Positions 1 to 64,000 of a stretch of 64,000 nt of DNA are shown here, piece after piece. Below the pieces are notes generated by a model. That model saw nothing but the letters and a program-made list of their open reading frames with translations. It did not search any database and was not told where the DNA came from. How positions within the stretch are numbered: position 1 is the first letter of the stretch; the number at the start of each line of letters is the position of its first letter. Both the position numbers and the translations under genes were made by a program. This DNA is from Chloroflexota bacterium (lineage in GTDB: Bacteria; Chloroflexota; Anaerolineae; B4-G1; DUEL01): positions 252,001-316,000 of the forward strand of contig JADBJJ010000023.1 of assembly GCA_014874475.1 (NCBI GenBank), written 5' to 3'.

Positions 1-1
1 G

Positions 2-658
2 ATGCTCAGCGCAAGCGACCAGATCACCATCAACGCGCCGGAAGTGATCGCCCTCTGCGGGGATAAATTGCAGACCAGTCTGGCGCTTGCCCGTCGGGGC
101 GTCCCCACCCCCGCCGTCCGCGTGGCCTTCTCCCCAGAGGCAGCGCTGGCAGCCATAGAGGAAATGGGCTATCCGGTCGTTCTCAAGCCGCTGAATGGCT
201 CCTGGGGACGCCTTCAGGCCAAAATCAATGACCGGGACGCCGCAGAAGCGATTCTGGAGCACAAGCAGACCCTCGGCGGATATACCCACTCCATCTTTTA
301 CATCCAGGAGTACATCCCCAAACCCGGACGGGACATCCGCAGTTTCGTCGTGGGGGGAGAGACCATCGCAGCCATTTACCGCACATCGTCCCACTGGATC
401 ACCAACACGGCCCGGGGGGCCCAGGCCACCGGATGTCCCATCACCCCCGAGATTGACGCCATCTCCCAGGCGGCGGCGGAGGCGGTGGGCGGTGGGGTGG
501 TCGCAGTGGACATCCTGGAGGCCCCGGATGGCCGCCTGCTGGTTTCGGAGGTGAACCACACCCCGGAGTTCCGCAACAGTATCGCTCCCACCGGTGTGGA
601 CATCCCTGGCCGCATTGCCGATTACGTTCTGGAGGTCGCCATGAAGTCGGAACGATAA
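2..658 (+). CDS. lysX: Alpha-aminoadipate--LysW ligase LysX (5' end outside window)
   Basis: ATP-grasp ligase of the RimK/LysX family. LysX attaches alpha-aminoadipate to the C-terminal glutamate of the carrier protein LysW, the first carrier-bound step of lysine synthesis. The visible 218 residues hold the ATP-grasp core ([21 protein letters not shown]) and the C-terminal metal/substrate block EVNHTPEF followed by RNS and TGVDIPG. The family is about 280 residues long, so roughly 65-70 N-terminal residues lie before base 1 and the Met at base 2 is probably internal. The last block resembles what I remember of Thermus LysX, which is why I assign this copy to lysine rather than arginine. A second ligase starts 2 bp after the stop. 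LysW itself is not in the window and may lie upstream. Confidence 0.87.
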
Positions 659-660
659 AG

Positions 661-1542
661 TTGGGCATCCTCTATTCTCGCGTCCGGCCGGAAGAGAAAG
701 CCATCTTCCGAGCACTGGCGGCCCGGGGGGTGAATTTTGACCGGCTGGATGAGGAGAATCTGTTCCTGTATCTTCACGCCAACGGCCTGGCCCGGAAGTA
801 CGACCTGATCTGGAGCCGCATGGTCAGCCACACGCGGGCCCTTTATCTGCTGAGCATTCTGAACGGATGGGGAATCCCCACCGTCAACGATTACCGGACT
901 GTCCTTACCTGCGGGGATAAAGTGCTGACTAGCCAGGCATTGATCGGGCACGGCCTGCCCACCCCCTGCACCGCCGTCGCCTTTGGGGCCGAGGCGGCCA
1001 TAGAGGCTATGGAGGAGATAGGGTATCCCGTCGTGCTCAAGCCCGCTGTCGGCTCCTGGGGACGGTTGCTGAGCAAAGTGAACGACCGGGAGACGGCAGA
1101 GGCCCTGCTGGCCCACAAGACGACCCTCGGCGGGCCAGGGCACAGTGTCTTCTACATCCAGGAGTACGTGGAGAAGCCCAGTCGGGATATCCGCGTGATG
1201 GTGGTGGGCGAAGAAGTGCTCTACGCCATCTACCGCCGGTCGCCCCACTGGATCACCAACACCGCGCGCGGGGCGGAAGCCCTCCCCTGTCCGCTGACCC
1301 CCGAGATTGCTGAACTGGCCCTGCGTGCCGCCCGCGCCGTGGGCAGCGGCATTCTGGCCGTGGACCTGCTGGAAGATGCCGACGGTCGCTTGCTGGTCTC
1401 GGAAGTGAACCACACCCCCGAATTTCACGGCGCCATGCAGGTCGTGGAGGTGGATATCGCCGGGAAGATGGCCGACTATGTAGTGAGATTGGCCGGCATC
1501 AGAAATTCATCCTGTCCCCCAACCGCACTGAGAAAGCAATAG
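661..1542 (+). CDS. LysX/ArgX-family ligase, tandem paralog; candidate glutamate--LysW ligase (ArgX)
   Basis: Full-length 293-residue ATP-grasp ligase, clearly paralogous to the gene just upstream (shared [31 protein letters not shown]). The start is TTG, 2 bp after the previous stop, and the N-terminus [12 protein letters not shown] is the usual LysX beginning. The two copies differ most right after EVNHTPEF: this one reads [13 protein letters not shown] where the first has RNS...TGVDIPG. That segment lies near the substrate site in LysX-type enzymes. With argG and argH downstream and only one copy of each later-step gene, the simplest inference is that this copy loads glutamate (ArgX activity) and the other loads alpha-aminoadipate. 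The family is certain; the substrate is inferred. The last 15 or so residues ([13 protein letters not shown]) look like an unconserved tail. Confidence 0.85.
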
Positions 1543-1556
1543 GTCAGGAGGAGAGA

Positions 1557-2591
1557 ATGGACGTTTCTATCGTGGGTGCATCCGGATATGCGGGGGGAGA
1601 ACTGCTGCGGTTGCTCCTGGACCATCCCCACGTCCGGGTCAAACAGGCGACGTCGGAACAGTACGCCGGTCAGCCGGTGTACTTCCTGCATCCCAACTTG
1701 CGGGGACGGACGGACCTGCGGTTTGTCCGGCTGGCGGACCTGGAGCCGTGCGACGTGCTCTTCATTGCTCTCCCCCACGGCCTGGTCGCCCCCCGGATCG
1801 GAGAGTTCGCTTCAGTGGCAGAACGGCTGATAGATTTGAGCGCCGATTTCCGCCTGCGCAATTCCGCCGACTATCCTCGCTGGTACGGCTGGGAGCATCC
1901 GGCGCCGGAGTGGCTTCCCTGCTTCGTCTACGGCCTGCCGGAACTCCATCGGGAGGAGTTGCGGAGCGCGCGCTACGTCAGCGGCGTGGGGTGCAACGCT
2001 ACCGTCGTCAACCTGGCCCTCTGGCCCCTCTACCAGGCCGGCATCGTGGAGAGAGCCGTGGTGGAGGTGAAGGTCGGCTCCTCCGAGGGCGGGGCGGAGC
2101 CCACTCCCGCCTCCCATCACCCCGAACGCTGCCACGCTGTCCGCTCCTACGCGCCAGCCGGCCACCGTCACATGGCCGAACTGATCCAGGAACTGACGGT
2201 GGACGGACGGTCCCCCGAAATCTACCTCTCCATCACCTCGGTGGACCTGGTGCGGGGCGCGCTGGCAACGGCTCACTGCTTCCTGACCGACGACCTGTCC
2301 GAACGGGAGGTCTGGCAACTCTATCGCCGGGCCTACGAGGGCGAGCCGTTCATCCGGCTGGCGAAGACAGCCCGGGGGATTTACCGCTACCCGGAGCCCA
2401 AAATCCTGGCCGGTTCCAACTACTGCGACATCGGCTTCGCCCAGGAGCCAGGGACGCGCCGGCTGGTGGTCATCGCGGCCATAGATAATTTGATGAAAGG
2501 CGCAGCCGGAACCGCTGTCCAGGCGATGAACCTGATGGGCGGCTTCCCGGAAACGGCCGGCCTGGAATTCCCCGGCCTTCACCCCATTTAA
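1557..2591 (+). CDS. lysY: LysW-aminoadipyl/glutamyl-phosphate reductase (LysY, ArgC family)
   Basis: NADPH-dependent reductase that converts the carrier-bound acyl phosphate to its semialdehyde. It has 344 residues, normal for the ArgC/LysY family. The N-terminal Rossmann motif is GASGYAGGELLRLL, the catalytic cysteine lies in GVGCNATVVN, and the C-terminal half carries the conserved AIDNLMKGAAG motif. The cysteine context VGCNAT is the LysY-like form; classical ArgC usually has NPGCYPT. AGGAGG precedes the ATG by about 7 bp. The gene is third in the cluster and is the only reductase of this type in the window, so it probably handles both lysine and arginine intermediates, as the Sulfolobus enzymes do. 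Confidence 0.93.
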   Translation: MDVSIVGASGYAGGELLRLLLDHPHVRVKQATSEQYAGQPVYFLHPNLRGRTDLRFVRLADLEPCDVLFIALPHGLVAPRIGEFASVAERLIDLSADFRLRNSADYPRWYGWEHPAPEWLPCFVYGLPELHREELRSARYVSGVGCNATVVNLALWPLYQAGIVERAVVEVKVGSSEGGAEPTPASHHPERCHAVRSYAPAGHRHMAELIQELTVDGRSPEIYLSITSVDLVRGALATAHCFLTDDLSEREVWQLYRRAYEGEPFIRLAKTARGIYRYPEPKILAGSNYCDIGFAQEPGTRRLVVIAAIDNLMKGAAGTAVQAMNLMGGFPETAGLEFPGLHPI

Positions 2592-2611
2592 CGGAATACG
2601 GAGCGGAGAAT

Positions 2612-3433
2612 ATGGAACTCTCGTCTGGCCTCATCGTCGTCAAAATCGGCGGCGCGGCGGGGATTGACCTGGAGCCCCTCTGCGATGACGTCGCCGCTTT
2701 CGTCGGGGAAGGGAGACTTCTCGTCCTGGTCCACGGCGGCTCTCACGAGACCGACGTCATTGCGGAGCGACTGGGCAAACCGCCCCGCCACGTCACTTCT
2801 GTCTCCGGGCATCAGAGCCGCTATACTGACCGGGAAACGCTGGAGATTTTCGCTATGGTCGTCGCCGGCCGGATCAACAAGTCGCTGGTGGAGCGCCTCC
2901 AGCGGCGCGGGGTCAGGGCCCTGGGGCTCTCCGGGGTGGACGGACGGCTGCTGGAGGGGAAGCGCAAGTCCTCCCTGAAAATCGTGGAGGACGGCAAAGT
3001 CAAGGTCCTGCGCGACGAGTGGAGTGGCATCGTGGAGCGGGTCAATGTCCCTCTGTTCCGGATGCTCCTGGACCAGGGGTACGTTCCCGTCGTCGCCCCG
3101 CTGGCCATCAGTTCCGCCGGGGAGATGGTGAACGTGGACGGCGACCGGGCTGCCGCTGCGATTGCCGCCGCGCTGGGCGCCGACATCCTGGTCCTCCTGA
3201 CCAACGTGCCAGGCCTCCTGCGCGCATTCCCCGACGAGAGCACGCTGATCCCCCGCATCCCGCGCGCCGAAATAGAGGGATATTCCCCCTATGCGCAGGG
3301 GCGGATGAAGCGGAAACTCCTGGGGGTTCAGGAAGCGCTGAACGGTGGGGTGCGCCGGGCCATCTTAGCCGACGGCCGCGCCGACTCTCCCATCCGGCAG
3401 GCGCTGGCCGGCAGAGGGACGGTGGTGGAATGA
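2612..3433 (+). CDS. lysZ: LysW-aminoadipate/glutamate kinase (LysZ, ArgB family)
   Basis: Amino-acid kinase family protein of 273 residues that phosphorylates the carrier-bound aminoadipate or glutamate. N-terminal VVKIGGAAG is the nucleotide-binding Lys-Gly-Gly motif and LVHGGSHETD follows; NVDGDRAAAAIAAALGAD and LLTNVPGLL are typical of the acetylglutamate kinase/LysZ fold. It lacks the long N-terminal extension of arginine-sensitive acetylglutamate kinases. GGAG lies about 6 bp before the ATG. The 3' end overlaps lysJ by ATGA, which suggests coupled translation. Confidence 0.93.
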   Translation: MELSSGLIVVKIGGAAGIDLEPLCDDVAAFVGEGRLLVLVHGGSHETDVIAERLGKPPRHVTSVSGHQSRYTDRETLEIFAMVVAGRINKSLVERLQRRGVRALGLSGVDGRLLEGKRKSSLKIVEDGKVKVLRDEWSGIVERVNVPLFRMLLDQGYVPVVAPLAISSAGEMVNVDGDRAAAAIAAALGADILVLLTNVPGLLRAFPDESTLIPRIPRAEIEGYSPYAQGRMKRKLLGVQEALNGGVRRAILADGRADSPIRQALAGRGTVVE

Positions 3434-4629
3434 GCCGCGAAAACGGGTGGATGGAACTGGAGGAGCAGCACACGTGTGGGGTGTACCGGAAGCAGCCGGT
3501 GGTCATCGTGCGCGGCGAAGGAGCGCGAGTCTGGGATGCGGAGGGCCGGGAGTATGTGGACTGCGCCACCGGGCACGGCGTCGCCCTTCTGGGCCACGCG
3601 CATCCCCGGGTGGTAGCCGCGATTCAAGAGCAGGCCAGACGGCTCATCACCTGCCCCGAAACCGTCTACAACGACCGTCGGGCGGAACTGACGGCCGAAC
3701 TGATTGCCCTGGCGCCGTGGGCGGAACGGGTGTTCTTCTGTAACTCCGGCACCGAGGCGGTGGAGACGGCCCTGAAGTTCGCCCGCCTGGTGACCGGACG
3801 ACCCGGGATTATCGCCGCCCGCAACGGATTCCACGGCCGGACGATGGGGGCCCTTTCCGCCACCTGGCGCCCGGAGTATCGCCGCCCCTTTGAGCCACTG
3901 GTCCCCGGCTTCGCCCACGTCCCCTACAATAACCCGGACGCGCTGGAGGAGGCCATCGGCCCGGAGACGGCAGCGGTGATCCTGGAAGGGGTCCAGGGTG
4001 AAGGGGGCGTTGTCCTGGGAGATGGGGCATATCTCCAGCGGGCTCAGGAACTCTGTCGGGAGCGAGGCGCGCTCTTCATCGTGGACGAAATCCAGACCGG
4101 GTTGGGCCGAACGGGCCGGATGCTGGCCTGCGAGCACTACGGCCTGGAGCCAGATATGGTCTGTCTGGCGAAAGGGATCGCCGGCGGGGTACCTATGGGA
4201 GCAGTCCTTCTGGGCCCGCATGTGGGCAAATTACCCTCTGCCGTCCACGGCTCCACCTTCGGTGGGAATCCCCTGGCCTGCGCGGCGGCACTGGCCACTC
4301 TCCGTACCATCCGGGAGCAGGCGTTGCCAGAGCGGGCCGCTGAACTGGGCGCGCTCTTCCTCTCCCGCCTGCGGGCGGTCCGCTCCCCCCTGGTCCGGGA
4401 CGTGCGAGGGTTGGGGCTGATGGTGGGAGTGGAGTTGCGGCGGAAAGCCCGGCCCTACCTCCGGGCCCTCCTCCAGCGCGGCGTCATCGCTCTGACTGCC
4501 GGTCCTCTCGTGCTGCGACTCCTCCCCCCGCTAATTATTTCCCGGGAGGACCTGGAGTTCGTGGCCTGCCAACTGGAAGAGGCGCTGGCCACCCCCCCCT
4601 CAGAGGAGAGGAATGACAATGATGGATGA
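3430..4629 (+). CDS. lysJ: LysW-aminoadipate semialdehyde/acetylornithine-type aminotransferase (LysJ, ArgD family)
   Basis: PLP-dependent class III aminotransferase of 399 residues that transfers an amino group from glutamate to the carrier-bound semialdehyde, giving carrier-bound lysine or ornithine. The motifs are NSGTEAVETALKFAR, ARNGFHGRTMGALS, the cofactor aspartate in VDEIQTGLGRTG, and the Schiff-base lysine in LAKGIAGGVPMGA. The reading frame is open upstream to 3019, but the start is set at the ATG at 3430, which overlaps the lysZ stop (ATGA) and gives the usual family length. The 3' end overlaps lysK by 17 bp. Confidence 0.92.
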   Translation: MSRENGWMELEEQHTCGVYRKQPVVIVRGEGARVWDAEGREYVDCATGHGVALLGHAHPRVVAAIQEQARRLITCPETVYNDRRAELTAELIALAPWAERVFFCNSGTEAVETALKFARLVTGRPGIIAARNGFHGRTMGALSATWRPEYRRPFEPLVPGFAHVPYNNPDALEEAIGPETAAVILEGVQGEGGVVLGDGAYLQRAQELCRERGALFIVDEIQTGLGRTGRMLACEHYGLEPDMVCLAKGIAGGVPMGAVLLGPHVGKLPSAVHGSTFGGNPLACAAALATLRTIREQALPERAAELGALFLSRLRAVRSPLVRDVRGLGLMVGVELRRKARPYLRALLQRGVIALTAGPLVLRLLPPLIISREDLEFVACQLEEALATPPSEERNDNDG

Positions 4630-5674
4630 GGTCTCTTTCCTGCGCGAAATGCTGGAAATCTACAGCCCCTCCGGCCACGAAGAGGAAATATCCGCTTACC
4701 TGGTGGCCCGGATGCGAGAAATGGGCTTCCGCGCGCACCCAGATGGGGCCGGAAACGCCATCGGCGTTATGGGCGATGGGGAACAGGAACTGATACTCCT
4801 GGGCCACATGGATACGGTGGAAGGGTTCATACCTGTCCGGCTTCAGGACGGATGCCTGTACGGGCGGGGGGCCGTAGACGCCAAGGGGCCGCTGGCCGCC
4901 TTCATCCTGGCCGCCGCGCGGGTGGGACCCGTCCCCAACTGGCGGATTGTAGTGGTGGGCGCGGTGGAGGAGGAGTCTTCCTCCCGGGGGGCCCGCCACC
5001 TGCTGGGCCATTTCTCCCCCCAGGCCGTCATCATCGGCGAACCCAGCGGTTGGGAGCATATCACGCTGGGCTACAAGGGCCGGCTGCGGGTCCTCTACCG
5101 GCTGGCCGCGCCGGCCCGCCACTCCACCGCCGAGGGCCCCTCCGCCGCTGAGCAGGCCGTCCGTTTCTGGAACCGTCTCACCGCATTCGCCGACCAATTC
5201 AACCGGGGGGAGCGGTTCCGGTTCCACACTCTGGACCCCACCCTCCACAAAATCACCACCCACAACGGCGGATTTGAGGAGGAAGTGGTCATGGACATCA
5301 CCCTCCGCCTCCCCCCAGGGGTGAGCATCCCCGATCTCAAGGCACAAATCCGCTCCTGGGCGGAGGACGCCGCCATCGGCTTCGGTGGCGAGGACGTCGC
5401 CTACAGGGCGGAGAAGAACACCCCTCTGGTCCGCGCGTTCCTCCAGGCCATCAGGGGATTGGGGGGAACCCCGACCTTCAAGGTGAAACTGGGAACGTCG
5501 GATATGAACACTGTGGGCCCGATATGGCGCTGTCCCATCGTTGCTTATGGGCCGGGCAATTCCCGTCTGGACCACACTCCCCAAGAGCACCTGGACCTGG
5601 AGGAGTTCCGCAGAGCCGTCTGCGTGCTGGAAGAAGCGATCCGCAAGGTAACCTGCGCTGAAGTTCAAACATAA
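4613..5674 (+). CDS. lysK: LysW-lysine/ornithine hydrolase (LysK, ArgE/DapE-like M20 peptidase)
   Basis: Zinc-dependent M20-family carboxypeptidase of 353 residues that releases lysine or ornithine from LysW, ending the carrier-bound stage. The metal site is visible as GHMDTVEG, then AVDAKGPLAA, with VEEESSSRGA holding the general-base glutamate, and a C-terminal histidine in DHTPQEHLD. Possible ATGs lie at 4613, 4619 and 4622; the GGAG at 4605-4608 fits the first two. The last codons (AEVQT-stop) lie inside the left arm of an intergenic inverted repeat at 5658-5755, so the extreme C-terminus may have been supplied by that repeat. Confidence 0.9.
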   Translation: MTMMDEVSFLREMLEIYSPSGHEEEISAYLVARMREMGFRAHPDGAGNAIGVMGDGEQELILLGHMDTVEGFIPVRLQDGCLYGRGAVDAKGPLAAFILAAARVGPVPNWRIVVVGAVEEESSSRGARHLLGHFSPQAVIIGEPSGWEHITLGYKGRLRVLYRLAAPARHSTAEGPSAAEQAVRFWNRLTAFADQFNRGERFRFHTLDPTLHKITTHNGGFEEEVVMDITLRLPPGVSIPDLKAQIRSWAEDAAIGFGGEDVAYRAEKNTPLVRAFLQAIRGLGGTPTFKVKLGTSDMNTVGPIWRCPIVAYGPGNSRLDHTPQEHLDLEEFRRAVCVLEEAIRKVTCAEVQT

Positions 5675-5755
5675 CTTCGGACAAGGGGACGTAGAAGAGG
5701 CCGAAAGCCTGCCCCTGGGACGGCCCGTCTTGTCTGAATTATGTCCGAACTTCAG
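5658..5755. repeat. 98-bp palindromic element between lysK and argG
   Basis: The left end CTGAAGTTCAAACATAA and the right end TTATGTCCGAACTTCAG are inverted copies with two mismatches. The pairing continues inward (ACTTCGGACAAG against CTTGTCTGAAT), giving arms of nearly 30 bp around a GC-rich centre. The sequence ATGTCCGAACTTCAG recurs exactly, in inverse orientation, at 34468-34482. The element overlaps the end of lysK. I see no clear target duplication here. It could fold as an attenuator or mRNA-protecting stem between the lysine/arginine genes and argG, or be a decayed mobile hairpin. Confidence 0.65.
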
Positions 5756-5798
5756 AACTCCGTAGAGTTGACTCTAAATTCAATTAAGGAGGCATAGA

Positions 5799-7025
5799 AT
5801 GAAAGTCGTATTGGCCTACTCTGGAGGGCTGGACACTTCGGTGATTCTGGCCTGGCTGAAGGAGCACTACAACTGTGAGGTCATCACCTTCACCGCCGAC
5901 CTGGGCCAGGGGGACGATCTGAAGGCCATCCAGCAGAAAGCGATGGCGACAGGCGCCAGCAAGGCATATGTGGCCGACCTGCGGGAGGAATTCCTGAGGG
6001 AATACGCCTTCCCCACGATGATGGCGGGGGCCATCTACGAACGCCAGTACCTGCTGGGCACGTCGTTTGCCCGCCCGCTCATCGCTAAGTATCAGGTTCA
6101 GGTCGCCCTCCAGGAGGGGGCCGACGCTGTTGCCCACGGCTGTACCGGCAAGGGGAACGACCAGGTTCGGTTTGAACTGACCTACAAGGCCCTGGCCCCC
6201 CACCTGAAAGTCATCGCTCCCTGGCGGGAGTGGAACCTGCGCTCCCGGGAGGACTTGCTGGAGTTCGCCGTCGCCCACGGGATTCCCGTCCCCGCCACGT
6301 CCCGCTCCATCTACAGCCGCGATGGGAATCTCTGGCACCTGAGCCACGAAGGAGGCCCGCTGGAGGATCCCTGGTACGAGCCGGACGAAGAGATGTACCA
6401 GTTGACGGTCTCCCCCGAGGCCGCGCCGGATCGGCCCGAGTACGTGGAGATAGAATTTGAGCAGGGGGTCCCCGTCGGGATAAATGGAGAGCGGTTGGGG
6501 CCGGTGGACCTGATGGTCCGGCTGAACCATCTGGGCGGCCAGCACGGCATCGGTCGGACCGACATGGTGGAAAACCGGCTGGTGGGGATGAAATCGCGCG
6601 GCGTCTACGAGACCCCCGGCGGAACCATCCTCTACACCGCCCATCGGGCCCTGGAGTCCATCTGTCTGGACCGGGAGACACTTCATTTCAAGGACCTGAT
6701 CGCGCTGCGGTACGCCGAACTGGTCTACTACGGCCTCTGGTACACCCCCCTGCGGGAGGCGCTGGACGCCTTCGTCCGCAAAACTCAGGAGACGGTTACC
6801 GGCACAGTGCGGGTAAAATTGTACAAGGGGAACTGCACCACCGTCGGGCGCCAGTCCCCCCACAGCCTCTACCGGGAGGACTACGCTACCTTCAGCAAAG
6901 ACGAAGTCTATCATCAGGCCGACGCGCAGGGCTTTATCAACCTCTTCGGCCTGCCGCTGAAAATCCGGGCCCTGGTATCGGAGGGCGCGCCCGGAGTGCC
7001 CCTTGCCGAGATTCAGCGGGACTAA
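5799..7025 (+). CDS. argG: Argininosuccinate synthase
   Basis: Joins citrulline and aspartate, at the cost of ATP, to give argininosuccinate. It has 408 residues, the usual length. The N-terminal ATP pyrophosphatase loop [15 protein letters not shown] is intact, followed by [13 protein letters not shown] and the conserved [10 protein letters not shown] and [12 protein letters not shown] segments. AAGGAGG precedes the ATG at good spacing. It is separated from lysK by 124 bp holding a long inverted repeat, so its expression may be partly uncoupled from the upstream genes. No ornithine carbamoyltransferase (argF) gene is in the window. Confidence 0.97.
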
Positions 7026-7039
7026 CTCGCAGAGCGGTT

Positions 7040-7146
7040 TTCACCGCAAAGGACACAGGGAAAGGGGAAGGGGGTTGCGGAAGCCCAGGGCTCCCGCAAA
7101 ACCCCATCCCTATTCCCTTTGCTCTGCGGCGCGCTCTGCGCGGTGG
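7040..7146. repeat. Long imperfect inverted repeat between argG and argH
   Basis: The core hairpin is TTGCGGAAGCCC-AG-GGGCTCCCGCAA (7075-7099, one mismatch pair). The outer arms also pair loosely: GGGAAAGGGGAAGGGG against CCCCATCCCTATTCCC, and CACCGCAAAG against CTGCGCGGTG. The whole structure spans about 105 bp and fills the argG-argH gap. No T-run follows, so it does not look like a terminator; it may be a repetitive hairpin or an RNA-stability element. Confidence 0.5.
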
Positions 7147-7159
7147 AAAAGGAGGGAGT

Positions 7160-8536
7160 ATGAAACTCTGGGGTGGCCGATTCAGCAAAGAGATAGACCG
7201 CCAGATGGAGGCATTCAATGCCTCTATCCAGTTTGACTGGCGAATGTGGGCAGCGGACATTCGGGGGAGCATCGCCTACGCCCGTGCCCTGGAGCGGGCT
7301 GGCCTGGTCTCCGCCGATGAGCGAGACGCGCTGATCCGGGGCCTGGAGGAGGTGGCCTGGGAGTTTGAATCGGGCGAATTCGTCTTTCTCCCTTCCGACG
7401 AGGACATCCACACAGCGGTGGAGCGGCGGCTTCGGGAGCGGGTCGGTGCAGTGGCCGACAAACTGCACACCGGCCGCAGCCGAAACGACCAGGTCGCCAC
7501 CGACCTGCGGCTCTACCTGCTGGACGAAATTCCGACCCTGCGTCGCTCCCTGACAGACCTGCAGAAAGCGATCGTGGACCGCGCCGAGGAACACCTGGAA
7601 GTCCTGATGCCCGGTTACACCCATCTCCAGCACGCCCAGCCCGTTCGCTTCAGCCATTGGCTGATGAGTTTTTTCTGGGCCTTCGCACGGGACCAGGATC
7701 GGCTTCGGGACATGGAGCGACGGGTCGCAGTGCTCCCCCTGGGCGCGGGCGCCCTGGCGGGTCACTCCCTGGGCATTGACCGCCGCTACCTGGCGGACCA
7801 ACTGGGGTTCGGAGCCATCAGTGAGAACAGCATAGATGCCGTCTCCGACCGGGATTTTGTCGCCGAATTTCTCTTCTGGGCGGCCCTCCTACAGGTCCAT
7901 CTCAGCCGCCTGGCGGAGGACCTCATCCTCTGGTCATCGGCGGAATTCGGCTTCGTGGAAGTGGACGAGGCCTACGCCACCGGCTCCAGTCTGATGCCTC
8001 AGAAGCGCAATCCCGACTCTTTGGAACTGATGCGCGGCAAGGCGGGGCGGCTCATCGGCCACCTGACCGGCCTGCTGACCACGCTGAAGGGGCTGCCGAC
8101 CGGGTACAACAAAGACTTGCAGGAGGATAAAGAGCCACTCTTTGATGCGGTGGACACGCTCCGCCTGGCCCTCCCAGTGGCAGCGGGGGTCGTCCGGACC
8201 CTGAAAGTGTATCCGGAGCGAATGGCGGCGGCGCTGGACGATGGGATGCTGGCGACAGACCTGGCGGACTACCTGGTCCGGCGAGGAGTGCCCTTTCGGC
8301 AGAGCCACTCCCTGGTGGGGCTGGCCGTCCGACGGGCCGGGGAGTTGGGGCTCCCGCTGCGCGCCCTTCCCCTGCCTGAATTCCAGGCCATCTCCCCGGC
8401 CTTTGGCCCCGACCTGTATGAAATCTTTGACCATCGCCGATCCGTTGAGGCCCGCTCATCAGAGGGAGGTACTGCTCTGGCATCTCTACGGGAACAAATT
8501 GCCCTCGCCAGAAAGGTGTTGAAGGACGGCTGTTAG
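7160..8536 (+). CDS. argH: Argininosuccinate lyase
   Basis: Splits argininosuccinate into arginine and fumarate, the last step of arginine synthesis. It has 458 residues, typical for the fumarase/aspartase superfamily. It starts KLWGGRFSKEID, carries HTGRSRNDQVATD and PGYTHLQHAQPVRFSHW, and has the superfamily signature GSSLMPQKRNPD with the catalytic serine. AAGGAGGG precedes the ATG. As the last gene of the amino-acid cluster, it is followed by a hairpin at 8539-8572 that may end the transcript. Confidence 0.97.
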   Translation: MKLWGGRFSKEIDRQMEAFNASIQFDWRMWAADIRGSIAYARALERAGLVSADERDALIRGLEEVAWEFESGEFVFLPSDEDIHTAVERRLRERVGAVADKLHTGRSRNDQVATDLRLYLLDEIPTLRRSLTDLQKAIVDRAEEHLEVLMPGYTHLQHAQPVRFSHWLMSFFWAFARDQDRLRDMERRVAVLPLGAGALAGHSLGIDRRYLADQLGFGAISENSIDAVSDRDFVAEFLFWAALLQVHLSRLAEDLILWSSAEFGFVEVDEAYATGSSLMPQKRNPDSLELMRGKAGRLIGHLTGLLTTLKGLPTGYNKDLQEDKEPLFDAVDTLRLALPVAAGVVRTLKVYPERMAAALDDGMLATDLADYLVRRGVPFRQSHSLVGLAVRRAGELGLPLRALPLPEFQAISPAFGPDLYEIFDHRRSVEARSSEGGTALASLREQIALARKVLKDGC

Positions 8537-8538
8537 AC

Positions 8539-8572
8539 GGGCCGGACGCTTCCGAAAGTGCCGGGTACGTTT
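8539..8572. repeat. GTGCCGGG-type hairpin downstream of argH
   Basis: GGGCCGGACGCTTCCGAAAGTGCCGGG forms an imperfect stem followed by TACGTTTACT. It resembles the hairpin at 63437-63462 (CTTC-GAA-GTGCCGGG-ACGTTT shared), so it belongs to a repeated family. Lying 3 bp after the argH stop, it is a reasonable weak terminator. Confidence 0.45.
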
Positions 8573-8585
8573 ACTGTAGACCATC

Positions 8586-8613
8586 TTGCCACTTGCGGGT
8601 TTTGCCGTACAAT
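8586..8613 (+). promoter_or_regulatory. Promoter of the M1 peptidase gene (probably leaderless)
   Basis: TTGCCA (8586-8591), 16 bp, TACAAT (8608-8613). The ATG at 8621 is only 8 bp past the -10 box and has no ribosome binding site, which fits a leaderless mRNA. Confidence 0.6.
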
Positions 8614-8620
8614 AAGGCCG

Positions 8621-10132
8621 ATGAAAAGGCCGTCCGCATCCGCTGACCGTCCGTGTTGGTATCCTTTCGCTCACTTCCTTCAGGCCCTTGCCCTGGTTGG
8701 GCTGCTGAGCCTTCTCACTGCCTGCCTGCCCCCGGCGCCTCCGCCATCCCCCACCCCAGCGGTATCTACCCCCCGTCTCCTTCCCACCGCCGCGCCGCTG
8801 GATACCTCTCCCCCACCGGATACCCTCTCCCTGGCCACCCGCTACGCTATCTCCCTGACGGTGGATGTCTACCATTCGCAGGTGACCGGTGAACAGCGGG
8901 TCCACTACACCAACACCGAGGAAGTTCCCCTGAGCGACCTCTACCTCCGTCTCTTCCCCAACACCCCTGGTTACGGCGGTGAGATGAGGGTCTCCTCCAT
9001 CCATCTGAACGGTCAGCCGGTCAGCCCGGAGGTCCGTCTCGGCGGGTCGGCGCTGCGCCTCTGGCTGAACCCACCTCTGGCCCCTATGGAGACCGTCACC
9101 CTCACCCTGACGTTCACCGTCACCGTCCCTCTGACCGACGAGATAGACTACGCCCAGTTCTCCTACGTGCGCGGCGTGGTGGCCCTGCCCCAGGTCTACC
9201 CCCTGATTCCCGTCTACGATGATGAGGGCTGGAATGTGGAGATCGCGCCAGGGTACGGCGATGCGGTCTACTCCGATGTCGCTTTTTATCAGGTGGACGT
9301 GACCGCGCCTCCCACGATGACGTTAGTGGCCTCCGGGACGTGCGCAGTGCTGGAGGCCGGACGCTGGTCCTGCCAGGCCGGTCCGGTCCGTGATTTCGTT
9401 CTCATCCTGGGCGACGATTACCAGGTGGCCAGCCAGGTCGCCGAAGGAGTCATCGTCAACAGTTATTTCTACTCCGACCATCGGGAGGGAGGCGAGCGTG
9501 TCCTGAGCATGGCGGTGAACGCTTTCATCCTCTGCTCTCGCCTCTTCGGGCCGTACCCCTATGAGGAACTGGACGTGGTGGAGACGCCGACACGGGCTGG
9601 GGGGATTGAATACCCGACCCTGGTGGTCATTTCGGACCGGCTCTATAACGGTCACCCTCGTCTGGAGTGGGTGGTGGTGCACGAGGTGGCCCACCAATGG
9701 TGGTACGGCGTGGTGGGTAGCGACCAGGTGGACGAGCCCTGGTTGGATGAGGCGCTGACGCAGTACACCACATTGCTCTACCACGAATTCCTCTACGGCG
9801 CCGAGACGGCCGCCGATATTCTGAAGAACGACTTTCAGGCCGCCTACGATCGGCTAATAAATGAGGGAAACGACATGCCTGCCGGACTACCGGTCGCCGC
9901 CTATCCCCGGGACCTCTACGGCCCGGTAGTATACCGAAAAGGCGCCCTCTACTTCCATGCCCTGCGCAGTCGGGTGGGGGATGAGGCCTTCTTTGCCATT
10001 CTGCGGTCGTACTATCGCCGCCACCGCTACGGCATCGCCACCCCGGACTCTTTTCTGACAACGGTAAAGACGGTAACCGGAAGCGAGCACCGAGACCTCT
10101 ATGAACGCTGGATTCTGGGAGTCTCACGGTGA
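8621..10132 (+). CDS. M1-family metallopeptidase, secreted lipoprotein
   Basis: Zinc peptidase of the gluzincin (M1 aminopeptidase) type, 503 residues. The N-terminus is a lipoprotein signal: basic start MKRP, hydrophobic stretch LALVGLLSLL and lipobox LTAC, with a Pro/Thr/Ser linker after it. An N-terminal beta-sandwich (about residues 60-250) precedes the catalytic domain with HEVAHQWW and the third zinc ligand in EPWLDEAL. PTRAGGIEYPTLV resembles the substrate-binding GAMEN region of M1 enzymes, altered to GGIEY. The frame is open from 8558, but the promoter overlaps those codons and the lipobox fits a start at 8621. Likely role: degrading peptides outside the membrane. The substrate is unknown. 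Confidence 0.87.
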   Translation: MKRPSASADRPCWYPFAHFLQALALVGLLSLLTACLPPAPPPSPTPAVSTPRLLPTAAPLDTSPPPDTLSLATRYAISLTVDVYHSQVTGEQRVHYTNTEEVPLSDLYLRLFPNTPGYGGEMRVSSIHLNGQPVSPEVRLGGSALRLWLNPPLAPMETVTLTLTFTVTVPLTDEIDYAQFSYVRGVVALPQVYPLIPVYDDEGWNVEIAPGYGDAVYSDVAFYQVDVTAPPTMTLVASGTCAVLEAGRWSCQAGPVRDFVLILGDDYQVASQVAEGVIVNSYFYSDHREGGERVLSMAVNAFILCSRLFGPYPYEELDVVETPTRAGGIEYPTLVVISDRLYNGHPRLEWVVVHEVAHQWWYGVVGSDQVDEPWLDEALTQYTTLLYHEFLYGAETAADILKNDFQAAYDRLINEGNDMPAGLPVAAYPRDLYGPVVYRKGALYFHALRSRVGDEAFFAILRSYYRRHRYGIATPDSFLTTVKTVTGSEHRDLYERWILGVSR

Positions 10133-10178
10133 AAAACGTGCCAGCCATTTTCAGAAGCGTCTGGCTGTTCACGCCCAC

Positions 10179-10206
10179 TTGACAACTTCCGCTTTCCAGA
10201 TACAAT
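10179..10206 (+). promoter_or_regulatory. Promoter of the PTS operon
   Basis: TTGACA (10179-10184), 16 bp, TACAAT (10201-10206). The -35 box is perfect. The predicted start near 10213 lies about 205 nt before the first gene. Confidence 0.7.
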
Positions 10207-10212
10207 ATTGCC

Positions 10213-10417
10213 GCCGCAGACCCTCTGGGCTGTGAGCCCCGGAGCGCCCCCTCGCCGGCTGGGAGCCTGCGAGGGTGGCAGAGGAAGGGAAAGTTGCCCC
10301 GGTGTCTATCGCATCATTTCCCGGCGCCGCTGGGATCGCCAACGCGACCGAGACGGCGGAGGGGAAGAGTCCCTCTGCTGTTTTCCTCCTATTCTCCATC
10401 ACCAGAAAGCCGCGCGG
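10213..10417 (+). promoter_or_regulatory. Long structured 5' leader of the PTS operon
   Basis: The 205-nt leader contains a clear nested hairpin at 10249-10275 (CCCTCGC-GGCT...AGCC-GCGAGGG), a second pairing GGGAAA...TTTCCC around 10285-10322, and a terminator-like stem at 10357-10377 followed by CTGTTTT. Leader length plus a late hairpin with a T-run suggests attenuation or a riboswitch. I could not match it to a known riboswitch consensus. The segment GAGGGTGGCAG resembles a T-box only superficially. Confidence 0.45.
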
Positions 10418-10903
10418 ATGAACCAGAATTGGGGCCTGATCCGGATTGATGACCGGCTGATTCACGGGCAGGTGATTGCCGTCTGGTGCAAACACCGGCC
10501 GTTCACCCGCATCGTGATCGTGGACGACGAGGTTGCCGCTGACCCCTTTATGCAGGAAGTCATGCGGCTGGCTGCGCCACCCGGCCTTCAGGTGGATGTC
10601 CTCTCGCTGGAGGAGGCCCTCCGCCGTCTGCCCCAGGACCCCCACCCACGGGAGACGACGATGGTGCTCCTCCGGTCCCCGCAGGTGGCCCTGAGGCTCT
10701 ATGAAGGAGGAACCCGATACACGGCGCTGAACGTGGGTGGCCTGGGAAGCGGGCCGGGCCGTCGGCCCCTCTTCCGCCACATCGCCGCCTCGGAGGAGGA
10801 GATTGCCGCCCTGAAGGCCCTGGCGGAGCGGGGAGTGGACATCACGTTTCTGACCGTGCCAGGAGAGAAATCCCGGTCATTCAAAGACCTTCTGGGTCTC
10901 TAA
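10418..10903 (+). CDS. PTS mannose/fructose/sorbose-family IIB component
   Basis: Cytoplasmic phosphocarrier of 161 residues that passes phosphate from IIA to the sugar during uptake. The signature IRIDDRLIHGQVIAVW holds the phosphorylated histidine, and NVGG is also conserved. The frame is open from 10208, but the ATG at 10418 gives the usual family length and N-terminus. No strong ribosome binding site is visible. It heads an operon with the fused IIC-IID permease and HPr. No IIA domain is attached or adjacent. Confidence 0.92.
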   Translation: MNQNWGLIRIDDRLIHGQVIAVWCKHRPFTRIVIVDDEVAADPFMQEVMRLAAPPGLQVDVLSLEEALRRLPQDPHPRETTMVLLRSPQVALRLYEGGTRYTALNVGGLGSGPGRRPLFRHIAASEEEIAALKALAERGVDITFLTVPGEKSRSFKDLLGL

Positions 10904-10989
10904 ACGCTGTTCCTGGAAACCGCCAAGGGTACATATGTGCGCTCTTTGCGGGAGAATTTTGGAACGATCTTAAACTCTTGGAGGAAGAC

Positions 10990-12774
10990 ATGCGCATACC
11001 CAGAAAATCTGTCGTTATCGCCATCGCTGTCAATCTTTTGCTGATGGGTGTGGGCACAGTGGTGGCCCGTGCCGCGCCGACGGCGCAATCGGAGCCAGTA
11101 CGGATGAGTTTCCTCACCGCGGTTGCCGTTGGCATCCTCTATTACCTGGCCTGGTCCCCCTGGTTTGCTAACCTCGGCTTCACCGTCCTCTATCGCCCAC
11201 TGATCGCCGGAACGCTGGTCGGGGCAGTTATGGGACGGGTGGCAGAGGGCGTCGCCATTGGCGCCAACATCAACGTCCTCTACCTGGGGTGGATCACCGC
11301 TGGCGGCTCCTTCCCCGGTGACCCAGGCCTGGCGGGCTACCTGGGGACAGCCCTGGCCCTGGGGGGCGGGCTAGACGTACAGGCGGCCCTGGCACTGGCG
11401 GCTCCGCTGGGCCTGCTGGGCGGCCTGACCTACTCGCTGCGGATGTCGGTCTGCTCGCTCATCCCTCACTGGGCCGACCGCTTCGCCGAAGAGGGGAACA
11501 TCAAGGCTGTCGCCCGCAGCAACTACGTCTACTCCCAGCCCTTCCTGTTCGTACTGTACGCGGTGCCGGTCGCCCTGGCGGCCTATCTGGGTGCGCCGGC
11601 AGTGGGCGCGGCGCTGGAGTGGATCGCTCAGCATGCCATCTGGGTGATGAATGGGCTGTTCGTCGCCAGCGGAATGCTGGCCGCGCTGGGCATCGCCCTG
11701 AACCTGAAATTCCTGTTTCGTGGGAACACCTGGCCCTACTTTTTCGTCGGGTTTGCCGTCACGTCTCTGATGGCAGGCAAGGTCAACCTGGTGGTCCTGG
11801 CCATTATCGGCGCGTGCGTGGCCTACGTCCACGTCCTCTTCACGGCCCGGGAGGGCGAGGAGCAACCGGCGCCTTCTGCAGAGCAACGGGCCAGTCCAGG
11901 GCTGCTCACCCGCCGGGACGTCTTTCGCGCCTGGCTGCGCTGGCTCTTCTTCTCCCACTCCTGCTACAACTGGGAGCGCATGCAGGGACTGGGCTTCGCC
12001 CACAGTATGACGCCCATCATTGAGAAACTGTACAAAAAGCAGGAGGACATCCGCGCGGCCCTGAAGCGGCACCTGGTCTTCTTCAACACCCAGCCCGACA
12101 TCGGCGGCGTCGTTCACGGCATCGTCATCGCGATGGAAGAGGAACGGGCCGCCGGGGCCGACATCAGCGACGAGGCCATCAACGGGGTCAAGACCGGACT
12201 GATGGGCCCAATGGCGGGGATTGGCGATACTCTCCAGCAGGGCATTGTCATTCCGATTGCGCTGGCGCTGGGGATCGGAATCGCCACCGGCGGCGCCGTC
12301 GGCACAGCGAAGCAAGGAAACATTCTGGGCCCGCTCTTCTACCTGGTTGCAGTTGCGGCCTTCGTCTGGGGCGTGGGCTGGTGGGTCTGGTGGCAGGGAT
12401 ATGTGCGGGGGCGCGCAGCAGTGACTTCCATCCTCCGTACCGGCACCGTTGCCCGGATCATCCTGGGCGCAGGAGTACTGGGCAACTTCATCATGGGCGC
12501 GCTGGCGGTCCAGTTTGTCCGCCTCTCCACCCCGGTGGCCTTTATGGTTGGCGGGAGCACGTTCCACCTGCAGGCCATTCTGGATAGCCTGATGCCCAAT
12601 CTGCTGCCCCTGCTGCTGGTGCTGCTGGTGTGGTGGCTGGTAGCCCGGAAAAACGTCTCCCCCACATGGATTATGGCTGGCATCATCCTCGTTGGCATTC
12701 TCAGCGCGTATCCCATCTGGCCGGGACTGAACGAGGCTGGAGAGAGCATCCGCGTGGGGCTCTTTGGCGGTTAA
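10990..12774 (+). CDS. PTS mannose-class IIC-IID fusion permease
   Basis: Membrane part of a mannose-family sugar PTS, 594 residues. The N-terminal half (to about residue 280) is a IIC domain with many membrane segments and the motif ANINVLYLGW. After a polar linker (EGEEQPAPSAEQ) comes a complete IID domain with RWLFFSHSCYNWERMQGLGF, a conserved NTQP block and GLMGPMAGIGDTLQQG. IIC and IID are usually separate proteins, so the fusion is notable. An in-frame TTG lies at 10978, but GGAGGA at 10979-10984 sits over it and serves the ATG at 10990. HPr follows after 3 bp. The sugar specificity cannot be read from the sequence. Confidence 0.9.
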   Translation: MRIPRKSVVIAIAVNLLLMGVGTVVARAAPTAQSEPVRMSFLTAVAVGILYYLAWSPWFANLGFTVLYRPLIAGTLVGAVMGRVAEGVAIGANINVLYLGWITAGGSFPGDPGLAGYLGTALALGGGLDVQAALALAAPLGLLGGLTYSLRMSVCSLIPHWADRFAEEGNIKAVARSNYVYSQPFLFVLYAVPVALAAYLGAPAVGAALEWIAQHAIWVMNGLFVASGMLAALGIALNLKFLFRGNTWPYFFVGFAVTSLMAGKVNLVVLAIIGACVAYVHVLFTAREGEEQPAPSAEQRASPGLLTRRDVFRAWLRWLFFSHSCYNWERMQGLGFAHSMTPIIEKLYKKQEDIRAALKRHLVFFNTQPDIGGVVHGIVIAMEEERAAGADISDEAINGVKTGLMGPMAGIGDTLQQGIVIPIALALGIGIATGGAVGTAKQGNILGPLFYLVAVAAFVWGVGWWVWWQGYVRGRAAVTSILRTGTVARIILGAGVLGNFIMGALAVQFVRLSTPVAFMVGGSTFHLQAILDSLMPNLLPLLLVLLVWWLVARKNVSPTWIMAGIILVGILSAYPIWPGLNEAGESIRVGLFGG

Positions 12775-12777
12775 CGA

Positions 12778-13029
12778 ATGCCGGAGATTGTGGTAACGGT
12801 CACTCACGAGGAGGGGCTGCATGCCCGTCCTGCGGCCCGCTTCGTCCAGACGGCGCGGCGGTTCCGCAGCCGGACATGGGTTCTCTATGACGGCCAGAAG
12901 GCGGATGCCAAGAGCCTTCTGAGCCTGCTGGCCTTGGGAGTGAAACAGGGGGCGGTGATCACCATCGGGGCCGAAGGGGAAGACGCCAAAGAGGCACTGG
13001 TCGCGCTGGAAGAGGCCGCAACGGGATAG
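12778..13029 (+). CDS. ptsH: HPr-family phosphocarrier protein
   Basis: Small PTS phosphocarrier of 83 residues. GLHARPAA contains the histidine phosphorylated by Enzyme I, and KSLLSLLALGV has a serine near the regulatory Ser-46 position. It starts 3 bp after the IIC-IID stop, so it is co-translated with the permease. Enzyme I, which should phosphorylate it, is not in this window. It is dedicated to this operon or serves as the general HPr; the sequence does not decide. Confidence 0.92.
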   Translation: MPEIVVTVTHEEGLHARPAARFVQTARRFRSRTWVLYDGQKADAKSLLSLLALGVKQGAVITIGAEGEDAKEALVALEEAATG

Positions 13030-13034
13030 TAAAG

Positions 13035-13103
13035 AAGCCTCCCGCAGGTTCTTGCAACTGGAAAAATGGCTCCTGCCCAGCCGCAAAACTCTGCGGGAGG
13101 CTT
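13035..13103. terminator. Bidirectional terminator between ptsH and the ABC permease gene
   Basis: AAGCCTCCCGCAG (13035-13047) pairs perfectly with CTGCGGGAGGCTT (13091-13103), followed on the + strand by TTTATTA. The loop is unusually long (43 nt). It separates convergent operons. Confidence 0.75.
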
Positions 13104-13107
13104 TTTA

Positions 13108-14610
13108 TTATCGCCCGTACACCGCCAGCACGATGGCCGGTGTGAGAGAAACCTCCACGGCGGCAGCCAGAGCCAGCAGGGGCACCACCACCGCCAGGAA
13201 GACCTTCACGAAGTCAGCCAGCGCCTGCACCCATCCCTCCCCCACCGTCATTCCCCGGGGCGGGGCGATGAAGGTGGCGCCCAGGCGCACCGCCAGCGTG
13301 GTGGCGATGATGGCGGCAGGCATCTCCAGCACGCCGTGCGGCACCACAAACGCCAACACAAAAGTCAGTGGGTCGTATCCCGCCCAGGCGACCTGGAAAG
13401 CGGCATAGGTGATGATGGCGATCGGGGCCATCAATAGTATGATCGCCAGGGCTCCAAAGGAAAACGTCCCCAGGATGGCCGCCAGTGTGAGGGAACGGAG
13501 ATTGTTTTCCAGAATTCCCCAGATCGTAAAAGCGGGCAGCCAGGAGATGGCGGAGGCCTGCTGGAACGTCTCTTCGGTCACCTGATCCAGCGGGATGTAT
13601 TCAGCCGGAATTCGGAAGCGGATGGCGACCTCCCAACCCACCCACACGGCGCCCATCAGGGAGATCAGGACCAGAGCCAGCGCCAGATGAGAACGGGCCA
13701 GAATCCGGGGAACCTCCCGCAGATACAACCCGGTCCAGGTGCTCAGCCAGCGCAGAGAACGGGGTAATCGCTCCGTTGGCCGCCCGAAGAACCACCGTTC
13801 CCAGACAAAATGCCGCTGAAACATCCGCCAGACGTTGCGCAGATTCAGTTCGTCGATTTCCCGCCCCAGCAACTCCTCCCGGTTGAAGAGCCGAATCCCC
13901 ATCCGGATCAGCATCACGTTTGCCACCAGCAGGAAGAGCAGGATATACCACAGAATTTGGTTGCCACTCTGGAGAAGAAGGAGGCTCTCCTGCTGGAGCA
14001 ACAGGGATATCGGAACGATGATGAAACTGGATAGAAGGTTGGCCGCCCGGACACTGGTGGTCTGGCTGGAGACGATGACCGCAGCAGAGACCATCACCAG
14101 GGCCTTCCCGATCGTCAAAAGAAAAACCTGTAACAGGGTCAAGGGGGACGGGCGTGCCTCTATGGGCAAGATCAGCAGATAGAAGGCGATGCCGACGGTG
14201 CCGGCCATCAGCGGGAGGGCCAGCGCCGCCACCATCTTCCCCAGATAGAGTTGGAGGTCGGAGAGCGGCGTGGCCAGGAGGGGCTCCAGGCTCATCCGTT
14301 CCTTCTCCCCTGCAAAGGATTCAAGAGCAATCACCAGGGAGACGGAGACGGGGAGGAATCCCACCAGCAGGAGCATGAGGGGAAGCAGGCGAGCCGTCAC
14401 CCCCTCTGCCCCCCAGCGTTCGTAGAAGGAACCCTCCAGGTAGCCGGTCACGAAGCGCATCAAAAGGGGAAAGAGGAGCGTCAGGGTAAAAATGGGGAAC
14501 AGGATGCGCCAATCCCGCAGATAATCCCGCAGTTCCCGACCAATCAGCCGCCAGATCTGGAGGACCCAGTAAGCCCGCAGAGTCCTTGGTGCCAATAGGA
14601 TTTCGCTCAT
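13108..14610 (-). CDS. ABC-2 permease fused to a SpoIIM-like domain
   Basis: Integral membrane protein of 500 residues. The first half is an ABC-2/NatB-type permease: a cytoplasmic start, a membrane segment near residue 40, SFAGEKERMSLEPLLATPLSDLQLYLGK, then four or more membrane segments. The second half (from about residue 280) matches the stage II sporulation M family (DUF95), with the recognisable VVPHGVLEMPAAIIA block. It lies 37 bp downstream of the ABC ATPase and so forms an exporter or membrane-remodelling pair with it. The SpoIIM domain does not imply sporulation; it is common in non-sporulating bacteria. The substrate is unknown. Confidence 0.83.
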   Translation of the reverse strand: MSEILLAPRTLRAYWVLQIWRLIGRELRDYLRDWRILFPIFTLTLLFPLLMRFVTGYLEGSFYERWGAEGVTARLLPLMLLLVGFLPVSVSLVIALESFAGEKERMSLEPLLATPLSDLQLYLGKMVAALALPLMAGTVGIAFYLLILPIEARPSPLTLLQVFLLTIGKALVMVSAAVIVSSQTTSVRAANLLSSFIIVPISLLLQQESLLLLQSGNQILWYILLFLLVANVMLIRMGIRLFNREELLGREIDELNLRNVWRMFQRHFVWERWFFGRPTERLPRSLRWLSTWTGLYLREVPRILARSHLALALVLISLMGAVWVGWEVAIRFRIPAEYIPLDQVTEETFQQASAISWLPAFTIWGILENNLRSLTLAAILGTFSFGALAIILLMAPIAIITYAAFQVAWAGYDPLTFVLAFVVPHGVLEMPAAIIATTLAVRLGATFIAPPRGMTVGEGWVQALADFVKVFLAVVVPLLALAAAVEVSLTPAIVLAVYGR

Positions 14611-14647
14611 TTCTTCATCCGTTATTGGGCTGCCGGCTGCAGCCCGC

Positions 14648-15559
14648 CTACGATTCCACCACTCGCAAATAAACCGCTTCTAGGCTGCGCGGGACTTCGC
14701 TCAGCATCACCACTGGGATGCCCGCTTCCGCCAGGGAGCGCACAATCATCGGGTTGACGGTCTCCGGCGAGTCGGCCCGGTAGCGAATCCAGTTCGGGCC
14801 TTCCTCCACAACCGAAGCCCAACGGTCAACCAGGGGACGGGCTCCGTCAACGGAGGACGCCACCCGGAGTTCCATCAGGGGAGGGCCCAGCAGTTGCTGC
14901 TTTAAATCGGCCGGTGTCCCCAGAGCCACAATCTGCCCTCGTCGGATGATGGCAATCTCGTCCGCCAGCAATTCTGCCTCAGCCAGATTGTGCGTGCAGA
15001 CCAGGATGGTGTGCCGCTCGTCCTTGAGGGATAAAATGGCATCCCGCACCAGTTTGGCGCTGTGAGGGTCCATTGCTGAGGTGGGCTCATCCATCAGGAG
15101 GATGGGCGGGTTATGGAGCAGGGCGCGCACCAGGGCCAGTTTCTGGCGCATCCCCTTGGAGTACTCTCCAATACGTCGGTCCCAGGCCTCCGGCATAGCA
15201 AACCGGTCCAGCCATTCCCGGGCCTGCCGCCGGCAAGTTCCCGCGTCCAGGCCATAGAGTCGGCCAAAGAACTCCAAGTACTCCCCTCCATACATCCGCA
15301 GGTAGAGGCCTGGTTGTTCGGTCAAAAGCCCCACCTGCTGGCGGACGGCGACCGGGTTCCGGCGGGTATCGTATCCGGCGACCTCCGCCCAACCCTCTGT
15401 AGGCATCAGGATGGCCGCCAGCATCCGCACCGTGGTGGTCTTCCCAGCCCCGTTGGGGCCCAGCAGGGCCAGTATCTGCCCTGGGCGGACAGTCAGCGTG
15501 ATTCCGCCCACGGCGGTGAAACCGTCAAATCGTTTGGTGAGATTTTCAGTTCGGATCAT
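14648..15559 (-). CDS. ABC transporter ATP-binding protein
   Basis: Soluble ABC ATPase of 303 residues. Walker A is LGPNGAGKTTTVRML, the signature is EYSKGMRQKLALVRAL, Walker B is ILLMDEPTSAMDP, and the switch histidine is in CTHNLAEAE. The C-terminal 80 or so residues form the extension common in drug, sodium and lipid exporters of the CcmA/NatA class. It starts inside the last codons of the histidine kinase gene (14-bp overlap) and is followed by its permease, so kinase, ATPase and permease are made together. Confidence 0.93.
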   Translation of the reverse strand: MIRTENLTKRFDGFTAVGGITLTVRPGQILALLGPNGAGKTTTVRMLAAILMPTEGWAEVAGYDTRRNPVAVRQQVGLLTEQPGLYLRMYGGEYLEFFGRLYGLDAGTCRRQAREWLDRFAMPEAWDRRIGEYSKGMRQKLALVRALLHNPPILLMDEPTSAMDPHSAKLVRDAILSLKDERHTILVCTHNLAEAELLADEIAIIRRGQIVALGTPADLKQQLLGPPLMELRVASSVDGARPLVDRWASVVEEGPNWIRYRADSPETVNPMIVRSLAEAGIPVVMLSEVPRSLEAVYLRVVES

Positions 15560-18500
15560 AGTCGTCTACCGGCAGGGTGAAAGTAAAGGTGCTCCCTTTG
15601 CCCAGTTCGCTCTGAACCCAAATCTGGCCGCCCTGAAGTTCCACCAGGCTCTTGGTGATGACCAGGCCCAAACCAGTGCCCGGCACATTCCGCACGACCG
15701 GATGCTGGGAACGGAAGAACTTGGTGAACAGGCGCTCCTGTTCCTCGGGAGCGATACCGATGCCCGTATCGGAAACGGAACAGGCCACAAATCCACCATT
15801 CGGCTGAACGGTCACCCGAATATGACCTTCTTCCGGGGTGTATTTGTACGCGTTGCTCAGCAAATTGGTCAGAATCTGCACCACCCGGTTCCGGTCGGCC
15901 CTCACAGGAGGCAGCGGCTCTGCGATTTCCACCTCCAGCGTCTGCCGTTTGGCCTCTATCTCCTGCCGGATGACCCGAACCGCCTCTTCTACAGCCTCCC
16001 GCAGCGCGACCCGCCCAATTTCCAGCCGCAACCGCCCGGATTCTATGCGGGAAACGTCCAGCAGTTCCTGCACCATCGTGTCCATCCGGTTCACGTTGGA
16101 GCGGATGACCTCCAGGAACGAGCGCTGCGTCTCCGTCAGGTCGCCCGCCAACCCCTTGACCAACAGGTCAGTGTAGCCCTTGATGGCTGTCATCGGTTGT
16201 TTCAGTTCGTGGGAGACAAAGGAGATGAAGTCTGTCTTGGCCCGATTGGCGGCCTCCACCGCGGCGAAGAGGCGGGCGTTCTCTATAGCAATGGCCGCAT
16301 GGTCGGCCAGGCGAATGACAAAATCCAGGGCATCCTGGTTAAACTGTCCCGGTCGGGCACTTTCCAGCACAATAATGCCGATAATCCGTTCCTCCCGCCA
16401 GATGGGCACCGTGATCTGGGCGACCATCCCCTCCACGACGGCCACATAATCCGGGTCGTAGCGGACGTCGGAGACCTGTTCGGGGCGACCGGTCCGGGCT
16501 ACCCGCCCCACGATGCCCTGATCCAGCGGCCAGAGCGTCTCCCGGTACGGCTCCATCGCCTCGGGAGGATAGCCCCGATAGACCAGCAACCGGAGACCCT
16601 GCTGACCATCCTCCTCGCTCAGAACAGCGATCAGCCCTATGTCAGCACCGGTCCGCTGGATGGCCCATTCCAGAGCGGTCTCCATCGTCTGCTGATAATC
16701 CAGCGTGGCGTTCAACTCCCGGTCAATCCGCTGCATCATAGAGAGTTCTTCCACCCGGGCTGCCAGGGCTTGATCGGTCATCGCGAAGAGACGGGCATTC
16801 TGGATAGCGACGGCCGCCTGAGCGGCGAGGGCAGTCAGCAATCGCTCGTCATTCTTATCAAAGGGACGGCCATCCCGACGGTTGATCACCTCCAGAGCGC
16901 CAATGACTGTTCCATGAGCCGTCAGCGGAGCGCAGAGGAGTGAACGGGTCACAAACTGGGAACGGCGGTCTATTTCTGGATACCCCTGTTTGTCCTGCCA
17001 AACGTCATCCACCCGAATGGGGCGGTTCTCCCGGACCACCCGTCCGGCGATGCCAGCGCCGGCGGGCAAGCGGGTGCCGGCCAGGTTGGACTCGCCAATG
17101 GCGACGCGAACGACCAAGTCGCCGCTCTCCTCGTCCACCAGCAGGAGAGAGCCGGCCTCGGCCTGGAGGAGGTCTGTTGCTTTCCGGACGGTCAGTTCTA
17201 ACAGGCTATTCAGGTCCAGGGTGGAAGCCAGGAGATGGCCCACCTCGTTCAATCCCTCCAGCCGCCGCGCCCATTTTTCTGTCTCCTGATAGAGTTGGGC
17301 CTTGTCCAGGATGGCGGCAGCCTGATCGGCAATGACCTGAAATACCTGAGCCTGCTCTCGGGTAAAAGTCACGTCAGGATCAAAACTGGAGATGTTGATC
17401 ACCCCCAGGACGCGGTCCTGGGAGATGAGAGGGATGCCCATCCAGGCTTTACCGGGCCGGCCCCCCGGCCGGACCCCCCGCCGCTGGCACTCGGCCAGAT
17501 AATCATCCGTGATGATGGGCTGTCCCGTGCGGACGATGAGGCCGGTTAATCCCTCCGTATCTGACCATACGTCCTCTGGATACTGCCGCTCGCCATTCTC
17601 CACGTAGAAGGCAAAGCGCAGGGTGCGGGTTGGAGGGTCGTAGGGGGCGATGTAGAAATTGCGGGCATCCAGCACCCGGTTGGTCTGGGTGTAGATCAGT
17701 TCCATCAGGTCGTCCGGCTGGACGGAGAAACTCACGGACTGGGCAATGACGCCCACCACCTCCAGTTCCTGGATCCGGCGCTCCAGGTCTGCAATCAGAC
17801 GGACACGGTCTAGCGCAGCGACGATCTGGGGGGATAGCGTCTCCAGGAACCAGGCATCGCGGGCGCGGAAGCGTTCAAATCGGGTGGGATTCACCGTTAA
17901 CCATCCCCATCCGGATAGTGGGACGAAAAGGGCCGGCCCTAGCGCGGCCAACCGTTCCTCTTCCTCCTCCAGGTCAGAGGGGAGGATATCGTCCACCGAA
18001 AGGTAAAGGGGACGGGTGTCCGTGGTCATCCGACGGGCGAGCAGCCCGTCGGGGCGGAAAGATGGCCGGGAAATAGAGGGATGATCACCCGGCGCCCGGG
18101 GGGCATACCATCCGCTGAGCGGGTCCGGCAGGTAGAAGAGAACCGAACGGGAAGCCAGCACCTTTCCGATGATATCGGCTGCCATCGCCATCACTTCATC
18201 CACGGTACGGGCTGTGGCCACCCGGTTCCCAAACTCCCGCAGTGCCCGTTCCGGGGCCATCCGGCGCCCCAGCACCAGCCGATCCACCAGGTAGGTCAGC
18301 AGCCTGCGCAGAAGCGAAGCGCCGATGACCACCATCAGGACCAGCAGGGCCAGCACCAACGGCTGAAAGGGGAGAACGGTCAGATGAAACCACCGACCCA
18401 GCAGGGCGAGGAGAAGGGCAAAGATGCCTACAACGGCCAGCGCCATAAGAAGGTAAATCGCCGCGTTGCGGACCACCCAGTCAATGTTCAACGTGCGGGG

Positions 18501-19526
18501 AAGGAGAATCGCGTAGGCAACAGCCAGAGGGAAGATGATGAAGAACGGAAAGTACAGGCCGGGCTGGAACGGGGTACCCGGGCTGAACGCAAAGGGAATC
18601 CAGGCGATAATCGGGAAGAAGGACAGCAGAGCCCCCACCAGGACGATGTAGGTTTGAGCCCGAACGATCGGGGAACGGGAGAAAACCCGTTGGTAGGCCA
18701 TCTGCCCGATCAGCACCAGTCCACCGATGCCGGCCCAGGCTCGCCCCCAGCGCCATGGGGCGAAATAAGCAATGGGATGGGCCAGATCTATCGTGGTGAG
18801 CCATCCGGCCACGGCCAACCCCAGCGCGGGCAGGTAGATCAGGAGACGCAGGAAAGGGAACCGCCAGAGAGCCGGAGAGGGACGGGGGAAGACCATAGCC
18901 AGGTGGATGGCTGCGCTCCCAGCCAGGGGGATAGCCGCTACCCAGAACATGAAGAGGCGGTGGGTGGTGTAAACGTCAAAAAAAGTGCCAGTGATCAGGG
19001 CGATGAAAATGCAAAAGAGAGCAAAAGTTTGCGCCGCCTCTTCCCGACCCCGCCGCCAGAGCATCCCTCCCCCGGCGATCAAGTAGAACAAACCCAGAAG
19101 ATACGGGATGAGGAAAAAATCCCGGAAGGCTGCGCGAGGTAGGGGCATCAGCGTCACCCTGACCTGGCGGACGGCGCCAGTCTCCCCGTGACGGGCTGTG
19201 AACGTGACCGTATCGCCTGGCTGTCGGGTGCGGAGGGCCTCTATCAGCGCGGTTGAACTATCCAGTGGTTCTCCGTCAATGGCAATGAGTTGTTCGGGGA
19301 AATGAAGGCCGGCAGCGTGCCCGCTCCAGGTCGCAGAGCCCAGGTCATTCACCACCAGCGTCGGTTCGGTGAAGAGGCCAGGAAAGGGGAGACGCTCCAC
19401 CTGAACGGCCAGTACAAGGGCCCAGATGAGAATGGCCGCGGAGAACATCAGCAAGGCCACCAGAAACCAGCGGATGCCCCGCAGAAATGAGGGATTTTCC
19501 GGGAAAGCAGAACCCGATCGGGCCAT
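15546..19526 (-). CDS. Giant membrane sensor histidine kinase (PDZ, membrane block, about four GAF domains)
   Basis: 1326 residues. Order: a membrane segment (about 16-40), a PDZ-like domain (about 45-125, with LIAIDGEPLDSS), a block of some eight or nine membrane helices (about 135-400), then about four GAF domains (about 430-1090; examples are AWMGIPLISQDRVLGVINI and LLCAPLTAHGTVIGALEVI), and a kinase core. The phosphorylated histidine lies near residue 1106 in FVSHELKQPMTAIKGY, the N-box is NLLSNAYKYTPEEG, and the G-boxes are SDTGIGI and GTGLGLVI. A TTG start at 19541 is possible, but GAGGGA lies about 8 bp before the ATG at 19526. No response regulator is adjacent; instead it overlaps an ABC ATPase gene. 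It probably senses a membrane or small-molecule signal and controls the coupled transporter. Confidence 0.88.
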   Translation of the reverse strand: MARSGSAFPENPSFLRGIRWFLVALLMFSAAILIWALVLAVQVERLPFPGLFTEPTLVVNDLGSATWSGHAAGLHFPEQLIAIDGEPLDSSTALIEALRTRQPGDTVTFTARHGETGAVRQVRVTLMPLPRAAFRDFFLIPYLLGLFYLIAGGGMLWRRGREEAAQTFALFCIFIALITGTFFDVYTTHRLFMFWVAAIPLAGSAAIHLAMVFPRPSPALWRFPFLRLLIYLPALGLAVAGWLTTIDLAHPIAYFAPWRWGRAWAGIGGLVLIGQMAYQRVFSRSPIVRAQTYIVLVGALLSFFPIIAWIPFAFSPGTPFQPGLYFPFFIIFPLAVAYAILLPRTLNIDWVVRNAAIYLLMALAVVGIFALLLALLGRWFHLTVLPFQPLVLALLVLMVVIGASLLRRLLTYLVDRLVLGRRMAPERALREFGNRVATARTVDEVMAMAADIIGKVLASRSVLFYLPDPLSGWYAPRAPGDHPSISRPSFRPDGLLARRMTTDTRPLYLSVDDILPSDLEEEEERLAALGPALFVPLSGWGWLTVNPTRFERFRARDAWFLETLSPQIVAALDRVRLIADLERRIQELEVVGVIAQSVSFSVQPDDLMELIYTQTNRVLDARNFYIAPYDPPTRTLRFAFYVENGERQYPEDVWSDTEGLTGLIVRTGQPIITDDYLAECQRRGVRPGGRPGKAWMGIPLISQDRVLGVINISSFDPDVTFTREQAQVFQVIADQAAAILDKAQLYQETEKWARRLEGLNEVGHLLASTLDLNSLLELTVRKATDLLQAEAGSLLLVDEESGDLVVRVAIGESNLAGTRLPAGAGIAGRVVRENRPIRVDDVWQDKQGYPEIDRRSQFVTRSLLCAPLTAHGTVIGALEVINRRDGRPFDKNDERLLTALAAQAAVAIQNARLFAMTDQALAARVEELSMMQRIDRELNATLDYQQTMETALEWAIQRTGADIGLIAVLSEEDGQQGLRLLVYRGYPPEAMEPYRETLWPLDQGIVGRVARTGRPEQVSDVRYDPDYVAVVEGMVAQITVPIWREERIIGIIVLESARPGQFNQDALDFVIRLADHAAIAIENARLFAAVEAANRAKTDFISFVSHELKQPMTAIKGYTDLLVKGLAGDLTETQRSFLEVIRSNVNRMDTMVQELLDVSRIESGRLRLEIGRVALREAVEEAVRVIRQEIEAKRQTLEVEIAEPLPPVRADRNRVVQILTNLLSNAYKYTPEEGHIRVTVQPNGGFVACSVSDTGIGIAPEEQERLFTKFFRSQHPVVRNVPGTGLGLVITKSLVELQGGQIWVQSELGKGSTFTFTLPVDDYDPN

Positions 19527-19575
19527 CTGTACTTCCCTCAACAGGATTTATATGTTGAGGCTCACTGTGATAACA

Positions 19576-19603
19576 ATTGTAACATATTACCTTTAAACGT
19601 CAA
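19576..19603 (-). promoter_or_regulatory. Promoter of the histidine kinase-ABC operon
   Basis: Reading the minus strand: TTGACG, 16 bp, TACAAT. The start site would fall near 19569, about 43 nt before the ATG. AACAATTGT overlaps the -10 box and could be an operator. Confidence 0.6.
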
Positions 19604-19632
19604 TGAGAAAAAAGTCCCCGGGGCTGGTCGTT

Positions 19633-20676
19633 TCATCTTCCGAACAACAACCAGGAGACTCCCAGGGCCAGAACCGTGTTGAAGACTGTGGCGGCCAGGT
19701 AGACCACCAGGGGGCGCAGGCCAATTTTGCGGACCTCGCCGAAGACCAGATCCCAGCCGATGCCGATGAAAGCCAGGGTGAAGGCCCAGTGGCGCAGTGC
19801 GGTGATGTCTTTGACCTGGGCTTTCGTGAAGATTCCCAGCGATGCCAGCACGGAGACCAGCAGGAAGCCCAGGACGAACTTGGGGAACCGGTCCCAGAGC
19901 ACCCGCGCGCTGGGGCGCTCGTTCCCGGTCCGTTCCTCCCGCGTGACCCAGTAGAGGGTCAGCAAAAAGGCTACCACGCCGATCAGGGAATTCTGGGCCA
20001 TCTTGATAATGGAAGCGACCCGGACAGCTTCCTCACCGTAAATTGCCCCGGCGCCGACGACAGCGGCGGTGGTATCTATGTTGGCGCCGAACCAGGCCCC
20101 GGCCCACCCGGCAGCCATCCCGGCGAGGACCGCGATCCAGGGCATCAGCACCATCAGCGGCAGAGCGGTGACGATGACCATTGCGGTGACGTAAGCCAGG
20201 TGCTCCTTCTTCGCCAAGATGGACCCGGCGGCCGCGATGGCCGCAGAGACGCCGCAGATAGAGATGGCCGCGCACATCACTGCGCGCAGTTTCTTCTCCA
20301 ACTGGAGCACTCCGCCCAGCCACCAGGTGAAAAAGAAGACAGCGGTCACCATCACCAGGGCCTGGATCAGTCCCCGGACCCCCACGCTGAGCACTTCCAC
20401 AATGTTCACGCTGGCCCCCAAGAGAACGAGGCCCACTTTCAGGAAGAGTTCCGTCCGGACTACTATGCTCAGTTTATCTTTGACCTTCAGTCCGCTAGCA
20501 ACGATGTTCGCCAACAGACCCAGCACGGCAGCCCAGAGCGGATATTCCAGCGCCTTCGGGCTCCAGGTCGCCAGGCGGTTCGCCGCCACAGCCAGGAGGA
20601 TCAGCATCCCCGCCGATGCAGTCCCCCAAAGGACCTTCTTCCAGCGCCCCAACTGTTCGGAAATCCTCTCTTCCAT
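19633..20676 (-). CDS. YeiH-family putative sulfate exporter (UPF0324)
   Basis: Membrane protein of 347 residues with about ten hydrophobic segments. The family signature is visible: LFLKVGLVLLGASVN, CGVSAAIAAAG and GANIDTTAAVVGAGAIYGE. Members are predicted anion or sulfate exporters; the true substrate is unproved for most. The gene starts 13 bp after the gmd stop and so is the last gene of the GDP-sugar operon. That link may be by position only. Confidence 0.88.
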   Translation of the reverse strand: MEERISEQLGRWKKVLWGTASAGMLILLAVAANRLATWSPKALEYPLWAAVLGLLANIVASGLKVKDKLSIVVRTELFLKVGLVLLGASVNIVEVLSVGVRGLIQALVMVTAVFFFTWWLGGVLQLEKKLRAVMCAAISICGVSAAIAAAGSILAKKEHLAYVTAMVIVTALPLMVLMPWIAVLAGMAAGWAGAWFGANIDTTAAVVGAGAIYGEEAVRVASIIKMAQNSLIGVVAFLLTLYWVTREERTGNERPSARVLWDRFPKFVLGFLLVSVLASLGIFTKAQVKDITALRHWAFTLAFIGIGWDLVFGEVRKIGLRPLVVYLAATVFNTVLALGVSWLLFGR

Positions 20677-20689
20677 ATGAGCATCCCTC

Positions 20690-21700
<1,011 letters not shown>

Positions 21701-21793
21701 TCAGAGAGATTCAAGGGCTTTGAACCAAACCAGCGCCGCAGGGTTTCCCAAAACAACCGAAAAGCCTGATCGGTGCAGTGAGTGAAATTCACT

Positions 21794-22570
21794 TCAGAGG
21801 CCAGTCTCAAGTACAGCGCAGAGGATCGGGGGATCCGGTTTTTCTCCAGGAGCGATTCCAGCCTCTCTTTGGGCCGAGAGGGTTTGCCGCCCTGGAGCAG
21901 ATTTTCCAGTCAAGACCCCCGCCGCATAAAGTTCACCCAGATTGATTTCTCCCTTCCACGCCTGCAACTTCGGATGCTCGTCTCCCCGAACGATGTCGGT
22001 AGCCTGTAGTACTCTGCTGCGGGCAAAGCACAGAATCTGCTCCGGCTTCGCCAGTCCCACCAGAAGCGCCGAGTGGGTCGCCAACAGGACCTGACCTTCG
22101 TACACCGAGGAGAGAGACTGAAAAACGCCCTCTATAGCCCGTGGATGGATGCCATTTTCCGGCTCTTCAATCAAGTAAATTGCATTCTCTAAAGGTGTTT
22201 TCAGAAGCCAGAAATTCTCCTCCAGCAACTGAATCCCACCGCCCTGGGGATGGACACCCACACGAACCTCGTACCGACACCGGCGATATTCCAGATTTCT
22301 CTCCTTCAGGAGAGATTCCGGTGGAACCATTTCCAAAGCCAGTTCAAAGGCATCCTCTTTCCCCATCCAGACCAGTTCCCTGAGGGAACGAGACCGCTTT
22401 TCCACGGCTCTCTGTGGCCCCTACCGCAGCAAATCCCCTAGGAACGCGATGACATCCAGAAAGGTTGTTTTCCCGCTGGCGTTAGGGCCCACCAGAACGT
22501 GGAATCGCTCCAGGGGTTGCCGGATGTACCGCAGACACTTGTATCCTTTCGCCTCTACAAGTGCAATCAT
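21794..22570 (-). pseudogene. Broken AAA-family ATPase (OLD/RecF-like)
   Basis: The ATG at 22570 overlaps the rmd stop (ATGA) and opens MIALVEAKGYKCLR with an intact Walker A, GPNASGKTTF. After FLGDLLR an in-frame TAG (near 22420) stops translation. The same frame then continues without interruption as GPQRAVEKRSRSLRELVWMGKED, and later shows the Walker B-like YLIEEPENGIHPRA and LLATHSALLV, both typical of the family. The middle looks shortened: a segment of the usual length between the two halves seems missing, and the C-terminal 35 or so residues look unrelated. I read this as a decaying gene. A translated C-terminal fragment could start at 22405. These ATPases often have a nuclease partner; none is present. 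Confidence 0.7.
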
Positions 22571-23532
22571 CGGGATTCCTCACTTCCCGTTCTGGAACGC
22601 CAGTATTGCATGGTCTCCTGTAGGGTCTGCTCAAAAGGAATCTGCGGCTCCCAGCCCGTGCGGCGGCGGAATTTCTCCGCGCTCCCGTAGATGACGGGTA
22701 CATCAGCCGGGCGATAGAGGCCCGGGTCCACCTCTATCCGGATCTCCGCATCCGTGAATGAAAGAAGCGTCTCCAGAATCCAGCGAATGGAGCGGGCCAC
22801 GCCGGAGGCCAGGTTGTAGACCTCCCCCGCCTCGGCCTCTGTCGCCGCCAGATAGTAAGCCCGGACGATGTCCCGGACGTCGGTGAAATCCCGCGCCACA
22901 TCCAGGTTCCCCACCCGCATTACCGGCTCCTGGAGTCCGGCCTCAATCCGGGCGATCTGGCGGGCAAAGGCCGGGACGACAAAACGCGGGGACTGCCCCG
23001 GACCCGTATGATTGAACGGTCGCAGCCGCACCACATCCATCCCGTAGGCCAAGTAGTACTGAAGCCCCAGGAAGTCCTGTCCGACTTTGCTGACCGCGTA
23101 CGGGTTGACCGGACGCAGCGGGCTTTCCTCGGTGAGGGGAAGGTCCTCCGGACGGGGCCAGCCGTATTCCTCGTTGGAGCCGATGACGACGACCCGCGAC
23201 GGAAGTCCGGCCCGCCGCACCCCCTCCAGCACGTTCAATTGGGCTCGCAGGTTGTTCTCCAGGGTCTCCCAGGGGTCCGTAAAGGAAGAGGGGACATACG
23301 ATTGGGCCGCCAGGTGGAACACCACATCCGGCCGAAAGTCCCCAATCAGTTCACCCACCTGTCCGGCATCCCGCAGGTCCAGGTGAACCAGGGAGAGGCA
23401 CGACCGGGGCCGAGGGTTCTCCACCGACTCCGGATAGGATGTCCCTAAGAGTTCCCAACCGGGTTGGGTCAGAAGATACTCACAGAGATAGCGCCCGACG
23501 AATCCCCCGGCTCCGGTAATCAGTGCGCGCAT
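22567..23532 (-). CDS. rmd: GDP-6-deoxy-D-mannose reductase-like NAD-dependent epimerase/dehydratase
   Basis: Short-chain dehydrogenase of 321 residues. N-terminal NAD site is RALITGAGGFVGRYL; the catalytic motifs are the serine/threonine region SNEEYGWP and YAVSKVGQDFLG. In operon with gmd, it probably reduces GDP-4-keto-6-deoxymannose to GDP-D-rhamnose. The frame is open to 23616, but the family start and the promoter fit the ATG at 23532. A GDP-fucose-type product is an alternative that the sequence alone does not exclude. Confidence 0.83.
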   Translation of the reverse strand: MRALITGAGGFVGRYLCEYLLTQPGWELLGTSYPESVENPRPRSCLSLVHLDLRDAGQVGELIGDFRPDVVFHLAAQSYVPSSFTDPWETLENNLRAQLNVLEGVRRAGLPSRVVVIGSNEEYGWPRPEDLPLTEESPLRPVNPYAVSKVGQDFLGLQYYLAYGMDVVRLRPFNHTGPGQSPRFVVPAFARQIARIEAGLQEPVMRVGNLDVARDFTDVRDIVRAYYLAATEAEAGEVYNLASGVARSIRWILETLLSFTDAEIRIEVDPGLYRPADVPVIYGSAEKFRRRTGWEPQIPFEQTLQETMQYWRSRTGSEESR

Positions 23533-23618
23533 AGGCGGTCTCCGAAAAGGACGCAGACAGGATGAAACAGCGAGTCTCCAGGGTCTCCCTGCCTTCGGCG
23601 GTATATCAGGATGCAAAG

Positions 23619-23647
23619 ATTATACCCCAGAGAGTGGGAGTTGCCAA
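23619..23647 (-). promoter_or_regulatory. Promoter of the rmd-gmd operon
   Basis: Reading the minus strand: TTGGCA (23647-23642), 17 bp, TATAAT (23624-23619). The -35 hexamer coincides with the -35 of the divergent Nudix promoter. Confidence 0.65.
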
Positions 23648-23668
23648 ACCAGCCGGGTGGGTTATACT
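23641..23668 (+). promoter_or_regulatory. Promoter of the Nudix/solute-binding operon
   Basis: TTGCCA (23641-23646), 16 bp, TATACT (23663-23668). The start near 23675 leaves a short leader with GGGGAGGG before the ATG at 23687. Confidence 0.65.
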
Positions 23669-23686
23669 ATGCGGGGAGGGTCAGAA

Positions 23687-24331
23687 ATGGCATCCAGCGA
23701 ATATCCCAGGCCGATGGTGACGGTGGACGTCGTCATCTTCACCCTGCGGGAGAACGACCTGCAGGTGTTGCTGATCCGGCGTCGGAATCCCCCCTTCGCC
23801 GGGATGTGGGCAATCCCCGGAGGATTTGTGGACATAGATGAATCGCTGGAGACGGCCGCCCTGCGGGAACTGGAGGAGGAGACCGGCGTCCGGGATGTCT
23901 ATCTGGAGCAGTTCCATACGTTTGGCGACCCCGGGCGGGACCCGCGCGGGCGGACGATTACCGTAGCATACCTGGCTCTGGTCCGGGCCAACCAGGTTCA
24001 GCCCCGGGCAGGCGATGATGCTGCCGAGGCCGGCTGGTGGTCTGTGCGCGCCCTCCCCCCTCTGGCCTTTGACCACGACCGCATCCTGGCCTGCGCCCTG
24101 GAGCATCTCCGCCACAAACTGGAATCCCCGGCGGTCATCGCCAGACTTCTGCCGGAGATGTTCACCCTGAACGAATTGCAGACTGCCTACGAAGCCATCC
24201 TCGGGGAGAAACTGGAACGGCGAACCTTTCGCCGTAAAGTCCTGGTTGCCGGAGTCCTGCAGGAAACGGGTAGATACCGGCCGGTGGACGGTCGTCCGGC
24301 CAAACTGTACCGTGTAAGGAGCACTCATTGA
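23687..24331 (+). CDS. Nudix hydrolase with C-terminal winged-helix domain (NrtR-like)
   Basis: 214 residues. The N-terminal Nudix domain carries the box G-x5-E-x7-REL-x-EETGV (GGFVDIDES... to ELEEETGV), and the C-terminal 75 residues (from about FTLNELQTAYEAILG) are the winged-helix domain with the RRTFRRKVL segment. This is the layout of NrtR-type regulators that sense NAD-related ADP-ribose, but some members are plain hydrolases. The usual NAD genes are not adjacent; nadA lies 37 kb away. The start is set by the promoter and GGGGAGGG; an upstream ATG at 23657 overlaps the -10 box. It overlaps the next gene by 4 bp. Confidence 0.85.
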   Translation: MASSEYPRPMVTVDVVIFTLRENDLQVLLIRRRNPPFAGMWAIPGGFVDIDESLETAALRELEEETGVRDVYLEQFHTFGDPGRDPRGRTITVAYLALVRANQVQPRAGDDAAEAGWWSVRALPPLAFDHDRILACALEHLRHKLESPAVIARLLPEMFTLNELQTAYEAILGEKLERRTFRRKVLVAGVLQETGRYRPVDGRPAKLYRVRSTH

Positions 24332-25656
24332 AGACCCAACGTGCTGGCATCTGTATTGTGCTGGTCATCAGCCTGATCGGGGCGGGGTGCGTCGGACAGT
24401 CCACGCGCCCCCCCTCCCCGGCGGAGACGGTTTCGCTATACGGCGACCTGGAGAATCTGGATCCGCGCAGGGAAGTCATCACCGTCTGGTATCCGGCGTC
24501 CCATGAGGATGCTCTGCTGGCGATGCTGGACCGGTTCAACGCAACCAACCGGTGGGGAATCGCGGTGCGGGGAGAGCGCCTGGAGAATTCCGCTGCCCTT
24601 TACGAGCGCCTTTGGGAGGGGACTTCGGCGAGGAAACTCCCCGACCTGGCCATTGTCTCTCCGGGCTACCTGGCGACCATTGCAACGGAGGGACTGGCCG
24701 TGGAACTGACTCCCTATCTGACGAGCCGTCGGTGGGGATTCTCGACGGGAGAACTGGAGAAATTCTTCCCTTCCGTCCTGGAGGTCGGGCAATTGAGCCA
24801 ACTGTCCGGGCGATATGGTTTCCCTTTCGCTCTCTCGGCCGGGCTTCTTTTCTACAACCGGGGGTGGCTCCACCAGTTGGGCTATAACCATCCCCCCCGC
24901 ACGTGGGAAGAATTCCGGGAAATGGCCTGCGCCGCATCGGACCCGGCCAGCGGTGTCTACGGCTACGAATTTGCCGCCAACGACCGCACGTTTGTCCGTA
25001 TGCTCATCGGATGGGGCAGTCAGATGATGAGTCCCGATGGGAAAGAGTATGTCTTTGGGGGGGCCGAAGGCCAGGAGGCGCTGGAGTTTCTGCAGGCCCT
25101 GATACGGGAAGGATGTGCCATCCGGGAAGCCTACTGGGAGCAGGCGGAGGTAGATTTTGGGACCGGAAGGGTGCTCTTCGTGCTCAGCAGCACGGCGCAT
25201 ATTCTCCATTACCGCCAGATTGCCGCGGATCGGGGAGGGCTGGATTGGGCTGTGGCGCCCCTGCCGGCTTCCCCTGGCGCGCCGGTCACTGATCTCTTCG
25301 GCCTGTCCTGGCTCATACCGCCCACTACCCCCCGGCAACAACTGGCAGCATGGTTGGTGATCCGCTGGATGAACGAGCAACCCCAGCAGGACCTCTGGGT
25401 CTCCGCTTACGGTTACCTTCCCCACCGCCGACTCTCCCCCGAGGCCCAGGCTGCGCTGCTGGAGGAGACTCCCCCATATGCCGACGTTCTCGCTCTGCTG
25501 GAACTGGATGCAGTGACGGAACCAGCCGTTCCTGGCTATGAGCAATGTCAGGATATTCTGGAGGCCATGGTCAGTGCAGTTGTGGGGGGGGAAGAACCGG
25601 CGTCCCGGCTGAAGGAGGCAGTAGAATCTTGCCAGGCTACTCTCACGGGGCCGTAA
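24328..25656 (+). CDS. Extracellular solute-binding lipoprotein (family 1, sugar type)
   Basis: 442 residues with a lipoprotein signal (hydrophobic IVLVISLIG then lipobox GAGC). The body fits the family 1 sugar-binding fold: VITVWYPASHEDALLAMLDRFN near the N-terminus, LLFYNRGWLHQLGY, PRTWEEFREMA, and a C-terminal helical part. It starts at TTG 24328, overlapping the Nudix stop (TTGA), with AGGAG 5 bp before, so translation is coupled to the regulator-like Nudix gene. No ABC permease or ATPase is next to it, so it must share a transporter encoded elsewhere or act as a sensor. Confidence 0.87.
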   Translation: MKTQRAGICIVLVISLIGAGCVGQSTRPPSPAETVSLYGDLENLDPRREVITVWYPASHEDALLAMLDRFNATNRWGIAVRGERLENSAALYERLWEGTSARKLPDLAIVSPGYLATIATEGLAVELTPYLTSRRWGFSTGELEKFFPSVLEVGQLSQLSGRYGFPFALSAGLLFYNRGWLHQLGYNHPPRTWEEFREMACAASDPASGVYGYEFAANDRTFVRMLIGWGSQMMSPDGKEYVFGGAEGQEALEFLQALIREGCAIREAYWEQAEVDFGTGRVLFVLSSTAHILHYRQIAADRGGLDWAVAPLPASPGAPVTDLFGLSWLIPPTTPRQQLAAWLVIRWMNEQPQQDLWVSAYGYLPHRRLSPEAQAALLEETPPYADVLALLELDAVTEPAVPGYEQCQDILEAMVSAVVGGEEPASRLKEAVESCQATLTGP

Positions 25657-25781
25657 CAGCCGTTGCCTTTAGATGATATCTGAAAAATAGGGGAAGATGT
25701 TTCGGGGGATGGGACGGTCGTGGCGGTCTTCCGTTTGAGTGTTGCTGAAAGTATCACGCTGTTGGCTCAGGAGCAAAACTT

Positions 25782-26294
25782 TTAACGCTGATAGTGCCCG
25801 CTGCGCCACCGTTCCAGCACCTGACGGGTGGAAGCGAAGGCCAGCGGCGGGAGTTCATCCGGCCGGAAGAATTCCGCTGCCCCGGCATCGTCTCCGGCCC
25901 GGAGGGCGCCGTCCACGACCTCACCCTGATACACCACGGTGAAACTTGCCTCGCCCGGCAACCCCTCTCCGGGAAGAACGTCCAGCAGGCCCGTCAGCCT
26001 GACCTGCAGACCGGTTTCTTCCTGGCATTCCCGAATCGCCGTAGTGGCTGGGTCCTCGTCGTACTCCACGAAGCCGGCGGGCAGGCCCCATCGCCCTTTG
26101 AACGGTCCAAAGGACCGCCGGATCAGCAGGACTTTTCCCTCCTTCTCCACCAGCACGGCGGCGGCCACTTTGGGGTCACGAAAGATGATGCGGTCGCACG
26201 CCGGGCAGTAACGCCTTACCCGACCGTACGCTTCCCGGTCTTGGAGCGGCCCGCCGCACTGGGGGCAGAAGTTCAGTTCCAGATGTTCAGCCAT
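25782..26294 (-). CDS. Nudix hydrolase with N-terminal zinc ribbon
   Basis: About 170 residues. A zinc ribbon opens the protein (FCPQCGG ... YCPACDR), then the Nudix domain with the box GFVEYDEDPATTAIRE followed by CQEETGL. The layout resembles short NudC-like or ADP-ribose pyrophosphatase proteins. The start is uncertain: ATG 26294 begins just before the zinc ribbon, while an ATG at 26336 overlaps the upstream anti-sigma stop and would add 14 residues by translational coupling. It is third in an operon with a sigma factor and its regulator. Confidence 0.85.
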   Translation of the reverse strand: MAEHLELNFCPQCGGPLQDREAYGRVRRYCPACDRIIFRDPKVAAAVLVEKEGKVLLIRRSFGPFKGRWGLPAGFVEYDEDPATTAIRECQEETGLQVRLTGLLDVLPGEGLPGEASFTVVYQGEVVDGALRAGDDAGAAEFFRPDELPPLAFASTRQVLERWRSGHYQR

Positions 26295-26320
26295 ACAAAC
26301 CGCAGTCGCAGAGAGAGAGG

Positions 26321-27223
26321 TTACCGGGCCCGCCATGCCCGGATGGAGAGAAAGGCTAACACCACCGTCATCAGGGCCAGCCCTCCCACCGTCAGCCAGG
26401 ACGTGGGGGGCAAGGCCGGTTCTGCTTTCGGCATTTCCACCGGCGGGGAAGTCGGCGTTGCTTCCAGCATCAAGGGTGTTGCAGTGGCTCCAGCGGCCCC
26501 CTCCTGTTCCGAAGGTAACGGTTCTGGTGCCGGTGTGGGAAATACGGGTGTCTCCGGCTCTTCGGGCTCACCAGGTTCCCTGAGGGACGGCCCCGGTTCG
26601 GCTCCACCGCCCATGCCTCCTATTTCCGGAGGGAAGGGAGCCTCTTCCAGAGGAGAGGGAGTCATCTCGTTCCAGGTCTGTGTCTCCGGCACAACGGTTT
26701 CGGAGACGGTCATCGCGCTGGCCAACTGGGGCTGCTCGGGGGACACGGTCGCATCCAGAGATGATGGGGCCATTTCCGCCGGCGCCACCGGGGATTTCTG
26801 GGCGTGGAAAGATTCCTCCGTTCCGGGGGCGATCATCGGTATCGGTGCAGCGGCCCTCGGTCCGCCCCATCCGGCGGTGACGAGATTCCCCACCAACAGG
26901 ATGACACAGAGGAGTCCGCTCACAGCGGTCGCGAAGGTCAACGCAGGAGCGAAGCGGCGGGCCGCTGGTACAGGTTGGCGCACCCTCGGCGGGGGCTGGC
27001 GGACCATCTCGGGGGTCAGCAGAAAATTGCGCGGTGCCGGAGCGGGAGGCATCGCCCGGATCAGAGCCACCATCCGCCGCAACGATTCCAGCCGCGCGCG
27101 CAGATCAGCGTCCCGATCCAGTTGAGCCTCCAATCGGGCCCGCTCTTGGGGGCTCAGCGCCCCGTCTATATACGCCGATAACTGTTCATCTACCCGTTCC
27201 CAGTTTCGGTTCTTTCCCAGCAT
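26321..27223 (-). CDS. Probable membrane anti-sigma factor
   Basis: About 300 residues. The N-terminal 60 residues (VDEQLSAYIDGALSPQERARLEAQLDRD) fit the anti-sigma/zinc-finger-like domain found beside ECF sigma factors, although the classic HxxxCxxC zinc motif is absent. A membrane segment lies near residue 110 (LTFATAVSGLLCVILLVGNLV), then a long Pro/Glu/Thr-rich extracytoplasmic stretch, and a second membrane segment at the C-terminus. GAGG lies 6 bp before the ATG at 27223; an ATG at 27241 overlaps the sigma gene further. Position directly after the sigma gene supports the role. Confidence 0.78.
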   Translation of the reverse strand: MLGKNRNWERVDEQLSAYIDGALSPQERARLEAQLDRDADLRARLESLRRMVALIRAMPPAPAPRNFLLTPEMVRQPPPRVRQPVPAARRFAPALTFATAVSGLLCVILLVGNLVTAGWGGPRAAAPIPMIAPGTEESFHAQKSPVAPAEMAPSSLDATVSPEQPQLASAMTVSETVVPETQTWNEMTPSPLEEAPFPPEIGGMGGGAEPGPSLREPGEPEEPETPVFPTPAPEPLPSEQEGAAGATATPLMLEATPTSPPVEMPKAEPALPPTSWLTVGGLALMTVVLAFLSIRAWRAR

Positions 27224-27224
27224 A

Positions 27225-27839
27225 TCAGTCCTCATCTTCAAGACGGTATGCGCGGGGCAAGAGTTCCTTCTGAGCCTGTAACATGTCCCGCAGACGGGCC
27301 CGGGCCCGCGCCAGACGGGATTTGACCGTCCCTACCGGAATCCCCACCGTATCGGCAATCTCCTGATAGTTCATTCCTTCCACATCCGAAAGGACCAATA
27401 CAACTCTCTGGTCAGAGGGGAGAGTGAGGATAGCCGACTGGAGGAATCGGGTCAGTTCTGCCTGCTGGGCCGCTTCCTCGGGCGTCGAGTGACCGTTGAC
27501 CAGAAAGGGGTTGGCCTCTTCATCCATCTCGCCGAAGGATTCCCATGAGACGGCGGGGCGGCGCTTGCGGCGGCGCAGTTCGTCGTAGCAGCGATTGGCA
27601 ACGGTGCGCATGAGCCAGGAAAGAAAGGAGCCACCCCGGAAAGTGGAGAGATGTCGGTAGGCCGCGATAAAGGTTTCCTGGGTGACGTCCTCAGCCGCTG
27701 CCGAGTCGCCCAGGATGCGGTAGGCGAGGTTATAGACCCGATCCTGGTAGGTCAGCACCAGTTCGTTGAAGGCGTCCAGATCGCCGCGCTGTGCGGCGGC
27801 GACCAGACGTCTCTCGTCCTGATTTCTTCCTGCGTTCAT
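27225..27839 (-). CDS. ECF-type RNA polymerase sigma factor
   Basis: About 204 residues. Region 2 shows DAFNELVLTYQDRVYNLAYR and DVTQETFIAAYRHL; region 4 shows LPSDQRVVLVLSDVEGMNYQEIA followed by GTVKSRLARARARL. This is the RpoE/SigW layout. The start is taken as ATG 27839; TTG 27851 is an alternative, and neither has a clear ribosome binding site. The stop lies one base from the anti-sigma ATG (TGATATG), so the two are made together. Its target promoters are unknown. Confidence 0.93.
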   Translation of the reverse strand: MNAGRNQDERRLVAAAQRGDLDAFNELVLTYQDRVYNLAYRILGDSAAAEDVTQETFIAAYRHLSTFRGGSFLSWLMRTVANRCYDELRRRKRRPAVSWESFGEMDEEANPFLVNGHSTPEEAAQQAELTRFLQSAILTLPSDQRVVLVLSDVEGMNYQEIADTVGIPVGTVKSRLARARARLRDMLQAQKELLPRAYRLEDED

Positions 27840-28212
27840 CAACGTCACCAATCCGGGCAGGATTGAAGGAAATGATCTTCGCTGTAGCGGCAGAGCCGCT
27901 ACTATATCTTTTCAGCCCTGTTGCAGAGAGTTCTGGATATTTTCCGCCCCCTCCCCTTCCCTTGCCGAAGGGGGAGGTGAAGGGAGTTGTAGATAGCACT
28001 GTGGGCGCCGCCCCTCAACCCTGCCCTTTTCCCATCTCCTCTCCGAAACAGGTGAGAAGAGGTAAACGCATTGCGTGAAATCCGGCGACCGGTTACCAAA
28101 TTGTAACGCGGCAGAAATCCCGTTCCGACCCATTTCCGTGTATGATGTTTACGGAAGTCCGGTAAGGACCGAGATTCCCGGACAGTCACGATGAAGCCAC
28201 GAGGAGGTCACA
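27840..28212. other. Intergenic region with hairpins, between divergent sigma and spoVS genes
   Basis: A perfect hairpin GTAGCGGC-AGA-GCCGCTAC lies at 27884-27902. A C-rich/G-rich inverted repeat (CCCCCTCCCCTTC...GAAGGGGGAGG) lies at about 27946-27985 and belongs to a family seen elsewhere in the window. TATGAT at 28141-28146 is a plausible -10 box for spoVS, but I find no good -35. No gene is visible. Confidence 0.5.
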
Positions 28213-28494
28213 ATGGAAATGATTAAAGTCGCTGCCGATTCCCGCTCCACCGCTGTGGCTGGAGCCATCGCTGGAGTTATTCGGGAACGGGGGAAGGTGG
28301 ATGTACGGGCCATTGGAGCCAGTGCTGTCAACCAGGCTGTGAAAGCCGTTGCCATTGCCCGAAGTTACCTGATGCCCGAGGGGATCGACATTGTTTGCAT
28401 TCCCTCCTTCTCCGAGGTAATGATTGATGGGCAAGAGCGGACGGCCGTTCACTTTACCGTAGAGACCCGATGCAACTCCAGCAAGGCCGCGTAG
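28213..28494 (+). CDS. spoVS: SpoVS-family protein
   Basis: Small DNA/RNA-binding Alba-like protein of 93 residues. The sequence is strongly conserved: IKVAADSRSTAVAGAIAGVIRE, then AIGASAVNQAVKA and AVHFTVE. In Bacillus it affects stage V of sporulation and septation; the family is also widespread in non-sporulating Thermus and Chloroflexota, where its role is unknown. GAGGAGGT precedes the ATG. The 3' end overlaps the PHP gene by 25 bp, and the last 8-10 residues are probably not conserved. Confidence 0.94.
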   Translation: MEMIKVAADSRSTAVAGAIAGVIRERGKVDVRAIGASAVNQAVKAVAIARSYLMPEGIDIVCIPSFSEVMIDGQERTAVHFTVETRCNSSKAA

Positions 28495-29354
28495 ACCTTC
28501 ATCTCCATACCACTGCTTCCGACGGGTCGTTGACACCGGCCGAAGTGGTTCAGTTGGCGCTGGAGCAGGGACTAGCCGCCGTCGCCCTGACGGACCACGA
28601 TACGGTGGCTGGGTTCACGGAAGCGCTGGCCGCTGCCAACGGGACCGGCCTGGAAATTGTCCCCGGAGTGGAAATCAGTTCCGATTGGCCGGTGGGAGAT
28701 TTTCACCTCCTGGGGCTGTATGTGGACCCGGAGGATGGCCCCCTCAACGCGCGGCTGGAGTCTATGCGAGTCGCCCGGTTGCATCGCGCCCGCAAAATGC
28801 TGGAACGCCTGGCAACTCTGGGGATGCCCCTGGAGTGGGATGAGGTCGCCGGTTCCCGCAACGAGAGCCGCGTGATCGGGCGACTTCACATTGCCCAGAC
28901 AATGATCCGTCGGGGCTATGTTTCAGGGGTCCAAGAAGCGTTTCAGCGCTATATTGGCCGGAACGGACCAGCGTATGTGCCCCGGTTGCGGATGTCGCCG
29001 GTGGAGGTCATCGGGCTGATCCGCCAGGCAGGAGGTGTGGCTGTGCTGGCCCATCCTGCAACCTCCGGCGTGGTGGAGTCCATCCCAACCCTGGCCTCCC
29101 TGGGTCTGCAGGGCCTGGAGGTCTACTACCCGGATCATTCCCCTGAAGATGTCAAGGTGCTGTTAGCGATGGCTCGTCGGTACCGCCTGCTGGTGACCGG
29201 AGGGAGCGATTTTCACGGCTTCGGAGTGGGTGCGGGGGCTCCGTTGGGATCCGTGGCGGTGCCCCTGCGATTGCTCCGGCGACTGCAGCGGGCAGCCGAA
29301 GTGGCCCGACAACCAGAGGAGAGGCCCATTTCCACCCTGGCGGCTAACTGCTGA
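28470..29354 (+). CDS. PHP-domain phosphoesterase (RNase AM / nucleoside bisphosphatase type)
   Basis: 294 residues. The metal-binding motifs of the PHP fold are clear: VDLHLHTTASDGSLTP, ALTDHDTVAG, PGVEISSDW, AVLAHPATSG and TGGSDFHGFG. This matches the family of trinuclear-metal 3',5'-nucleoside bisphosphate phosphatases and RNase AM, which trims 5' ends of RNA. It overlaps spoVS, so the two are co-expressed. The exact substrate cannot be told from sequence. Confidence 0.9.
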   Translation: MQLQQGRVDLHLHTTASDGSLTPAEVVQLALEQGLAAVALTDHDTVAGFTEALAAANGTGLEIVPGVEISSDWPVGDFHLLGLYVDPEDGPLNARLESMRVARLHRARKMLERLATLGMPLEWDEVAGSRNESRVIGRLHIAQTMIRRGYVSGVQEAFQRYIGRNGPAYVPRLRMSPVEVIGLIRQAGGVAVLAHPATSGVVESIPTLASLGLQGLEVYYPDHSPEDVKVLLAMARRYRLLVTGGSDFHGFGVGAGAPLGSVAVPLRLLRRLQRAAEVARQPEERPISTLAANC

Positions 29355-29412
29355 AACGGAATGGGCGATGCTATTTACAGCGGCGGCTCTGCCACTGCTG
29401 CAAACATTCTCC

Positions 29413-30405
29413 CTACAGGTCAAATCCCAGCAGAACCTCTAGCGTCAACTGAGGATTGGCGTTACGGCGTATCCGGTCCATAGCCGTCCGAAGGGCCTGG
29501 ATTCGGGCGACAACTTGGGCTGGCGTGAACCGGTTCGCCATCTGCTCCAGCCGGGCTCGCTGGTCCAGGTTGGTCAGTGGGGATTCCCCTGCTGTGTCTG
29601 CCGCGACACCTCCCACCATCAGGAGGACATCCCGCCACCATCCGGCCCAGATGTCCAGTGCCTCCTGGGCGGCTTCGGGATCGCGTGCCAGTTCTGCCGC
29701 ATAACGGAAACGTTCCGTCAACGGCGCCTGGACCAGCATAACCATTTCCTCTATCCGTTGCTGCCGCTGCCGGAGAAGGTCTGGCTCGGTGGCAGCCCGC
29801 ACGGCCCAACCCAATCGTCCCCCGCTGAGATGCGCCAATCGGCTCGCCGTTTCGGCGTCCGCTCCCCACCGCATCTGCAACGCGCTGGCAACCTGCGGGA
29901 CGGGGATTGGACGAAGCGGGACTACCTGGCATCGGGATACAATAGTCGGCAGAAGCGAATCGGTATCAGGGGCCAGCAGAATCAGGACAACAAAATCGGG
30001 CGGTTCTTCCAGGGTCTTGAGCAGGGCATTGGCTGCTGAAGGAGTGGCCTGGTCAAAGCGGTCCAGGACTGCGACCCGGTAGGTAGCCATGTTGGGCGTT
30101 AAGGAGAGATGGCGCTGGAGTTCTCGGACCTGCTCCACTTTCAACCGCCCCGCCTCCGACTCGGGCTGTACCCAGAACAGGTCGGGGTGGTTGCCGCTGG
30201 CAACCAGGCGGCAGGACCGACACTCTCCGCAGGGGCGCGAATCTCCCTGGCAGAGGAGCGCGGAGGCCAGCGCCCGTGCCAGCGTCCCCTTACCAACACC
30301 CGGCGGGCCAGTGAAGAGGTAGGCATGGGAAAGTTCGCCCTCCTCCAATGCCTGACGGAGGAGATGGACGGCCCACTCGTGTCCGACGATGCCCCAGTTT
30401 TCCAT
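29413..30405 (-). CDS. holB: DNA polymerase III subunit delta'
   Basis: Clamp-loader subunit of 330 residues. Walker A is FTGPPGVGKGTLARALA, followed by the four-cysteine zinc module (CQGDSRPCGECRSC), and the sensor region NALLKTLEEPP. The frame is open to 30591, but the family start is MENWGIVGHEWAV at 30405. It closes an operon with rlmB, a membrane protein, cysS and a PIN-TRAM gene. The SRC motif (TIVSRCQVV) that contacts neighbouring subunits is intact. Confidence 0.93.
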   Translation of the reverse strand: MENWGIVGHEWAVHLLRQALEEGELSHAYLFTGPPGVGKGTLARALASALLCQGDSRPCGECRSCRLVASGNHPDLFWVQPESEAGRLKVEQVRELQRHLSLTPNMATYRVAVLDRFDQATPSAANALLKTLEEPPDFVVLILLAPDTDSLLPTIVSRCQVVPLRPIPVPQVASALQMRWGADAETASRLAHLSGGRLGWAVRAATEPDLLRQRQQRIEEMVMLVQAPLTERFRYAAELARDPEAAQEALDIWAGWWRDVLLMVGGVAADTAGESPLTNLDQRARLEQMANRFTPAQVVARIQALRTAMDRIRRNANPQLTLEVLLGFDL

Positions 30406-30470
30406 AACGGGATTTATGGGATGGCTATCACCGCTGTCGGCCAGTGCGCGGACGTAACTTTTACAGGGAT

Positions 30471-31223
30471 TCACCCGCCCCTGGCGGCTGCCCGCTGTCG
30501 CCAGACCTCGTAGAGAACAATGGAGCCAGCGACGGCAGCGTTGAGGGATGTGACGTTCCCGACCATAGGGAGTTGAACCATCCGGTCGCACCGTTCCCGA
30601 ACCAGCCGACGCAGACCTTCTCCTTCGCTACCGACCACCAGGGCAAGGGGGCCGGTGAGGTCTACCTGGTCGTACCTCTGAGCGCCCCAAACGGCTTCCA
30701 GTCCGACCACCCAGATATCGCGCGCCTTCAGCCGTTCTATGGTCTCCGGCAGATTGGGCACCTGGGCAATCCGAAGGTGTTCTGCAGCCCCGGCGGAGGT
30801 GTGCACCACGGTGGGGGTAATGCCAACAGCCCGGCGTTGCTGGATGACCACCCCATGGACGCCGACGGCCTCGGCGGTGCGTAGGAGTGTGCCCACATTC
30901 TGGGGATCCTGCAGGAGGTCCAGCAGCAGTAGCAAGAGGGGATCAGAGCGCCGCGCGCTTTCGGCCAGAATGTCCTCCAGGTCGGCATATGGGTACTCGC
31001 TGACCTCCAGGGCTACTCCCTGATGGTTGGCCTCCCCCAGCCAGTCCAGATGGCGGCGAGGAACACGCTCCACCGGCACCCCGGTTCGCTCCGCCAGGGT
31101 CAGGATGTCGCCCACAATGCCCATCGCACGGACAGTATCGGCGACCATCAGGCGGAAGAATTGCCGCCGTCTGGCCCGCAGCGACTCATAAACAGCATTC
31201 CGTCCGTAAAGGGTTTCGCGCAT
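30471..31223 (-). CDS. rlmB: 23S rRNA (guanosine-2'-O-)-methyltransferase RlmB/TrmH family
   Basis: SPOUT-class RNA methyltransferase of 250 residues. The N-terminal substrate-binding part starts LYGRNAVYESLRARRRQFFRL. The three SPOUT motifs are DLLQDPQNVGTLLRTAEAVG, LALVVGSEGEGLRRLVRERCD and VQLPMVGNVTSLNAAVAGSI. The target is most likely G2251 of 23S rRNA by family; some members act on tRNA. It lies between holB and a small membrane protein. Confidence 0.92.
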   Translation of the reverse strand: MRETLYGRNAVYESLRARRRQFFRLMVADTVRAMGIVGDILTLAERTGVPVERVPRRHLDWLGEANHQGVALEVSEYPYADLEDILAESARRSDPLLLLLLDLLQDPQNVGTLLRTAEAVGVHGVVIQQRRAVGITPTVVHTSAGAAEHLRIAQVPNLPETIERLKARDIWVVGLEAVWGAQRYDQVDLTGPLALVVGSEGEGLRRLVRERCDRMVQLPMVGNVTSLNAAVAGSIVLYEVWRQRAAARGG

Positions 31224-31268
31224 AGAGTCAATCGCGACACCACAGATGACCGCCGTCTCTCCAATCCT

Positions 31269-31697
31269 TCATTCCCTCACTGTCCGGGTGGTGAAAATCA
31301 CCAGGACGATTCCCAGACCCAGCAGCCAGAAGTGAATCAGGGCCTCTATAAGGATTTCCGGATGTTGATAGAGATAGAGGCCGTTCTGAAGGAAGAACAG
31401 AATGTCCATCAGGGCCAGGAACAGTATTGCGCTGCCGGCCATACCGGCCCAGTGCCGACCCCACTGCCGTTGCCGTAACAGGCCGAAGGCGCCGATGAAA
31501 GAGGCCAGAATCATCCATCCATCGGCGACGATAAACGAACGCTCCCACGGGTACCATGCCGGGCATATCTGGGCCAGGAACCCCTCCTGAGGGTTCTTAA
31601 AGGCGAAGACGATCCAGAAGATAAGCGTTCCCAGCCCGGTCAGACCCAGCAGGACGGCCAAGATGTTTTTGCCACTTTTTAAATTTCTACTCGCCAT
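31269..31697 (-). CDS. Small membrane protein, unknown function
   Basis: 142 residues with four hydrophobic segments (about 12-31, 50-70, 80-102 and 115-137). The ATG at 31697 lies inside the last codons of cysS (19-bp overlap), so it is translationally coupled. The frame is open to 31775, but that part lies entirely within cysS. I do not recognise the family; conserved motifs are not evident beyond aromatic residues near the membrane. Confidence 0.7.
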   Translation of the reverse strand: MASRNLKSGKNILAVLLGLTGLGTLIFWIVFAFKNPQEGFLAQICPAWYPWERSFIVADGWMILASFIGAFGLLRQRQWGRHWAGMAGSAILFLALMDILFFLQNGLYLYQHPEILIEALIHFWLLGLGIVLVIFTTRTVRE

Positions 31698-33133
31698 GTC
31701 GGTCCTTCCGGTCGGTCCTCCACAATGATGCCCAGTTCTGCCAGGCGCTGGCGGATGGCATCGGCGTGCGCCCAATCCTTCGCGGTCCGATACTCCTGCC
31801 GCAGGTCCAGAATCAACCGCATCAGCCCGTCCACCAGCCCACTGCGCGCTTCCGGCGGCTCCAGTTGGTCGGGGATAATACCCAGAATCTGGCCTCCCAG
31901 TTCGCTGAACATCTGGTCTATGGCAGCGAGGGTGCCCCGAGTCACAGACTGCCCGGAATCCAGCATCCGGTTGACCGCGCGCGCCAGGTCGTGCAGCGCG
32001 GCTATAGCCCTGGGAGTGTTGAAATCATCGTCCATTGCCGAGAGGAATGCCTCCCGGTACGGGTCCAGGTCATTTACATATGAAAGGTCTGCAGTGCCCT
32101 CTGGCATCGCCAACTCCTTCATTCGGGCCCGGACGGCGCGGACGGTGTTGTGGAGACGGCGAACCCCCTGCTCGGCGGCCTGCATGGCTTCGCGGGAATA
32201 GTCCAGCGTCCCCCGGTAATGGGCGGAGAGAATAAAAGCCCGGATGACCTCCGGACGATAGAGTTTTAGGGCATCCTTAATGGTCAGGAAATTGCCCAGG
32301 CTCTTGCTCATCTTGACCCCGTCCACCGTCAGAGAACCGGCGAGAATCCAGTAGCGGGCAAAGGGGTTGCCGGTGACGGCTTCCGCCTGGGCGATTTCGC
32401 ATTCGTTGTGGGGGAAAAGGTTATCTATCCCGCCGCCGTGGATGTCAAAAGTCTCCCCCAGATATTTGGTCGCCATGACGGAGCACTCAATATGCCAGCC
32501 GGGATAGCCCCAGCCCCAGGGGGAGGGCCAGCGCAGGATGTGTTCCGGCTCCGCACGCTTCCAGAGGGCAAAGTCTGCGGGGTGGCGCTTCTCCTCCCGC
32601 ACTTCTACCCGCGCGCCGGGTTCCAGTTCCTCCACCTTCCGACCGGAGAGTTTCCCGTATTCGGGGAACTTCTCCACGGAAAAATAAACGTTGCCATCCA
32701 CTTCGTAGGCGTAGCCCTTCTCTATCAGCGTCTTGATCCACTCAATCTGCTCGGGGATATGGGCGCTGGCGCGAGGGGAGATGTTCGGGCGGACGACGCC
32801 CAGCGCGTCCATGTCCTCAAAGTAGGAGCGGGTGTAAATTTCCACCAGTTCCATCGGCTCCACCCGCTCCCGCCGGGCACCTTTAAGGATGCGGTCTTCC
32901 CCTGTATCCAGCAGATGACCCACATCGGTGATGTTCTGAACGTAGCGGACTTTGTAGCCCAGGAAGCGGAAGTACCGCACCACCGTGTCCATAGCGACAT
33001 AGAGTTTGGCATGGCCCAGGTGGGCATGGTCGTAGACGGTGGGGCCGCAGACGTACATGTACACCCGTCCGCGCTCCAAGGGTTTGAAGACTTCTTTTTG
33101 ACGAGTCAGATAATTGTAGACCTGCAGGGCCAT
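31679..33133 (-). CDS. cysS: Cysteine--tRNA ligase
   Basis: Class I aminoacyl-tRNA synthetase of 484 residues. The HIGH motif appears as [10 protein letters not shown] and the KMSKS loop as [13 protein letters not shown]. Zinc ligands are visible in YVCGPTVY, in the HIECSVMA region and in [10 protein letters not shown]. The start at 33133 ([14 protein letters not shown]) is the family start; an open frame extends to 33187. It lies 28 bp after the PIN-TRAM gene. Confidence 0.96.
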
Positions 33134-33161
33134 TCGTCTCCCTCCTGTTTCGTACCCTATA

Positions 33162-34205
33162 CTACGTATGTTCCACCGGGCGGGCAAATATCATCCGACC
33201 GGCAGCAGTCTGAAGAACTTTCGTCACCACTGTATCTATCTCCGCACCGATGAAGGAGCGACCGTTCTCCACCACAACCATTGTCCCGTCCTCCAGGTAG
33301 CCCACGCCCTGGTCGGGCTCCTTGCCTTCCTGGATGATGTGCACCTTCAGGCCCTCGCCAGGCAGATAAACGGCGCGCACTGCGTTGGCCAGTTCGTTGA
33401 CGTTCAGCACCGTCACGCCCTGAAGTTCCGCCACCCGGTTCAGGTTGTAGTCGTTGGTGATGATCGGACAGCGGAGGCGTCGGGCCAGCAGGACCAGTTT
33501 GTCGTCTGCCGAACGGGCCTCGGGGGCATCCAGGTCCACAATTCGCACCGGGACGCCGGGTTCTTCCTGGAGGCGGCGGAGCATATCCAGCCCGCGTCGC
33601 CCCCGATTGCGCCGCAGCGGGTCGGGGGAGTCGGCGATGTGCTGGAGTTCATTAAGGATGAAGTGCGGCACCAGCATCTCGCTGCGAATAAACCCGGTCC
33701 GGCTGATGTCAGCGATGCGCCCGTCAATGATGACACTGGTATCCAGAAGGACTGGGGGAATCTCCCCCCAGTCTTCGGGCCGTTCGGGGAGCCGTCCTCT
33801 CAGGAAGGCGAAGATTTCCTGCTGTCGGGACGTCATCACCAGCACGCCAATGTAGCCGAAGAGCACCGCGCTGATGAAGGGCAGTATCTGGTTCAGAGGG
33901 CGGGGCAGCATAGAGAGGGGGAATGTGCTCAGCGAAGCAACGATCAGGCCGATGATCAATCCGAGAATGGCCGCCAGTAGTTGCTGGACGGGCATCCGGT
34001 TGATTTTCTGACGCAGGAATCGCAGCGGGCGCACTGTGAGGTATGGGGTGAGGGTTAGACCTGCCAGGGCGCCGACCAGCATAAAGGTCGTGCCATACAG
34101 ATAAGCAGAGGTTTCCGCAAGGGCAGCAAAACGCACACCTAATACCAGTCCTCCAACAGCCAGAACAAGCATGCCCACTATTCGGGAGATGAAATCGGAG
34201 CTCAT
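33162..34205 (-). CDS. Membrane PIN-TRAM domain protein (YacL family)
   Basis: 347 residues. An N-terminal block of about four membrane segments (about 5-140) is followed by a PIN nuclease domain (VLLDTSVIIDGRIADI with the catalytic aspartates, DDKLVLLARRL, ITNDYNLNRVAELQGV) and a C-terminal TRAM domain (GEGLKVHIIQEGKEPDQGVGYLEDGTMV). This is the YacL layout, a conserved but poorly understood predicted membrane-bound RNase. GGAGGAG lies before the ATG at 34205, which I prefer to the upstream codons that remain open to 34463. Confidence 0.9.
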   Translation of the reverse strand: MSSDFISRIVGMLVLAVGGLVLGVRFAALAETSAYLYGTTFMLVGALAGLTLTPYLTVRPLRFLRQKINRMPVQQLLAAILGLIIGLIVASLSTFPLSMLPRPLNQILPFISAVLFGYIGVLVMTSRQQEIFAFLRGRLPERPEDWGEIPPVLLDTSVIIDGRIADISRTGFIRSEMLVPHFILNELQHIADSPDPLRRNRGRRGLDMLRRLQEEPGVPVRIVDLDAPEARSADDKLVLLARRLRCPIITNDYNLNRVAELQGVTVLNVNELANAVRAVYLPGEGLKVHIIQEGKEPDQGVGYLEDGTMVVVENGRSFIGAEIDTVVTKVLQTAAGRMIFARPVEHT

Positions 34206-34435
34206 TCCACTCCTCCTTCCGACGGCGCGATAGAGTTGATGGGGCACTGATGTCCGGCTAGTCCATCGGCGGAGGCAAAGAGCGGCGAATGAAGTGGCAA
34301 AAAGGCTTAATGATTCAGAATGAGACCAGGAAACGCTTCTCGTATCGCTCCGCCGTCCATCATGGCAACAATAAATTCGCAAAAATACCCGCCATATGGA
34401 GGACCGGCCAGCATCGCTCAGCCCGCAGCAAAGAT
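34206..34435. other. 5' leader region of the PIN-TRAM operon, no gene
   Basis: About 220 bp between the ATG at 34205 and the likely promoter at 34436-34463. I see no coding region, strong hairpin or T-run. It would form a long untranslated leader. Confidence 0.4.
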
Positions 34436-34463
34436 ATCTTATCACACTCCTATAAAAAGTCAA
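34436..34463 (-). promoter_or_regulatory. Promoter of the PIN-TRAM/cysS operon
   Basis: Reading the minus strand: TTGACT (34463-34458), 16 bp, TAAGAT (34441-34436). Its -35 box overlaps the left direct repeat of the element at 34468-34852. Confidence 0.5.
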
Positions 34464-34467
34464 AAGG

Positions 34468-34852
34468 CTGAAGTTCGGACATCTGCTTTTTCACATTCAG
34501 GCCTCCCCCGGGCCGCTCTCCGGATCAGCGTTTTTGACCCTCAACCCGAGGGGCGAGGAACCCCTTTGGAACCAAGGGTCCGGCCACGCTGCGGGGTAGG
34601 CTGTAGCCATCACTCTATTTTCGGCGGGTGGAAGAGAGGAGAAGCGGATGGATTTTTCCTTCGCCCTCCTCCCCTGGCCGAAGGCCGGAGGGAGGGAGGA
34701 TCAAAGAGGCGAGGGGGGATACGCGGCCCCCCCGCCCACCCCGGAGAGGGTTGATACGAAACCTGCGCTTGTTCAAGAGTAAAGGCGGAGCCGATGAGAA
34801 GAGCAGGGAATCCCTGCAGATATCCTTATCCCAACTCGTGTCCGGACCTCAG
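34468..34852. mobile_element. Candidate MITE-like non-autonomous element (385 bp)
   Basis: The left end CTGAAGTTCGGACAT and the right end GTGTCCGGACCTCAG are inverted copies matching at 12 of 15 positions. Both are flanked by the same 6-bp direct repeat AAAAGG (34462-34467 and 34853-34858), as expected for a target duplication. The 15-bp left end occurs exactly, in reverse orientation, at the right end of the palindrome 5658-5755. The interior has no convincing gene and holds GC-rich palindromes, for example CTCCCCTGGCCGAAGGCCGG near 34668. No transposase is present, so it would need one in trans. Confidence 0.5.
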
Positions 34853-34926
34853 AAAAGGCGATAGAGAACAGACGATAGAGAGCCGACCCCAGATGACTGT
34901 GGACTGATCACTGAGTGCGGAGGGGA

Positions 34927-35412
34927 CTACTTGCCGGGCTGGATGCTCTGCCGCCAGGCCATGCCTCCCAGGGCCAGGAGTCGTTTCAAGTGTCTCTGCA
35001 AATAGTGATCCGTCAACTGAGCCCGGACGGCAGGGTCCAGATGGTACTCGTTGATGATAAATTCCAGAACCGTGTTGATTTCGGAATGTTCCAGGTCGTG
35101 AGCATAGTAGTATGCATCGTTCAGGTCACGGAGGCCTTGAAGCGTATCCTGGGGAGAGAACTTTAGGCATTCCCGCAGTTTGTGCATCATATCCGGATTG
35201 GCCGGAGCCTGCAGTTGCTCGGGGGTCAGGCGAGCCCGAACCTCTTCCAGGAAGCGAATGTGTTCTTCTTCGTCCTCCATCATTTTCTGCCAGATAGCAG
35301 CAACGCGAGGGACATGACCGAATAGACGGAGCAGCCCTTCATAGAATTCTCTCGCTATCTGTTCAGCCTGGATGGCCAGGGAAAATAGTGTCTCCACCGT
35401 GTCCTCGCTCAT
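34927..35412 (-). CDS. Ferritin-like / rubrerythrin-family protein
   Basis: 161 residues, all helical in appearance. Conserved metal ligands fit the ferritin-like four-helix bundle: E in AIQAEQIAREFYE, EDEEEHIRFLEE, and DLEHSEINTVLE with another Glu/His set. There is no rubredoxin domain. GAGG lies before the ATG at 35412. The gene begins 9 bp after the methylmalonyl-CoA mutase stop, so the two are co-transcribed. Possible roles are iron storage, peroxide defence or a di-iron oxidase; none is proved. Confidence 0.78.
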   Translation of the reverse strand: MSEDTVETLFSLAIQAEQIAREFYEGLLRLFGHVPRVAAIWQKMMEDEEEHIRFLEEVRARLTPEQLQAPANPDMMHKLRECLKFSPQDTLQGLRDLNDAYYYAHDLEHSEINTVLEFIINEYHLDPAVRAQLTDHYLQRHLKRLLALGGMAWRQSIQPGK

Positions 35413-35421
35413 TTTCCTCAC

Positions 35422-37086
<1,665 letters not shown>

Positions 37087-37101
37087 CGGGCCTCCTGGAG
37101 A

Positions 37102-37172
37102 AGAATCAGGGAATCGGAGAATAGAGAATCAGAGAATCGGAGAATCGGAGAATCGGAGAATCGGAGAATTGG
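37102..37172. repeat. 8-bp tandem repeat (AGAATCGG)n upstream of mcmA
   Basis: About nine units, most of them AGAATCGG, with single-base variants at both edges (AGAATCAG, GGAATCGG, AGAATTGG) and one 7-bp unit. It starts about 15 bp before the mcmA ATG on the minus strand, so it sits in the mcmA leader. The unit number could vary by slippage. Confidence 0.85.
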
Positions 37173-37471
37173 TTTGCATTTTTGCAAGCGTTAAAATTGT
37201 TGCTTTCTGCCTCCAGCCCCGTCTTTTGCCCGCGCGCCTTCGGCGGCAGGAGAGGGGTGGGAAGTTGGAGGATTCGGCGGTAGCCTCCAACCGCCGCCCC
37301 ATCCTCTCTTCATCCCCCCACCCAACCCTCTCTTCATCCCCCCGCTCGGGGACAGAGGGAGAGCCAGGGGCAATGAGGTTCGCACGGGCGCAGAGGGTGT
37401 CCACCAAATGATGAGCCACCTCTCACGGGCTACTAAAATATACCGCGAAAGTGAAATATGGTCAAAAGAAC
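37173..37471. other. Intergenic region without genes
   Basis: Between mcmA and pyrD. It holds a direct repeat of CCTCTCTTCATCCCCCC (near 37300-37345) and a CTTCGGCGGCAGGAGAGGGG hairpin half near 37228-37257. No coding region or RNA gene is visible. Confidence 0.5.
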
Positions 37472-37500
37472 TTGACATTCTCCCCTTCCAATGGTATAAG
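37472..37500 (+). promoter_or_regulatory. Promoter of pyrD
   Basis: TTGACA (37472-37477), 17 bp, TATAAG (37495-37500). The start near 37507 gives a leader of about 45 nt. Confidence 0.7.
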
Positions 37501-37550
37501 CATCCGTTAGGGATTCCTCCGATGGCCTGGAATGAGAGCAAAGATAAGAA

Positions 37551-38492
37551 ATGGTAGATCTTTCCGTCTCTCTGTGTGGTGTCCGGCTGCCCAACCCCAC
37601 GGTGCTGGCCTCCGGCATCCTGGGGCTGAGCCACGGCGTGCTGGTGCGGGTGGCTCGCGCCGGCGCCGGCGCCGTCACCACCAAATCCATCAGCCTGGCT
37701 CCCCGCGATGGCTACCCCAACCCCGTCATTGTGGAGTGGGGTGAGGGGCTGATCAACGCCGTCGGCCTCTCCAACCCCGGAGTGGAGGTGATGGTGGATG
37801 AAATTCGCGCCGCCAAGGAGCAACTGGCCCCTCTGGGCATCCCCGTCATCGCCAGCATCTTCGCCGATACCATCTACGACTTCGGCACTATCGCCCGCTA
37901 CGTCACCGAGGCCCGCCCCGACCTGATTGAGGTCAACATCTCCTGCCCGAACATAGACGACCAGTACATGCGTATGTTCGCCGCCGACCCCTACGTCTCC
38001 GCCCAGGTGACCCGTCGGGTGAAGGCCAATACGGACATCCCCGTCTTGGTCAAACTCTCCCCCAACGTGACCGACATCATCCGCATCGCCGAGGCGGTGG
38101 TGGAGGCGGGCGCGGATGGCATCACTGCCGTCAACAGCCTGGGGCCCGGTCTGATTCTGGATATAGAGATCGTCCGGCCTGTCCTGGCCCACGGGACCGG
38201 CGGGGTGAGCGGCCCGGCGCTGCGCCCCATCGCCGTCCGCTGCGTCTACGACATCTGCCGGGCAGTGGATGTCCCTGTCATCGCCACCGGTGGCGTCACT
38301 ACCGGCCGGGATGCCGTGGAAATGATTCTCGTGGGCGCCACAGCCGTCGGCATTGGCTCCGCCATCTACTACCACGGCCTGGAGGTCTTCCGGGAGGTCT
38401 GCCAGGGGATTCGGGAGTATATGGAGCGGCACAACTACCAGCGGATAGAGGACTTCCGTGGCCGAGCCCTGGAAATTATGGGACGCCGATGA
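37551..38492 (+). CDS. pyrD: Dihydroorotate dehydrogenase, class 1B catalytic subunit
   Basis: Oxidises dihydroorotate to orotate in pyrimidine synthesis. It has 313 residues and is a soluble FMN-binding TIM barrel. VNISCPNID holds the catalytic cysteine of class 1, KLSPNVTD and NSLGPGLILDIE line the active site, and VIATGGVTTGRDAVEMILVGA binds FMN phosphate. The cysteine base makes it class 1; the 1B call rests on family resemblance, since the electron-transfer partner PyrK is not adjacent. It overlaps the next gene by 4 bp (ATGA). Confidence 0.93.
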   Translation: MVDLSVSLCGVRLPNPTVLASGILGLSHGVLVRVARAGAGAVTTKSISLAPRDGYPNPVIVEWGEGLINAVGLSNPGVEVMVDEIRAAKEQLAPLGIPVIASIFADTIYDFGTIARYVTEARPDLIEVNISCPNIDDQYMRMFAADPYVSAQVTRRVKANTDIPVLVKLSPNVTDIIRIAEAVVEAGADGITAVNSLGPGLILDIEIVRPVLAHGTGGVSGPALRPIAVRCVYDICRAVDVPVIATGGVTTGRDAVEMILVGATAVGIGSAIYYHGLEVFREVCQGIREYMERHNYQRIEDFRGRALEIMGRR

Positions 38493-40078
38493 ACGCCGAT
38501 TCCCACCGGGTTCCTTTGTATCTGTGTATCCTTGCATCCATTACCGTCTCCTTCCTTCTCGCCGCCTGCACCCCCATCGGCCCCGTGCGGGTTACCCTGG
38601 TCGCCGACGGCCAGACCCGCACCCTGACCACCGACGCCCAGACGGTGGGGGAACTGCTGGCGCGGACGGGCATCACGCTGGATGAGGACGACCGCGTTGT
38701 CCCGCCGGAGACGGTCCTCCTGACCGAAGGGATGACGATCCGGGTGGTGCGTGTGGAAGTCCGTACCGAGACCGTCCAGCAGACTCTCCCCTACGGGCGG
38801 GAGACGGTGCGGGATGCGACAGTCCCGGTCGGCGAGACCCGCCTTCTGCGAGCCGGGGTCAACGGCGTGGAGGAACTGACTTACATCATCACTCTGGAAG
38901 ACGGCGTGGAGGTGGAGCGGCGACTGGCCCGACGGGTCACCGTCCAGGAGCCCCAGAACGAGATTCTGCTGGTGGGGGCGCGGGAGGAGGTGATATCGGC
39001 GCCCATATCCGGCACCGTCACCTATCTCTCCGCCCACAACGCCTGGGTGATGCGAGGGACCACCGGCAGCCGCCGCCGCATCACGGCGACGGGAGACCTG
39101 GACGGCCGGGTCTTTGACCTCTCGCCCGATGGCTCCCGGCTCCTTTTCACCCGTACTGCCACGGAGACCGGCGTACTGAATACCCTGTGGATGATAGATA
39201 CGGTCACTCCGGGGGCCGAACCGGTGCGGTTGCCGGAGCAGAACATCCTCTGGGCAGCCTGGTCGCCGGATGGGCGATGGATAGCGTACTCCACCAGCGC
39301 GCCGCGCGAGGCGCCGCCGGGCTGGGAGGCCGCCAACGACCTCTTTGTGGCCCGCCCCCAGGACGACGGTCGGCTCCGGGACCGCCGTCGGGTGCTGGGG
39401 CCGTCGGCGGGCGGCACCTACGGCTGGTGGGGGACAACCTTCGCCTGGGCCCCTGCCGGGGAGGGCAAAGAACCTACCCTGCTGGCTTACGCCCGCGCCG
39501 ATCAGGTGGGTGTGGTGGACCTCTCCGCCCGTAAGCCGGAGGCGGTACCGCTGGCCCAGTTCCCCCCTTTCCGCACTTATGCCCCCTGGGCCTGGGTCCC
39601 GACTCTCTCCTGGTCGCCGGAGGGGGCGTTTCTGGTCACCGTTCTCCACGGCCCCTCCCCCACCGGGGAGGCGCCGGAAGATAGCCCCGTTTTTGATATC
39701 TATGCTCTGGGCGTCCTGACGGCTTCGGAGACGCTCCTGCAGGCGAAATTGGTCCCGGAGGCAGGGATGTGGGCAGCGCCGTCGTTTTCGCCGGACGGCG
39801 ACCTCATCCTCTTCGGGCGGGCCCGCGCCCCCTATGCCTCCCATACCAGTACCTACGACCTCTATCGGATGGATCGGGACGGGTCGGAACGGCGGTTGCT
39901 CTTCCCGCAAGATGCCCGGGAGCCGGGGCTGGAGTATCCGGCGGTGGCCTGGGACCCGGCGGGTGGGCGGGTGCTGGTAATCTATCGGGGCGACCTCTGG
40001 CTGGTGACCGTAGATGGTCAGGCCCGCCGGGTGACCGAAGACGGCGCAATCACCCTGGCCCGCTGGCAGGGGAGATAG
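38489..40078 (+). CDS. Lipoprotein with DUF348, G5 and TolB-like beta-propeller domains
   Basis: 529 residues. A lipoprotein signal (hydrophobic ILASITVSFLLA, lipobox LAAC) is followed by a ubiquitin-like DUF348 domain (about 33-80, RTLTTDAQTVGELLARTGITL), a G5 domain (about 85-160, with ETVQQTLPYGRETVRD) and then a beta-propeller of WD40/PD40 repeats (about 165-529, for example FDLSPDGSRLLFTR, AAWSPDGRWIAYST, PSFSPDGDLILFGR). G5 and DUF348 occur in cell-wall or peptidoglycan-linked proteins. It starts at ATGA inside the pyrD stop. A role at the cell surface is likely; the ligand is unknown. Confidence 0.87.
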   Translation: MNADSHRVPLYLCILASITVSFLLAACTPIGPVRVTLVADGQTRTLTTDAQTVGELLARTGITLDEDDRVVPPETVLLTEGMTIRVVRVEVRTETVQQTLPYGRETVRDATVPVGETRLLRAGVNGVEELTYIITLEDGVEVERRLARRVTVQEPQNEILLVGAREEVISAPISGTVTYLSAHNAWVMRGTTGSRRRITATGDLDGRVFDLSPDGSRLLFTRTATETGVLNTLWMIDTVTPGAEPVRLPEQNILWAAWSPDGRWIAYSTSAPREAPPGWEAANDLFVARPQDDGRLRDRRRVLGPSAGGTYGWWGTTFAWAPAGEGKEPTLLAYARADQVGVVDLSARKPEAVPLAQFPPFRTYAPWAWVPTLSWSPEGAFLVTVLHGPSPTGEAPEDSPVFDIYALGVLTASETLLQAKLVPEAGMWAAPSFSPDGDLILFGRARAPYASHTSTYDLYRMDRDGSERRLLFPQDAREPGLEYPAVAWDPAGGRVLVIYRGDLWLVTVDGQARRVTEDGAITLARWQGR

Positions 40079-40134
40079 GACGCGGTGAGTGGCAGAGGGG
40101 CGCGGATTTCTCCTGGCGCAAGCGCTGCGCCCGT

Positions 40135-40163
40135 TTGACTTTATGCCTCACTATAGGTATAAT
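40135..40163 (+). promoter_or_regulatory. Promoter of the small membrane protein/PPDK genes
   Basis: TTGACT (40135-40140), 17 bp, TATAAT (40158-40163). Near-consensus. Confidence 0.75.
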
Positions 40164-40192
40164 ACTCTTTAACTCAACAGGAGGTGCGACTC

Positions 40193-40576
40193 ATGAAAGA
40201 CCGCCTTTCTATGATTGGGCTTCTGATTCTCCAGGTTATCGCGGTGATCCTGTACCCGCCCGATTTCTTCCGGGAAGCACCTCAGGCCGCGGTCCTGCCC
40301 CCGGCTCTGCTCATCCTTCTACTATTGGCTCTGGCCGGGATGAACTCCGGCATCCTCACCCCCGTCTCCGGACGAGTCGCCCTGGTTTTCGTCCAGGGCC
40401 TTAACGTGGTTATGCGACTGATGACCATACCCCCTCACCTGCGCGCGTCGGAGGGCGGGAACTGGCCTTTCCTGATTCTCTCGGTCATCAGCATCATCCT
40501 CTCATGGCTGACCATTATCTGGATGGAAAGCCGCCACCCGCGCACCCTCCTGTTGCGTCGGACTGAAAATGAATAA
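40193..40576 (+). CDS. Small membrane protein, unknown function
   Basis: 127 residues with about four hydrophobic segments (residues about 8-24, 36-52, 64-78, 95-113). AGGAGGTG at 40179-40186 is 6-7 bp before the ATG at 40193; a GTG at 40184 lies within the ribosome binding site and is not the start. It is followed 42 bp later by PPDK, so the two may share a transcript. I do not recognise the family. Confidence 0.75.
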   Translation: MKDRLSMIGLLILQVIAVILYPPDFFREAPQAAVLPPALLILLLLALAGMNSGILTPVSGRVALVFVQGLNVVMRLMTIPPHLRASEGGNWPFLILSVISIILSWLTIIWMESRHPRTLLLRRTENE

Positions 40577-40618
40577 CATCCTGCCGAACTATCCATGATT
40601 CTTTCCGGAGGTGAACAC

Positions 40619-43582
40619 GTGAACAAGTGGGTCTATCTTTCCAGCACGGCCGGCCGAGAACTGGCCGACATTTTAGGCCATGCGCCCGCTCTGGATGAGA
40701 AAAAGGCCATCCTGGGCGGTAAAGGGGCTGGCCTGGCGGATATGATGGAAGCCGGGCTCCCCGTTCCCCCTGGCTTCACCATCACCACCCAGGCCTGCAT
40801 CGCCTATACCAACGCGGGCAACCGCTTTCCGGATGGCCTCTGGGAGCAGGTTCTGGCAGCCCTGAAACAGATAGAGCAGGAGACGGGGAAGCGATTCGGT
40901 GACCCTGCCAACCCCCTCCTGGTCTCCGTCCGTTCCGGCGCCAAGTTCTCCATGCCCGGCATGATGGATACCATCCTCAATGTTGGCCTGAACGACGAGA
41001 CCGTCCAGGGGATGATGCAATTAACAAGCAACGAGCGCTTCGCATGGGATGCCTACCGGCGGTTGCTGGATATGTTCGGGCGCATTGCGCTGGGCGTCCC
41101 GGAGCACCGCTTCAGCGAGACGATGGATGAACTGAAGGCCGAGCGGGGTGTCCAGGCCGATACCGACCTTACCGCTGAGGACCTGAAGGAACTGGTCCAG
41201 CGGTACAAAGAAATCTACCGTCAGGAACTGGGGCGGGATTTCCCTCAGGACCCGTTGGAGCAACTGCGCATCGCCATTGAGGCCGTCTTCCGCTCGTGGA
41301 TGGGCAAGCGGGCCGTGGACTACCGCCGCGCCGAGGGCATCCCGGATGACCTGGGCACCGCTGTCAATGTGGTGACTATGGTCTTTGGCAACATGGGCTG
41401 GGATAGCGGCACAGGTGTGGCCTTCACCCGCGACCCCGCTACCGGCGAGAAGCGGTTCTTCGGCGAGTATCTGCTGAATGCCCAGGGCGAGGACGTGGTG
41501 GCAGGCATCCGCACCCCCCGGCCTGTGGAGCAGATGCAGGAGGAACTGCCAGAGGTCTACGCGCAACTGATAGAGATTGCCCAAAAACTGGAGCGGTACT
41601 ACCGCGACATGCAGGACATTGAGTTCACTATTGAGCGCGGCCGTCTCTGGATGCTCCAGACCCGCTCCGGCAAGCGCACCGCCCGCGCGGCGGTCAAAAT
41701 CGCGGTGGACATGGCGAACGAGGGGCTTATCACCCGCGAAGAGGCCGTCATGCGTGTCCAGCCCAAAGACGTGGACGCTCTCCTGCACCCCCAGTTTGAC
41801 CCCAAAGAGATAGAGAAAGCGCGGGCCGAGGGGCGACTTCTGGCCACTGGCGTCAACGCTTCCCCCGGCGCGGCCGTCGGCATGCTGGCCTTTGACGCCG
41901 ACACCGCCGAGGCCTGGGGCAAAGAAGGCAAACCCGTCATCATGATTCGTCCGGAGACCAAGCCCGACGACGTCCACGGAATGATCGCCTCTAAGGGCAT
42001 CCTGACCAGCCGGGGCGGCGCCACTGCCCACGCCGCCGTTGTCGCCCGCCAGTTCGGTATCCCCGCTGTCGTCGGTGCCGGTGCCCTCCAGATAGACGTG
42101 GAGGCGCGCGAGGTGCGCGTCGGTGCCAAAGTCCTCCGCGAGGGCGACTGGGCCTCTCTGGACGGCGCCACTGGCGAAGTCTTTGAGGGGCAAATCCCCA
42201 CCGTCTACCCAGACTTTGACCGGGAGGTGGAACTGCGCACCCTGCTGGAGTGGGCCGACGAGATTGCCGCCACCGAGGGCATCCGCCAGTGGCCTGCCGA
42301 CTACGAGGGCTTCCCCACCCGTGGCCTCCAGGTCTGGGCCAACGCCGACTATCCCAAAGACGCCCGTCGGGCTCGGATGTATGGAGCGAAGGGCATCGGC
42401 CTCTGCCGGACCGAGCACATGTTCTTTGAGCAGGAGCGCCTCCCTTATGTCCAGGAGATGATTCTGAACGCCGAGGAGGCCCAGTTGCTCCTGGACCGGC
42501 GGGAGCGCATCCAAGAACTACTCCGCAAAGGGAGCGAGGATGGCCGGGTGCTCACCCCCGACCGTCGAGCCGAACTGGAGGCCGAACTGAAGGCAACGGA
42601 GGCGGAGATTGCTGCGTCGCCCGCCGTCCAGAAGTATCTGGGCGCGCTGGAGAAACTCCTCCCCTACCAGCGCTCCGACTTCTACGGCCTCTTTGAGGCG
42701 ATGGACGGTCTGCCGGTCATCATCCGCCTGATTGACCCGCCGCTCCATGAGTTCCTGCCCTCCCTGGAGGAACTGCTGGTGAAAGTGACCGAGATGCGGC
42801 TGAAGGACCTGCAGGGGTCGGAGCGGGAGGAGGCGGAGCGGATGTTAGAGGCGGTCAAGCGGATGCACGAGGCCAACCCGATGATGGGCCTGCGGGGCAT
42901 CCGCCTCGGCATCACCTACCCGGACATCACCAAGATGCAGGTGCGGGCCATTTTTGAGGCGGCCTGCCAGGCGGCCAAAAACGGCATCGTCGCCAAGCCG
43001 GAGGTTATGATTCCGCTCACCGGCCACGTCAACGAGTTGAAGGTGACCCAGCGGGAACTGGAAGAGGTCGCGAAGCAGGTGATGGAGGAGCAGGGAGTCC
43101 AGGTGGAGTACAAGTTCGGGACGATGATTGAGGTTCCGCGCGCCGCCGTCACCGCCGATGAGATCGCCTCTATGGCCGAATTCTTCTCCTTTGGCACCAA
43201 CGACCTGACCCAGATGACCTTCGGCTACAGCCGGGACGACGCCGAACGGAACTTCCTGGTGCGATACGTAGAACGGGGCATCCTGCCGGATAACCCCTTT
43301 CAGGTGCTGGACCGACGGGGCGTGGGCGAACTGGTCCGGCTGGGTGTCCGCCTGGGCCGCCAGACCCGCCCCGACCTGGAGGTGGGCATCTGCGGCGAGC
43401 ATGGCGGCGAGCCGTCGTCCATTGAAGTCTGCCACCTGGTGGGGCTGAACTACGTCTCCTGCAGTCCGTTCCGGGTGCCGATCGCCCGGCTGGCAGCGGC
43501 GCAGGCGGCCATCCGCCATCGGGGCCGGGTGCTGGGCAGCATCACCGATACCGCCGGCGCCTACTACACGGCCAAAGATTAG
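40619..43582 (+). CDS. ppdK: Pyruvate, phosphate dikinase
   Basis: Interconverts pyruvate, ATP and phosphate with PEP, AMP and pyrophosphate. The start is GTG at 40619 with GGAGGTG 5 bp before. Order: ATP-grasp domain (LGGKGAGLADMMEAGLPVPPGF, SVRSGAKFSMPGMMDTILNVG), central phosphohistidine domain (ILTSRGGATAHAAVVARQFG, the histidine being the phosphate carrier), and C-terminal PEP/pyruvate barrel (SFGTNDLTQMTFGYSRDD, then the catalytic cysteine in VGICGEHGGEP). At 987 residues it is about 100 longer than the best-studied enzymes (around 875); part of the extra lies in a charged helical stretch near 42490-42650. In anaerobic or thermophilic bacteria it can serve glycolysis or gluconeogenesis. 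Confidence 0.95.
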   Translation: MNKWVYLSSTAGRELADILGHAPALDEKKAILGGKGAGLADMMEAGLPVPPGFTITTQACIAYTNAGNRFPDGLWEQVLAALKQIEQETGKRFGDPANPLLVSVRSGAKFSMPGMMDTILNVGLNDETVQGMMQLTSNERFAWDAYRRLLDMFGRIALGVPEHRFSETMDELKAERGVQADTDLTAEDLKELVQRYKEIYRQELGRDFPQDPLEQLRIAIEAVFRSWMGKRAVDYRRAEGIPDDLGTAVNVVTMVFGNMGWDSGTGVAFTRDPATGEKRFFGEYLLNAQGEDVVAGIRTPRPVEQMQEELPEVYAQLIEIAQKLERYYRDMQDIEFTIERGRLWMLQTRSGKRTARAAVKIAVDMANEGLITREEAVMRVQPKDVDALLHPQFDPKEIEKARAEGRLLATGVNASPGAAVGMLAFDADTAEAWGKEGKPVIMIRPETKPDDVHGMIASKGILTSRGGATAHAAVVARQFGIPAVVGAGALQIDVEAREVRVGAKVLREGDWASLDGATGEVFEGQIPTVYPDFDREVELRTLLEWADEIAATEGIRQWPADYEGFPTRGLQVWANADYPKDARRARMYGAKGIGLCRTEHMFFEQERLPYVQEMILNAEEAQLLLDRRERIQELLRKGSEDGRVLTPDRRAELEAELKATEAEIAASPAVQKYLGALEKLLPYQRSDFYGLFEAMDGLPVIIRLIDPPLHEFLPSLEELLVKVTEMRLKDLQGSEREEAERMLEAVKRMHEANPMMGLRGIRLGITYPDITKMQVRAIFEAACQAAKNGIVAKPEVMIPLTGHVNELKVTQRELEEVAKQVMEEQGVQVEYKFGTMIEVPRAAVTADEIASMAEFFSFGTNDLTQMTFGYSRDDAERNFLVRYVERGILPDNPFQVLDRRGVGELVRLGVRLGRQTRPDLEVGICGEHGGEPSSIEVCHLVGLNYVSCSPFRVPIARLAAAQAAIRHRGRVLGSITDTAGAYYTAKD

Positions 43583-43618
43583 TGGGCGGCATCCACTGGC
43601 GCAAGTGGAAGAGATGTG

Positions 43619-43867
43619 ATGAAGGACGAACAATTGCTGGAGCGGATTACCGTTGACCCCAAGGTTATGGTTGGGAAACCTGTCATCCGTGGAACACGGC
43701 TAACGGTTGAATACATCCTGAGTCTGTTAGCGCATGGTGCGACGGTAGAGGAAATTCTGCAAGAGTATAAGGGCCTCACCTACGAAGATATTCAAGCGTG
43801 CATTCTGTTTGCAACCAAAGCGCTGGAAAGCACGGTGTTTATGCCGTTAGCCGTGGAGCCAGCATAA
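43619..43867 (+). CDS. DUF433 antitoxin-like protein
   Basis: 82 residues. The family pattern is clear: RITVDPKVMVGKPVIRGTRLTVEYILSLLAHGATVEEIL. DUF433 proteins have a helix-turn-helix and are usually the antitoxin partner of a DUF5615 PIN-like toxin, as here. GGAAGAG lies 5 bp before the ATG at 43619; a GTG at 43616 would add one residue. The stop codon is directly followed by the toxin frame. Confidence 0.88.
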   Translation: MKDEQLLERITVDPKVMVGKPVIRGTRLTVEYILSLLAHGATVEEILQEYKGLTYEDIQACILFATKALESTVFMPLAVEPA

Positions 43868-43879
43868 ACGCGTTTCCTT

Positions 43880-44218
43880 GTGGATGAGTGCGCTGGACCC
43901 GCTGTTGCGGAATGGTTGCATGGGCAGAAACACGAGGTCTTCTCCGTATACAATGAGGCGCGTGGTTTGGATGATAACGCCATCATCCAGAAAGCCTTTA
44001 CGGAGAATTGGATTCTGATAACCAATGGCAAGGACTTTGGGGAGAAGATCTATCGGGAAGGGCATCCTCATCGGGGCGTCATTCTTCTACGGCTTGATGA
44101 TGAACGGGCTGCTGCAAAGATAGAGGCCCTGCGGCGATTGCTTCGGAGTTATGCGGATCGGTTGCCCGATCAGTTTGTAGTAGTGACCGAAACGAAGGTG
44201 CGATTTGCCCGTAGATAA
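43880..44218 (+). CDS. DUF5615 PIN-like toxin with a damaged start codon
   Basis: Predicted PIN-fold nuclease partner of the DUF433 protein. The frame runs from the codon right after the DUF433 stop (43868) as T-R-F-L-V-D-E-C-A, where family members begin M-R-F-L-V-D-E. The expected ATG is therefore ACG here. The first normal start is the GTG at 43880, which would drop the first beta-strand (RFL) but keep the catalytic aspartate. The rest is well conserved (ILITNGKDFGEKIYREG, HRGVILLRLDDERAAAKI, QFVVVTETKVRFAR). Either ACG is used inefficiently, the GTG form is made, or the toxin is silenced. Confidence 0.8.
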   Translation: MDECAGPAVAEWLHGQKHEVFSVYNEARGLDDNAIIQKAFTENWILITNGKDFGEKIYREGHPHRGVILLRLDDERAAAKIEALRRLLRSYADRLPDQFVVVTETKVRFARR

Positions 44219-44320
44219 AGCAAGATGCCGCCGAATAAACGCTTCCAGCCGACGCCGCCTTCAGCGGCGCGGCTGAAGCGCGATCCATTCAGAGGATAGA
44301 GAGTATGGAGTAGGGAATCC

Positions 44321-44351
44321 GAGGGGCGAGGGCTGAGTTTGCTCGCCCCTC
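44321..44351 (+). terminator. Terminator after the toxin-antitoxin pair
   Basis: GAGGGGCGAG (44321-44330) pairs perfectly with CTCGCCCCTC (44342-44351), followed by TTTCCCT. The T-run is weak. A GCCGCC...GGCGGC-type palindrome lies further upstream near 44250-44278. Confidence 0.55.
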
Positions 44352-44401
44352 TTTCCCTCCGTTTGGAGAGTCCATAACCCTGCGTGAACGAAGGAGGAAA
44401 A

Positions 44402-44737
44402 ATGGCCCGCAGAAACTGGCAACCGGACCTGCAGGACCTGGGCACGGCCGCTGCTACGGTCGGAGTGGGTCAGGCGGTGGAGCGCTCTTGCATCGGCCGG
44501 ATCGTCGGCATGCTGACCTTCATCTTCATCGTGCTGTGCGTCACCCTCTACGGGTTAATGTGGTACGGGCTCACGCGGAGCGGCCTCGCGGAGCGGTTGC
44601 CCCAGCCGATCGGGGGCGCGCTGGGCATCAGTCTCTTTGTCGGTCTGTTCGTTGCCATCATTCTGGCTGGACTGGTGGGCAATTGGTTGTGCCACCGACT
44701 CTGGAGCGCGTTGCTCCGGCGCTCGGCAAGGCAGTAA
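44402..44737 (+). CDS. Small membrane protein upstream of moaC, unknown function
   Basis: 111 residues with two strong membrane segments (about 36-58 and 78-100). AAGGAGG stands 4 bp before the ATG. The N-terminal 30 residues are soluble. It is 30 bp upstream of moaC and in the same direction, so it may be in the molybdenum-cofactor operon. No recognised family. Confidence 0.7.
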   Translation: MARRNWQPDLQDLGTAAATVGVGQAVERSCIGRIVGMLTFIFIVLCVTLYGLMWYGLTRSGLAERLPQPIGGALGISLFVGLFVAIILAGLVGNWLCHRLWSALLRRSARQ

Positions 44738-44767
44738 CCACCCGCGTTGCCGATGGCGGAGGCTGCG

Positions 44768-45241
44768 ATGTCCCTGACCCACCTGGACGAAAAAGGGGCC
44801 GCCCGGATGGTGGACGTCTCCGAGAAATCCCCGACGGTGCGGGAGGCCGTCGCCGCCGGAGAGGTCTGGATGCAACCCCAGACCCTGGCCCTCATCCAAT
44901 CCGGCGGTGTCCCCAAAGGGGACGTCCTGGCCGTCGCCCGGGTCGCGGGCATTATGGCCGCCAAGCGGACCCCTGAACTCATTCCCCTCTGCCACCTCCT
45001 CCCCATCACCGCCGTGGAGGTGGATTTCTCGTTTGATGAAGAGCGGTCGGTGGTGGGCATCACCGCGCGTGTCCGCTGTACCGGGGCCACCGGCGTGGAG
45101 ATGGAAGCGCTCACCGCCGTCGTCGTCGCCGCCCTCACAGTGTACGATATGTGCAAAGCGATAGATCGGGGGATGCGCATCCAGAACATCCGCCTCCTGC
45201 GCAAGAGCGGGGGAAAGAGTGGAGAGATTGTCCTGGAGTGA
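44768..45241 (+). CDS. moaC: Cyclic pyranopterin monophosphate synthase accessory protein MoaC
   Basis: Acts in the first stage of molybdenum-cofactor synthesis, forming cPMP. It has 157 residues and the conserved motifs [32 protein letters not shown], and [26 protein letters not shown] lies 5 bp before the ATG at 44768; an ATG at 44753 is also in frame but has no such site. Its partner moaA is not in the window. A MOSC gene and, further on, moeA follow. Confidence 0.95.
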
Positions 45242-45247
45242 AACCGT

Positions 45248-45700
45248 ATGCGAGGCACCGTTGTCGCCATCTGCATCAGCGAGAAGAAGGGGACTTCCAA
45301 GCAGAACGTAGGACGGGCGGTTCTGCGCCCGGATTGGGGCGTGGAAGGGGACGCCCATGCGGGCCCCTGGCACCGTCAGGTCTCCCTGCTGGCCTGGGAA
45401 TCCATTGAGCGGATGCGCCAGCACGGGCTGGACGTCCGGGAGGGAAGTTTCGCCGAAAACATCACCACCCAGGGGATAGAACTCCATACCCTGCCGGTGG
45501 GCACTCGTATGCGCATTGGGAAGACCCTGGTGGAGGTCACCCAGATCGGCAAACTCTGCCACACCAAATGCGCCGTCTTCCGGGCTGTGGGGGATTGCGT
45601 GATGCCCCGGGAAGGGATTTTCGCCCGCGTCCTGGAGGGCGGCGAGGTCGCCGTGGGCGACCCGCTGGAGGTCCTCGGGCAGGACGAAAGGGCAATTTGA
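45248..45700 (+). CDS. MOSC-domain protein
   Basis: 150 residues, the size of a stand-alone MOSC domain. The sulfur-carrier cysteine lies in GKLCHTKCAVF, and WGVEGDAHAGPWHRQVSLL and GSFAENITTQGI are typical. MOSC domains bind metal-sulfur groups or pyranopterin, and position between moaC and moeA supports a role in maturing or inserting the cofactor. It starts 6 bp after moaC. The promoter of tRNA-Leu overlaps its stop codon. Confidence 0.9.
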   Translation: MRGTVVAICISEKKGTSKQNVGRAVLRPDWGVEGDAHAGPWHRQVSLLAWESIERMRQHGLDVREGSFAENITTQGIELHTLPVGTRMRIGKTLVEVTQIGKLCHTKCAVFRAVGDCVMPREGIFARVLEGGEVAVGDPLEVLGQDERAI

Positions 45701-45725
45701 CGAAAAGCCGGTTTGCCGTTATACT
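45697..45725 (+). promoter_or_regulatory. Promoter of tRNA-Leu
   Basis: TTGACG (45697-45702, overlapping the MOSC stop), 17 bp, TATACT (45720-45725). Confidence 0.65.
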
Positions 45726-45733
45726 TAAGACAG

Positions 45734-45816
45734 GCCGGAGTGGCGGAACAGGCAGACGCGCGCGACTCAAAATCGTGTGGGCCTAGCCCATGTGGGTTCG
45801 ACTCCCACCTCCGGCA
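45734..45816 (+). tRNA. tRNA-Leu (CAA anticodon)
   Basis: 83-nt class II tRNA. The acceptor GCCGGAG pairs with CTCCGGC, the anticodon loop CTCAAAA gives CAA (leucine, UUG codons), there is a long variable arm, and the T-loop is GTTCGACTC. The discriminator base is A. CCA is not encoded. Confidence 0.93.
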
Positions 45817-45820
45817 CTGG

Positions 45821-45852
45821 GTAGGACAACTCCTGTGGAGTTGTCCTACGTT
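45821..45852 (+). terminator. Terminator of tRNA-Leu
   Basis: GTAGGACAACTCC-TGT-GGAGTTGTCCTAC is a perfect 13-bp stem, followed by GTTTG. It lies 4 bp after the tRNA. Confidence 0.8.
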
Positions 45853-45866
45853 TGTGAGAGGCTTCC

Positions 45867-46235
45867 ATGCGAAACCTGCTTCTCCTGGGACTGGTGGGTC
45901 TGGTCCTGGGCGTCGCCCTGGGACTCCTGATTGGCTGGGTCCTCTGGCCAGTCCAATACACCAACACCGCCCCCGCCCAGTTGCGGCAGGATTACCGGAA
46001 CGACTACATTCTGATGGTCGCCGCCGCGTACCGGGTGGAGGGGCACCCCGATGCAGCCCGGGAGCGGCTGACCCGGTTGGACCCTGAGCAACCCACCCGC
46101 CCCTTGGTGGAACTGACCGAGACCCTTATTGCCCAGCACGGCCGTCCCAACGACATCTTGATGCTGGTGCAGTTGGCTGAAGCGCTGGGAGTCACCACTC
46201 CAGCGATGGAGCCCTATCTGGGAGGGACGCCGTGA
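45867..46235 (+). CDS. Membrane-anchored protein, first of a paralogous pair
   Basis: 122 residues. A single N-terminal membrane segment (GLVGLVLGVALGLLIGWVLW) is followed by PVQYTNTAPAQLRQDYRNDYILMVAAAYRVEGHPDAARERL, which looks like short helical repeats of TPR type. The next gene encodes a protein with the same N-terminal plan (PVQLYNTTPPLLRSDYRHEW). I do not know its function; the twin arrangement is conserved enough within the pair to suggest they act together. It overlaps the next gene by 4 bp (GTGA). Confidence 0.72.
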   Translation: MRNLLLLGLVGLVLGVALGLLIGWVLWPVQYTNTAPAQLRQDYRNDYILMVAAAYRVEGHPDAARERLTRLDPEQPTRPLVELTETLIAQHGRPNDILMLVQLAEALGVTTPAMEPYLGGTP

Positions 46236-47104
46236 CCTCTCAGGCCCGTTTCTTCGCTCTGTCCCTCGGCGTCCTCCTCGGCCTGGTGCTGGGGTTGGTC
46301 TACGCCTGGCTGATTGACCCCGTCCAACTCTACAACACGACCCCGCCCCTGCTCCGCAGTGACTACCGGCATGAATGGATCCGGCTGGCCGCGCTGGGGT
46401 ACGTCGCCGACGGGGATATGGACCGGGCCCTGGCCCGGTTAAAGGGGCTGCGCAAACAGGATATCCAAGACGCTCTGGCCGCTATGATAGAGGCATACGC
46501 GGCTCACGGTCAACCCGCGCCGACTATGCGGCGCCTGAGCCAGTTGGCCCAGCACCTGGGCGTCTACACCCCGGCGATGCAGGTGTATCTGGAGACTTCT
46601 GAGACGCCCTCAGGGGGCCTCCTTCCGACCCCGATACCGACCTCTCCTGCCTTACTGGTCTCGCCGACGCCCCCGGCCCCGACACCCACAGCCACGGCTT
46701 CCTACTTTCCCGTTATAACGCCGATTCCCTCCCCGTACCGGGTCATTGCGCAGAACCTGGCCTGCGAGGGAACACCGGGGCAATTGCGCGTGTGGGTACA
46801 GGCACCACCGCCGCCAGAGCCGACAGTCACCCCATCCCCCCGCCGACCGACGCCCACCCCGGCGGGACCCCGGCCCCTGGAAGGGGTGGTGCTCTGGCTT
46901 CTCTGGGCCGACGGGGCCGACCGCGCCGTCACCGGTCTGCGCCCCTGGATGAGTCCCGGCTACGCCGATTTCCAACTCCAGCCGGGCGTCTTCTATGCCC
47001 TGAGCGTAGAAGAGCCCAACGCGCCGGTCATATCCGGTCTGGCTCTCCCCTCCTGCCCCGATGGCCAGCAGGGGTCCTGGGAAATTGTGATTGAGAAGCA
47101 GTGA
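46232..47104 (+). CDS. Membrane-anchored protein, second of a paralogous pair, with Pro/Thr-rich tail
   Basis: 290 residues with a GTG start overlapping the previous stop. The first 125 residues match the upstream protein (membrane segment, DPVQLYNTTPPLLRSDYRHEW, helical repeats, YTPAMQVYLET). A Pro/Thr/Ser-rich linker (about 125-215) then leads to a C-terminal domain (about 215-290) with a possible beta-sandwich character (GVVLWLLWADGADRAVTGL). The tail is probably outside the cell. Function unknown. Confidence 0.72.
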   Translation: MTSQARFFALSLGVLLGLVLGLVYAWLIDPVQLYNTTPPLLRSDYRHEWIRLAALGYVADGDMDRALARLKGLRKQDIQDALAAMIEAYAAHGQPAPTMRRLSQLAQHLGVYTPAMQVYLETSETPSGGLLPTPIPTSPALLVSPTPPAPTPTATASYFPVITPIPSPYRVIAQNLACEGTPGQLRVWVQAPPPPEPTVTPSPRRPTPTPAGPRPLEGVVLWLLWADGADRAVTGLRPWMSPGYADFQLQPGVFYALSVEEPNAPVISGLALPSCPDGQQGSWEIVIEKQ

Positions 47105-47139
47105 GATGAGAGATGAAGGTAAGGGAGGATCAAAGAAAT

Positions 47140-48180
47140 ATGGACCGAATTCTGGCGATTGACGTCGGCGCCGGCACTCAGGACATTCTCATCTGGGAAG
47201 CGGGGCAGCCGATGGAGAACAACGTCAAACTGGTGTTGCCGTCGTGGACAACGGTGCTGGCCCGTCAGGTGCAGCAGGCCACCTGGGAGGGACGCCCCCT
47301 CTTTCTGACGGGCAACCTGATGGGCGGAGGGCCCGTCGTCAGCGCTATGAAACGACATATCCGGGCTGGATACCCTGTCTATATCACCCCCCGCGCCGCG
47401 CTGACGGTGCGGGACAACCGGGAAGAAGTGCGGCAACTGGGGTACATCATCACCGACGAACCACCAGACCTGCCTGGCCTGGTCACCCTGCGGACGCGGG
47501 ATGTGGACCTGAGGGTTCTCGCAGACGCACTGGCCCCCTTCGGCGTCTCCCTCCCGGAGACCGTCGCAGTGGCAGTGCAGGACCACGGGGAATGCCTGGA
47601 GGGCTCCAACCGCCGGTTCCGCCTCCACCTGTGGCGGGAATTCGTCCAAAGCGGCGGGGAGATGATCCGGCTGGCCTACCGGGAAATTCCCGCCCCGTAT
47701 ACCCGCATGCAGGCGGTGCAGCGGGATGTCCCCGGGGCGGTGCTGATGGATACCGGCCCGGCCGCGCTCTGGGGCATCCTGGAGGACCCGGTGGCAGCGG
47801 CCCACCACGAAGAAGGCCTGATCGCCGTCAACGTGGGCAACCAGCATACCGTGGCCGTCCTCCTGCGGGCCGGCCGTATCCTGGGCCTCTTTGAGCACCA
47901 CACTGTCCTGATAACGACGGAGAAACTCCAGTATCTGGTGGACCGCCTTCGCGCGGGTACGCTGACCGACGAAGAGGTCTACGAGGACAACGGCCACGGC
48001 GCCTACGTGGGCCCGGATTATGCCCCCGACGGCGGCTTCCGCTTCGTCGCTGTGACCGGCCCGCAGCGCCATCTGGCCGCCGGTCTGGGGTACCACTTCG
48101 CCGCGCCCTACGGCGATATGATGCTGACCGGCTGCTTCGGACTGGTGGCAGCAACCCGGCGACTGCTGGAAGGGGACTAA
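47140..48180 (+). CDS. DUF1786 protein (pyruvate formate-lyase activating enzyme-like annotation family)
   Basis: 346 residues. The N-terminus ILAIDVGAGTQDILIWE and the later LIAVNVGNQHTVAVLL look like the phosphate-binding loops of the actin/hexokinase (ASKHA) fold. FEHHT and YVGPDYAPDGGFRFVAVTGPQR are also conserved-looking. DUF1786 proteins are often labelled as pyruvate formate-lyase activase homologs, but no radical-SAM CxxxCxxC motif exists here, so that label is not supported. It sits 16 bp upstream of moeA. GGGAGGA lies about 11 bp before the ATG at 47140; an in-frame ATG at 47113 is an alternative. Confidence 0.75.
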   Translation: MDRILAIDVGAGTQDILIWEAGQPMENNVKLVLPSWTTVLARQVQQATWEGRPLFLTGNLMGGGPVVSAMKRHIRAGYPVYITPRAALTVRDNREEVRQLGYIITDEPPDLPGLVTLRTRDVDLRVLADALAPFGVSLPETVAVAVQDHGECLEGSNRRFRLHLWREFVQSGGEMIRLAYREIPAPYTRMQAVQRDVPGAVLMDTGPAALWGILEDPVAAAHHEEGLIAVNVGNQHTVAVLLRAGRILGLFEHHTVLITTEKLQYLVDRLRAGTLTDEEVYEDNGHGAYVGPDYAPDGGFRFVAVTGPQRHLAAGLGYHFAAPYGDMMLTGCFGLVAATRRLLEGD

Positions 48181-48196
48181 CGCACCACGGAGCAGT

Positions 48197-49399
48197 ATGA
48201 TGATTGCGCCTGAGGAAGCCTGGGAGCGAATAATGGCAGAGGTGGCGCCCCTGCCGCCCCGTCGGTTCGCACTGAATGAGGTCACCGGGCGGGTGCTGGC
48301 GGAGGACGTCCGCGCCGACGCCGACCATCCGCCCTTCGCGGCGTCCACTGTGGACGGCTGGGCCGTTGTGGCGGAGGACGAATCCCCCCGGCGGCGGATT
48401 CTGGACAGGGAGGGTTGGGCCGGGGAGATGCCCACCGTCACCGTCGTCCCGGGCACTGCCGCCCGGGTGATGACGGGCGCCCCCATCCCTCCTGGGGCTG
48501 ATGCTGTAGTGATGATAGAAGACAGTGTGGTGGAGGGAGAGTTTGTCCGCCTCACCCGCGCTGTCCGCTCTGGCGAGAACATCCGTCCGGCAGGCTCCGA
48601 CCTGGCCGCCGGGGAGTTGGTGCTGGCAGCGGGGACAGTGTTGGGACCGGGGGAAATAGGGCTGCTGGCGACCGTGGGACAGTCTGAGGTGTGGGCTTAC
48701 CCCTCCCCGCGCGTGGCGGTTCTCTCCACCGGCGACGAAGTGGTAGAACCCTGGGAGACCCCCGGCCCAGCCCAAATCCGGGATAGCAACCGCTACGCGC
48801 TGATGGCGGCCATCCGGGGAGCGGGAGGGGAGCCCATTTCGCTGGGGATTGTCCCCGACCAGCCCGAAATGTTGCGGAAGAAAATGGAGTTGGCCCTGGA
48901 TCAGGCCGACGTCCTTATCACCTCCGGCGGGGTCTCCGAGGGGGACCGGGACCACATCGGGCCACTCCTGGCCGAACTGGGCACCGTCCACTTCAACCGG
49001 GTACGACAGAAGCCGGGCAAGCCCTTGACCTTCGCCACTATCCGGGGCAAGCCCTGTTTTGCCCTGCCGGGCAACCCCGTCTCCGCGCTGGTCTCCTTTG
49101 AATTGTACGTCCGACCGGCGCTGCGGCGGATGGCCGGACATACCCGACTGCGGCGGCCCGAGAGGCCGGTCTTATTGCGGCATCCGGTCCGGCCTGACCC
49201 GGTGCGGACGGAGTTCGTGCGTGCGGTGGTGGAACAGGAGGGAAACCAATGGTGGGCCCGGACGACGGGCGCCCAGGCCAGCAGCCGCCTGCTCTCTATG
49301 CTGGGGGCCAATGCCCTGTTGCGCGTCCCCCCTGGCCCTGTTCTGCCGGAGGGCGCCAGTGTCACCGCCATCCTCATCGCCTGGCCGGAGGATCGGTAG
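48197..49399 (+). CDS. moeA: Molybdopterin molybdenumtransferase MoeA
   Basis: Inserts molybdate into adenylated molybdopterin. It has 400 residues with the MoeA domain order. Motifs: ADHPPFAASTVDGWAVV, TGAPIPPGADAVVMIEDS, STGDEVVEPWETPGPAQIRDSN, TSGGVSEGDRDH, and PGKPLTFATIRGKPCFALPGNPVSALVSF. ATGs at 48197 and 48200 are both possible. It is co-directional with moaC, a MOSC gene and the DUF1786 gene. Confidence 0.95.
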   Translation: MMIAPEEAWERIMAEVAPLPPRRFALNEVTGRVLAEDVRADADHPPFAASTVDGWAVVAEDESPRRRILDREGWAGEMPTVTVVPGTAARVMTGAPIPPGADAVVMIEDSVVEGEFVRLTRAVRSGENIRPAGSDLAAGELVLAAGTVLGPGEIGLLATVGQSEVWAYPSPRVAVLSTGDEVVEPWETPGPAQIRDSNRYALMAAIRGAGGEPISLGIVPDQPEMLRKKMELALDQADVLITSGGVSEGDRDHIGPLLAELGTVHFNRVRQKPGKPLTFATIRGKPCFALPGNPVSALVSFELYVRPALRRMAGHTRLRRPERPVLLRHPVRPDPVRTEFVRAVVEQEGNQWWARTTGAQASSRLLSMLGANALLRVPPGPVLPEGASVTAILIAWPEDR

Positions 49400-49414
49400 G
49401 TCGTAACCCGCGCT

Positions 49415-50716
49415 GTGGCTACATTCTACCTGCACAGTCTGGGCTGTCGGCTGAATCAGAGCGAACTGGAGGCACTGGCCCGCCAGTTGGCCGGGATGGG
49501 CCACCAGGTGGTAGATGACCCCGCTCGGGCGGACATTTGCGTGGTCAACACCTGCGCCGTCACCGCCGAGGCGGAACGGAAGACCCGCCATCTGCTGCGA
49601 GCCCTGGCGCGGGCCAATCCCCGGGCCCGCATCGCCGTCCTGGGCTGCGCGGCCACGCTGCGGCCGGAGGAACTGGCCTCCTTTCCCAACGTCGCCTGGG
49701 TCATCCCCAACGAGGAGAAAGACCGGACGGCAGAGCGGATCCTCCCCACCCCTCCCCCGGCCCTTCCGACCGCTCCCTCTCCCCTCCCGACTAAAGGCCA
49801 GGAAAGGGATGGAGGTAGCGGCGAAGCCGTTGAGGGCAGGATGAGGACCCGCGCCTTCGTCAAAATCCAGGACGGCTGCAACAACGCCTGCACCTACTGC
49901 ATCGTCCACATCCTGCGCGGCCCGGTCCGCAGCCGCCCGCCGGAGGAGGTAGTGACGGAAATCGCAGCGCGGGTCCGGGAGGGCCACCAGGAAGCCGTCC
50001 TGACCGGCGTCAACATCGGTGCCTACGGCCAAGACCTGGGGCTGAAGGACGGACTGGCGGGCCTGGTCCGATCTATCCTGGATCAGACCGACCTGCCCCG
50101 TTTGCGCCTCTCCTCAGTGGAGCCCTGGGACGTGGATGAATCCCTTCTGAGCCTCTGGCCTGACCCTCGCCTCTGTCGCCAACTCCACCTGCCCCTGCAA
50201 TCTGGCTGTGCAGCGACGTTGCGGCGGATGGGCCGCCGGATGACCCCCGCCGAATACGCCCGTCTGGTGGAGCGGATTCGCGCCGCCGTCCCGGAGATGG
50301 CCATCACCACCGATATCATCGTCGGCTTCCCCGGGGAAGACGAGGCGGAGTTTGCCGAAAGCCTGGCCTTTGTGGAGCGGATGGCCTTCGCCCGCCTGCA
50401 TGTCTTCCCCTTCTCCCCCCGGCCGGGCACCCCCGCCGCCCGGATGGAGGGACAGGTCCCCGAACCAGTGGTGCGGGAGCGGGCGGCCCGGATGCGGGAA
50501 CTGGGGGAGCGGCTGGCGACCCGCTATCGGCGACGGTTTTTGGGCCGGGAGATGGAGGTGCTCTGGGAGCGCCGTCGGCGGGATGGCCTCTGGCACGGCC
50601 TGACCGACAATTACCTTCAAGTGGTTACCACCAGCCCGGACGACTTGTACAACTGCATCACCCGCACGCGCCTGCTGAAGGAGGACAATGGCTTTTTGAC
50701 CGGAGAAGTGATATAA
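49415..50716 (+). CDS. mtaB: tRNA N6-threonylcarbamoyladenosine methylthiotransferase (MtaB type)
   Basis: Radical-SAM methylthiotransferase of 433 residues that adds a methylthio group to t6A37 of tRNA. The N-terminal cluster-binding domain carries GCRLNQSE, NTCAVTAEAE and GCAAT cysteines; the radical-SAM site is CNNACTYCIV; the C-terminal domain is TRAM-like. The start is GTG at 49415. A Pro-rich insert (about residues 112-145, 49748-49850) with PTPPPALPTAPSPLPTK separates the first two domains; family members normally have no such stretch, and its DNA resembles the intergenic palindromes of this genome. Confidence 0.9.
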   Translation: MATFYLHSLGCRLNQSELEALARQLAGMGHQVVDDPARADICVVNTCAVTAEAERKTRHLLRALARANPRARIAVLGCAATLRPEELASFPNVAWVIPNEEKDRTAERILPTPPPALPTAPSPLPTKGQERDGGSGEAVEGRMRTRAFVKIQDGCNNACTYCIVHILRGPVRSRPPEEVVTEIAARVREGHQEAVLTGVNIGAYGQDLGLKDGLAGLVRSILDQTDLPRLRLSSVEPWDVDESLLSLWPDPRLCRQLHLPLQSGCAATLRRMGRRMTPAEYARLVERIRAAVPEMAITTDIIVGFPGEDEAEFAESLAFVERMAFARLHVFPFSPRPGTPAARMEGQVPEPVVRERAARMRELGERLATRYRRRFLGREMEVLWERRRRDGLWHGLTDNYLQVVTTSPDDLYNCITRTRLLKEDNGFLTGEVI

Positions 50717-50717
50717 T
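50709..50717 (+). promoter_or_regulatory. Extended -10 promoter inside the end of mtaB
   Basis: TGATATAAT is a perfect extended -10. No -35 lies at normal spacing (TTGACC at 50696 is too near). It may drive the HEPN remnant and the HIT gene. Confidence 0.45.
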
Positions 50718-50732
50718 ACAGGGCGGTTCATA

Positions 50733-51068
50733 ATGGACAAGCGCAACCTGCCGGACCTCCTGGCTCATCTCAAAGCCACTTGCTCTCGGACAAGGGCGGG
50801 GATAAAATTGCGCCCATCACCTCTTCGGAAGCCACGCGGAAGGCACGGCGGGCCCGGATTCCGATATTGTGGGAAAACAGGAAAAGTGGATGCAGAGTTG
50901 GGCCGCCAACTGAACCGGGCGTTACAGCAAAGGAACGAAGCCCACTATCGCCCAGGTGCCCGCCTTATGAAAGAGGATGCCAGGGAGGTCACCCATCTCG
51001 CTCATGCTCTTCTGGCGCTGTTGGCCCCTCACCGGGGAACCCCGAATATCTCCACGGAGCGACTATAA
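50733..51068 (+). pseudogene. HEPN-domain protein remnant
   Basis: 111 residues. Only the C-terminal half resembles the HEPN family (TGKVDAELGRQLNRALQQRNEAHYRP, then MKEDAREVTHLAHALLALL). The first half (MDKRNLPDLLAHLKATCSRTR ... RGRHGGPGF) is basic and unlike a HEPN domain, as if the normal N-terminal helices had been lost or frame-shifted. No MNT nucleotidyltransferase partner is adjacent. The stop overlaps the ATG of the HIT gene by one base. It may be untranslated or a non-functional fragment. Confidence 0.5.
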
Positions 51069-51409
51069 TGGTGGATTGCATCTTCTGCCGCATCGTCCGC
51101 CGGGAGGCCCCGGCCCGGATCATCTACCAGGACGACGAAGTGACCGCCTTCCACGACGCGCGTCCCCAGGCGCCGGTCCACGTCCTCATCATCCCCAACC
51201 GGCACATCATCGGCATCGCCCAGGCAGAACTGGAGGACGCGCCCCTGCTGGGCAAAATGATGGTGGTAGCCCGGAAACTGGCAGAAGACCTGAAGGTCAC
51301 CGACGGCTACCGCCTGGTGGTGAACAGTGGCCCCCTTTCGGGTCAGTCCGTCTTCCATCTGCATCTTCACCTCCTGGGCGGTCGCCCCTTGCGCTGGCCC
51401 CCGGGGTAA
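51068..51409 (+). CDS. HIT-family (histidine triad) protein
   Basis: 113 residues, the size of HINT/Hit proteins. The start DCIFCRIVRREAPARIIYQDD and the catalytic triad HLHLHLLGG (H-x-H-x-H) are intact. These enzymes hydrolyse nucleotide phosphoramidates; natural substrates are uncertain. The ATG overlaps the preceding stop (TAATG). The frame is open to 50780 but that part is not conserved. Confidence 0.94.
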   Translation: MVDCIFCRIVRREAPARIIYQDDEVTAFHDARPQAPVHVLIIPNRHIIGIAQAELEDAPLLGKMMVVARKLAEDLKVTDGYRLVVNSGPLSGQSVFHLHLHLLGGRPLRWPPG

Positions 51410-51414
51410 TTCCA

Positions 51415-51454
51415 GGTGACGGTCACCTCGGTATGACCGCCACCTTAATTTTTC
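51415..51454 (+). terminator. Terminator of the HIT gene
   Basis: GGTGACGGTCA pairs with TGACCGCCACC (one mismatch), followed by TTAATTTTTC. It lies 5 bp after the HIT stop. Confidence 0.7.
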
Positions 51455-51470
51455 TAGAAGGAGGTCTTCT

Positions 51471-52115
51471 ATGCTGGTTCGTGACCGGATGACCCCCAAC
51501 CCGACCACCGTAACTCCGGACACCTCTGTGAAGGATGCGCTGGACCTGATCCGCCAGAGGCGGTTCCGCCACCTACCAGTGGTGGACGAGAATGGCAAAC
51601 TGGTCGGCATCACTACGGAGAAGGACCTGGTCTACGCTTCCCCCAAACCTGAGATGTCCCTCAGCAATTTTGAGATTCAGTATCTGCTAGCCCGGATGAC
51701 CGTGGGACAGGTCATGCACCGGGATGTCGTCACGGTCTCCCCGGACTTGCCTATAGAGGAGGCGGCCCAGGTGATGATCCGGCACCGCATCGGCTGCCTG
51801 CCCGTCCTGGAGAACGACCAACTGGTGGGCATCATCAGCGATACGGACATCTTCCGGGTCTTTGTAGAGGGACTGGGCGGAGGACACCCCAGCCTGCGCA
51901 TTACCGTTGTCATCCCGGAGCGGGTGGGTAGCCTGGCGCGGGTGGTGGATTGCATCGCTGCGCTGGGCGGCAATATCCACTCCCTGGGCACCTTCTGGGG
52001 TAAACGGCCCGAAGACCGGGTTATCGCCCTTCGCGTGGAGCGGGTGGACCGGGAAGCCCTTCTGCAGGCCCTCCAGAAAGAAGGGATTCAGGTCCAACAC
52101 GTCTGGGAACCGTAA
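51471..52115 (+). CDS. CBS-pair and ACT domain protein (AcuB-like)
   Basis: 214 residues. Two CBS domains (about 1-60 and 70-135, with TSVKDALDLIRQRRFRHLPVVDENGKLVGI and IEEAAQVMIRHRIGCLPVLENDQLVGIIS) are followed by an ACT domain (about 145-214, ITVVIPERVGSLARVVDCIAALGGNIHS). CBS pairs bind adenosine nucleotides and ACT domains bind amino acids, so it is a likely ligand-sensing regulator. AAGGAGG precedes the ATG. The enzyme it controls is unknown. Confidence 0.9.
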   Translation: MLVRDRMTPNPTTVTPDTSVKDALDLIRQRRFRHLPVVDENGKLVGITTEKDLVYASPKPEMSLSNFEIQYLLARMTVGQVMHRDVVTVSPDLPIEEAAQVMIRHRIGCLPVLENDQLVGIISDTDIFRVFVEGLGGGHPSLRITVVIPERVGSLARVVDCIAALGGNIHSLGTFWGKRPEDRVIALRVERVDREALLQALQKEGIQVQHVWEP

Positions 52116-52239
52116 CCCTGCCATCTGCACCTTGCAGGCGAGGCGCACCTCATTCTACGTCCCGTGACCTGTATCTCACACCCTGATATCACAACCTGCA
52201 ACCCTGCGACTTGCGACTGAAGGATCAAGGAGACTCCCC

Positions 52240-53211
52240 ATGTCCAACCACCGCGAGATGAAGCGTGTTCTGGTCACTGGGGCCTGTGGGCAGATTGGCT
52301 CCGAACTGACTCTGGCACTGCGAGAAAAATATGGCGGAGAAAACGTCATCGCCACGGACCTTCGTCCCCCTCAGAAACCGGGCCTCTGTGACTCTGGGCC
52401 TTTTGAGTTCCTGGACGTGACCCAGCGAGAGCAACTGGAGGCCATTGTCCGCAAGTATAACGTAGACACCATCTACCATTTGGCCGCCATCCTCTCTGCT
52501 ACCGGCGAGCAGAACCCTCCACTGGCCTGGGACGTCAACATCAATGGCCTCTACAACGTTCTGGAGGTCGCCCAGGAGCACCAGATGGTGCGGGTCTTCG
52601 TCCCCAGTTCCATCGCCGTCTTCGGGCCGGAAACCCCTCGCGACCCGGCTCCCCAGGAGGCGGTCCTCCGCCCGACGACGATGTACGGCCTGACCAAAGT
52701 GACAGGCGAACTGCTGGGCAACTACTACGTCCGCCGCTTCGGGCTGGATGTGCGGGGTGTCCGCTATCCGGGTATTATCAGCAGCGAAACTCTGCCCGGT
52801 GGCGGCACCACCGATTACGCAGTGGAAATCTTCTACGCAGCCATCCAGCACAAACGGTACACCTGCTTCGTCCGGGAGGACACCGTCCTGCCGATGATGT
52901 ACATGCCCGATTGCATCCGGGCAACGCTGATGCTGATGGAGGCCGACTTCGCCCGCCTCAAGCACCATACCGACTTCAACCTGGCGGGCCTCAGTTTCTC
53001 CGCCGGGGAACTGGCCGCCGAGATTAAGAAGCACATCCCCGACTTCGTCTGTGAATACCAGCCGGATTTCCGCCAGCAAATCGCCGATTCCTGGCCCCGC
53101 ACGGTGGACGACAGCGCCGCGCGGGAGGAGTGGGGTTGGTCGCCCCAATATGACCTCCCGACGATGGTGGCGGATATGCTGGAGAAACTGAGCCGTAAAC
53201 TTGCCAGTTGA
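52240..53211 (+). CDS. L-threonine 3-dehydrogenase-like NAD-dependent epimerase/dehydratase
   Basis: 323 residues, extended short-chain dehydrogenase. NAD site VLVTGACGQIGSELTLAL, catalytic SSIAVFG and MYGLTKVTGE. The block RYPGIISSETLPGGGTTDYAVEIFY is characteristic of the epimerase-type threonine dehydrogenases, which oxidise threonine to 2-amino-3-ketobutyrate. The start at 52240 adds seven residues (MSNHREMK) to a core starting at 52258. A UDP-sugar epimerase function is the alternative but less likely. Confidence 0.87.
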   Translation: MSNHREMKRVLVTGACGQIGSELTLALREKYGGENVIATDLRPPQKPGLCDSGPFEFLDVTQREQLEAIVRKYNVDTIYHLAAILSATGEQNPPLAWDVNINGLYNVLEVAQEHQMVRVFVPSSIAVFGPETPRDPAPQEAVLRPTTMYGLTKVTGELLGNYYVRRFGLDVRGVRYPGIISSETLPGGGTTDYAVEIFYAAIQHKRYTCFVREDTVLPMMYMPDCIRATLMLMEADFARLKHHTDFNLAGLSFSAGELAAEIKKHIPDFVCEYQPDFRQQIADSWPRTVDDSAAREEWGWSPQYDLPTMVADMLEKLSRKLAS

Positions 53212-53304
53212 AAATTTATCAGGCGACTGCCGCCTTCCTTGAACAATTGACAAATCATCCCGGCAACCCATCTTCAGGCTGCGGGGTTTGTGCCTCTCCT
53301 CTGA

Positions 53305-53341
53305 CCCCTCTCCGTTCGTCGCTTTGCGACGCGGGGAGGGG
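53305..53341. repeat. CGTCGC-type GC-rich hairpin
   Basis: CCCCTCTCCGTTCGTCGC-TTT-GCGACGCGGGGAGGGG folds into a long stem. The core CGTTCGTCG...TTTGCGACG recurs at 59306-59329 inside the T-box leader. It lies between the threonine dehydrogenase and phosphodiesterase genes, with no T-run. Confidence 0.55.
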
Positions 53342-53415
53342 CAAATCCTCCGCCGGCTATTGCCGGAGTGAATTGCTCAGCCGCAAAATCCCGCGCCACA
53401 AATCGGAGGTGCGAT

Positions 53416-55137
53416 ATGGCTCGTATAGGAAAAATCCTGCTGCTGGTTCTGGTCCTCCTCATCCTGGCCGCCATCGGCTACCAGGCCCAGAACGTGGCTA
53501 TGATCGGGTGGGATTCGGTGGTGGAGTACCAGACCCCCTACCTGACCAACCTGCCCCGGGGGAGCGCGGCCGAACCTCTGGCCCGACGGGTCATCCTGGT
53601 CCTGGTGGACGGCCTGCGGCTGGACGCCTCCCGGAATATGTCCCGCCTGAACGAACTCCGCCAACGGGGTGCTGACCTCTCCGTCCGGACAGGACAGCCT
53701 TCGCTATCCTACCCGTCCTGGACAGTCATCGCCTCGGGTACCTGGCAGGAAATGAGCGGGGTGACCACCAACTGGTACGAGGGGGAAGTCCAGGTGGATA
53801 CCATCTTCAAGGCGGCGCGGGACGCCGGCCTGCCCGCGGTCGTCGTCGGAGGGCAGGGATGGCGGAAACTCGACGGCTCCCATTTTACCGATTGGATCGC
53901 TGTGGAGGGTCCGGAAGAAGAGGGCGCGCCACCGGAAGAATGGGCCGAGATGGATACCGAGAGTTTCCGTCAGGCGACCGCCGCGCTGGAGAAGTACCGC
54001 GAAGGCCTGATCCTCGTCTACTTCGGCGGCACGGACGCACTGGCCCACCAGTTCGGCGGTACCAGTTCCCAATACCTGGATGAAGTCCAGCAGGTGGATG
54101 ATTACATCGGCCGTCTGGCTGAAAATCTGGACTGGGAACAGGACGTGCTGATCATCACAGCCGACCACGGGCACGTGGACATCGGCGGACACGGGGGCTG
54201 GGAGTGGTCGGTTCTGCACGTCCCGCTGGTGATGGTGGGGAAGTCCGTCCGCCAGGGGGCCTATCCGGAGCGGCTCCAGGTAGACATCGCTCCCACCATT
54301 GCCGCCCTGCTGGGCCTCCCGATCCCCGTCCACGCCCAGGGCCGCCCGCTGGTGGAGATGATAGAAGCCTCCGCCGACGCGAAGGGACGGATCGGGGTGA
54401 ATGCGGGCCTACAACTGGTGGGGCTCTACGACGCCTACGCTCAGACCCTGGGAGTCAGGCCATTCGCCGGGGAGGTGTTGACCAGGTACCGGGAGCGGCT
54501 GGCCCGGGGGGAAGAGGGGGTCTTGAGCAGTATGTGGGAAGAGATTACGGCGCGGGCCCAGGCCGCGCGGGCGAAGCGCTTCTGGCGGGAACGGCTCCTG
54601 CGGTTGCCCATCGCGTTGGGCATCGCGCTGGTCCCTCTTTCCTACCTGCTCCTCTTCCGGCGGCGGTGGCGCCAATTGCTGCTCCCGCTGGGCTTTGCCC
54701 TGCTGTACTTCGTCTTCTACAACGCCCTCTTCTTCGGGCGAGGGTACCACTGGTCCCTCTCGGCCTTCAACTCCGAAGCCCAGATTGAGGCCTTCTTCAA
54801 CGAGCGCCTGCTGGATGCGGCGATCTCCTTTGCGGTGGCAGGACTGGCCCTGGCTCTGGTCTCCTGGAAGAAGCCCCCGCTACAGGCCCTGGAGCGGATG
54901 ACGACGTTCTCTTTCTTTGTGGGCTACATCCTGCTCCTTCAGGTGGACCTGTTCTACTGGCTCTATAACATCCGATTTTCCTGGGCCCTCCCGGACCTGA
55001 AACTGGGGTTCAAGTACTATATGGATCTCCTGCAGATGGTGCCGACGGGGCTTCTGGGAGTGATAGTGGCGCCGCTGGGGGTGCTCATCGGCTGGGGGAT
55101 GCGGCGATGGCGGATAAAGAAAGTAGCGCAAGATTGA
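53416..55137 (+). CDS. Membrane-bound alkaline phosphatase-superfamily phosphodiesterase
   Basis: 573 residues. An N-terminal membrane segment (about 5-25) precedes the catalytic domain: VILVLVDGLRLDASRN with the first metal ligand, a serine/threonine nucleophile region in GQPSLSYPSWTVIASG, YFGGTDALAHQFGG, and the metal-binding TADHGHVDIGGHGG. The C-terminal 170 residues hold about four membrane segments. This matches type I phosphodiesterase/nucleotide pyrophosphatase or lipid phospho-transfer enzymes acting outside the membrane. GGAGGTG precedes the ATG at 53416; the frame is open from 53368. The substrate is unknown. Confidence 0.82.
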   Translation: MARIGKILLLVLVLLILAAIGYQAQNVAMIGWDSVVEYQTPYLTNLPRGSAAEPLARRVILVLVDGLRLDASRNMSRLNELRQRGADLSVRTGQPSLSYPSWTVIASGTWQEMSGVTTNWYEGEVQVDTIFKAARDAGLPAVVVGGQGWRKLDGSHFTDWIAVEGPEEEGAPPEEWAEMDTESFRQATAALEKYREGLILVYFGGTDALAHQFGGTSSQYLDEVQQVDDYIGRLAENLDWEQDVLIITADHGHVDIGGHGGWEWSVLHVPLVMVGKSVRQGAYPERLQVDIAPTIAALLGLPIPVHAQGRPLVEMIEASADAKGRIGVNAGLQLVGLYDAYAQTLGVRPFAGEVLTRYRERLARGEEGVLSSMWEEITARAQAARAKRFWRERLLRLPIALGIALVPLSYLLLFRRRWRQLLLPLGFALLYFVFYNALFFGRGYHWSLSAFNSEAQIEAFFNERLLDAAISFAVAGLALALVSWKKPPLQALERMTTFSFFVGYILLLQVDLFYWLYNIRFSWALPDLKLGFKYYMDLLQMVPTGLLGVIVAPLGVLIGWGMRRWRIKKVAQD

Positions 55138-55148
55138 CCTTGCGCTAC
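55123..55148 (-). terminator. Terminator of tRNA-Glu, overlapping the end of the phosphodiesterase gene
   Basis: GTAGCGCAAG-ATTGAC-CTTGCGCTAC is a perfect 10-bp stem. On the minus strand TTTCTTTATC follows. It also covers the phosphodiesterase stop codon, so it may act in both directions. Confidence 0.65.
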
Positions 55149-55152
55149 CCTG

Positions 55153-55225
55153 TGGCCCGTAGGGGATTCGAACCCCTGTTTCCGGCTTGAGAGGCCAGCG
55201 TCCTGGTCCACTAGACGAACGGGCC
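55153..55225 (-). tRNA. tRNA-Glu (CTC anticodon)
   Basis: 73 nt. The acceptor GGCCCGT pairs with ACGGGCC, the anticodon loop CTCTCAA gives CTC (Glu, GAG codons), and the T-arm is GGGGTTCGAATCCCC. CCA is not encoded. Confidence 0.94.
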
Positions 55226-55317
55226 ATGCGGGCTGTATTCTACCAGCGGAGAAGAATTTTGTCAAATCAAGGGTGAGGGAAGGGGCGGCGACCGGAGGCC
55301 GCCGCCCCACCCCGCAT

Positions 55318-58050
55318 CTACCCTAACCGGGCCAGCCGCTCCTCCAGTTGCTGGCGGGCCGCTCGCAGGTCCATCAGTTTCTCCCGCTCCCGCTCCACGA
55401 CAGCCGCCGGGGCCTTCTGGGCAAACTCCCCCGCCAGCAGTGCCTCGCTGCGGGCAATGCGCACCGTCACCTCCGCCAGTTCCTTCTCCAGCCGCGCCCG
55501 CTCCGCCTTCAGGTCCACCAGCCCTGCCAGCGGCAGATACGCGGCCACATCGCCCACTACCACTGTCGCCGTCTGAGCCGGCGCGTCCATCGCCTCCGCC
55601 ACCGTCAACCCCTCCGGGTCCAGTTTCGCCAGCGTGCAGAGCATGGCCTGCTCCTGGCGCAGGAGGCCCGCCCACTCTCCGGCGGCGAAGAGGGCCGGAA
55701 TCCGCTTCCCCGGCTCCACGCTATATTCCGCCCGGATGTTGCGGATGCCCCGGATCAGGTCCATCAGCAATCCCATCTCCTCCTCCGCCGCCTCGTCCAC
55801 TGGCCAGAGGGGCTTTTCGGGCCAGCGGGCCAGCATCAGGGACTCCGTCTCTTTGGGGACGGGCAACGCCTGCCACAGCGCCTCGGTCACAAACGGCATG
55901 AACGGATGGAGCAGCCGCAGCGCCTGATCCAGCACCGTCAGCAGCACCCGGCGCGCAGGGGCGGTGGACTGCAGCGTAGCATCCGGCGCGTAGACAGAAA
56001 TCTTGGAAATCTCCAGATACCAGTCGCAGAACTCGCTCCAGAGGAAGTCGTTGATCTGGCGGCCCGCTTCGCCGTACTGATACTCCTCCATCAGACGGTT
56101 CACATCGGCAATGAGGCGGGCCAGACGGCTCAGAATCCACCGCTCCGGCCGCCCCAGGCTCAACTCCCGAAGGTCTGGGAGGTCTCCCGGCCACTGGTCG
56201 CACACAGAAAGGACGTAGCGGGTGGCCTGCCAGATTTTGTTGGCAAAGTTACGTGCCCCTTCAATCCGGCGCGGGTCCAGGTTCATATCGTTGCCTGGCG
56301 TGGAGGAGGTCAACAACGTGTAGCGGAGCGCGTCCGCGCCGTAGTCCCGGATGATATTGAGCGGGTCGTACCTGTCCGCGTCGGGCATGGACTTGGAGAT
56401 TTTCCGCCCGTGCTGGTCCCGGATCAGGCCGTGCAGGTAGACGGTGGCGTACGGGGCCTGTCCCGTCATCTCCAACCCCAGCATCACCTCTCGGGCTACC
56501 CAGAAGAAGAGGATGTCGTAACCGGTCTCCCGCATGTCGGTGGGGTAGTAGCGGCGAAAGTCCGGCGTCTCCTCGGGCCAGCCCAGGGTGGAGAAGGGCC
56601 AGAGGCCGGAGGAGAACCAGGTATCCAGCACGTCCTCGTCCTGATGGATGTTGGGACTGCCACAGTGCGCGCAAGTCGTCGGGTCTTCCAGTTCGCAGGT
56701 CTGGCCCCCGCAGTCGTCGCAATACCAGACGGGGATGCGGTGGCCCCACCAGAGTTGGCGACTGATGCACCAATCGCGGATGTTCTCCAGCCACTGGAAG
56801 TAGATTTTCTCAAACCGTTGCGGGACGATGCCCATCCGCCCGTCGCGGACAACCTGGATGGCGGCCTCGGCCAGGGGCTTCATGCGCACGAACCACTGGA
56901 CGGAAAGATAGGGTTCGGTGACGGTGTCACAACGCTGGCAGTGGCCGATGGAGTGGGCGTAGGGTTCGGTCTTCACCAGCAGTCCCTCCCGATCCAGATC
57001 GTCCACGATGCGGCGGCGACACTCAAAGCGGTCCAGTCCCTGGTAAGGGCCACCGTTCTCGTTGACCTGCGCCGTCTCGGTGAGGACGTTGATCGGTTCC
57101 AGACCGTGACGGAGGCCGATTTCGTAGTCGGTGGGGTCGTGGGCCGGAGTCACTTTGACCGCGCCCGTCCCAAAGGTCGGATCCACGGCCTCATCGGCAA
57201 TGATAGGGATGCGGCGGTTCAGGGCTGGGAGGACCGCCGTCTTCCCGACCAGTTCCCGGTACCGATCGTCGTCCGGGTGGACGGCGACGGCGGTGTCGCC
57301 CAGGATGGTCTCCGGGCGGGTGGTAGCGACGGTGATGAATTGGGTGGCCCCTTCGGCCCAGCGCCCGCTTCCCCATTCGGCCTGAGGGCCCTCCCAGGCG
57401 TCGTCCACCACCGGATACCGGACCGTCCAGAGGTGGCCCGACACTTCGCGGTAGATGTTCTCCAGGTCGGAGATGGCACTGGTGCAGCGGGGGCACCAGT
57501 TCACCATATACTTGCCGCGATAGATGAGTCCTTTTTTATAGAGACGGACAAAGGCGGTGCGGACGGCTCGGGAGAGGTCCGGGTCCAGGGTGAAGCGCTC
57601 CCGGTTCCAGTCGCAGGAGACACCCAGCCGCTTGTGTTGCTGGGTAATAATGGCGCGGTGCTTCTGGGCCCAGTCCCAGCACCGCTGGATGAAGTTTTCC
57701 CGGCCCAGGTCGTGGCGGGTGAGGCCTTCTTTGCGCAGGTCCCGCTCTACGACGTTCTGGGTAGCGATGCCCGCGTGGTCGGTGCCGGGGAGGAAGAGGG
57801 TGTCGTACCCGCGCATACGGTAGTAGCGGGTCTGGAGGTCCTCCACGGCGGCGGTCATGGCGTGGCCCAGATGGAGGACGCCGGTGACGTTGGGCGGGGG
57901 CATGGTGATGCAGAAGCGGGGGCTGTTGGGAGAGACCAGCCCCTTCTGGACGAGAGTCTCGGGGCGGAAGAAGCCCTGCTCCTCCCACCAACGATAGAGC
58001 CGTTCCTCAATTTCGGCAGGGTTGTAGATTCTGGCCAGGCGTTCGGTCAT
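55318..58050 (-). CDS. valS: Valine--tRNA ligase
   Basis: Class I aminoacyl-tRNA synthetase of 910 residues. The HIGH motif is PPPNVTGVLHLGHAMT, the KMSKS loop is GRKISKSMPDADRYDPLN, and GRDQHGRK-like segments and a C-terminal coiled coil (LAGLVDLKAERARLEKELAEV) are present. The motif order matches ValRS rather than IleRS or LeuRS. GGAGGAG precedes the ATG. It is downstream of a methyltransferase gene and a T-box leader, so it is probably controlled by uncharged tRNA-Val. Confidence 0.97.
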   Translation of the reverse strand: MTERLARIYNPAEIEERLYRWWEEQGFFRPETLVQKGLVSPNSPRFCITMPPPNVTGVLHLGHAMTAAVEDLQTRYYRMRGYDTLFLPGTDHAGIATQNVVERDLRKEGLTRHDLGRENFIQRCWDWAQKHRAIITQQHKRLGVSCDWNRERFTLDPDLSRAVRTAFVRLYKKGLIYRGKYMVNWCPRCTSAISDLENIYREVSGHLWTVRYPVVDDAWEGPQAEWGSGRWAEGATQFITVATTRPETILGDTAVAVHPDDDRYRELVGKTAVLPALNRRIPIIADEAVDPTFGTGAVKVTPAHDPTDYEIGLRHGLEPINVLTETAQVNENGGPYQGLDRFECRRRIVDDLDREGLLVKTEPYAHSIGHCQRCDTVTEPYLSVQWFVRMKPLAEAAIQVVRDGRMGIVPQRFEKIYFQWLENIRDWCISRQLWWGHRIPVWYCDDCGGQTCELEDPTTCAHCGSPNIHQDEDVLDTWFSSGLWPFSTLGWPEETPDFRRYYPTDMRETGYDILFFWVAREVMLGLEMTGQAPYATVYLHGLIRDQHGRKISKSMPDADRYDPLNIIRDYGADALRYTLLTSSTPGNDMNLDPRRIEGARNFANKIWQATRYVLSVCDQWPGDLPDLRELSLGRPERWILSRLARLIADVNRLMEEYQYGEAGRQINDFLWSEFCDWYLEISKISVYAPDATLQSTAPARRVLLTVLDQALRLLHPFMPFVTEALWQALPVPKETESLMLARWPEKPLWPVDEAAEEEMGLLMDLIRGIRNIRAEYSVEPGKRIPALFAAGEWAGLLRQEQAMLCTLAKLDPEGLTVAEAMDAPAQTATVVVGDVAAYLPLAGLVDLKAERARLEKELAEVTVRIARSEALLAGEFAQKAPAAVVEREREKLMDLRAARQQLEERLARLG

Positions 58051-58160
58051 AGTTCTCCTCCTTTACGTTCGCTCAACTGCTTCACCGTCTCCATTTCCGG
58101 CCTCCGATAGGCCCATTATGCCACTATGGTGGCGGGATGGATCACACCTATGCCCGGGCG

Positions 58161-58901
58161 TCAGGCGTTCCGACGGGCGATAGCGACGATGCGACGGGCC
58201 AGCGGGCTGAGCGCTTCCCCGCTCCACCCGCCGTACACCGTCACCCAGTGGAGGCCGACGGCCTCTATCATAGCCTTCAGTTCGGTGGCGGTGTAGATGC
58301 GGACATCAAATTCCATACTCTGCCACTCACCGCCCTCCAACCAGCGCCAGGTCTCCCCGGTACGGCCCGCCACTGGATCCAGCCAGGGCTCCGCCAGGAC
58401 AATCAGTTCGCCCGCCTCAAACCAGTGGCGTTGAATGTCCATCCGGACCCGCCAGTCCCGGTTCATGACGTCTATCAGCAGGAGACCGCCGGGCTTGAGG
58501 GCGCGCCGGACCCCTTCCAGGACGCGCAGGTTCTCCCGGTCGTCGGCGAAGAAGCCAAAGGAAGTGAAGATGCTGATAACGGCGTCAAACTCCTCAACCC
58601 AGGGAACTTCCCGCATATCGCCCCGGTGCCAGCGAATCTGGACCTCGGCTTCTCGCTCAGCCGCGCGGGCCTGCCCCAGCAGGACCTCGCTGAGATCCAG
58701 GCCGGTCACCCGAAGGCCCCGCTGGGCCAGGGGGATGGCGATGCGACCGTAGCCGCAGGCCAGGTCCAGCACCGAGTCACCCGGTTGGAGGCCCAGGTAG
58801 GAGATGATGCCCTCCACCTGTTGTTGGGTCGCCTCGGGCGAGGTCAACGGGCCGTAGATGCGCAGATACCGGTCGTCAAAGAAGGTCTCCCACCAGGCCA
58901 T
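58161..58901 (-). CDS. SAM-dependent methyltransferase (class I)
   Basis: 246 residues. SAM-binding motif I is SVLDLACGYGRIAIPLAQRG, then VTGLDLSEVLLGQARAAEREA, motif IV FDAVISIFTSFGFF, and LLIDVMNRDW. The family is the generic Methyltransf_11/25 type and no substrate can be read. It lies between the T-box leader and valS (110-bp gap), so it may be under the same control. ACCTATGGCC marks the start. Confidence 0.88.
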   Translation of the reverse strand: MAWWETFFDDRYLRIYGPLTSPEATQQQVEGIISYLGLQPGDSVLDLACGYGRIAIPLAQRGLRVTGLDLSEVLLGQARAAEREAEVQIRWHRGDMREVPWVEEFDAVISIFTSFGFFADDRENLRVLEGVRRALKPGGLLLIDVMNRDWRVRMDIQRHWFEAGELIVLAEPWLDPVAGRTGETWRWLEGGEWQSMEFDVRIYTATELKAMIEAVGLHWVTVYGGWSGEALSPLARRIVAIARRNA

Positions 58902-58949
58902 AGGTTCCTCCCTTCTGATGTGCGTACCCCGTTTTTGATCCGTTCAGAA

Positions 58950-59348
58950 AACAAAACACCCCTTCCGTCCAGGGACGGAAGGGGCGATTCCGCGGTACCA
59001 CCCTGGTTCGCCGGTTGGGTCGGCGCGCTCAGTGCCCTCGTCCGCCGTAGGCAGCCAAGGGCCTCCGCTGTAACGGGCGAATCCCGGGGAGACCTACTAC
59101 GGCGACCGTAAGGGTCGGGCAACCGCAAGGGTTGCGCTGCCATTGCGCCAGAGGGGCCGGTTCGGCCTCCCGACTCCCGGGCGACCTTCGGTCGGCGGCG
59201 CTGCAGGGGCTTGCAGCCGGTGACCCCTTTCTCTGCCCGGCCTGCCGCCCAGGCTGACCACCTGCGCTACAGGCCGGTTCGCCAGGGCCGTCCCGACCTA
59301 CTCCTCCCGTTCGTCGTCTTTGCGACGGGCTATACCCGTTAGGATGTT
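58950..59348 (-). promoter_or_regulatory. T-box riboswitch leader of the methyltransferase-valS operon
   Basis: Read on the minus strand, AGGGTGGTACCGCGG (58990-59004) is a canonical T-box sequence. It is followed by a strong terminator stem CCCCTTCCGTCC-GGACGGAAGGGG (58959-58984) and a T-run (TGTTTTGTTTTC). The leader starts at a near-consensus promoter and is about 400 nt long, more than most T-boxes. An AGTA near the 5' side (about 59300) suits the stem I specifier region. GTC codons in the 3' arm of stem I (for example in GAAGGTCGCC) would fit valine; this assignment is tentative. The stem I region carries extra hairpins (for example GCAACC-CTTGC-GGTTGC). Confidence 0.9.
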
Positions 59349-59354
59349 GTTTTT

Positions 59355-59382
59355 ATTATACCCGTTTTGGGCCTTTTGTCAA
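59355..59382 (-). promoter_or_regulatory. Promoter of the T-box/valS transcript
   Basis: Reading the minus strand: TTGACA (59382-59377), 16 bp, TATAAT (59360-59355). Both hexamers are consensus. It lies 11 bp after the glmS stop. Confidence 0.85.
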
Positions 59383-59393
59383 CCGGAGGCTTC

Positions 59394-61238
59394 CTACTCT
59401 ACCGTCACCGACTTGGCCAGGTTGCGAGGCTGGTCCACGTCGCAGCCTCGCCGCACTGCCATATGGTAGGCCAGCAACTGCATCGGGATGACATTCACCA
59501 CCGGCGCCAGCAGCGGCGGTGTGGGTGGGACGGTCAGGATGTGGTCGGCCTTGAGGCCGATTTCGGTATCCCCCTCCGTTGCCAGCGCAATGACTCGGCC
59601 ACCGCGCGCCTTCACCTGCTCTATCTGGCTAATCATTTTATCATATACGGAATCCCGCACGGCAATAGCGACAACGGGCATCCGTTCGTCAATCAGGGCA
59701 ATAGGCCCATGTTTCATCTCCCCAGCGGGGTATCCCTCCGCGTGGATGTACGAAATCTCTTTGAGTTTCAGCGCCCCCTCCAGCGCCACCGGATAGTTGA
59801 TCCCCCGCCCGAGGTACAGAAAATGCTCCCGGTCGTAGTAAATCTGGGCCAGTTGGGTGTACTCATCCCCGTGCTGGAGCACCCGTCCGACAAGGTCGGG
59901 CAGGCGGGCCAGATCCTCCATCCGCTGCCGCAGGTCCTCGCCGGTCAGCACCCCCCGCAGTTCCCCCAGATAGCAGCCCAGCAGGTAGAGGTCCACCAGA
60001 CTGGCGGTAAAGGCTTTGGTGGAGGCGACGCCGATTTCCGGCCCAGCATGCATCAGGATGTGGCCGTCGGCGATGCGGTGGGCCTGACTGCCGATAACGT
60101 TGACAATAGACCAGAGACGGGCGCCCTTGCGGCGGGCCTCATCCATTGCCGCGAGGGTGTCCACTGTCTCTCCGCTCTGGGTGATGGCCAGAACCGCCGT
60201 CCGGTCGTTCAGGAGCGGGTCCCGGTAGCGGAACTCCGAACCGTAATCCACTTCTACCGGAATGCGGGCCAGCGTCTCCAGCATAAACTTCCCCACCAGT
60301 CCAGCATAGGCGGAGGTGCCGCAGGCGACGATGACGAGGCGCTCCAGACGGCAGGCTTCCTCCGGAGTCAGCGTCAATCCTTCCAGCCGCACCCGTCCGG
60401 CCTCAAAGTCGGCCCGGCCACGCAGGGTATCGGTGATGGAGCGGGCCTGCTCATAGATTTCTTTTTGCATAAAGTGGCGGTACGGCTCTTTGGCCGCCGA
60501 GACCGGGTCCCAGGGGATGATGTGGGGGGAGAGATGGACGGGGCGTCCGTCCAGCGTCTCCACGCGGACGGAGTCGCGGGTCACAATGGCCATCTGGCGG
60601 TCTTCCAGGAAGACCATCCGTCGGGTATGGTCCAGGATGGCAGGGATGTCGGAGGCGACGAAGTTCTCCCCGTCGCCCAGGCCGATGGCGATACCCCCGG
60701 CGTTGCCCAACCGAACAGCCAGGATGCGGTCCGGATAGCGGCGGCTGAGGAAGACGAAGGCGTTGGCTCCCCTCACCTGGGAGAGGGCCTGACGCACGGC
60801 ATCTTCCAGAGAGGCCCCGCCCGCCAGGTAGCCCTCCACCAGGTGGACAACAATCTCGGTGTCGGTGTCGGAGACGAAGCGGTGGCCTTCGGCCTCCAGT
60901 TCCTCCCGCAGGGCGCGGTAGTTCTCTATGATGCCGTTATGGACGACGGCTACATCTCCTGCCGGGCCCAGATGGGGATGGGCGTTGCGCTCACAGGGCG
61001 GGCCATGGGTAGCCCAGCGGGTGTGGCCGATGCCGATGGAGCCGTCCACCGGTGCCGCCTGCACTTTTTCTATCAGCGCCGCGATTTTTCCGGCCTCTCG
61101 CCGGACCCCGATGCTCCCGTCGGACTGAAGGACGGCCAGTCCTGCCGAATCATATCCCCGATACTCCAGCCGTTTCAGTCCTTCCAAGATGATGGGAGTG
61201 GCCTTTCGCGCGCCGATGTAGCCCACGATACCGCACAT
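59394..61238 (-). CDS. glmS: Glutamine--fructose-6-phosphate aminotransferase (isomerizing)
   Basis: Makes glucosamine-6-phosphate for cell-wall synthesis. It has 614 residues. After the initiator Met, CGIVGYIGARKAT gives the N-terminal nucleophile cysteine, with GHTRWATHGPP and the glutaminase domain following. Two SIS domains form the isomerase half (VACGTSAYAGLVGK, TQSGETVDTLAA), and the C-terminus ends DQPRNLAKSVTVE as usual. The gap to nadA upstream is only 18 bp, so no glmS ribozyme fits there and the two form an operon. Confidence 0.97.
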   Translation of the reverse strand: MCGIVGYIGARKATPIILEGLKRLEYRGYDSAGLAVLQSDGSIGVRREAGKIAALIEKVQAAPVDGSIGIGHTRWATHGPPCERNAHPHLGPAGDVAVVHNGIIENYRALREELEAEGHRFVSDTDTEIVVHLVEGYLAGGASLEDAVRQALSQVRGANAFVFLSRRYPDRILAVRLGNAGGIAIGLGDGENFVASDIPAILDHTRRMVFLEDRQMAIVTRDSVRVETLDGRPVHLSPHIIPWDPVSAAKEPYRHFMQKEIYEQARSITDTLRGRADFEAGRVRLEGLTLTPEEACRLERLVIVACGTSAYAGLVGKFMLETLARIPVEVDYGSEFRYRDPLLNDRTAVLAITQSGETVDTLAAMDEARRKGARLWSIVNVIGSQAHRIADGHILMHAGPEIGVASTKAFTASLVDLYLLGCYLGELRGVLTGEDLRQRMEDLARLPDLVGRVLQHGDEYTQLAQIYYDREHFLYLGRGINYPVALEGALKLKEISYIHAEGYPAGEMKHGPIALIDERMPVVAIAVRDSVYDKMISQIEQVKARGGRVIALATEGDTEIGLKADHILTVPPTPPLLAPVVNVIPMQLLAYHMAVRRGCDVDQPRNLAKSVTVE

Positions 61239-61256
61239 CTCTACCTCCCTATAAAC

Positions 61257-62315
61257 TCATTTTATCTCCAACATCCGCTCCAGCGCCCGGCGTGCTGGTT
61301 CGGCGACCTCCGGCGGAACGACCACCGGGTTGACCAGTTCCCCATTCACCAGCCCCTCCAGCACCCGGGCCAGTTTCTCCAGCGTGATGAGGTTCATCGT
61401 CCGGCAATAGTGGGGCTCATCGGAGAGGGAGACGATGAACTGCTCCGGATGCTGCTGGGCCAGGCGATGGACCAGGTTGAACTCCGTTCCGATGGCCCAC
61501 TTTGTCCCCGGCGGCGATTCCTCCACCCGGCGGATAATATAAGAGGTGGAGCCGACCTCATCCGCCAGAGCCACCACCTCTTCGGTGCATTCGGGATGGA
61601 CCAGAATCCGTATCTGCGGGTCCCGTTCCCGCCATGCCCGGACGTGCTCGGGCCGGAAGCGGGTGTGGACGTAGCACCAACCGGGCCAGAGGAAGAGTCG
61701 GGCCCGCCGGACGCGCTCATAAGGATGGCCGCCCAGGGGACGGCGGGGATCCCAGAGCAGGAGGTCTTCCGGCGGGATGCCCATCCGCCGCGCAGTGTTG
61801 CGCCCCAGGTGCTGGTCGGGGAAGAAGAGGACGCGGGGGCGTTCTTTCAGCGCCCAGGCCAGGACTGCCCCGGCGTTGGCGGATGTGCAGACCGCTCCGC
61901 CGTGCTGTCCGCAAAAGGCCTTCAGGACGGCCGCCGAGTTGATGTAGGTGACCGGCATGACTTCCCGTTCCACGTCCAGTATCTGGCTCAGGTAATGCCA
62001 GGCCATCTCTACCAGCGGTAGGTCGGCCCGGTCGGCCAGGAAACAGCCAGCCTCCATATCGGGGATGAGCACGACCTGTCCGGGCTTCGCCAGAATGGCT
62101 GCCGTTTCGGCCATAAAATGGACGCCGCAGAAGACGATGAAGCGGGCGTCGGTGCGGACCGCATCCCGCGCCAGTTGCAGGCTATCTCCCCGAAAGTCGG
62201 CAAACTGGATGACCTCATCCTGCTGGTAGTGATGTCCCAGGATGACCAGGTCTGGCCCCAACTGTGCCTTCCAGATGGACACCTGTCGTTGCAGTTCTGC
62301 GAAATCGTTGCCCAT
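61257..62315 (-). CDS. nadA: Quinolinate synthase A
   Basis: Condenses iminoaspartate with dihydroxyacetone phosphate to give quinolinate in NAD synthesis, using a 4Fe-4S cluster. About 352 residues. Three cysteines expected to bind the cluster are visible in FIVFCGVHFMAET, VHPECTEEVV and PHYCRTMNLI. VILGHHYQQDEVIQFADF and NSAAVLKAF are conserved. The start is uncertain: ATG 62315 is preceded by GGAG at very short spacing, and a GTG at 62351 would add 12 residues. nadB and nadC are not in the window. Confidence 0.93.
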   Translation of the reverse strand: MGNDFAELQRQVSIWKAQLGPDLVILGHHYQQDEVIQFADFRGDSLQLARDAVRTDARFIVFCGVHFMAETAAILAKPGQVVLIPDMEAGCFLADRADLPLVEMAWHYLSQILDVEREVMPVTYINSAAVLKAFCGQHGGAVCTSANAGAVLAWALKERPRVLFFPDQHLGRNTARRMGIPPEDLLLWDPRRPLGGHPYERVRRARLFLWPGWCYVHTRFRPEHVRAWRERDPQIRILVHPECTEEVVALADEVGSTSYIIRRVEESPPGTKWAIGTEFNLVHRLAQQHPEQFIVSLSDEPHYCRTMNLITLEKLARVLEGLVNGELVNPVVVPPEVAEPARRALERMLEIK

Positions 62316-62522
62316 ATCTCCGACACCAATATGGGAATGGGGTGGTCGCACCAGTGGGGGCTTCTTGCGCTGCCCTTGCTCCGGTTGGGCATGGGAGTCC
62401 TTCTGCCTCCTGAATCCCCCTCTCTCCTACCGCTTCGCAGCAGGGGAAAGGGGCATCGGGGGTTTTGTGGTGGCAGTCTCCGGTCGCCGCTCCTCAACCC
62501 AACCTCACTTCCCCCGCAGCAG
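62316..62522. other. Intergenic region upstream of nadA, no gene
   Basis: About 200 bp. It holds a C-rich/G-rich hairpin (CCCCCTCTCTCC...GGGGAAAGGGG, about 62417-62455) of the same style as those near 27950 and 34670. No promoter stands out. Confidence 0.4.
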
Positions 62523-63497
62523 TTATTTCACCGTCATCGCGGCCTGGATTTCCCGCAACAGCGGCGTCGGCGCCTCACGGCCCCAGACGCGCACGCGCAG
62601 GAGATAGAGATACCGGTTGGAGCCCTGAAGCAGCAGGGCCTCCGCTGAGCCGTTGGACCACCGTTCGCGGAAAAGAAACCCCGGTCGTTTCCCCCGGGTG
62701 ATGCTCTCCACCGAGATGACCTCTACAGTCTCCCCGATGGGAAACGTGGCCTCCTCCAGCATCTGGGCAGTGTCCAGCGTCAGCGCTTCCGCCGGGCCGG
62801 GGGCCCACCACAACTCTATCCGCTCATCGTCCCGTTGCCACACCCGGCCTCCGGCGACCCGGTCTCCCTCCTGCCGGATCAGGGCGAACGGTTGCGGCAC
62901 CAGCAGATAGACCTCCCCGGGCACCTGTCCCGTCAAATCCCAGAAGGGGAGAGGTTCCTGCTGGAAGCGGAACCAGCGTCCTCCCCGGATGGGAATACCG
63001 GATTGAACTTCAATGAACAGCCGCCAGTCGCCGGGGACCGACTCCAGCGGGAAATGGATGGGCTGGGGGGAGACGTACATCCCGCCTTCGTCCGGCTCCA
63101 GCGGCGATTCCCAGATCGGCTCCCGGGAGCCGGGGGGGAAAACCTGCGCCCATACCTGGGCCTGAGGGTCCCGCTCAGCCAGCCCTGGCAGTTCTACGGC
63201 TACGGTCACATCCTCCAATGCCGAGACCCTCTCCGGAAAGCGGACGGTCAGGGAGACGGGCGGCAGTGGGGTTGGCGTGGGCGTGGGAGTGGGGGTAGGG
63301 AAAAAGGTGGGGGAGGGCATCGGAGACGGCGTCGGTGTAGGGGAAGGGATGAGTCCCCCACAGCCGGCCCCCAGCAGAACCACCCCCGCTGCGGCGACCA
63401 GAACCCGGGCGATCCGACGGAAACGAGAGTGGATCGGCCCGGCACTTCTGAACGTGCCGGGCACGTTTTTATCTCCCAGAGAGCCGCGAGCGCTCAT
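62523..63497 (-). CDS. Lipoprotein with Pro/Thr-rich linker, unknown function
   Basis: 324 residues. A lipoprotein signal (LVAAAGVVLLG, lipobox GAGC) follows an unusually long 33-residue basic start, then a Thr/Pro-rich linker (SPTPTPSPMPSPTFFPTP) and an unknown beta-rich domain (about 100-324). The long start contains the palindrome 63437-63462, translated as NVPGTFRSAGP, so a mobile hairpin may have lengthened the 5' end. The ATG at 63497 is 5 bp after the stop of the flavoprotein gene. The upstream open frame to 63623 overlaps that gene and is rejected. Confidence 0.75.
   Translation of the reverse strand: MSARGSLGDKNVPGTFRSAGPIHSRFRRIARVLVAAAGVVLLGAGCGGLIPSPTPTPSPMPSPTFFPTPTPTPTPTPLPPVSLTVRFPERVSALEDVTVAVELPGLAERDPQAQVWAQVFPPGSREPIWESPLEPDEGGMYVSPQPIHFPLESVPGDWRLFIEVQSGIPIRGGRWFRFQQEPLPFWDLTGQVPGEVYLLVPQPFALIRQEGDRVAGGRVWQRDDERIELWWAPGPAEALTLDTAQMLEEATFPIGETVEVISVESITRGKRPGFLFRERWSNGSAEALLLQGSNRYLYLLRVRVWGREAPTPLLREIQAAMTVK
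63437..63462. repeat. GTGCCGGGCAC-type hairpin
   Basis: GCCCGGCACTT-CTG-AACGTGCCGGGC forms a near-perfect stem, followed on the + strand by ACGTTTTTA. It shares its core with the hairpin after argH (8539-8572). It lies inside the lipoprotein's 5' coding region. Confidence 0.6.
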
Positions 63498-63502
63498 CCG
63501 GA

Positions 63503-64000
63503 CTACGACCGGGCGGGACTCTGCACCACCTGACGGGCGAAGTTTTCGCCGAACGCCTCGGCCCGCTTCAGGTCCTCCCCTGTGGGGCCGCCCCGGAAGG
63601 CGAGGGAGTCCAGGACTTCCCACTTTAAAGTTTCGGCGATGCGGCGAAACTCCTGCTCTCCGCCGCCGCTCCAGCCGTAACTCCCGAAGTAGGCTGCCTT
63701 GCGGTTCTGGACGCGCTTGCGGACGGCGACGTCCAGCGCGTGGGCCATAGGCGGGAAGAGTCCACCCTCATAAGTTGGCGCGCCCACGATGACCCCTCGG
63801 TTCACCCAGAGGGCTGGCAGGATGTAACTGATGTGGGTCCGGGCCACATCGTAGATTTCCACCGGCACCCCGGCCCGGGAGACCCCCTGGGCTACGGCGT
63901 TCATCACTTTCTCCGTGTTACCGTACATAGAGCCATAGAGGAGCGTCACGGCCGGTTCGCCCTCGCTGGTGGCGTAATTCGCCCATCGGCGGTACAGTTC
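63503..64000 (-). CDS. Flavodiiron (A-type flavoprotein, FprA-like) protein, C-terminal flavodoxin domain (partial)
   Basis: 166 residues of an open frame that continues past the window's right edge. LLYGSMYGNTEKVMNAVAQGV is the FMN phosphate-binding loop of a flavodoxin domain, and GAPTYEGGLFPPMAHALD and YFGSYGWSGGGEQEF fit the rest of it. The preceding residues LYRRWANY are typical of the linker after the metallo-beta-lactamase-like di-iron domain in oxygen- or NO-reducing flavodiiron proteins. That di-iron domain should lie to the right of base 64000. Confidence 0.88.
   Translation of the reverse strand, partial: ELYRRWANYATSEGEPAVTLLYGSMYGNTEKVMNAVAQGVSRAGVPVEIYDVARTHISYILPALWVNRGVIVGAPTYEGGLFPPMAHALDVAVRKRVQNRKAAYFGSYGWSGGGEQEFRRIAETLKWEVLDSLAFRGGPTGEDLKRAEAFGENFARQVVQSPARS

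Follow-up and report, generated by a model that had tools for sequence, protein, structure and literature searches.

A short non-autonomous element inserted beside a promoter in a Chloroflexota genome, and a family of such elements with putative Tn5/IS4-type transposases found upstream of predicted promoters

Insertion immediately upstream of promoters is described as an unusual habit among bacterial DDE transposons, and as one confined to Mutator-type enzymes, in Guerillot et al. 2014 (PMC3942029). There, TnGBS, ISLre2 and some ISKra4 elements are reported to insert 13–17 bp upstream of sigmaA promoters, with TnGBS at 15–17 bp from the promoter, ISLre2 corresponding to p-MULT 3 and the ISKra4 group to p-MULT 4; either side of the element is used when its two inverted repeats are nearly alike, and contact between transposase and RNA polymerase is proposed. 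The family described here resembles those systems, as that text presents them, in consisting of DDE transposons that land upstream of promoters, but it differs in having what appears to be an IS4/Tn5-type rather than a Mutator transposase, in its many short non-autonomous copies, and in a peak at 9–10 bp that falls outside the 13–17 bp distance to the -35. With the IS4 superfamily (Tn5/IS50 structural type) it shares the DDE_Tnp_1 domain, the Tn5 fold and, in two of three transposases, a YREK-like spacing, whereas NCBIfam IS4 scores below cut-off, duplications of 6–8 bp and promoter targeting set it apart from the insertion sequences of that superfamily. MITEAba12, as described in PMC6382973, is likewise a short non-autonomous element mobilised in trans by an insertion sequence and flanked by a target duplication, but its duplications are 9 bp long, its targets are AT-rich, its promoters lie inside the element and it does not target promoters. 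In the literature found, the promoter-upstream habit had been reported only for the unrelated Mutator-type transposons; no report of IS4-type promoter targeting was found, which is weak evidence because preprints, most subscription papers and ISfinder lay outside the search.

The window, meaning the whole 64,000-nucleotide stretch of DNA analysed, belongs to a 3.0 Mb, Anaerolineae-like genome (G000; 97.7% complete), with Thermoflexus sp. RSWP15 among its named relatives. At positions 34468–34852, without an assigned strand, it contains a 385-bp element that an earlier note had put forward as a candidate MITE. The hexamer AAAAGG directly abuts both ends, at 34462–34467 and 34853–34858, as that note had read, and the 12 of 15 inverted positions it had counted are confirmed between CTGAAGTTCGGACAT and CTGAGGTCCGGACAC, the latter being the right end given as its reverse complement. 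The left terminal inverted repeat (CTGAAGTTCGGACA, 34468–34481, plus strand) is an exact family end whose inner second motif has decayed; the right one (CTGAGGTCCGGACACGAGTTGGGATA, 34827–34852, minus strand) is bipartite and has two mismatches against the family 26-mer. A search for exact 6-bp direct repeats flanking ends with at least 12 of 15 inverted positions, at a spacing of 60–1500 bp, matched the window only here, whereas 20 shuffled windows together yielded 17 matches; the element judged by its own sequence is therefore a pattern at chance level. Its reality follows from comparison, that is, from a break in homology, an empty site and an element with the same ends in another relative. 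Inside the element no match to the transposases of relatives and no terminator-like site was found, and no fold was better than those of shuffled sequences (z -1.24). Beside the right end, at 34851–34878, lie two imperfect 14-bp copies of AGAAAAGGCGATAG.

The element is absent from same-genus relatives. DNA homology to the same-genus genomes G001, G003 and G004 reaches 34466–34468 and then ends. An empty site, which the earlier note had proposed looking for in close relatives, is present in G004 (L009, identical in contig sequence to L027): there a lone AAAAG runs straight into the far flank, which is marked by the conserved 3' end of a ferritin-like/rubrerythrin-like ORF (34927–35421 in the window, minus strand; Pfam match below the curated cut-off). 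Repeats similar to AGAAAAGGCGATAG, of the form GACGATAGAC, fill this empty site in L027. A chance origin of the window element is ruled out by the empty site. A different element occurs in G006 (L011 and L072; L030 is on that contig as well). It is 136 bp long, has ends of the same kind and a duplication of its own, TGACCA, and lies 5 bp from the site of the window element at the same promoter, so that two species were hit independently at one promoter.

Judged by this comparison, the window element is a non-autonomous (MITE-like) insertion. It has terminal inverted repeats and a target duplication, with an empty site in L027, and it has no transposase of its own, while there are related insertion sequences with matching ends, by which it would have been mobilised. 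Multiple near-identical copies are lacking in G000, where the only full-length DNA homologue of the 385-bp element is the element itself and only the ends recur; plasmids held no full-length homologue. The designation MITE therefore stands for an inserted, non-autonomous element with a 6-bp duplication beside a promoter, and in its multi-copy sense it applies to the ends alone because G000 has no second full copy.

The promoter next to the left end (34436–34463, minus strand) reads away from the element and is predicted from the -35 hexamer TTGACT at 34463–34458, a 16-bp spacer and TAAGAT, with TG before the -10. The first gene after it is a PIN-domain ORF (33162–34463, minus strand), whose true start is probably near 34207, and cysS follows (31679–33187, minus strand). 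The overlap of the left duplication with the -35 of this promoter, another point of the earlier note, amounts to two bases (34462–34463); the duplication restores the -35 box, and the promoter is intact, as are four native bases that precede the -35. L007, L008 and L027, which are without this element, share the conserved promoter, as does L030, which carries the different one. At another locus, L095 of G003, where the duplication is 9 bp long, G004, G002 and G000 have the promoter conserved and lack the element. The element thus does not bring the promoter with it, and at both loci tested the predicted promoters are older than the insertion. Changed expression of cysS, or of rlmB or holB, the last two named by the earlier note, is possible. 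The window element lies at an offset of 4 from the -35, at the edge of the family distribution and outside its main peak, so that this copy alone would not reveal the landing rule. What the earlier note missed is that promoter adjacency is a habit of the whole family and not an accident of the window copy.

A search for recurring ends, also among the checks proposed by that note, revealed this family. G003 holds 18 occurrences of the exact 14-base end, G005 six, G006 three and G000 four, with no match to the reversed control in these four genomes, and this end was matched in 7 of 60 relatives. Of 13 family-level genomes, 8 contain the 26-base bipartite end, at 154 places in total (reversed control, 0). 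A reading of the window element as unique to this locus is rejected. Short copies measure 95–240 bp, have target duplications of 5–9 bp, most often 6 (AGGATG in L087), and are multiple in G003 and G007.

The full-length relatives encode a Tn5/IS4-type transposase. Copies of about 1.2–1.3 kb, with a transposase of 376–385 residues between matching ends as the earlier note had suggested seeking, were found by a class-wide search in other families of the same class (L105, which is the G211 copy, L115, L106 and L108). Transposase remnants are present in G005 and G006; a C-terminal remnant (L088) and a 56-residue N-terminal remnant (L080) each gave no significant family match when taken alone. No transposase was found in the 97.7% complete host genome, and the window copy is therefore probably stranded now; the identity of the enzyme that mobilised it we infer from the transposases of its relatives. 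DDE_Tnp_1 (PF01609) scores above cut-off in all three relatives' transposases analysed. The NCBIfam IS4 models score best but below cut-off (NF033591, 74.6–85.5 bits against 152, in 3/3 proteins), indicating that these transposases form a branch separate from the NCBIfam IS4 equivalogs. With a limit of E 0.1, the Pfam and NCBIfam matches include no Mutator, ISLre2 or ISKra4 model, an outcome that tends to speak against membership in the Mutator-type group. A PDB sequence search gave no meaningful match. A predicted structural model (pLDDT 66.5) best matches Tn5 transposase (Foldseek 3ecp_A, E 2.7e-07; VIA-align Z 14.3, rmsd 6.1, 319 aligned), with ISCth4 a weaker fold match at Z 6.1. The IS4 superfamily is characterized by the signature Y-(2)-R-(3)-E-(6)-K, which is exact in two of the three transposases, P0001 having D for E. 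The enzyme is rare, since only 2 of 400 genomes in a sample of the phylum carry it at E 1e-20 or better. A pattern was matched by 21 stretches of viral contigs, with no relative among them, and plasmids yielded one weak match, an unannotated stretch in Rhodothermus marinus (NC_015970.1, 29552–29878) with 40% to the transposase C-terminus, which suggests that the transposase family may reach beyond Chloroflexota.

In a first listing of flanks, TTGAC faced outward at a narrow distance from the element ends and was followed by a -10 box. The promoters counted here are consensus predictions (sigma70-like, score at least 5.6, reading away from the element) and not mapped ones, the score weights and threshold having been fixed only once set 1 had revealed the pattern; the offset is the distance from the element end to the -35 box on the outside flank. 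Set 1, from the bacterial family, comprises 145 ends, all with 60 bp or more of flanking sequence outside the element (147 before this filter); relative to the 154 places it lacks some from G007 and G004, and some of its ends match the 14-mer only. A promoter accompanies 72 of these 145 ends, 60 of them at offset 7–13, two at 4–6 and ten elsewhere. Shuffled flanks gave 7.25 promoters overall and 1.4 at offset 7–13, random positions in the same loci gave 0.94 at offset 7–13 with a maximum of 3 in 100 draws, and reverse-complement reading gave 9 promoters in all. Set 2 was gathered from ten genomes of other families after the hypothesis had been formed; 19 of its 52 ends have a promoter, every one at offset 8–11 and none elsewhere, and shuffles of the first 46 ends gave 0.34 at offset 7–13. 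Set 3, from G561 of another class and G056, has a promoter at offset 8–11 in four of six ends.

The distribution is narrow in the two larger sets. Among promoter-bearing ends the -35 lies at offset 9–10 in 41 of 72 (set 1) and 15 of 19 (set 2), and outside offset 4–13 in ten and in none, respectively. TTGAC at offset 4–13 is followed by a -10 in 38/40 cases in set 1 and 13/16 in set 2, compared with 11% of the 109 TTGAC in the window. When the -35 is ignored, TAnnnT boxes lie at offset 32–34 in 38/69 (set 1) and 12/17 (set 2). The first six flanking bases show no strong base preference. With alike flanks removed, set 1 retains 144 of its 145 ends and set 2 retains 48 of its 52, indicating that the landing sites are independent. 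Two-ended elements, which had to match the looser 26-mer at both ends and therefore do not include the window element with its decayed left end, number 48: a promoter lies on one side in 34 and on both sides in three, hence on at least one side in 37, and the 11 with no qualifying promoter on either side speak against a family rule. In the host genome only two of seven ends have a qualifying promoter. An ORF start with a ribosome-site-like sequence occurs within 250 bp in 20 of the 26 cases with enough sequence.

Taken with the insertion, its duplication, the empty site, the prior promoter, the positional enrichment and the transposase type, all read at the level of sequence, it is highly probable that the window element is a MITE-like derivative of the Tn5/IS4 superfamily that was mobilised in trans and inserted beside a pre-existing PIN-domain/cysS -35, and that its family targets promoters systematically. 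The transposase of a related insertion sequence would act on the element in trans, place its edge about 9–10 bp ahead of the base at which the -35 begins, in either element orientation, and duplicate 6–8 bp without preference for particular bases among those duplicated. We infer that the transposase itself chooses the site, most likely by attaching to RNA polymerase holoenzyme that already occupies the promoter; the contact might be made with sigma region 4 or with the C-terminal domain of alpha, in the manner of an activator bound near -41.5. The centre of the duplicated bases lies about 43 bp before the start site, close to the place at which class II activators contact the polymerase. The element would thereby enter a place that leaves the gene and the core promoter intact.

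Among other explanations the one that survives best, although we consider it unlikely, is that the transposase reads the promoter DNA itself, as the sequence or shape of TTGAC-spacer-TATAAT, without RNA polymerase. A DNA-binding contact would also produce a fixed distance to the -35; however, some 32 bp separate the insertion edge from the -10, spacers of 16–18 bp are tolerated, and weak -35 boxes are allowed, a -10 accompanying 28 of the 41 boxes at offset 7–12 that begin with TTG and are not TTGAC. In all three respects this is the way in which the holoenzyme reads promoters. A good deal less probable is that insertions are kept because the element end serves the downstream gene as a regulatory or insulating part. 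The ends do adjoin promoters of housekeeping genes such as PIN-domain/cysS, and the same promoter has been hit twice, in two species, but the ends do not resemble AT-rich UP elements, both orientations occur, the presence of the element at one locus varies between close species, and the window element has neither a terminator-like site nor folding better than shuffles. Slightly weaker again is the explanation that transposition is random and that selection retains only insertions just upstream of promoters, where gene and core promoter stay unbroken. Intergenic DNA upstream of the -35 is poorly conserved in relatives, and insertions there should be tolerated; such tolerance predicts a spread upstream, whereas the -35 peaks at 9–10 bp in both sets, a peak for which selection alone does not account. 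That no mobile element is involved and the inverted and direct repeats arose by chance is scarcely credible, since, despite the equal patterns in shuffled windows, homology breaks exactly at the element end, an empty site is present, and the end sequence recurs in relatives while the control does not.

Promoter targeting by an IS4/Tn5-type transposase, if true, would mean that the habit arose at least twice, with a structurally different transposase and a different distance. The chances are about even that an IS4/Tn5-type lineage evolved the use of the polymerase as a landing beacon independently of the Mutator-type TnGBS, ISLre2 and ISKra4, placing short elements 9–10 bp upstream of the -35 where they would be safe for the host and possibly regulatory. 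The family would then offer a second system for asking whether transposases grip RNA polymerase, the flanks of its elements would mark promoters in uncultured Chloroflexota, and such an enzyme could be used as a tool to direct insertions to positions ahead of promoters.

Several further repeats were observed. The left end of the window element recurs exactly at 5742–5755 (minus strand), within the inverted repeat after lysK, in agreement with the match that the earlier note had described. It belongs there to a 98-bp element with the same ends (5658–5755) between lysK and the next gene, which reads like argG; its left end provides the lysK stop codon, a target duplication is not seen, and an outward TTGACT lies 12 bp past its right end without a clear -10. 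At another family end in the host genome (L138, G000:C21:366932-366957), TTGACA lies 6 bp outside and is followed by a TATCAT box. A short tandem repeat at 37006–37194, read in an ORF as repeated ESEN/RRIG units, lies between a methylmalonyl-CoA mutase gene and the next gene. A copy of a palindromic G+C-rich repeat lies at 49759–49854; this repeat also makes up the interior of the G003 elements and occurs at dozens of places in same-genus genomes.
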